A stretch of DNA of 36,243 nucleotides from Ectocarpus siliculosus (lineage: Eukaryota > Sar > Phaeophyceae > Ectocarpales > Ectocarpaceae), in the NCBI GenBank assembly GCA_000310025.1, contig FN649746.1:1779791-1816033 (forward strand). The letters are read 5' to 3'. The position numbers and the translations under genes were made by a program. Every line of letters starts with the position of its first letter. Position 1 is the first letter of the stretch. The notes below the pieces were generated by a model. That model ran no database searches. It was not told where the DNA came from and was given only the letters and a program-made list of their open reading frames with translations. Below are positions 1-36,243 of this stretch, in pieces.

Positions 1-20
1 GGGGGGGGGGGGGGGGGGGG
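1..20. repeat. G homopolymer at the window edge
   Basis: The first twenty bases are all G. A similar but shorter G-run (about 627-637) precedes the second copy of the large repeat at the same relative place, so the run is probably the start of a repeat unit and not a random edge. Its true length cannot be trusted, because long G-runs are often mis-sequenced. Confidence 0.8.
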
Positions 21-626
21 GTACTCATAGTCGTGCATGCCGTAGTCGTTTGACCATTGACCTCGCATCCCTGCAAAGCCGGGACGGAGCACGCCGGGTT
101 CTCACCGGACCAGGCTCTCACATCACCAAGCGCGAAGCGCCGTGAGGTATTTGGCGAGTCGCATGAAGGGTGAGCTGCATCCTGCTAAGGGTGTTCGGCA
201 TCTTGTGCTTTCTTCCTTGCGTACGGATGACAGCTACGTATGACTTAATTTATTTTCTAATGCTTTCACTTCCAGAGACAGTTGTTAGCACTGTGTAACT
301 GCCTCGAGGATGCTTAGCCATTTTAACACAACGTGGTACGATCATCCCCCGTTGCGCGGAGTGAGGTTTCTCGACCCCGCACAACATGATCTACTCGACC
401 ACCATTATGGTTACCGCCAAAAAAAAAACCGAGGTAAAAAAAAAAAAGCGGTAACCTGGTTGCCGAGTTCACGAAGTGAATTGGCTTGTTTTTCGACGTC
501 GTTGCCAAGCGACGAAAACCCAATCCCGATGGCAAACACCGGGGGGGGCGGCTTGTTTTACAACGTCGTTGCCAAGCGACGAAAACCCAACCCCGATGGC
601 AAACACCGAGGGAGGGAGGTATATAC
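21..626. repeat. Large direct repeat, copy 1 (period 618 bp)
   Basis: The stretch beginning GTACTCATAGTCGTGCATGC recurs 618 bases downstream with only scattered substitutions and small indels. The unit holds, in order, a G-run, about 400 bp of unique-looking sequence, an A-rich stretch (two A-runs near 420-450) and two copies of a 66-67 bp minisatellite. I see no coding exon in it; the short open frames are low complexity and shift frame between the two copies. It looks like a satellite or tandemly amplified non-coding unit that probably continues upstream of the window. Confidence 0.85.
498..620. repeat. Nested 67-bp minisatellite in copy 1
   Basis: Two units share the core GTTGCCAAGCGACGAAAACC followed by a CCCGATGGCAAACACC block and a G-run. 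The period is 67 bp. On the minus strand this gives a repeated short peptide, but the 67-bp period breaks the frame, so I do not treat it as coding. Confidence 0.8.
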
Positions 627-638
627 GGGGGGGGGGGC

Positions 639-1232
639 GTACTCATCGACGTGCATGCCGTAGTCGTTTGACCATTGACCTCGCATCCCTACAAAGCCGG
701 GACGGAGCACGCCGGGTTCTCACCGGACCAGGCTCTCACATCACCAAGCGCGAAGCGCCGTGAGGTATTCGGCGAGTCGCATGAAGGGTGCGCTGCATCC
801 TGCTAAGGGTGTTCGGCATCTTGTGGTTACTTCCTTGCGTACGGATGACAGCTACGTATGACTTAATTTATTTTCTGGTGCTTTCACTTCCAGAGACAGT
901 TGTAAGCACTGTGTAACTGCCTCAAGGGTGCTTGACCATTTTAACACAACGTGGTACGATCGTCCCCCTTGCACGGAGTGAAGGTTCTCCACTCCGCACA
1001 ACACGACCTACTCGACTACCAATATGGTGACGACAAAAAGAAAAGCAGAGGAAAAAAAAACAGTATCCTGGTTGCCGAGTTCACGAAGTGAATTGGCTTG
1101 GTTTACAACGTCGTTGCCAAGCGACGAAAACCCAACCCCGATGGCAAACACCGAGGGGGGGGCTTGTTTTGCAACGTCGTCGCCAAGCGACGAAAACCCA
1201 ACCCCGATGGCAAACACCGGGGGGGGGAGGCT
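639..1232. repeat. Large direct repeat, copy 2 (period 618 bp)
   Basis: Second copy of the unit at 21-626. It keeps the same order of landmarks: G-run, the AAGCGCGAAGCGCCGTGAGG block, an A-rich stretch, two 66-bp minisatellite units and a terminal G-run at about 1210-1228. Similarity stops just after that G-run, where unique sequence begins, so this is the right edge of the array. Confidence 0.85.
1110..1228. repeat. Nested 66-bp minisatellite in copy 2
   Basis: Two units of the same minisatellite as at 498-620, here with a 66-bp period. This keeps one minus-strand frame open across both units (peptide core FAIGVGFSSLG). The frame conservation most likely follows from the unit length alone. 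Confidence 0.8.
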
Positions 1233-2755
1233 GAAAGTCTCTTCACACCGGCGTACACAAGTTGCGATTTGATGCTGACGCTGATCGCCACGCTTCCCGC
1301 CGACACAATGTATCCGACGAGCTATAATAGTGGTTCGACTTGCGATAGAGTCAATGAAACAGCAACGGAAGAGCTGCGACAGTAGATAACCACAGAATCC
1401 ACCCGGGGAATACGGAGCGGCGAACGGAGAAAAGGGGAGTTATGTAGGTAACTGGATTGTGGTATCGCCGGCATGTGGTTTTAGTCTCGCTGGTTTGGCA
1501 TTCTTCGCTTTGGCCTTGTGCGTTCTCGACATCCATCCACCAATTACATGCGACCTATGGAGGCCTTGTGTGTTTGGTGTCTGATTTGGAGGTGGATCGA
1601 TCATTCATATATTTGATCCCGACGTCATGAGACAGGACATGTCATGATTTTGTTTTTGATGCGTCGGGGCTGTTCGCTCTAATTGAGGCGGCTTATGAAT
1701 TTCAGGAGAATATTCTTGAGGGCTTGGGTGGGGATTGTTCTGGCCAAGGTTTGCACGTTTAAGAACAGGTCATTCGCGGCGTTTTCGGTTGAAGAAACGA
1801 CAGCAGTGACACATTTGCTACATAGAAAAATAATTTTCTATTTTGCTCTACGTTATTTTTGTTAGTTGGAAAACATTTTTCACAAAAATACGCTTCGACG
1901 CCGTCTGTGCCCGTCATGTGCGTTATGCATGTTTCGCTCTCGGAACACTAACTCGTGTCCTCTACGATGAATGAGTTCCCACCCCGTACGCGTTTGTTGG
2001 AGATTGTGTGCAGCGCCCCGGTACGCGCACCGGGAGCTTTTCACACGTTGGCAACCGCCGGGATCCATGCTATGGATATGCAGCTTGAGGCAAAACAACA
2101 TGATGATACTGCGAACACGTCCCTCGTTTCTTGTTTTTTTTTTCAGTCAGTGTTTGCGTGGTGCTTCTCACAGAGGAGCAGCTGGAACTTCTCTGTAGCA
2201 TCCAGCAATCGATGTCATCCTACAATAGATCATCTACTAAACTGTGAGTAAATGCATTCAAAGGCTACATTCCGAAGCGGTGTTTCTATACAGGGTGACG
2301 ACGACGTGATGCAGTCCCGGTCGTCGATTGCCTCCATCAAAACGCGACCTATGTTTCATTTTTCGGCCTCCCGCTGACTCTGTGTCGCTCACCCTGTGGA
2401 ACTACAGTACTCCATCCAAGACGTTGTTGTGCTGCTATTTTCCGGTCGTGGTCTCATTTATGGGTTCCCTGTTTTGCGGAATGTTCTGCTAGCGGTTCGA
2501 ATGAATATCTCGTGGCACGGCAGCACCGTGTTACGACCGCTACATACCGACATGCCTCCAATGAATTGCGGTTTCGATTCAAATTATGCGGAGACCCGGC
2601 GTTAGTGGCACGGCGGTGCCAAGGGTGCCGGGGGAGCTCACGGTTGCAGTGAAAAGGCTCAGCAAATGACGGCGACGGGGACCGCGTGGTGTTGACGCAC
2701 CTTTGTTGGTGTTATTAAGCAACCCGCCACCCCTTCAGCCGTCGCAGCGAGCGGC
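1233..2755. other. Region without a recognisable gene
   Basis: This 1.5-kb stretch right of the repeat array holds only short open frames of mixed composition. I find no exon with good splice borders, no RNA gene and no strong repeat. It could contain the distal promoter of the sulfurtransferase gene or part of an unrecognised gene. Confidence 0.5.
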
Positions 2756-3190
2756 TTGTGGTCGCGGGCGCAGCTACAAGAGCAGGAAGAGATCGCCCAC
2801 ATTTATTTGACGCGTGAACAAATCGTGCTCGTCGAGATGTTGTCCAATGTACTTGGCGGGCGGCAACCCGTCCGCTGTAGTCTAGATGGCGGGGGTGATG
2901 GCGCCGCAGCCATTCTCGGAGCGAGGCATGGTACTACAGAATATCTTCCCAAGGCGAACATGCCGTTCCTGGCAGTGCACGCCACTCAACCAGCCTGGCG
3001 TATCGACTACATATGCCTTTGTACCTCCACACAGTGGAGACCATATTGGGAGGGGGGTAGATTCCTTTTCATTCCCCGTGCGGAGAAATCCCACCGTGCG
3101 TTGATGCAAACCCAAAGTTTTTTTTTTCCGGTGTTGATCTACAGCGCAAGGTTAGGTTCTCCTCAACCCGACATGCGATGCGCTGCATAA
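2756..3190 (+). other. Open frame of uncertain status upstream of the sulfurtransferase
   Basis: A 144-codon open frame opens at a GTG and ends at TAA, 57 bp before the sulfurtransferase ATG. Its first 40 codons look protein-like (an EQEEIAHIYL stretch, then hydrophobic and acidic residues). The second half is compositionally ordinary and ends next to a T-run (3117-3126). I recognise no family. It may be an exon of an unseen gene, a transcribed leader or chance. Confidence 0.15.
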
Positions 3191-3246
3191 CCTCGCTGTT
3201 GGGTACTCTGCTGCTTCACTTGGTGCAGCATCACACCTTCTTCACC

Positions 3247-3343
3247 ATGACCACCGCCTTTCTCTTCCGACGCCCCCTCTTGCTTTCGAAGTCGGCGGGC
3301 ATCATCATCGTCGCAAGGGGCACGGCGGTGGGTGTTACAAGCC

Positions 3344-3388
<45 letters not shown>

Positions 3389-6300
3389 TGGCGACTACTG
3401 CTGCAGTGACGACGATGTTTTCCAGCCCTCTGGTCACAACACAGGAGGTGTGCATATGTGCCCTGTGGGTGGGGCGGGACTGTTGGTTTTTAGACTCAGC
3501 GTGCGACATGCCGGGTCCCTTGACTGGAAACGATAATTACACGAACATTGCATGCCTGGTACTACAGTAGTGTTTGCCTTGGGAAGCCTTCGTCTGATTT
3601 GATTGCGGATGTCATATGCTGTCGGCTGGTCGGGCGTCGCATAAGCAAGAGTAGCTTGAATAGGATTGTCGCGCCTACAAAGCCTCTTGGCAAATGGCGG
3701 ACTGTGTTGGGGATATTTATATAGTCTACGTCTAATTCTCCCGCATTCCTTCGGGGGATTGTCAAGGATACCAACCAAGGACGGACAAAAGTATAGAATC
3801 GGATGCACCCAGGGGACACACATACACCCAGCAACCCCGAGATGCACCCGTTTGGCGCGCGCATCCCAGGTGACAAGTCAGTCCCGATGCAGACCTGGAC
3901 GAACAACTGTTACCACCCAACAGCGACCTACGTAGGCTCAATCTCCAAAATCCTATTCGTAACACCCTTATATCGAAGTGTACTTATTTTCCTTTCAACG
4001 CCAACCTCGCTTCTTGCCGGCGACACAACCTACATAGTATAGCACCTACCTTAGAAGTTATCCATCCACGCTAAACTGTCAGATGCAGGTTGGGCGTTGT
4101 AGAGTGATCCCAACCTCCTTCTGACGGCGCTGGCTCTATTTTCATTCCAATATACGAAACGCCGTGTCGAACTGCGCCTTGGTACTGGTATCACTAGAGT
4201 ACACTATGGCGAGGCGTCGTGTGTACTGGCACGCTCAGGTTTGCTGCTGGAACTGAAATATCGAGGGTCGTATGGATACTGCAGTAAGTACCGACCTACA
4301 TCTCTGCAAATATCCGCAAATTAGACCGACGCCCCATGTCTTGTACTGCTTGCGCTCGCCGCCGCGGACCGCTACCCTGAACGACGAGTGCATCAGCTGC
4401 TGCTGTAAACCGACGGGTCAGTGGTGGCGAGCACAAGCAGTACAAGACACGGGGTTTAAGTCGAGAGTTTGCGGAGATTTGCGGAGATTGTAGGCCGCTA
4501 CTACGACCCTCGATATTTCAGCTCAGCAGCAAACCTGAGCGCGCCAGCACACACGACGCCTCGTCATGATGTTTGGGCCGGTGTGATTTGTATCTTGATT
4601 TCGAAGGAGGAGTGTGGAGCTAGACTCATGATATTCATGCTTTGAGCAGCCTCTACTGCCGCCCTAAATCAGTTATTTCTGTTTTTCCCGATGCCTTCCA
4701 AGTGGTCTTGTGTATCTCATGGTGCTCTTGCGTTTTTTTCGAGATCAGCCAAGATCAGAATAGGTTGGAATCCCTCCCTTAACCGTTTTCGTCGTCCCCC
4801 GGTCGGCGCCAAATTGGCGGCACTTCTATTCAATGCCTGTGAAGAGGGCAATTTAGTGCCGTTCAGGATCCCTTCTTCGGTGTTTTTCGATCCCGCAATC
4901 AATCGATGAAGCGAAGTTCACCTCTCCGCAGCCTTCTCACAACTCCCTCCCTCTGTTTCGCTGCTGAGAGATTGAGATTGTTGCGAAATGCAGCAGTATG
5001 TTGGTGTGTCGTCTTTGGTACCTATTGAAACCAAGAGGGCTGCTGCCGTCCGACGAGGTCACCAAAGCAAGAATGATCCTCTCCTTGGGCAAACGGACCT
5101 CCGATCTGGACGGACGAACGGAGGTTCTCAGTTGCCACACACCCAACATGCCGATCTGTACCTGAGGCGTCTCGATGGGACCTGTCTGATGGGCTAGATA
5201 TTCCTCCGGCTCCCGGTGGTTCAAAGTGGTAATTGTGATCCATCTCATATGCAACCATTTTGGTTCGGAAGGCAAACATTATATTGGCGCCCCATCTTCG
5301 CCCGAACTTCTCTTTTCACCACGGCGTCGGTTTCTAAACATCACTCAAGATTAAGGAGGCCCTGGCCAAGTCTCCCGATTCGATCCGCTGCGTGGATGCC
5401 TCCTGGCACCTCGGCGGGGACCGAAACGCGAAAGAGGAGTTCAAGGAGGGTCATCTGCCGGGAGCGGTGTTTTTCGACATCGATCAAATTGCCGACGCAG
5501 GGGTGCCCCTGCCTCACATGTAAGTTCTCCTCTGCTTGTCGCTGTTATTGCGCCGCGTTGTTGCACCCCTTCCCCCGTCTTTTTTCTGTTTTGACCTCGC
5601 ACCCTTTTCTTGCTGACAGACGTAACCTTTTCTCGCTGACAGACGAAACCCCGGCCTCCCCGCATACTCCCGGACTCGTCCAGGATTCCTTCCGAAGATG
5701 TATTCTCCGCGAAGGCGTCGGAGTTGGGCTTGTCGAGCAACGACACGATCGTGGTCTACGCCAAGAAGGGCTCCTTCAGTGCCCCTCGCTGTTGGTGGAC
5801 ATTCCGGGCCTTCGGGCACGAGAGGGTGCACGTGCTCAACGGCGGGTTCCCCGCGTGGGAATCAGCTGGCGGGAGGTAACCTCTCTCGCCCAGTAAGCTT
5901 GAACACAGTGACATCCTTCTTCACCTTTGCCTTGCTCCATGCAATATTGGTAGTCGATCTGTGCCGCGATGGATGCCCCAAAACCCACGCCGTAGCCTGG
6001 TGGACACGATCCCAGCGTTGGTAGATGGGAAAGGCCGTAAAGCAAATTCGGTGCCTCAGACGTTGTGTATATCATTTTTTTTTTCACTCCTGTGAACAAT
6101 CCTTTGTGCGCAGCCAAGGGTACCAGCTCTCAAATCAACGGACCCACGATTTCTTTCGGTCTTTGGTGTCCCGTACGTGCTTGTGCATCCACCTACTGCT
6201 GTGCGTGTAGCTGGATGGATATCGCAGGGGCGGCACATTTTTTGTGTTTGCTATTTTGCCCTCATCAACCAACTCAAGTGTATCAAAGGAGTGCTCGAGG

Positions 6301-7782
6301 GAAGTAGTCGGCTGTTGTACATTCATGTTGCCTCGAAGTGTGCGTACATGTGTTTACGTGCCACTGCCGTTTCGTGGCTGTGTTCTCTACTCATGCTCGG
6401 CTTTTGCCCTTTCAACTGCGTTAGCGTGGAGCGAGGCGAGGTGAAACCAGTGAGCACGCGGCCGTCTTCCGGCCTGGTACAAACGTCCGGCAACGCGTGG
6501 ATGTTGAGGTCCAAGGGCTTCCAGGGACGACTGAACGCACCCATGCTAAGAACCTGGCGACAGGTATACCCGGGCGGGTGCTTCGCGGGCGAAACGCGCA
6601 GGACTCTGAACTGCCCCTTCCGCACCTTGCGCTAGGATATTCGCAGATACCTTGGGTAGTTACAGCGGCGGCTTTTATCGATCAGCCAGCACCACATCCA
6701 CAGCCGCCGAACCCCACGATACCGAGACTCCGGGCGTGTTTGATATCGCATCAGGTTCTCAGCCAGAGCGAGAAGGGCAAGGAGGCCGCCGGGCAGGTGG
6801 TAGACGCTCGATCCCTCGCGAGGTTCAAGGCTGAGGCGCCAGAGCCGAGGGCTGGGGTTGCAGGGGGCCACGTCCCTGGGTCGGCGTGTGTGCCGTTCGC
6901 CAAGGTTTTGGTGGATGGAGACGTTAACAGGTGACAAAGAAGTTTGTGGTTAAACGGGACTGTGCAACTTTTGTGTAGTTGCAAATTGGCTGCGTGCCAC
7001 CCCCATCGACGTCAATTTCGTTGCTGATATCGTACTCTCGACATCAGCATGCACCATCGGAAGCACAGAAATACGAATTGATATATACCGCCGCTCGAGG
7101 AAGCCAATAGATGTTTGCCTCGGTCCCCCATCCATTGCAGGATTTTGTGTTGGAAATCGAACACGTGAGATATGTATGGACCCGATGGTAGAGTCATGTT
7201 GACTTCATAAGAGGTTGCTTGGTCCAACGGTCGGGAACGCCAAACGCCCCCCTTTTCTCTTTCCCCACGGCAACAGAGATGCGGGGTTGCCCACTAGTCG
7301 CTGTCTGGCCTAAAATGTCACGCCCTTCACATAGCTGAAAAGGGCACCAGCGAAGAATGCGTTTGCACGTTCGTTCGCCACATGTACGTAACACGCTCAT
7401 CGCTCATGTGTAGTGTTTGTACCTTGCGTCACCACAGCTCTGTCGCGAAATGCCTATGCTCGTCAGCCGCACTTCTCTCATGTTCTCTCTCCCACCTCGC
7501 CCACCCCCACTGATGAATTGAACTTTTTATTTTGAAACGCAACCACTCTACAGCTTTCGATCTCCCAAAGAGATCCGGAAGGCTTTCGAAGACGCGGGCG
7601 TCGACGTCGACTCTCCCCTCCCCATCACCACGACGTGCGGATCTGGTGTTACGGCGGCGGTGCTCACATTAGCGCTCGAGCTGGCGGGCAGAAAAGCGGA
7701 ACTTTCCCCTGTTTACGACGGGTCATGGTCGGAGTGGGGTTCTCGTGCCGATCTCCCAAAGTCCGTCGGCACTGATCCATGA
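3247..7782 (+). CDS. MPST: 3-mercaptopyruvate sulfurtransferase (two rhodanese domains), six exons
   Basis: Predicted to transfer sulfur from 3-mercaptopyruvate (the cysteine transamination product) to thiols or cyanide through a cysteine persulfide. Exons: 3247-3447, 5350-5519, 5684-5875, 6425-6563, 6755-6930, 7554-7782, all phase-compatible, giving 368 residues, normal for the family plus a presequence. Residues 1-47 look like an organelle presequence (Arg-rich, no acids) ending in 13 serines; the mature part begins at PLVTTQE. The N-terminal non-catalytic rhodanese domain shows SIRCVDASWHL, GHLPGAVFFDID, SAPRCWWTFRAFGH and VLNGGFPAW. The C-terminal domain shows QVVDARS, the PEPRAG...GGHVPG signature and the active loop CGSGVTA with catalytic Cys321; this CGSGVTA loop is typical of mercaptopyruvate, not thiosulfate, enzymes. 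It ends DGSWSEWGSR...DP-stop. Intron 1 (1.9 kb) contains a fold-back element. Mitochondrial targeting is inferred. Met48, after the serine run, could start a shorter cytosolic form. Confidence 0.93.
3346..3384 (+). repeat. (AGC)13 coding microsatellite, poly-Ser
   Basis: Thirteen consecutive AGC codons in exon 1 of the sulfurtransferase encode Ser34-Ser46, between the basic presequence and Met48. Pure trinucleotide runs like this usually vary in length between individuals. Here length changes would alter only the linker before the enzyme domain. Confidence 0.95.
4206..4567. repeat. 362-bp fold-back (inverted repeat) element in sulfurtransferase intron 1
   Basis: The outer 67 bases (4206-4272) are nearly the exact reverse complement of 4502-4567. 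Pairing continues inward less perfectly, then resumes strongly between about 4334-4363 and 4423-4450 (the GTCTTGTACTGCTTG block). This leaves a loop of about 59 nt (4364-4422). The two arms of about 155 and 145 nt make nearly the whole element self-complementary. I see no open transposase and no clear target-site duplication. It fits a MITE-like or fold-back element, or an inverted duplication able to make a long RNA hairpin from the intron. Confidence 0.88.
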
Positions 7783-8189
7783 TCATGTTGCTTCAGTCAT
7801 GCTGCCGCTGCGACGTCTACGGCTTGGGTGGGCTTAGAACTGCGAATGCTGGTTGTACTCTGTTGTTTGGAGTTAACAAAAAGGGGATGACGCTGCGTAT
7901 CGACAGCAAATGTGTGGACAACGAGCCGTCGGTTCTCGCTTGGTCGGCGTGTCCATTGTTTTTTGCCGTAACGACGCACCCCATGTATATTTTTTTATGT
8001 AGTGCAGCGGGAGTGCTGCGTTGCGTTTGTTATTGTTGTTAGTCTTGAATTTCGATGTATCCCATGGCGCTGTGCGCCTGAAGTTTGTTTGCTCGAATAT
8101 GTATCGACTTTTGACGATCCCGAACAGTGCTCGGTGAAGAACGCGCGTCAATGTCAGTCATCTGCTGCCACGCGAGACGGAAAACATCA
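7783..8189. other. Convergent intergenic region
   Basis: About 400 bp separates the sulfurtransferase stop codon (plus strand) from the stop codon of the coiled-coil gene (minus strand). It should hold both 3' untranslated regions. I see no exon or RNA gene in it, and no clear polyadenylation hexamer on either strand that I would commit to. Confidence 0.5.
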
Positions 8190-11100
8190 TCACGACGAAG
8201 ATTTGTGGGAGGATGTTCTCGACGTGCTCGTCGACGCGCTCGAGCCACCATTCCCAGCCAGCAGAAGCCCTTTCTCGATGCTGGTGCTGTTGCCGTCGAC
8301 CATTTCGCCGTCAGACGGGCCAGGTGCAGAGCACAAGGCAACTAGGTCGTTAACAGCGCCCTCGACGGCCCGCGGCAAAAAGCCTACACGCCGGCTCACG
8401 GCGGTCTGGATGACGCACAGGCGTTCCCCCACCGCTTGTGAAAGCTCGTCTCGAGCGACCTGGTAGATTGAACAACAACGCCAAATCAAAAACCCATTCC
8501 AGATTGATGGGTGTACTTAGCCTCTCACGCGCTTGGCTGAGTACAGTTCTCAACAAGATGGACCACTCTGGCGGGCAGACTGTTGCAAAATTTGATTGTT
8601 TGCGAAGTCGTGACATGCGGTGTGTTTGTTGATACCAACACGTCCGCCGTACCCTACAGTACGTTGTCTCGCAGCGTGCAGTATCGATTCCGGACCAGAA
8701 CGGCATAGTCAAACCAACGAACGAAGTGGTGGGGGTCTCGAGTCTAAGGGTTACACGTACACAGACGGCAGTGATTGAGAAAAGTGAGACACGCGAGCAC
8801 CATGATTCAATGACACCAGAGAATGAAACGAGGACACTGCGATGACTCTACCACAAGCTACACAGTGGGCGTGGGCGAAGCTTTCCACATGTCCGAGTCA
8901 AACGTTCTCTCTGCGCACGTCTTTCGGTAGGCTCTGAACCAGTAGTCTACAGGATTGAAACAAAGTTTTATGTAGTCTAGATACCTGCATGGAGAGGATA
9001 CGCCAGCTGAGGCTGGAATGGACGCGCTCCGCATCTTTGACCATGTCCTGCTGCTGCCTGTTTTTCTCCTTCGCCTTCTTCAGGTCTGCCTTAGCCTCGC
9101 GAACCTAAGAGCGATTGATTCAACACACTCGTGTGCATGAAGGACAAAATCGTTGTCGTGTGCGTTTGACGGATGATATCTGCTTTGATACTGTATGTGA
9201 CCCGTTTCATCGATGAAAACGCAAGGAAGCCAATCTACAGCAGCCCATTAACTCCTTCCCTAGGGAAAAGTAGCATGTATGTCCGGACTTGAACGGTTTC
9301 ATTTCCGTCTGAATGGTTGATGCTTGGTCGGGCTGAATTCAGCCTCCACGGCAACTTGTTCCAACAGCCACACATCTTTCAGCACCAGGGCAGGTTTATT
9401 CGGCCTGAAGGGCGGTAACCAGTGGGACCATCGGATGAAGCTTGCCCACAGCCACCCCCCGAATCCCTGTTGCAAGTGCGTCAGCTAGTGGTGGTTACGT
9501 ATGAACATGTCATCACCTCCGCCCGCAAGCCGGCCTTGACACCTTCTAGCTGGTCTTTCTCCACCTGGAGGGAAACCTGAGAGTAACGACGTGTTCATTG
9601 TTCCGTCAAACGTTGTTGGATACGATGACCACACCATGATGTTGATGCGACGAAGTTTCCCACCAACAGCACGGTCCCCTCTCTCAATGTGACCACAGAC
9701 AACCGCAACTGCGCAGTGCAACGACAACGAGCAGCCATCGAAGAACGTTCATTTGCGGACGCAAGGCGTCATGTGTAGCATCCGGAAGACGATGTACTCG
9801 GTTATGCCACGGAGGCGGCTTGAAAATAGATCGCCGCGAACGCGGTCAAACCGCGGGTTATTGCGTTCCGGCAGAGGAGCTCAAAACTGAGCTCGTGTCA
9901 ACTTGCGGCCTTGACCCTTTCCATCCCATCCCCCGGGGATGTCGTGCCTGCGCCCACCGTCTTCACCGACAACCAAGCCCTCCGGCAAGCGATCAAGAAG
10001 CATATCGCGAGACCGATGCCCTCAAAATCGACGTACCCGCAAACCAACTGAGGTGCTCTCGTTGTCCCCGAAACCCACAAGCTGACACGACCATATATTT
10101 GCTCATGCGTACGGCGTGTACATTCTGGCATTTTTCCTACTCGCACCTTACAGGAAACGTCAACATGTAGACCCCCAAGGTGGCATTGCCGGCAAAACCC
10201 GCCGCCGGGCGGCCCGACTCGCCGCACATGTACCATTCCAGACCGTGGCACGAACCTGAGAATCAAGCAACGCCCTCGTCTCCTCTTGGAGCATCCTTTC
10301 TCTCTCGGCTGCCGATGCTCGGGCAGCCTCCACGGCTAGCAGCTCCTGGCCGAACAACGCTGACGACATCCTTCGAACCGCCCCTGCTGCTGCGCTGCGG
10401 TAAGCATTCATCACGGCGTCCGACTCCCAGCAACTCGGGGAGGGAGGAGGCGGACAACCCACGCCATTCATGCTACCAGATAGCCCAATTTCAGTCTGAT
10501 TTCCCTCGCGTGATGCAGGGGAATATCTGTAATCGGTACGGTGCTTGCCTTGGTTGTTCCGGCGACAAGGTATTTCGGGGCTTCGATGGCGCTCCCGATC
10601 TGCTTGCTCTGGCCTGCCCCAAGCTGGGTTTACGGTGGCGTCAAAATCATTCCTTGTTTGCTGCCGGGCGTTAACGGCAACGGACTTCTCTTGAGCTGGA
10701 GTACGAACGACTGTCCGGTGGACTGCCGTCGAGTTGGAAGAAGAATAGTCTCTGGGATCAACCGCCCCGTCAGACCTGTAGCGATAACACGTCCGGATGG
10801 TGGGTCGGCAAACCAAAGGCAAACCGAACGGATCTTGAGCAACTCGGCCCCGGTTCTTTATAGATATTTCATCCCTTCCTTACCGAAGTATCGAGCCATA
10901 TTTGAAGTCACCCAGCCATTTGTCCCATCTACGTAAGGTAGGTGGAAATATGTTTATCATTGCGGGCCTAATGAACTCCGCCCTGGGCACCGCCCGAGGC
11001 GTGCGAAATGGAAGGTCCAGAAGCCAAGACAGCCGAACCAAGGGCATGTCTTGCATGGGCAGTACCACGGGGAGTGATGGGTGCGCAGGTATATCGAAGA

Positions 11101-14100
11101 GCTTCAGAGCCCGCTTCATGTGCCGTCTTTATCACCTCCTGGCGCTGTTTCTCCCCAGTTCTCGCCCAAGTATGTTGGCCAGCCGTTCGTGTGCCTCCCT
11201 TCTCGCTGCCTCGAGACACTGTGCTCGAGTTTCGTCCGCACCTGCGTGCAATGGGGGGGAGGTGAAGGCAACACAAGCAGGCACGTGATTCGCGAAACAC
11301 GCGGAGACTAGATGGATGGATTCGTTGCTTCCCACGTTTGCCTGAAAGGTATGCAGTACTAGCGAAAGCCATTTGTCTAGATCCCGGAATAAAATGAGGT
11401 GTACCGTAGTTCCTCCACCTACCCACAGATATCTCGGAAAGGTATGTTCATGATCCTCCAAGTACACCGAACTTAGAAGGGCCTGCCTTGCTCTGAGGCC
11501 CCACCTGGAGCCATGAGCCGGTCCCTCTGGAGCACCAACGCCTCGACTTCCGTGAGATGACTGAAAAATGCCCTTTCCAATCCATTGGAGCGGCACCGCC
11601 CCTCTTCTGCGACGTTTAGCTTGCCCTCTAAAATCGAAACCGCCGACCGCAGCCGTCGCGACGTTTCTTGCTCCTCTCTCAGGCTTTTATCCAAGTGGTC
11701 TATCTACACCGGGATCAACGAGAGGGAGGGGGTGATGGGATGCCGTCGAGCACGTATCCAGGGTCCATGGCGTACTCCCCTTGGGGGGGGCAGATGACCC
11801 GCGACATGAAGCTTTCACAATGTTTTTGAGGTGATGCATCGCTCGCCCTACGGTAAATCAAACCTGCTACGGTCGACTAAATGCGACAACATGAATCCCC
11901 CATACATGCATGGAATGCATCACGTTGTACTGACATAGACTACATACACAGGTTTCGTGAAAGCATCTGTGAATTTATGTGAGGTTTGACTTTGGCCTGC
12001 GTGTAGTGTTTGTGTACTGGAGTCTCCAGCTATTTGGCCGCAGGACGCCTCCCCATAGCAACGGCTCTTGGCTTACATCGGCTGCATGTTTCGAGCACCG
12101 ATGCAATTACACAACCTCTACTCTCGCTCTTGGTTCCACTTAGTCTACCTGCTGATGTCGGCGGAGCTTGCTGTTGACCCTGCTGTAGTTGAAGTCCTTC
12201 GTCTGGAGGTCTTGCCTGCGTAGTGGTGAACAATGCCACATGCCATTCCGTCTTAGGCGCGCTGCAGTCTCTCTTCTTCCACCCCGGAGTTATGGTCCAC
12301 ATAAAATACTAAACATGGAAGTGTACATGTAGACCATGCAGTGGGTATACAGTAGGAACAAAGAAAATACATCAACAATCAATGCATACCTGCACCGACA
12401 AATGGGGGGAGTGAGGGAAGTTGGTACAGTAAACTGAGCGGGAAAAAACAGGCGCACTTTCCCCAATAATTTGTCTTGTGGACTAATTGTACAGGTACAG
12501 CAAAGCCTCCCATATATCGATGTGTTTCTTTCCTCCGGTGATGTGTCATACGCACGTCTTGACTCGTGTAGGTGTTGCTGCAGAGCGTCCGTGCTGTTGG
12601 TCTCGCTTTCGGCCTTCTTTGTGAACGAATCCGTCAGGGCTGGCAATGCCAGCATCGTTGCTATTACTCCAGATTTCTGCGCTAGCTCCTGCCATTGCTG
12701 AGGACGTTTCCACCACGGGAGGTGACGTCAGCTGCTTTTGTTCGTCTTCCATGTTGCTTGCCGTCGATGAACTGCTGTTGCCGCGCCAGTAGCGAGGATG
12801 TTGGTCGAGCCATGAAAGCATTGAGCAACCGGAAAGGGTTCAGGGTCAGTCGTGGTCGACATTGCATGAGGCAGGAGAGAACGACTTCTTCAGCCAGGAT
12901 ATGTCTGACGGGATATCTACCCAGAAAATGATCATAGGGTATTTCAAGATACGCATATGTAGTACTGTAGAAAGTCGCGACTCAGACGTGCATAGTCTTT
13001 CAGTACAGAGCTTTCAGCTTTCGCGACATATGCTGCCAATCATACCTGTAGATCTTGGAAGCCTTCACGTCAAGGATGGGACCAGGTGGTGCTTATGAAC
13101 AGGTTGACTTGTTTCGCCAAGACGGCAACACACACTACTTAGTGAGCATGTTGTGTAGCATCGAGGCCGAAAGAGTGGAAGGCAAGATAACTACTGCATT
13201 CGCATGGCATGCGTGTACGGTACGACGGCGTACATGAAGCGGGACGATTTGTGACGTTTCAGAAGCGGCGGAATGTCACGTCGGCGTCAACGCGTCAACC
13301 GTTGGCCGTTGGCGGCGTTCTCTCGCGCAAGAAACACAGGGAACACCTTGAAATGTCGGTAACTTACGTGGGTACTCCGAAGAATATAATCCCGAAGAGA
13401 CAACAAATAACATGTTTGTAGCCTACACAGCACAGGGTAGATCATACACACTTTAACCTGTCGGTCTGCAGATGAGACATGCGATGCAAGCTACTACACA
13501 TGTGTACGATGCAGATGCGCACTACAGAATGTATCAACATGAATGTCTCTATACCGCGTCTCCCCCCATATAACCTGAGCGCTAGTCTATATCTTCTAGT
13601 AATGCTTGGCGCATTGTCAGCCGTCGCGAAGCAGGACGAAGTTGTACCTTCTTCCTGCGGTGCTCGCCTGAAGCTGGTAACGCGAGCATGGTTCAGCGGG
13701 CCCTTTGTAGTGCGTGGCCGAGCTTTTCACGTCTAGACTCCTGTATTTCATTCTGGTTTCACTCCGGGACGTTCTCAAACATCGGGCTGCCATCGATTGA
13801 GGTGCGAGTAAGTAATAGGGGAAGAATTGTGCCCACAAGAACCTTGCGATTGATAATTATGTGTTGCACCCATCTTGTTAGCACAGAAAAAAGCGATTGA
13901 AAACGTAGTATGTAGACGTCATGTCTCTTCGAGCGCCGTGACAACAAGCGACAATTCTTCATCTCGAAAACTGGCGAGTTCTTCGTCCTACCACAGCCAA
14001 CCACCCCCCTAAACGTCCGGTTCGTCGACCAACATCATTCATCGACCCCTTCAATCCATTCATACATATCAACGATGTGTTTTGCTGCCGGCGCTTGGCC

Positions 14101-15077
14101 CTAACAAACACTTGCCTGTATTTCCCGCTCAGACCGAGGATTTCCGAACTACATGCAGACTTCCTGGGCATGTGAGCATCCACGCGCCAAAAAAAAAGCA
14201 AATATAAAATCATGGCCACTGCTGCTTCACGAAATAGAAACCATCCAATATAGTGCCATAGCCGATGCTGCCACACGAAACGAGAAGAACCGAACACCAT
14301 AACTTGCCTCCATACAACTTGGCAGGTTTGCACACTCTAAAAGGCTTGCACTTATCCCCCAAGTTCGATGCAGAATCTACAATTTAAGCCACACATGCCC
14401 TCCTCTCGGGAACATGTATTCTAAGCTGTATTCGTGCCAGTACAAGCAGAAAACGCTCAGATGCTCACACGAACGTCATGCCTTTCCTCCCGATGCCGCT
14501 CCTCAACGTTCCGTCACCACAAGCCCATCACAGCAGTGTAGGTTGAGCCTCGAGGGGCCGGAATCTCATGGGAGAAGTCCGAACGTTCCGCCCCCAATGG
14601 CTTCCTTCTATGATACAGATCAACACGGGAAACGCACTCTCTCGTGCCCTATCTGGATAGAACAAACTGTAGCGCTAGGTGTTCAACACTTGGTGTATTG
14701 GTGGCAAAGACGTGCAATCACGCCCTGCCATGGTGTTTCGAAAAATCCTGAGTACATTCGATGATGCGGATGCAAAAAAAAAAAACGACAACTCTGCGTA
14801 AGGTCCCGCTCCCGGTTGGTTCTCTGCAGCATCCACTCCAGAAGCTGCGCTGCGCTACACGAGATCACACAGCAGATGATCCCTCCGCGTGCATGGTTAG
14901 ATGGCTCAGAAGAGAGGCAATGCTGGTGCTGTCGCCGCCGCCGCCACGTCCTCCCTTGTTCGCCTTCTTGTTTGAGCTCAGTGTGACCGAGAACCTTGTC
15001 CACGGTGGGGCGACGGGGCGATAGGGAGGTGCGAGTGAAGCCAACAATTTTTGGTAAGCCTTGAAGAATGTTTTCTT
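8190..15077 (-). CDS. Coiled-coil protein, multi-exon, 5' end unresolved
   Basis: No family recognised. Exons in order of transcription: 15077-14871, 12697-12552, 12215-12149, 11703-11505, 11241-11136, 10394-10256, 9576-9517, 9104-8985, 8459-8190 (stop TGA). Every junction closes in phase, for example CTCCAG/GTGGGG joined to a GTGCGG start making Gly; the last eight exons encode 368 residues. Apart from the Gly-rich first exon, the product is charged and helical with heptad-like spacing (LDKSLREEQETSRRL, KADLKKAKEKNRQQQDMVKD), ending in a Ser/Thr-rich tail (STSTSRTSSHKSSS). The first exon (KKTFFKAYQKLLASLAPP...) has no start codon; a second frame across it is also open, so it is the least certain. 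Intron 12698-14870 is 2.2 kb and I see no exon there. The exons may instead continue the upstream locus (15434-21769). A structural or cytoskeletal role is inferred only from the coiled coil. Confidence 0.6.
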
Positions 15078-15433
15078 CTAGCGACGAAAGATATTCCGGT
15101 TGCCCTTGTATTGGATCCAGTAGGTGATGAAATGTGGCACGCGCCGCACCCCGTCTCCGCAAACACACACAAATGTGTGACGCCCGGTTACTGGAACGAA
15201 AAGGAATGATGTGCCACACGCTTAAGACACGAGACATGTCAGGATATTTGTATCACAATCGGGCGAACGGTTCTGCCGCAACGACTCTTCAAGCATTGTT
15301 TACAATCGTGGAAATCAATCTCTCGCCCCCCTTGTCCCGCGACAGGGGAAACCTGGTGAGTTCCCGCATGTACAGCCAAGGCTGAAGTACAAAATATTCC
15401 CTTGCCCTGAATAATTTGCCGCACGACCTCCGT
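15078..15433. other. Gap between the two coiled-coil loci
   Basis: This 356-bp stretch lies between the TAG stop at 15434 and the first exon of the downstream locus. On the minus strand it holds two candidate start codons (near 15290 and a longer open frame reaching 15237), but neither joins cleanly in phase to the 15077 acceptor. If the two loci are one gene, this is simply intron. Confidence 0.4.
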
Positions 15434-18400
15434 CTAGCTCTTCGTTTCAGCATTGAGCATGGCCAGCTTCGAAGGCGTACACGGTCGCCGCTGCTTCGGA
15501 ACAGAGAATAAATCATAGAAATGGGCGGGAAAAAACTGCCGCACTTGCATGTGCGTCTCAGAGAGGTCAACTGAAAAGCTGGCCGGGTCTTGGGGTACAG
15601 TGCGCGTGCCAGTCCATCTCTACGCCACTACATACAGAGCAAACACGAGCTGGGAGTTTTCGGGACGTCACCTTGCTTCAGTGGCCCATGTGCTCCGAGT
15701 GGTTTCTCTTCGGCAAGGAATTGATGACGACCGACCTCGAGAGCATGAAGACCCATAGGGGTGTTTCCAGCTGTGGTCCTCTCGGCGAAAGACTCGGCGT
15801 ATCGACTGGGATAAGCTACAGTAGTGCTGCATTTCTATGGCAATAGACAGGCGTGGAATAGGCGTAGCTGTGAACGTTTCTAAGTTGGACACATTATTAT
15901 GGAGACTCATCAACGGTCCCGCGAGAGGTCGAGCCTAGGCGGTTGCACTCTTCACCTGGCCACCGCGCTCTCCCGGTGCTTCTGAAGCTTTTGCTGCAAC
16001 TCAACTCCTTCGCCCAGCCATGCGTTCTCCAGCTTGGTCGTAGAGCTAGCTCCGGGACCCGGCCCAAAGTACGACTCTAGGCTCTTCAGCGTCGACGCGA
16101 GCTTCTCCACCCTTCATGCAGTGGAAAATACCGGAGCGTCATGAGCGAAAGCAGGACGTCGGTCGTCATCCCCTGTTTGAAAAAAAATGGCACTAGGAAA
16201 TAGGACTCTGCGGCAACATTTTCCTTTCATCAAAACCCGAGCGAGCGCTGGATCCCCCCAAACCGGACTTCGGCGACCCCAGAATCGCCACACACCACCT
16301 TGCCGGATGGAAACTCAAAACCTCCGATGAAATACGCATCTTGTACGTACCTGTCTCTGGCAGCCTGCCGCTGATCCTCGTGCTGGAGGGTCAGAACCCT
16401 GACAACTTCCCTCGCAGCCACAACGTCCTCCTCCGCCTGCCGCCCCTGCTCCAGCAGGTCTTGGGCCTGTCGGCGCCAGTGCTCGCTGACCGCTTGAGAC
16501 ACGCTGCTTGTTGTTGATTCGAGGGCGCCAAGGGTCGGTTGATCGTGGAGACAGAAACGGTAAAGCCTTTCAGGTGGTAGGTCAACAGGATTTAAGGAAG
16601 AGGTTGTCCTCGTCACTCTCACTGCATTGTTGTTGCACTTGTGCTTGGATTGATGTTAAACATTCCTATCCCTGCTAGAGAGAGACTGTATCTGGAGGGC
16701 AAACTGCCCTTCATAACAGTGAGGGACGTATGTAAGGCATTTCTTGCAAGCGTGGAGGGGTGGGCATTACTTTGTATCATTCGTCGAAACGGCTAGACCT
16801 CCCGCCACTGCCACGTGTGTGTCGTCGACAGCTTATTTTACACAGGAAACACCGCGCCGAGATGCCTCACCTCTCGACGTAATCCCGGCACTCCGCCCGA
16901 GTGGCTTCCACGGCGCTATCCGTCTTCCGCTTCTTGATGCGCTTGGTCCGCGCCTGCGAAGCCGCCACCAGCTGCTTGTAGATTTGAGCTGAGAGAGATA
17001 GAAAGCGGTGATAATATCATCCATGACGTTTTGGTCAGGCGAGGTACTTGGCAACCATCCTGCTACTTTCCTACAGGAGTTATTTCGTCCATCGGTTCGA
17101 GTTTTCTGGGAGAATGCTCTTAACCAGAAACGGGACCCAAAGCAAGGCAATCTAGTCATCCATTGGAAAGAGAACGCCCAACACACCAGAACTCAAAGCT
17201 ACGACATAGTTTCACGACCCCATTTGCGTTGCTATAGTCAAAGCGTCACGTTTCTGAAAATACAGGAAATGTACCCCTTTTTTTCCAGTTGAAATGTACC
17301 CCTCTAGACCGTTCGATCAAGTTCAGGTCAGTCCCTCCGACATCTTCCCAAGTGCAATTTTCCCCTGTGGGTCTTCGAGTGTCCAAACCTCGAAAGCACG
17401 GTCATCCTTACCCAGGATCAACGAATCCTCTTCTCCACCATCCTCGTCTTCGCCCCCCTCTACCGCCTCCTCGATGTCGTCTTCCTCGAGATTGTAGTCG
17501 TTGTCGCTGTTGCTGTTGCCATGGTCTCCATCCCTACCACTCTTTCCCTCCTGCTCCTCTCCTTCCTCCTGGTTCTCATAGCCCTCATCTCCAAGCTGCT
17601 GCTGCTGCTGCTGCTGTCGGGCTCGCCTATCCGTCTTCGCTGGGACAGCTCCCTGCCTACCTCTGGTAGGGGCAGCACCACCGCCGCTGGTGCTGCGCTC
17701 GGTAAGTTCTTCGTCCGAGCAATCGCTCGTTGGGCTGGCTGCCTCGTCGAGTTCCTCGCTTCCGTCCTTGTCGCTCTCCGCACCTCCCTAGAGATGTTTC
17801 ATAATATTTTATTGCGTTCAACATGTTTTTCCTCCTGCAAGTGGTGCTTGATTGCGGGCCGTCGTTCCGTTTGCGTTGGTTCGACAACGTTTTGCTGTGC
17901 TCCAACCACAACATTTGTTATCATCACGAGTCGTTCGTTTGATTCCTACGTGTTCATTGTCGGAAGGCACCGAACAAATACAAGTGAGAACCGATCACCG
18001 GTGTCGCGTCCCTCCTCTTTCTCTCATGATTGCGAGCATATCCACGATCTTCGGGAACTACCCACTGCACCCACTAAAGACACGGGCTCCTCGGGTATTG
18101 GCACTACCTCTTCCGTCTTGCCCAACTGCTGCGAAGATCGAAAACGTTTATTACGGCTCCCTCCAGTGAGATGTTTACTATGAGGAAATCAACGGGGCAC
18201 TTGTGCCTGGTTCAAAATATGATGATACGTCTCGGATCATCAACGCACCCTAACGGATGTTTGACAGCAACAACGTGAAGGTCAACAACAACAACAAGCA
18301 CAACGACAACAGCGACAGCAACAGCAGTAGCAACAGCAACAGCAACAGCACAACAGCCACAATTATGATCCCCGTCGCCTCCACACCACATCTCCCCACC

Positions 18401-21400
18401 TCGTCCTCCTCGACGTACTCGGCGTCGTTGTCGTTGTCACCGCCGTCTTCGTCCCCACCGAAAGAGAAGAAGGATTGCTGGCTGAGACTCCCGACACTGC
18501 CCGCAGCCTCGCCAACCTGAACATGGGCTCTGAGTTTCCTCTGCTCCGAGCTCTTCTCCGCTCTATCCTCTTCTCTAGAACCTGTGGCTGCAGCAGGAAC
18601 CGTGGTCTGGTGCGAGGAGCCTTTGCGACCGCCGGCATTGCCGTGGGGGCGCTGCCGATTGCTGGCGCTCGATTCTGTCAAATGCGTTGGAGGGAGGGGG
18701 GGGCGGTCGCCGCCGTTTGTTTTCGGGGCTCTGGCCTTGTAAGCAAAAAAGAGGACATGAGCATTTTATATTATTGCCGTCCCGGCGCTCCGGTGGTACA
18801 GTTGGTAACTTCGAAAACCACCTGGCTCTAGTTTGTGAGTTCGCAATAGTGGAACATAAACCAGGGAAGCGGCTGCTGAAAACTTGTCGATCGCTTTGGA
18901 GGAGCCTCGTTTTCACGTTGTCAACAACAAAGTTTGTACTTGTACCCTTGATGACATAGAGCGGACACAAACTAACCCGAGGGTCGTGCGGAGTGTCGAG
19001 GGGGAGTAGGGTCCGAAGTGGAGCAGGCAGAACGGACACTTTCCCGCATAGTTCCACGTGTGCCGTCACACCCAAAGGACTACGGCGAGTTGAGGCAACG
19101 GGTGCCAGCGCAGGTAATGTGAGGCAACGGCACGAGTTAAAAAAACGTTGATATCCCATGCAGGGTAGGAGAGTACCTGCATCAGAATCGGACGACGACG
19201 AGGACGATGACGACGGTGACGGCGGAGGGGATAGCGCCTTCAGTGCCCTCGAAGCGGCCTCCCTCCTCGACGGCCTGTTTCTGCCACCTCGAGCGGCACC
19301 GACGTTGAGGCTGTCACCTCCTCCTCCTCCTCCCTTGCCTTTGCTCCCACTAACACTGCCGCCGATGCGGCCGCTACCGCTGGAACTCCCGCTTCCTCCT
19401 TCACCATCACTGCGGCCTTCTGCCGAAGCAACAACGACTGATAGGGTGGAAATCCCGAGCTCTTCGCCCTGCTTGGAAGACGACGCATGTTGCTTCTGGT
19501 CCTCGTCTAACCCCCAAAGGCGACGGTGGCGGCCCCCTTTGGCAGAAGCGGCGGCGATCTCCTCGACGGTCGCCGACGCAATCGATGACCCCCCGCCGGC
19601 GACCTTGGTGCCGCTGCTTCGCGCACCCCCCCGCCGCCTGGAGACAGAGGCGGGGGGAGACGGGGTGTTTTTGCTGCCGCTAAGGACACTGCTTCCGGGC
19701 CCGGGTCCTGCACCGCCTGCATGAATCAAGTGCATGTGTTGACAGTGGGAGGTAGCTTGGGGAAAGAAGAACCGGTGTGTTCAGGTACACACGACAATCT
19801 CGGGAGTCATTAAACAACCCCTGGAAGCTGCAAGTGTGGGGAAAATGTAAGGAGCTGTTCAGATGATCATTTCGCTCTCTGAACGGAAGCAATCATTTAT
19901 GTTACGCCGATTCAACGTCTGCTATTCTGATGACCAGTCCATAACGATCGAGTATATGGGCCCATTGAGCGAAAAATATGCTGCCGACCATGGGCTATGC
20001 TGCCCACACAGACACAGAGACAGCTGCTTCCACCTGCTTTCGCTGCCCTCGGCTTGGCTTTGGCCTTGCTCCTGGGCGTCACTTCCTCAAGGCGGTGGCG
20101 CCCGGCACTGCCCTTCTCACAATGACCTTCGTCACCGCCGTCGTCTTCGCTGATATCCCACTCGGTGCTCCCACCCCGGAGGGACGATCCGCCATCTCCC
20201 TTGGCCGCCCGCACTTTGCCAGAGCCGTCCCTGTTTCTGGATCCTGTCTTGGTACGCGCCTGCTTGTCCTCCGTTAGAACGTGCAGGAGGAAATGTGTCA
20301 TGTTTCCTAAAGCGGCGAGATTGTTCGTGGCGGCATCCGCAGGGAAACGATGCATCCTGCGGGACACCATGTTCTCCTAAACCGCCTCACAATATCATGC
20401 CCTGAGCGGGATGGCGTCTACTGTAGAACTGACCCCTTAGTCGTCAGCTCTGCAGCAATTCCCCTAACCGTGCCTACCTTCCGTTTGGCCGTGGCTGATG
20501 CTGGAGCGAGATCGAGGTGCCGGCGGGGAGCCATCCAGGAGTCCCCGCCGTCATCATCACGGGCGGCCGTGGCGTCGGCGTCGTCGGAAAAACTCCTGGA
20601 GCTCCCTTCCGAGCTTTCCCTGGCCTGAAGGCTTGAGTCATGAGCCGTCACGGCGGCGCCCTGGGCGATCCTCCTGAAGGAACCGGCCGCCTGCCGACAC
20701 GTGTCGTGGCGTTGTTAGACCACCCGAAGCGAAAAGAAAGTCAGAGAAACTGATGTCGAGCGAACAAGGCATGCTTCATGAATGCACGTGGAGGACTGAA
20801 TCGGCGGGGAAGAGTTTCGAGGATGCGAATGGAAGTTGTTAGGGTACGTGGGATCTGGGGAAGAGATATGTGCCCGTTGTAGGTGTGCAGAACAAGGAGG
20901 GGTGGTGCAATAGTCATCTCACCATGTCTCCTTCGAAACATGGATATGTAGCCCCGTTCCTGCTGGGAAACGAGGCGCCAATGCCAAAACATCACCAAAA
21001 ATTTTCGTACAACCGTTTTACGTTGCGGTTCATTGGCATTGAGTGAAAATCACACGGCATTTACGGCTTCGTTTCTCGCCCCCAAAGTAATGATCCTGGG
21101 GGGCGAGACTGGTTGGGGTCGGGAAAAGACCCAAACGCACTACAAATTTCATGCCCCACTCCCTGACAGAACGAGTGCCTCGTTGCTCGGCCCCATCCAT
21201 ACGTCTTACCCAACCGCGAAAGACCATAGCCCACAATACACTCATCCACGTTTTTCTACTTCTCTCTCATGTACTTCTGCCGAACAGCGCCAAAAAAGCG
21301 TGCGCACAACTCACCCATACAAGTGTACATATTGCCTCGACGACAAAGGAGTACCCCTACATCTGGAACCGTGTCTGTCCTTGGAAGTGGCCGCCCTCCG

Positions 21401-21769
21401 TACACAAGAGCCTCCCGACGAACTACCACCATTACCCTCCCGGTTGTCGGTGGTGGGGCGTGAAATGGAACTCCCCCGTCATTAAACCAAACTCCGCTCT
21501 TACAGGCGCCTAGAGGGTGGAGGACTTGGGGAGATACTGTCGAAGACGCAGCCACGACCCGCGTCGCCTGAAAAGCCGTCATCTTCCGTGGCCATGCTCT
21601 CACCGGGGTCGGTACCTCGCCTTTCGCGTGGTCCGTGATCCGCTTCTTTTCCGCAGAAGACGCTGTGCTTGTGTTCACCCTTGCTGCCGCCGCCGGGGCC
21701 GAGACGGGTGAATCTGTTGGCGTATTGAGCGGCGCCCTGTGCGCCCTCTTTGCCTGTGTGACCGGCCAT
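15434..21769 (-). CDS. Large disordered, acidic protein with C-terminal coiled coil
   Basis: No family recognised. Probable first exon starts at ATG 21769 (MAGHTGKEGAQGAAQ) in a CCGCCATGGCC context; its splice to the next exon is unresolved. Phase-consistent exons follow: 20690-20478, 20376-20034, 19716-19177, 18674-18400, 17787-17412, 16988-16871, 16506 (or 16566)-16351, 16111-15956, 15778-15672, 15570-15434 (TAG), about 806 residues plus the first exon. Order of features: Ser/Asp-rich disorder; a short hydrophobic segment (NNLAALGNMTHFLLHVL); Gly/Ser-rich disorder with an eight-Ser run; an acidic block (EYVEEDE); a Q7 tract and second acidic block (LEEDDIEEAVEGGEDEDGGE); a basic nuclear-signal-like KRIKKRK; then a coiled coil (EHWRRQAQDLLEQGRQAEED, QQKLQKHRESAVA). 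Composition suggests a nuclear scaffold or chromatin protein, an inference from composition only. The last exon could instead be skipped into the downstream locus. Confidence 0.6.
17595..17615. repeat. (CTG)7, coding poly-Gln in the acidic exon
   Basis: Seven CTG triplets on the plus strand read as seven CAG (Gln) codons on the minus strand, inside exon 17787-17412 of the disordered protein, between an Arg-rich and an acidic stretch. Confidence 0.85.
18264..18357. repeat. Imperfect AAC/AGC microsatellite in an intron
   Basis: A purine-rich run of AAC and AGC triplets just past the donor of exon 18674-18400 (minus strand). On the minus strand the open frame carries on through it as a Leu-rich stretch, which is a composition effect, not coding. 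Confidence 0.8.
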
Positions 21770-21905
21770 GGCGGAGACAGAGCGGGGTAGAAGGGCGAGA
21801 GAGAGGAGAAGAAGAGATCGAGTCAGAAAGTGCGGAGGGAAGGAGGGGGGCGAAGAGGAGAGGGGTTGTGGAGAAGAGCACGAGAGAGAGATTGACAAAG
21901 AAAGG
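21770..21905 (-). promoter_or_regulatory. Pyrimidine-rich leader/core promoter of the disordered-protein gene
   Basis: On the minus strand the 135 bases before ATG 21769 are almost entirely C and T (many CTCTCT and TTCTTCTCC blocks). This differs from the surrounding sequence, and a run of this kind ending at the start codon suggests a TATA-less start region or 5' leader. No TATA box is visible. The assignment depends on 21769 being the true start. Confidence 0.4.
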
Positions 21906-22413
21906 GACAATCCTAAAGCAACGAATAACTTCGTGCGTGTATGCGTGCACGACGCAAATAAATACTCACGCGGGGCGGGTTGTGGGCACTAATCCAAATG
22001 ACCTACTGCAGGATCCTCCCATGGCAACGTCTCAAAGTACAGGTGTCAGCTCTTGACTGACTCGTGGCCTTTAGATTCAAGAAGATCACGCGCACATAGA
22101 CAAGCGGCCCGTGTCAAAACTAGGGTCGGAGCAGTTTCTAACGTGAAACCTCTTGGCAGCAAGAACTGGTTCGCATATGATGTTAGTCGTGTGAACAGGG
22201 ATGGGACTATTTGAAATTGTGGTTCGTCGAGAACCCCATTCCTCCGCACGATCAGTTCCACCCGGAACGCGTAGAGGTAAGGTTCCAAGTGCTGAATGCC
22301 GTTGAAAAATTCCTCCTACGTAGACGCGCCGTTGCTTATCGGGGAAAAGGTGCAATATATTCCGACCCCAGTTCTCTGGAACAAAGGGCGTTAAACCGTT
22401 TTTTGGTACGTTC
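21906..22413. other. Intergenic region between the SYCP2-like and disordered-protein genes
   Basis: About 500 bp between the TGA stop of the SYCP2-like gene (22414) and the pyrimidine-rich leader of the next gene in the same orientation. I see no exon or RNA gene; it should contain the 3' end of one gene and the promoter of the next. Confidence 0.45.
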
Positions 22414-25400
22414 TCAGAACGTAAAGAACGAGGGCACGACGGGTGTCAACGATGGAAGTACCGGACAACTTTTGATCACCCTATACATCCTGATGACGGC
22501 AACACCCCGAGTAGTTGAACGCCATCGCCTATATGTTCTACAAGAAACATGGCCATGCAAAGAGTCGCCAGCATCGTCGACCGGTTCCCGCAGCAACGCC
22601 GGAAAGGTTCTAAGTCTGTCGTCGATGAAACGCTGTTCGGCCCGCCTGGCTTTGGCTGTTGTCGTCGTTGTTGTTGTTGTTGTACTGCTGCTGCTGCTGC
22701 TGGTCCCCGCCAAAATAATCGTTTCTAGCCTCTGTTCATCCAGCGCAGCCATCGTGCTCAGTATCGATACCAACCAGTGTAGCGACGAACTTTTCCCCTG
22801 AACAGTACCGTCCAACTCGTAGCCCTCGCCCGATACTCGAAAGGGAAACCAACCACGCGCGTGCCATCAGAACACCACTATGGTTAGCTACTTTTGCCTA
22901 CCTTGCGACCCGAGCTAGCCTTCTCCCTCGAGGCGGTTTGGTCTTCCCCTCCCCGGTCGCTATCCCTGCGCCCGTCCTTCCGGGGCGTGATGCGAGACTT
23001 GTCGTTCAAACGAGACGGAACATCGGAAGGCATGGTCACTCCGCTGTGCTTCGACGTGGAGCGAGCTTTTTTCTAGTTTGAATGCCGGGCCTGGGTGGAC
23101 AGAATATTTTGTGAGACTGTTTAGCGGTGCTGGTTCGACGAGAGATAAAAGCCAAAGCATTGTTTATGTGGGTCGCAAGCATAAAAAGTCCTCCAGGCTA
23201 ATTAGACACTGTACATAAGGGCAAACTAAAGTGTGACAAGCATGTGTGGGAATGGCAGTGGTAGCCACGATGCAAGTGGGGTGGATCAAAATGCATTTAG
23301 GGGTTGGTACGCGTATGCGTATTGGCGGGGGGTGGGCTCGGTATGCTCCGTCAACATGGCAAGCGCAGCAGAGAACAACGTGTTGGCCGTGTGCCGAACA
23401 ATATCCACCTTTTACGAATGCAACACGATTCAAATCACAAGCGATGAGTGCGAGGAGGAAGGGTGTTGCCGCGTCTCGAACCGCCTCATGAAACAGTGAG
23501 GGGTTGAAAATCCCTGTGACTGCTGGCGGTTGGCACAAAAAGGGGAATGGCACGAAAATAGGCAAGGGTTGGGCCCGTCAGCCGAGGTCGCCACGAGCGG
23601 GAACGAGTCGAGAGCGTATTCTCCCCACACGCAGCGTCTCACCCGGTTGCTCACAGAGCCGGCCAAGCCACATACGGCCCTAGGTCGCTTCCTGTGGTTC
23701 GTCTGCGTCCCCTCTTCGTCGTCATCGTCGAGGTCCTCTTCAACGCCCTCGGCTCCTTCCAACTCATCGGAAGGCTTGAAAACCTCCGCGTGTTCCAGGG
23801 CCGAGGAACCCTTGGTTGACTTGGAACCCCTGCTAGGCTTGGCCTCCTTGGCCACATCGGGAACCTTGGATTTCAAAGCAGCGATGGCCTTGAAACCGCG
23901 CGGAGGAAAGGATAACGGGGGCGAGGGCGGTAGTTGGGGGGGCTGAAGTAACGGGGGCTGTGGTTTTGGAACGATACCTGCGATTCCCCGTGGTGAATCA
24001 GTGAGACATCGAGGTTCCCCTTCGCTTGAATCAGCATAAAACCCAATAGCCTTCAGGGAAGGCGGAAATAAGCACTCTTGCAACTGCGGAAAATCCAAGC
24101 TCGAATCTAAGAAAGGACTGCGACAGGTGCGGCTAATCCTTCGGCAAATCCGTGGAAAGTATTCCTGCGATTGCCTTTGATCCCACCACATTCTCGAGAG
24201 GGTGAAGGAGCGCGAGGCTGGTATTCTCGCTCGGTGTCCTGTCGAGGGAAACGCTCGCATCTCTACAAACCTGCGGCGTGGGTGTGTTCCGTTTTCGCTC
24301 GACTGGGCGCCAACCTCACGCCGCGAACGCCTCGACTTGGTTGTTAAACACCTAAAGCAAGACCCCCTACGTTGTCCATAACGTTCCCACGCCCAAGCAC
24401 CGCTGTTCAGCGGCCAAAAGCACCCCTTGCCCAAGTATCTCATCCAACCGCGACGGTTTGCGTGCCCCCCGCAGGAGTGGTGAATCACCTGTCTGAACCG
24501 GCTGAACATTTGTGAGCCACCCTCCAGCTGAATAATGATCGTGCAGTTCGCGGTTGCCGCATTCTCTTCTGGGGGGGTGCGGACCAGTCTTGCCAGGGCT
24601 GGACACTATTCAGGGGTGGGAGGGTGGGAGGGTAGGTGATGCCGTTATTACGAGTGCCGTTGTGTGATGTGTGTGTGTCCGTGTTGTTGTTGTTGTAACT
24701 GTTGTAGGCGTTGTCGTGGTTGCTGTTGCTGGTATTGTTGATAGTGACAAGGATGGTGCAATGGTTGGTAGCGGCAGCGGTGGGTTCGAAGTCGTAGACC
24801 ACATCATCTGAAAATATGCCCCAGTTTGGCATGGGATCTGGAGAACGAACGAATTCCGAAATTTCGAAACGCGCATGCTCTTGGTCTTTACCGAATTTTC
24901 TTGGCGTCACCACCTACGCGAAACTCGAACAAAATTACTCAACAGCCGAGCGGCTGTTCCATTCTGTCCAGCTAGAGAGCAAAAATAATTAGGTATTTTC
25001 TTCCACACAGTAAGGCAGAGTACAGCAACAGTTCACAAGAAATTTCGTAGTACGAGGAAAGATACGTGATGACCGTGAGAAACTTTCGGCCAATCACCGA
25101 CGCGCTTCGAGCAATCGATTTGAATTTGCACCAGATATTGTTGCAGATACGTATTGCCAAGGAGAACATGTGGCAGGTTGAGGAAGTAGCGGGGCTTGTA
25201 GATAGTCCGCAGAAAAATACAGGGCGCAAAACGCGCTGTCTCGAAGGGGAACCGCAGGAAACAAGACGGGGGGGGGCAATAAGAGGTGGCGGCGTATCGT
25301 TACTCTTGAGCAGCAAAGGACGTGGTTGTTCCTGCTGATGCTGATGGTAGTGTTGTTGCGGATGTTGCGGGTGTTGTTGTTGGTGGTGGTGGCGGTGGCG

Positions 25401-25448
25401 GTGGCGGTGGTGGTGGTGGTGGTGGTGGTGGTGGTGGTGGTGTTGCGA

Positions 25449-25490
<42 letters not shown>

Positions 25491-28400
25491 TTCCCCTGGT
25501 TTGATGGCATTACCTCGGACAGGGAGACGTCCACCTGTAGCGACCTAGCCCCCACCAGCACCTTGCTCGCCGCGGCTACTGTTTCTGCCGGGATGCTGAT
25601 GAATACGCCACCTCCTCCTGTCGATGTTCCGCTGGTTTTCCCCGGGGATGCCTTTGGGTAGACCTGTACAGCCATGAAAAAAACATTCGGATGAAAAATG
25701 AGGCAAAGTTGGACCATGAATAGACGCACTCGTCAAGGAAGCACCAACCCAGAAGCAATACCGTGAACGACAGCGATAGCAGGAGCAACACCGATGACGA
25801 CAACAATAAAAAACTTCCAAGCCGTGCTGTTCTACTGTTTGTGTATGTATGTTGGTTGTTCGACCGGGGGATAAAGAAAAACAGACGAAAGGTGCGACCC
25901 CCCGCCTCCGGAAGATCAGCACTAACTATCTTCTAAACGATTTGGCGCAGAAACATGCAAGGATTTCGTCCCGCAAGAGCTGTCAATATCTGTCATGGGC
26001 TCCACGCCTTGGAAAACGAATAATCTTTGGCTCATTTCAACTTGCCCTCACGCCCCCGTCTCTCCCAACTGAGGAGCTACAAGAGTCACAGATGGAACAC
26101 CTTCTGCTGTGCACCCTGCACAAGGAATATCCTAACGTGGGGGAAGAATGCCAATCCAATAGGTCGACGGAAAATTGCACGGGATGCGTTTTCAGGAGTG
26201 AATCCGCCGCCCCCCCCGACATCGTAACTCTTCCTGCCAGGGTGTAGAAGAGGCCAGAGAGGCCGAGAAAATCGCCTCCTTGAGGTTTCGTGCCGGGGTT
26301 GCGCGCCGTATGGTCTGACAACTACTGCCCTCCTGAGAGGGACATGGCCGACCGAGTCTACGCCCGCGTAGCCAATCGCGCGTCCCGATACACTGGCAAA
26401 CCACCCAACGGGCACTCGATTAACTGTTCGTGTTGTGTTGCCCGCGGGTGAACGTGCAAGAACTGGGTCTGCTGGTACGTCGGTATGTTCGGAAGGGGAG
26501 AGGGGCGGGGGAAGCACGCCCATGTACAGTGTCGGGCACATGGTGTGAAGCAAGGTCATACCTGGATGCTAATGGAGTCACCCCCTATGTCGAGGTGGTG
26601 TGCCTCTCCGAGGCGGTCACGCAGCCCTAGCCCTCGCCACTCGGTCACCTGTGCGACGAACGAATAACATTGGGTAATGATGCATGATGTGAGAGACCGC
26701 CGAAACCTCCTCGGGTCCCCTCTGAAGTACATATTTGAGTGGTCTGGAATTAACTGAAGAACCTTCGCGGATGTTCGGCAAAACAAAGCGGGTCGAATGA
26801 GAATCACTCGGGATCCTCGAGTGGATGGCAAGCACTTGGGACCTACCTGCACGGGCAAAAACAAGGCCGTGTGTTTCGAAGGTTTCATTCAGAAACGGCT
26901 ACAAGCCTTGTTGTGCTTGCATTCCCCCCGCTTGACAGGCTGCAACGCCAGTGTTTGTCCTACGATCGCCCTACCCGGGCTAGTGCCGACCACGACGATG
27001 CCAATCTACTCCCGGCAGGATGCCTTCCGAACGTGCCGGGCAACCCAAGCCTTCTCGTCGTCGTCCGCCAGCGGGTCGTCTACAACCGTGCCCGGAATCG
27101 AACGGGAAGCCCACATCCAGCCGACGGCCCAACCCAGGACCATGTCCCCCCGCCTCGCCCCAACCGACCCCTCCACCAATGCACATAAGCGCCAACAAGA
27201 CCTCTAGATACCTGAAGCAGGGCTTCCACTGGAAAAGACGATGGGGGGGAAAGCCAGCCCTTTTCGTCTTCTTCTGGGTCATATTCACCGTCCTCGCCAT
27301 CGTCTCCGTTGGGCCTGCTGTTGACTGCTGCAAGCATGGCGCGGGTCTGGCCTTCGAAGTCGTCGATGGTGATGGAGGAGAAGCCCTCTGCTATCTCGCG
27401 GCGGGTTGAGGGGGGAAGCTGCGGCGGCCCGCCGCGCTGCTTCTTCCACACCTTGGGGCGGATTCGTTCGGGGTTGTCGTGGGCACGTTCAACCGTAGAA
27501 CAAATCATTGTCACTTCCATATCTTCCTTTCTGACCTTGTCGGTGTTTGTGTGATTATTGCCTTTGCTGTCGCTGCTGTTGTTAACGCTTTCGTCTTCAC
27601 GGAGAGAATATCGTCTTGACCCTCTCTCCAGCATCACCTGTCGTATGCTACTCTACCCTGGCTAGAAATAAGTAACGGTATGGCCTACGAGTGGGTTCTC
27701 TGCATCCTGGGGAAGAGCGGGAATCAAAAGCTCCACGTGGAGGTGCAACCGAGGCGCCTCACATGGTGGTCCTGGAAACACCATGCAAGTGAGTAGCCCC
27801 CATATTGCCACAAAAGAGACCCCAAGACCGTCGCAACCAGTATTCCTACCAAGGACGGTAAGGGTCTCCGAAGGCTGGAAAGCCAGTCAAAGCTATCTAC
27901 CACTTTCGGAAAAACGAGGAGCACAATCACAAGCACATATACGCGATGCAGTAGGCTTGCCTTCCACAGGCGATAGAGAGCTTCGAAGACTAATTCTTGC
28001 GTGCGGTGGTCAGCGATCGAAGCCAGCATCGAAGCCGGCTTGAGGAAGCCCTGAAGGAGCGTCTTGCTGGATCGAACTTCCTTCGCGAGCTCCTTCCACA
28101 GGCCTGGCGAGCTCTGGCCCCGTTTCGACCGGGGGCAACGGTTCACGACGGGGAGAGAGAAATGGGAGCATGGCGACAACTATAACAGCAACAATGGCAT
28201 CTACGTGGTTTCTGCCGTGAGGAAAAAGTTCGTGAGCGCGCAGATGCAAATACGACACCAGCACAACGGGACTTAGTATAACAGTTGAGAGGGCGGGTGC
28301 GACATTCGTGCGCTGCACGAGCAACAACACCCAAATCATTCAGCTGCAACGGAACTCACGTCGCAAAACGCCACTAGGGCAGACCCCGCCGCTCTCTGGG

Positions 28401-30434
28401 CCCCGGATCCCGCCTTGTTGTCCTGCACAATGCCCACAAGGGCAAGCAGTAACGCCGGCCGCCGAAGGCCTCGGTGCAGCTCCGCGCTTGCCGTGTCGGG
28501 TAGATCTGCTTAACGGTTTGAGATTGGCGACGGGCCGGCACCCAGAAAAGACGGGAGAGCGGGGGGAAGACTGCCAGGACTGACTTCTGTTTTTTCTCGC
28601 GGTGCCGTTGTGTTCTTCATTAAGCGATGCTCGTGTTGTCAGCCCCTTCATTATTGCTCAGGGTGTCAGAGCTAAGGCGTCGAGCACTCCCATGCGTGCG
28701 GTGCACTTCCTCGCTCGCTTTCTCTCTCGTTCCCATTCATTTTTCGGAGCGGGTGCCGCGTGGGTTGAAGTGGGACAATCGAACAAACACATCCGGAGGT
28801 TGTGGCAGGAGATATGATATTGTTTAGGGGATGGCCCCGACTGCCCTTGGTATCTGCACACCACTGACCAGTCTGAAGGACCTTCGAAACGCACAGTCCC
28901 GCCGCTCGAAGAAGGCGTTTCTTGGCGGAGAAGTCAAGGTTGCTACCCCGGCTAGCGGTGGCGGTGCGGAGCTTGCCAAGTGCTCGGGCCAGGCCGGAAG
29001 CGAAAGCGCCGACGCTCTCTTGGGGATCGCCAGCGAGGAGACGATCCTGGACAATCTGGCGACATTATTGTTGTAGGCACTGTAGAAAATTAGGGGCTCA
29101 CGGGCTCACCGTCGTACGGGTTCACTTTCTCAGGGGCTCACCCATATGACAGGGATAAAGTCCTGGCACCACGGGGGAAAGAATGGGTACGTTGACGAAA
29201 ACCCGCTTGTAGCAAAGCAGACAGACGTTGACAAAGCAATCGTACGTGGCAAGGCTGGCGGAGAACGATCGTAGCGAGCCAATGTTGTGAAACAAGAAGT
29301 GAAACGCTGGCGGCGGCCTCTGAAGTGTGTTGAGCTTTCGAGGGCCGGTAGAGGCCATTCGCCGTGAAATCATAAGGAACGCAACAAGTCGTCCTAGCTG
29401 CTCGGTCGCATGCGCGACCGCCAAATAGTCACCCAGCATACGGTCCTGATTCTCATCAAGATCTGTCAGCGTCATGAAAGCAGTTCCCTGGTGCAATGAT
29501 CTTCTACAGGAATAATGAAGAGAATATTCAAGTGTTCCTCGTGATTATGCTTCGCTGCCCTGATACGCTATTGTACTCCTGCCACGCATAAGGTTACAGA
29601 AATACCTCCCAACGCAAAATTGAAAGTACGCAGCCCAAACGTGCGTTGAATGGTATCTGCAGCAGTCGGCTTTCGTCCCATGTGGTACACCCACGATTAT
29701 GGCATGCTCTCCTGCCATGATACACATTTATGCCCACGCAATCGGGTCAGATGAGAATACACCTGGACTGTCCGGGTCGCTGTCTGCACCTCGTTCGGGG
29801 GACGAAAGTAGGAGACGATCCACGCAACGTTGTTCATGCATTGCAGGCTCATATGCATGTATTCCGAGTGAAATTCCCCTTGGGGGATTAAACTCCGGGA
29901 TGGAAGAGTGAAAACTGCTGTCTTGTGAAAAAAAATAGTGAAACTGAAAAACGGTGAGATGTATGTACGTCATATCATGTGTTTCCAACTGCTAGTGAAG
30001 ACACGTTTTTCCGTGCCAGATAGACCGTTCTTTGCCAATGTTAACCCCGCAGGTGTGAACATCCGTACAACGTCCCCCTTCACACAGCAGCAGGAGACGG
30101 ACACGGACCACACGAAAGAGGGGACATGGACAACAACAGTGAGAAGACGGCCAAACACAGCAAATTGTCGGATTTCAAAATTGTTCGTCGCTCAAGTCAA
30201 CCTCCGCCCCTGTCTCCCTCTCTCCCTCTGCGTCGCCCGCATCGTCATCGTGTACGCACCCGGAGCACCCCCGCAGACTTGGATGAGCATATAGCCTGTA
30301 CCAGTGCTGGCGTGACCTCGTCGCCGGAGCAGCATCTCGTCAAGAGGTGAACATCACCGCTGGAGAACAAGTTCATCAGGCGCGCCGGTGCGGAAACGGT
30401 CTTCTTGTGCCGAAATACACGCACACCAAGGAGC
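22414..30434 (-). CDS. SYCP2-like meiotic chromosome-axis protein (candidate), first exon unresolved
   Basis: Candidate homolog of the synaptonemal complex lateral-element protein SYCP2. Exons in order: 30434-30260, 29487-29191, 29055-28869, 28508-28360, 28113-27943, 27637-27212, 26648-26562, 25663-25514, 24913-24521, 23888-23676, 23072-22902, 22797-22414 (TGA); all junctions close in phase, about 933 residues. Exons 1-5 are helical-repeat-like. Against animal SYCP2 recalled from memory, DHRTQELVFEALYRL fits DYELQVGIVEALCRM, and FSSITIDDFEGQTRAMLAAVN fits, gap-free, a SYCP2 stretch sharing F..I....FE...R..L..VN. After an acidic insert come SSFPVEALLQ, LDIGGDSISIQV and FISIPAETV, in the order of the SYCP2 Spt16M-like domain. 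The C-terminal part is disordered: Asn-rich, acidic (EEDLDDDDEEG), a nuclear signal spliced from RKRPRA/KKAR, then Ser/Thr tracts. Exons 1-2 and the donor at 24521 are least certain. Another armadillo-like protein remains possible. Confidence 0.6.
22657..22702. repeat. GTT/CTG trinucleotide tract, coding Ser/Thr run
   Basis: On the minus strand this reads as six Ser codons followed by about nine Thr codons in the last exon of the SYCP2-like gene, between LETIILAG and the basic AKARRAEQR stretch. The frame and the acceptor at 22797 support it being translated. Confidence 0.75.
24670..24745. repeat. GTT-rich tract, coding Asn-rich segment
   Basis: On the minus strand the imperfect AAC repeats encode an Asn/Thr-rich segment (YNSYNNNNTDTHTSHN) inside exon 24913-24521 of the SYCP2-like gene. 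The frame stays open across the whole exon, so the tract appears tolerated in the disordered part of the protein. Confidence 0.7.
25371..25483. repeat. (GGT)n(GCT)n compound microsatellite, intronic
   Basis: A long pure run of GGT/GTT triplets followed by about twelve GCT/CTG triplets, lying about 30 bp past the donor of exon 25663-25514 on the minus strand. The strongest microsatellite in the window. The minus-strand frame stays open across it (Ser, then Thr runs), but the GTAATG donor upstream and the good acceptor at 24913 place it in an intron. Confidence 0.9.
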
Positions 30435-30950
30435 CTGTGGAGACCGAGCAACGCGAGACGACGCAGTGAAAGTTGATGTGGTTATTGCAAGAAGACGACC
30501 GAGTAGTAGGCTTGCTGATACAACCTGCTCCTCCCGGATGGTGCATTTCATTTTTCAAATCTGGGAGGAGGTGATGCGGACAACATGGAAGACACACCGC
30601 ATCCTTGCTTGAGGCAGCAGCTTTCGATGTCTCGTTGATGATCCAGGAGAGGCAAGGTAAAGACAAGATAGAGGAACACGCAAAACACAAAGAGGGGGCA
30701 AGGGGCAGCGAAGGACACGCGTTACCTCGCCCGTACACGTTGTCTGTCGCACAGGTTCCTCGATCACTTCGACCTGCGTCAAGGTCTGTGATGACTTTCC
30801 AACTTTCCAATGAACTTTCGATCCGGGGGCTCGCAACTGGGAGACCCGGGTACCCACATTTTTCAGAATCGAACCTGCGTATCCGCCAACAGGGGCCGTT
30901 GCAGCAGCCAGGGGCAACCACTCTCGATCAATAGGAGAAAGACAAAGGGC
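30435..30950. promoter_or_regulatory. Divergent intergenic region/bidirectional promoter (probable)
   Basis: About 500 bp between the first resolved exon of the SYCP2-like gene (minus) and the ATG of the plastid-protein gene (plus). It must hold the promoter of the plus gene and the unresolved first exon or promoter of the minus gene. A possible small minus-strand exon (VEVIEEPVRQTTCTGE, bracketed by GCAG and GTAACG, near 30728-30775) lies here, unlinked in phase to anything. No TATA box is evident. Confidence 0.35.
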
Positions 30951-33900
30951 ATGGCGCCATCAAAGATGTGGGCGTGGTCCGCCTTGCTGGCTGTGTTTCT
31001 CTCTATTTCCCTCTCTCAAGGGTTCGTTCTGTCCCCTGCGGGCTTCCGCGCCTCGGTTCATGCATCTGCTGGTGTGCGGTCCAACCGCGCTTCTTCATGT
31101 TGGCGAGGTGGCAAGGGTAGCAGTTGTCGTATCTCCATGGAGGGTGCGGCTACGGCGGAGGAAGATTCGGTAGCGGCGAAGGAAGAGCTTGCCTGGGCCG
31201 AAAGCCAATTCCCCGGCTGCTCGACGGTTCTATCCAAGGTGTGTGTGGGATTGTGCAGTAGACTGCAGTACCTCAGGTTCAACAGCCGTCTTCACCTTCC
31301 CTGCCGTTGACATCAACCACCACATCGCATGGCATACGTCGCTGTGCATCTTCGGCCATCTTCCTCTCGCAAACAGCTTGCATGCACGCCTCCTTGTAGT
31401 CGCAACCACCTATTGAAAGTCGACGAGGATCGCTTGCAAGATAAACCTACACGTAAATTTTAAAATTGAAATATATATTGCACCATCAATCCCTTGACCG
31501 CACCTGTTCCTTTCAACACTGCCGTCGACGGTGAACAGCCGCCTGCCGCAGACCACAACCCAACAGGGCACGACCGGTATACTGGGGGTTATCGGAGGTG
31601 TAGTTAGTGGCCTATGTTGCTCGTCTCGTGCAGCGGTTGAAAACGGGGTGGTGTTTACATGCGCAAATGGTTGGTCGGTCTGCTCCACTAATCGTGTCAA
31701 GCGTCAAGTGCTGGTTGGCAACCTGTTTAACCTGCAACACGACGGTAACTATCCACAGCAGCAGCAGTAGTCACTCCACTGCTACCTTTCTACAGCAGTA
31801 GCATCCAATGTTCAAGAGTCCAACACGACGGTATGTACAGCAGTATAGGAGGCACTCACTACTGCTATTGTTGTACATTACTGCAAGTCTTGAACACATC
31901 CCTTCTGAGAATTGTCTCGAACGAGTTGTAACTCTTTCTGTAGCGTCATGATGACGGCATGATGTATGTTGTCTCGAAATGCCACAACAAGCATGGGGAG
32001 GAAGAGGCAAAGTACTCCAAGCCGTGAGCTGCTAGATACGATAGCAGACCTCGGCATGTGTGTACTGAACAGGATTGCGCTCTCCAGCAGTGTCATAGAA
32101 CGTTTCCCCCCAGTTCTGCCCCGATGATCACCGGGGTAGACTGGTGTAGACGCCACACAAGCGGTGTGCCGGACACCGGGCCAGCGGATGTCCTGTGCTG
32201 ATTACCATCCTGCAGTTTTCTCTGTCCCTACAAACCACATACATATTCCGAATTCCGACCTCTGTGATCCGTGCATGGCGTACAAGTATGAATAAGAAAC
32301 ACTTCGTCGGCCTCGTCGGTCTTGTATCGGAAGTTGAAGTTTATCGGTGTCCAAGAATGAAACGTCCTGTCCTGATGACCATCCCGCAGGAACCATGTCG
32401 TAAGCGGTGTTTTTTCTCCCTGCAAACCCATCAGTCTTTTATCTGTGGAGGCCCTGCGGATAGGAGTAACCATCCCGTAAGCGGCCTTACCTCGGAACTT
32501 GATCTGGACCGGTGTCCTACCATGTGCTGAAAGTGGAGGCAGCGTGTGGAGCAGAAACGTCTGAGAATGAGAATCTCCTTGATCAGGCTGCGTTTGTCGG
32601 CCTCGCCGATTGAAATACGGTATTGGAGGGAAGACAACCCCTCGTTATTGAGACCGTAGACGCCCAAAAACCGATATCCACCAGCTTGACTGCTTAGCTA
32701 GTCGTTTTTTGTTCAACCGCCAATTACCGCAGCAGCAGCGCAACAATGGCTATTTGTCGTCAACCCGTGACTCCGGCATGCGGTGTTGCGAGTGCTTTCT
32801 TTTGGTACGTGTGTAGTACAGGCTCTCGCGTCGCTATGGGTGCTTCCGGACACCCCCTTTGCAGGACACCCCCTTTGCACGCTGAGGTCTCTGCTGGGCC
32901 AATCTTTTTTTTTCAGTCCTTTTTTTTGTGGATATCCCACAGGTTTGCCACTTCAAAGAGGGAATACTCTATGACTGCCCCTCCAGCTTCTCGTGTACGA
33001 CCGTGGTATTGTTGTCGCTCTTGCTTGGATGCCCCCGGTCTTGTTCTTACCCTCCCGTCTCCTTCACAAGACAACGTAAATCGTGTTATGTTTTTCCCCG
33101 TGTCCCCGTGTTGTTTTTGTCGAAACGCGGATGAACACAGGCGACGAGGCTGTCAGGTCTGCTCGCGGACGTGTGGGAGACCCTGGCAGACCCGTCAGCG
33201 GCAGAGGCAGAGCGGCCGCGAGTCTTGATGTTTCCGGACTGCCCAGCGGTAGCCGAGGCGCGAGGCCTTCAGAATTTGTACGAACACCTTGAGGTACGGC
33301 AGTTGCACTTGGAGAAGATGTAGTGGAGGGTTCCTCAGTGCCTCCAGCACCTTTACGAACATTACCATTCGAGTTTCGCGTAGGTGGCTACGGTAGTGGC
33401 TGAGAGGATGTTTGTTTTTCTTCTCTCGTCGTCGTTGTCTATCTTGCTTTCGTTTATTAGTTTTTTTTTGTCTTTAGGCTCGCTCCCCTGAACTGTTGCT
33501 TCATGCTGCTGTTTCCTGGGTAATGTTGACTGCTGTAGAGCTTTGGTCTTGCCATTGGTCTTGCCAGTGAATCAATCCCCTTTGGGATAGGTGAGCTTCC
33601 TTCGCACCTCACTTTCAACGCAGCGAGAACTTTACCCGCGGATGCGACCCCCATGATATGCGGCAAACTCGAGGCAAACGTGCCCCCGTCAGGTTCTTCG
33701 TGCAGGCGCCCGAGAAACTCGTGTAGGCACACACACACACCCCGAGAGGTGTTCTTCGACAACCGCAATCACGTATCCCCCGCCATTTTTTTTGTTCAGG
33801 TGTGCCAGGACGCTTGCGAACAGTTCGGAACGATGGTGTCGATCGTCCCGCATCCCAGGGGGGGCAGGACCGGTGCCCCCGCTCCCTCGCTGGTGGTGAG

Positions 33901-35787
33901 AGAGAGAGGTGGTGGTGGCGGTGGCGTGGGCCTCACGCCGTGTGGTGATGACCTGCGGCCGGGGAGGGTTGCGGATTCGTGTCCCAGGCATTTTTCCTGG
34001 TTCTTGCCCTTGGGGGCGATGCCTTGGGGATCTATTTGCATGGTTTTGTGCGCTGTCTTCCGTGAATGCGTGCCATTGGTATTCGCCTTTTTTTTTTTAT
34101 GGGAATACCTGTGTACGGCATTCATGATCGTTGTGGTGTGGCATTTATCTTCCATAGTCCTCCCGTGGCCGGCGCCAAAACGCGCTGTGAATAGCCACGG
34201 CCGTTTCATCCCACACGCTATCAAGCACACGTATGCTGCGCAGGTTCTCCTTTTTTTTTGCCATCGTGTGGTTGTTTTCGCATTCGGTTCTTGTCACCAT
34301 GTCCCAGATGATCGTTTTCAGTCGTGCCGCTTTGCCGCGTACCGCAGACCCCTTTTGCCCCCGTAGATGTTCGTGACGGAAAAGGTCCTAGTCGTGTGTG
34401 GGTTGACCCAGCGTGTTGCAGAGGCTTCATTCCCTCCGTCCCCCCTGTTCCGCATAGAGGAAGGGCCTGGGGAGAAATAAGTAGGGGTGCAATACACGTC
34501 GTGGTCGGCCCCGTGGCAGGGGGCACGTCTCTCTTAGCTTATGCTTTTTTTCGTGCGTCGTTGTCTTTGTCGTTGTCCCGTACTCCGTCCCGTATTTTAC
34601 AGGAACGGTTGCGTACCTCTTTTTTCTTGTTTTCGTTCCATAGCCCGTCCCGTATACCACCGGAACGGTGGATGCATGCCTCTTTGTTTCTTTGGTTCCG
34701 CACCCCGCGTCCCGCATTTCACCGGAACGCTTGCATGCTTATTTTGCTTCTGTCGTTCCGTATCCCGTCCCGTGAACTCCGCGGGTTGAAAGGTTCAAGT
34801 CGTGCCCGGCGCCGGCGGGGGGGACGACTTCGGCTACGATCCCGACTGGGACGACGACTGGGACATCGATCGCAGCCTCCTGGACGACGACGAGGCAGAG
34901 GGCGAGGGGGCCGCCGGAGGGGACTGGGACGAGGACGGGGTGGTGCGGGTGGACGCGGCGGCCTTGAGCGTGGTGCCTTCGTCGGACGAGGAGGTGCAGG
35001 AGCTCACCAAGTCGTGGGTGCAGGCTGGTGAGAGACGAGAGCGAAGGAAACGGGGGGGAGGGCGGGGGTTGTGGACACTCTCCTCGGGGGTCTTCGCATT
35101 GTTTGCGCTCTTCGTCGTCCGAAAAGCTTGTTTTTCCACAAAGGTTTGTTTTCTCCTTCTTGGTCATGAACGAAAATGAGTCATTCGTGGAGCTTGCTTG
35201 CCACGTTGAGGCGCGGAAAATGGTTCGCGGGCTGTAGCGATGAGCGTCGGAATAGAAACGGGCGCTTCGTGTGTGTAATTTTTTTTTTGCTGTGTGTGTA
35301 GGACATGTGCCCTTTTGGTTTGACCGTCGTTGGCACTCCCTATGCTGCATCTACCAGGTATGCTATACTCCTTAGCAGCTATGGTAAGGCGTCGGTCACA
35401 TCACACATTTTCCGTGCCACACTATGTCACACTAACCGAAGAAGCTGACAAGCGGAGGTCGTGCGCCCTCGGACAACCAACTCAAGAAGGCAACAAAAAC
35501 ACAGCAGCAAAATAATGCATGGCCTCCCTTCTGCCTCTCGTATACCCCCAACCCGGCATTTCGCTCCGTCCCGGCGATGCGAGGTCCATGGTCTAACTAC
35601 TACGGCATGCGTTTTCATGCGTACACCCCTCCCTGCTGCGACCTTCCGGAGTGCAGTGATCACGGACATGGGGGTGTGTCCCTTCAGCGTGGACGCCTCT
35701 AGAGCGGGTCTTCCGGTGGGTCAGGTCCGCTACCCGGTAACGAGAGAGACCACGGCGGAGTCGATCTACCGCGAGTACTGGCGGGAG
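30951..35787 (+). CDS. Plastid-targeted DUF1415-like protein, 3' end not resolved
   Basis: Function unknown. Exons: 30951-31238, 33141-33293, 33800-33895, 34793-35027, 35657-35787, phase-compatible, 301 codons so far; at least one more exon is needed before a stop. Residues 1-24 form a signal peptide with a hydrophobic core (LLAVFLSISLSQG) and Phe25 at the predicted cleavage site, followed by a Ser/Arg-rich stretch (SVHASAGVRSNRASS). This is the stramenopile plastid bipartite leader, so the protein should enter the complex plastid. Exon 2 is helical (RVLMFPDCPAVAEARGLQNL). Exon 4 is acidic (FGYDPDWDDDWDID). Exons 4-5 join as SWVQA-VITDMGVCPFS, then GQVRYPVTRETTAESIYREY; the W..AVI..xGLCPF...GQVRY pattern is that of DUF1415 proteins, as recalled from bacterial members. 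Intron 1 is 1.9 kb and may hide an exon. Divergent from the SYCP2-like gene. Confidence 0.7.
32186..32525. repeat. Diverged direct repeats in intron 1 of the plastid-protein gene
   Basis: Blocks resembling CCTGATGACCATCCCGCAGG recur near 32195-32220, 32370-32395 and 32460-32480, and the segments around 32320-32350 and 32490-32515 (TCGGAA.TTGA...CGGTGTCC) also match. The spacing of about 100-170 bp and many differences suggest an old partial duplication. No gene is visible in it. Confidence 0.4.
34574..34785. repeat. Four-copy 60-bp minisatellite abutting a splice acceptor
   Basis: Four units of about 60 bp each carry a T-rich segment, a CCGTCCCGTA-like block (near 34584, 34645, 34706, 34765) and, in the first three, an ACCGGAACG-like block. 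The last unit runs into the acceptor of exon 34793-35027 of the plastid-protein gene. The T-rich segments resemble polypyrimidine tracts. Confidence 0.75.
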
Positions 35788-35790
35788 GTA
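35730..35790 (+). repeat. Exon 3' end, original copy of a 61-bp duplication
   Basis: The last 58 bases of exon 35657-35787 plus the first three of the donor (GTA) recur 143 bp downstream. In this copy the reading frame is continuous with the conserved CPF motif and the donor is GAG/GTATGA. Confidence 0.9.
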
Positions 35791-35872
35791 TGAAACCGTT
35801 TCGTTGAAGTTGTCCCGCATTTTTTTGTGAATATGTATATATATTTTCTTCGCCCGTCATTTGGACTGTGGG

Positions 35873-35933
35873 CTACCCGGTAACGAGGGAGACTACGGCG
35901 GAGTCAATCTACCGCGAGTACTGGCGGGAGGTA
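35873..35933 (+). repeat. Second copy of the exon 3' end (61 bp, 3 synonymous changes)
   Basis: Differs from 35730-35790 at three positions: AGA to AGG, ACC to ACT and TCG to TCA, each silent in the exon's frame (Arg, Thr, Ser). It keeps a GT donor (GAG/GTACTT). No AG lies just before it; the 60 bases upstream are T-rich with no acceptor. It is either a relic of a tandem duplication or an alternative exon end reached by unusual splicing. Confidence 0.85.
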
Positions 35934-36243
35934 CTTGCGAAAAAATGTTTTCCGTCTCTCTCTCGAGTCGAATGTTCCTACCCCCTCCCCCCCCCCGTCC
36001 ACCAACCCGCGGGACCCCAATACGCCGGAAAAGGAAGGGGGTTTGCCGTGCAAGATTCTCCGATCCTAAATTTGGCATAAACGAGGGTTGCAGAAGGCCT
36101 GGCTGTTGATATCTCCGCTGGTTAGGACAAACGAACGCTGCTCAGGGTCGGACGAGAACAATATTGGTGCCAAAAGCTCCGTCGACCAACGGAAAAAAGG
36201 GGTGCCGGAGGCGAAACCCCTATACCCCCCCCCCCCATCCTCT
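35934..36243. other. Unresolved 3' region of the plastid-protein gene
   Basis: Probably intron, with C-runs at 35985-35996 and 36226-36236. I find no exon that continues the plastid protein in phase; its remaining exons are probably beyond the window. The final C-run resembles the reverse complement of the G-runs at the left edge, but no longer similarity is visible. Confidence 0.4.

What the first reader, a model, noticed from the sequence alone, without database searches (positions are those of the whole stretch)
26562..30434. Candidate SYCP2-like meiotic axis gene in an alga
Hand-joined minus-strand exons give helical repeats followed by short blocks in the order of animal SYCP2: DHRTQELVFEALYRL, then FSSITIDDFEGQTRAMLAAVN (gap-free match to an F..I....FE...R..L..VN stretch), SSFP, LDIGGDSISIQV and FISIPAETV. 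Each exon joins the next in phase, although the frames were chosen before the resemblance was noticed. The comparison is to SYCP2 recalled from memory, so it is suggestive, not proven. If right, it extends this axis-protein architecture to stramenopiles.
Basis: partly seen in the sequence, partly recalled or inferred. Interest (0 to 1): 0.85.

Follow-up and report, generated by a model that had tools for sequence, protein, structure and literature searches.

The report
Brown algal RED1/SYCP2-type meiotic axis gene

Summary
The quoted exons are present and can be joined in phase. Exons E+F align without gaps over 83 residues to mouse SYCP2 (PDB 5iwz) at the ARM/PH junction; 0 of 1000 shuffles reach that score, junction choice included. 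The earlier ARM exons and the PH blocks (SSFP, LDIGGDSISIQV, FISIPAETV) do not beat chance. Pfam and PDB sequence searches did not find SYCP2.

The gene appears longer than reported: one in-phase chain can run to about 15,956, through a low-complexity linker with a C-G-L-A motif to a putative coiled coil.

G000 holds both primers of a published Ectocarpus male sex marker exactly, and a HOP1 gene with published closure-motif residues. So it is Ectocarpus or a close relative, where ecRED1 (Ec-22_001630: ARM, PH, coiled coil, closure motifs) was characterised in 2025 (PMC12678776), after a 2021 survey of the family (PMC8131943). The window gene is very probably ecRED1; I could not compare the two sequences, and no structure was predicted.

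The parts
30260..30434 (-). Exon A: start of the ARM-like helical region as far as resolved; the first exon with the start codon was not found
   Evidence: Open frame between acceptor and donor, in phase with C; no convincing first exon upstream
28869..29055 (-). Exon C: ARM-like helices
   Evidence: In phase between A and D; codon score 0.134, though an antisense frame scores 0.179; chain search takes it with acceptor at 29046
28360..28505 (-). Exon D: ARM-like helices
   Evidence: In phase; codon score 0.23; chosen by the chain search
27961..28113 (-). Exon E: last ARM helices, ...DHRTQELVFEALYRLWK, with GC donor
   Evidence: In phase; part of the significant block; not chosen by the chain search
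27212..27442 (-). Exon F (acceptor provisional): FSSITIDDFEGQTRAMLAAVN, acidic insert, SSFPVEALLQ
   Evidence: Part of the significant block; the chain search takes only parts of it
26562..26648 (-). Exon H: putative PH strands, LDIGGDSISIQ
   Evidence: In phase; codon score 0.164; chosen by the chain search
25514..25663 (-). Exon I: putative PH strands, FISIPAETV
   Evidence: In phase; codon score 0.003; taken in part, 25595-25514, by the chain search
24521..24913 (-). Exon J (end 24521 or 24489): putative last PH strands, then low-complexity stretch
   Evidence: In phase; codon score -0.30; fixed as start, not chosen
23643..23977 (-). Exon K (acceptor uncertain, 23888 in the chain search): linker with NHRKRPRAVCGLAGSVSNR
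23661..23672 (-). C-G-L-A, candidate core of the closure motif CM-R-A
   Evidence: C[SG]LA occurs twice in six frames of the window, once in frame with this gene; the full [KR]C[SG]LA[KR] does not occur. Expected 0.008 per modelled J-to-end chain
17412..23072 (-). Provisional linker exons: 23072-22902, 21753-21604, 20690-20478, 20376-20034, 19716-19288, 18674-18400, 18128-18066, 17787-17412
   Evidence: Chain search from J, two of three penalty settings; the third differs in several of them
16871..16988 (-). Coiled-coil exon 1
   Evidence: chosen and in all three settings; codon score 0.341
16351..16503 (-). Coiled-coil exon 2 (acceptor 16503 or 16485)
   Evidence: codon score 0.298, though an antisense frame scores 0.28
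15956..16111 (-). Coiled-coil exon 3; the end of the gene beyond it is unresolved
   Evidence: codon score 0.194

Best explanation
The minus strand from about 30.4 kb to about 16.0 kb is the RED1 gene (SYCP2-type meiotic axis core) of an Ectocarpus brown alga, most likely the published ecRED1, Ec-22_001630. Shown here: exons that can be joined in one phase, one significant alignment block to mouse SYCP2 at the ARM/PH junction, no close second copy in the assembly, a C-G-L-A motif in the linker, a charged helix-like region at the end, and in the same genome a HORMA gene followed by the published closure-motif residues. Inferred from published work on ecRED1 and its relatives: the ARM-PH end is a binding platform, the linker holds a closure motif gripped by the HORMA domain of HOP1, the coiled coil self-assembles (modelled as a tetramer for ecRED1), and the complex organises chromosome loops and loads HOP1 to control meiotic double-strand breaks and the checkpoint.
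For: E+F against mouse SYCP2: 0 of 1000 shuffles, junction choice included. Whole 406-residue chain, local: BLOSUM62 0 of 300, BLOSUM45 14/2 0 of 300. Chain search keeps one phase from A to the coiled-coil exons and from J to them in three of three settings. 8 matches of the ARM-PH chain in G000 all lie in the window; the ninth has E 0.228. G000 carries both primers of the male Ectocarpus marker 68_56_ex02 exactly, 100 bases apart end to end and facing each other. HORMA matches at C18 (E 4.9e-8), and about 6 kb further on the same strand RRMMMTMGTKRVL, which fits the spacing of all seven ecHOP1 CM-H1-A residues named in the paper, and RRCSLAT. Published ecRED1: ARM, PH, CC, closure motifs, sporophyte expression.
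Against: No Pfam match, SYCP2 not found in the PDB by phmmer, hhalign only 2.7% probability, E 0.017. First ARM exons and PH part no better than shuffles. Two of four end-free global alignments at chance (132 and 124 of 300); the other two 0 and 2 of 300. Best of 29 E. coli targets reaches 51 against 57 for SYCP2 with BLOSUM62, though only 64 against 87 with BLOSUM45. The coiled-coil periodicity is weak (151 of 2000). The full published motif [KR]C[SG]LA[KR] is not in the window. In my provisional model the coiled coil begins near residue 1299, in ecRED1 at 1075. Identity with Ec-22_001630 was not checked letter by letter.
Confidence: 0.87

Rival explanations
1. Another armadillo- or HEAT-repeat protein; the SYCP2-like block is a local coincidence or a generic repeat feature, and the coiled-coil exons belong to a separate gene.
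For: Only one block is significant; neither the other ARM exons nor the PH part beat shuffles. No family match. Linker exons are provisional.
Against: The significant block lies at the ARM/PH junction, which PMC8131943 names (with the PH domain and a coiled coil) as the best criterion of the family. A gene of this architecture is published in the same genus. The chain search reaches the coiled coil in phase.
Confidence: 0.08
2. A second SYCP2-type gene of Ectocarpus, a divergent paralogue of Ec-22_001630.
For: Identity with Ec-22_001630 was not tested; the full closure motif is missing and the coiled coil starts about 220 residues later in my model. A divergent paralogue would escape.
Against: No second locus at E below 0.2 in G000. 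The paper names one ecRED1 (section 11).
Confidence: 0.04
3. Not a gene: chance joining of open segments in a GC-rich stretch.
For: Open segments are common here: 206 of at least 80 codons in six frames. Codon usage is near neutral for several exons. E needs a GC donor, F an ambiguous acceptor.
Against: Shuffles do not reach the E+F score; coiled-coil exons join in phase with good donors.
Confidence: 0.01

Closest known systems
ecRED1 (Ec-22_001630), Ectocarpus, PMC12678776
   Same: Organism at genus level, order ARM, PH, linker, coiled coil, C-G-L-A core in the linker, HOP1 partner in the genome
   Different: Sequence identity not checked; full motif (K/R)C(S/G)LA(K/R) not present as such; coiled coil begins near 1299 in my provisional model against 1075 in the paper
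Animal SYCP2 (mouse, PDB 5iwz)
   Different: No significant similarity in the first ARM exons or the PH domain by pairwise alignment; no match to Pfam models
SYCP2-type members of the SYCP2-3 family (Red1, Rec10, ASY3, KKT17/18), PMC8131943
   Same: ARM-PH-coiled coil topology; the paper reports orthologues in all eukaryotic supergroups (section 11)
   Different: Its criterion (E below 0.01 over last ARM plus full PH) was not reached here with single sequences; its main text does not name Ectocarpus, stramenopiles or brown algae

Membership tests
SYCP2-type axis protein (criteria of PMC8131943) | Significant similarity (E < 0.01) to the last ARM repeats plus full PH domain | tested here: inconclusive
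   Last ARM block significant (0 of 1000); PH part not (889 of 1000); hhalign E 0.017, probability 2.7%
SYCP2-type axis protein | C-terminal coiled coil | tested here: inconclusive
   Three in-phase exons; 106-residue stretch without proline, 35% charged; heptad periodicity 151 of 2000 shuffles
SYCP2-type axis protein | ARM-PH-coiled coil in one protein | tested here: inconclusive
   One phase kept across the region by a simple chain search; no transcript data
SYCP2-type axis protein | Match to Pfam SYCP2_ARLD / SYCP2_SLD | tested here: not met
   0 families at E up to 10; 0 matches in G000 (no positive control). These models are narrow, so this lowers but does not end the claim
SYCP2-type axis protein | ARM and PH folds like 5iwz | not tested
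   The spliced chain is not a letter-for-letter translation of the DNA, so I did not hand it to structure prediction
Brown algal RED1 (PMC12678776) | Closure motif (K/R)C(S/G)LA(K/R) in CM-R-A | tested here: inconclusive
   Full pattern absent; core C-G-L-A present in frame between basic residues. The HOP1 counterpart in G000, RRCSLAT, also lacks the last basic residue
Brown algal RED1 (PMC12678776) | Sequence identity with Ec-22_001630 | not testable with these tools
   The sequence is not in the text that I could read
Brown algal RED1 (PMC12678776) | Sporophyte expression and binding to HOP1 | not testable with these tools
   Reported for ecRED1; no RNA or binding data here

The most novel reading that the evidence does not exclude
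Ectocarpus has a second SYCP2-type axis protein: the window gene is a divergent paralogue of Ec-22_001630, so that a brown alga would build its meiotic axis from two different cores.
Probability: 0.04. Interest if true: 0.5.

Novelty: already known. Interest (0 to 1): 0.18.

Why it matters
It shows that a very divergent meiotic axis protein can be recognised from raw genomic sequence, and it gives a provisional exon map. The biological point, a SYCP2/RED1-type axis core in a stramenopile that works with HOP1, is already in print (PMC12678776, PMC8131943).

Tried and rejected
Rejected segments: the open segment 29503-29143 (its only open frame cannot follow A in phase; codon score -0.14) and segment G 26846-26763 (-0.42) were left out. 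Codon score alone was not the reason: exon J was kept at -0.30.

Searches without result: Pfam SYCP2_ARLD, SYCP2_SLD and Cor1 in G000; mouse SYCP2, 184 residues, against G000; PDB search with the ARM-PH chain, single hit a consensus PDZ domain at E 0.85; PDB search with the coiled coil, best E 0.24 to bacterial CpxP, taken as chance; Pfam on the modelled C-terminal part. No convincing first exon was found upstream of A, and the exon after 15956 is unresolved.

Considered and rejected as a test: that the PH blocks match by eye in the right order; 889 of 1000 shuffles score as well.

Dropped before counts: segment 29503-29143, segment G and the part of exon J after PMPN were left out of the 406-residue chain. 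In one search, 29 of the 44 coding sequences listed served as unrelated targets; two cut ones and thirteen others, mostly short, were left out. In one search two of the 14 training pieces (L017, L018) were read on the wrong strand; this was corrected, so codon scores quoted carry that error. Only the forward primer of the female marker was searched. From only three open frames went on to Pfam, so the neighbouring genes are largely unannotated.
Full report
Observation. The quoted peptides are in the window on the minus strand. Exons A (30434-30260), C (29055-28869), D (28505-28360), E (28113-27961), F (to 27212), H (26648-26562), I (25663-25514) and J (24913-24521) can be joined in phase. E needs a GC donor and F has five in-phase acceptors. 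Codon usage learned from chaperonin exons of the same genome is only weakly informative: C 0.134, D 0.23, H 0.164, the coiled-coil exons 0.19 to 0.34, others near zero, J -0.30. A chain search started at A, with no knowledge of SYCP2, picks A, most of C, D, parts of F, H and part of I, then linker and coiled-coil exons, in one phase. It leaves out E and J and inserts several very short exons, so it is rough.

Is the resemblance real? A recalled human SYCP2 sequence retrieved mouse SYCP2 5iwz (724 bits), which supplied the comparison letters. E+F aligns to mouse residues 187-269 with no gap. Shuffles do not reach it: 0 of 1000 with BLOSUM62 and 0 of 1000 with BLOSUM45, junction choice included; the four other junctions are reached by 0 to 6 of 400. 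For the 406-residue chain, 0 of 300 shuffles reach the BLOSUM62 and both BLOSUM45 local scores, 10 of 300 the PAM250 score; of four end-free global settings two are at chance (132 and 124 of 300) and two are not (0 and 2 of 300). The first ARM exons (600, 361, 669 of 1000 under three scorings) and the PH part (889, 845, 734 of 1000) do not beat chance. Against 29 E. coli proteins the best scores are 51 and 64, against 57 and 87 for SYCP2 (BLOSUM62, BLOSUM45). hhalign finds the same place, 60 columns, with probability 2.7% and E 0.017. Pfam finds nothing and the PDB search only a PDZ domain at E 0.85.

The rest of the gene. Downstream lies an exon with NHRKRPRAVCGLAGSVSNR. After provisional linker exons come three exons (16988-16871, about 16503-16351, 16111-15956) that join in phase. 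They begin with a 106-residue charged stretch without proline; its heptad periodicity is modest (151 of 2000 shuffles; a recalled piece of SYCP3 gives 203 of 2000 at the same period, 3 of 2000 at 3.6). The modelled chain has about 1440 residues, with C-G-L-A near 616 and the coiled coil from about 1299. Linker boundaries change with the penalties used, and both ends of the gene are open.

What organism? G000 contains both primers of the male sex marker 68_56_ex02 printed in PMC6592573 (passages), exact, facing each other and spanning 100 bases. The forward primer of the female marker is absent. A HORMA match at C18 is followed about 6 kb on, same strand, by RRMMMTMGTKRVL, which fits the spacing of the seven CM-H1-A residues of ecHOP1 named in PMC12678776 (R583, M584, M585, M588, T590, R592, L594), and by RRCSLAT. 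That these belong to one gene is inferred. G000 is therefore Ectocarpus, of male type, or a very close relative. The ARM-PH chain has 9 matches in G000 at E up to 1: 8 in the window and one elsewhere at E 0.228.

What is known. PMC8131943 (sections 8 and 11 and passages, including one of the abstract) reports SYCP2-3 family members in all eukaryotic supergroups and defines SYCP2-type by ARM-PH-coiled coil; its main text does not contain the words Ectocarpus, stramenopile or brown alga. PMC12678776 (abstract, introduction part 1, sections 7, 11, 13 and 26, methods part 1, passages) credits that survey for its candidate and describes ecRED1, Ec-22_001630: ARM, PH, coiled coil at 1075-1291, six candidate closure motifs of which only CM-R-A bound ecHOP1, the motif (K/R)C(S/G)LA(K/R) conserved in brown algae, and sporophyte-specific expression. 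PMC4132317 (passages) had found only Hop1 annotated for Ectocarpus. A search for Ec-22_0016 found only PMC12678776. The window gene fits ecRED1 in organism, domain order and motif core, not in the full motif, and the coiled-coil position differs in my provisional model. Direct identity could not be checked.

Mechanism. Mostly from the published work rather than from my calls: the coiled coil assembles the axis filament, the linker motif captures the HORMA domain of HOP1, and the ARM-PH end acts as a platform, so that HOP1 is loaded on meiotic chromosomes to guide breaks and the checkpoint. Binding of CM-R-A to ecHOP1 (60 micromolar) is measured in PMC12678776; recruitment through cohesin is a prediction there.

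Verdict. It is very probably a gene already described, so interest is low. The most novel reading not excluded is a second, divergent axis core beside Ec-22_001630 (probability 0.04).

Noticed in passing
window 7522-7779, + strand: Open frame resembling the end of a rhodanese/sulfurtransferase (PF00581, E 0.065, 14.1 bits, below the cut-off of 22.2).
   Followed up: partly
window 25500-25320, - strand: Long CAG/CAC-type triplet tract directly after the donor of exon I.
   Followed up: no
window 289-1382, + strand: Short repeated peptide (SDENPTPMANT-like) in several frames, which suggests a short DNA repeat.
   Followed up: no
window 11703-11476, - strand: Short open frame with coiled-coil-like composition; no Pfam family at E up to 1.
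   Followed up: partly
G000:C18, about 84.9-94.8 kb, - strand (L005, L007): HOP1 gene candidate: HORMA matches, then RMMMTMGTKRVL and RRCSLAT, as in ecHOP1.
   Followed up: partly
G000:C479:614089-614280 (L003, L006): A second, weaker HORMA match (E 0.0115, below the cut-off).
   Followed up: no
G000:C38:126891-127037: A weak chaperonin match lies in an open frame listed as 6959 codons long; possibly a long repeat.
   Followed up: no
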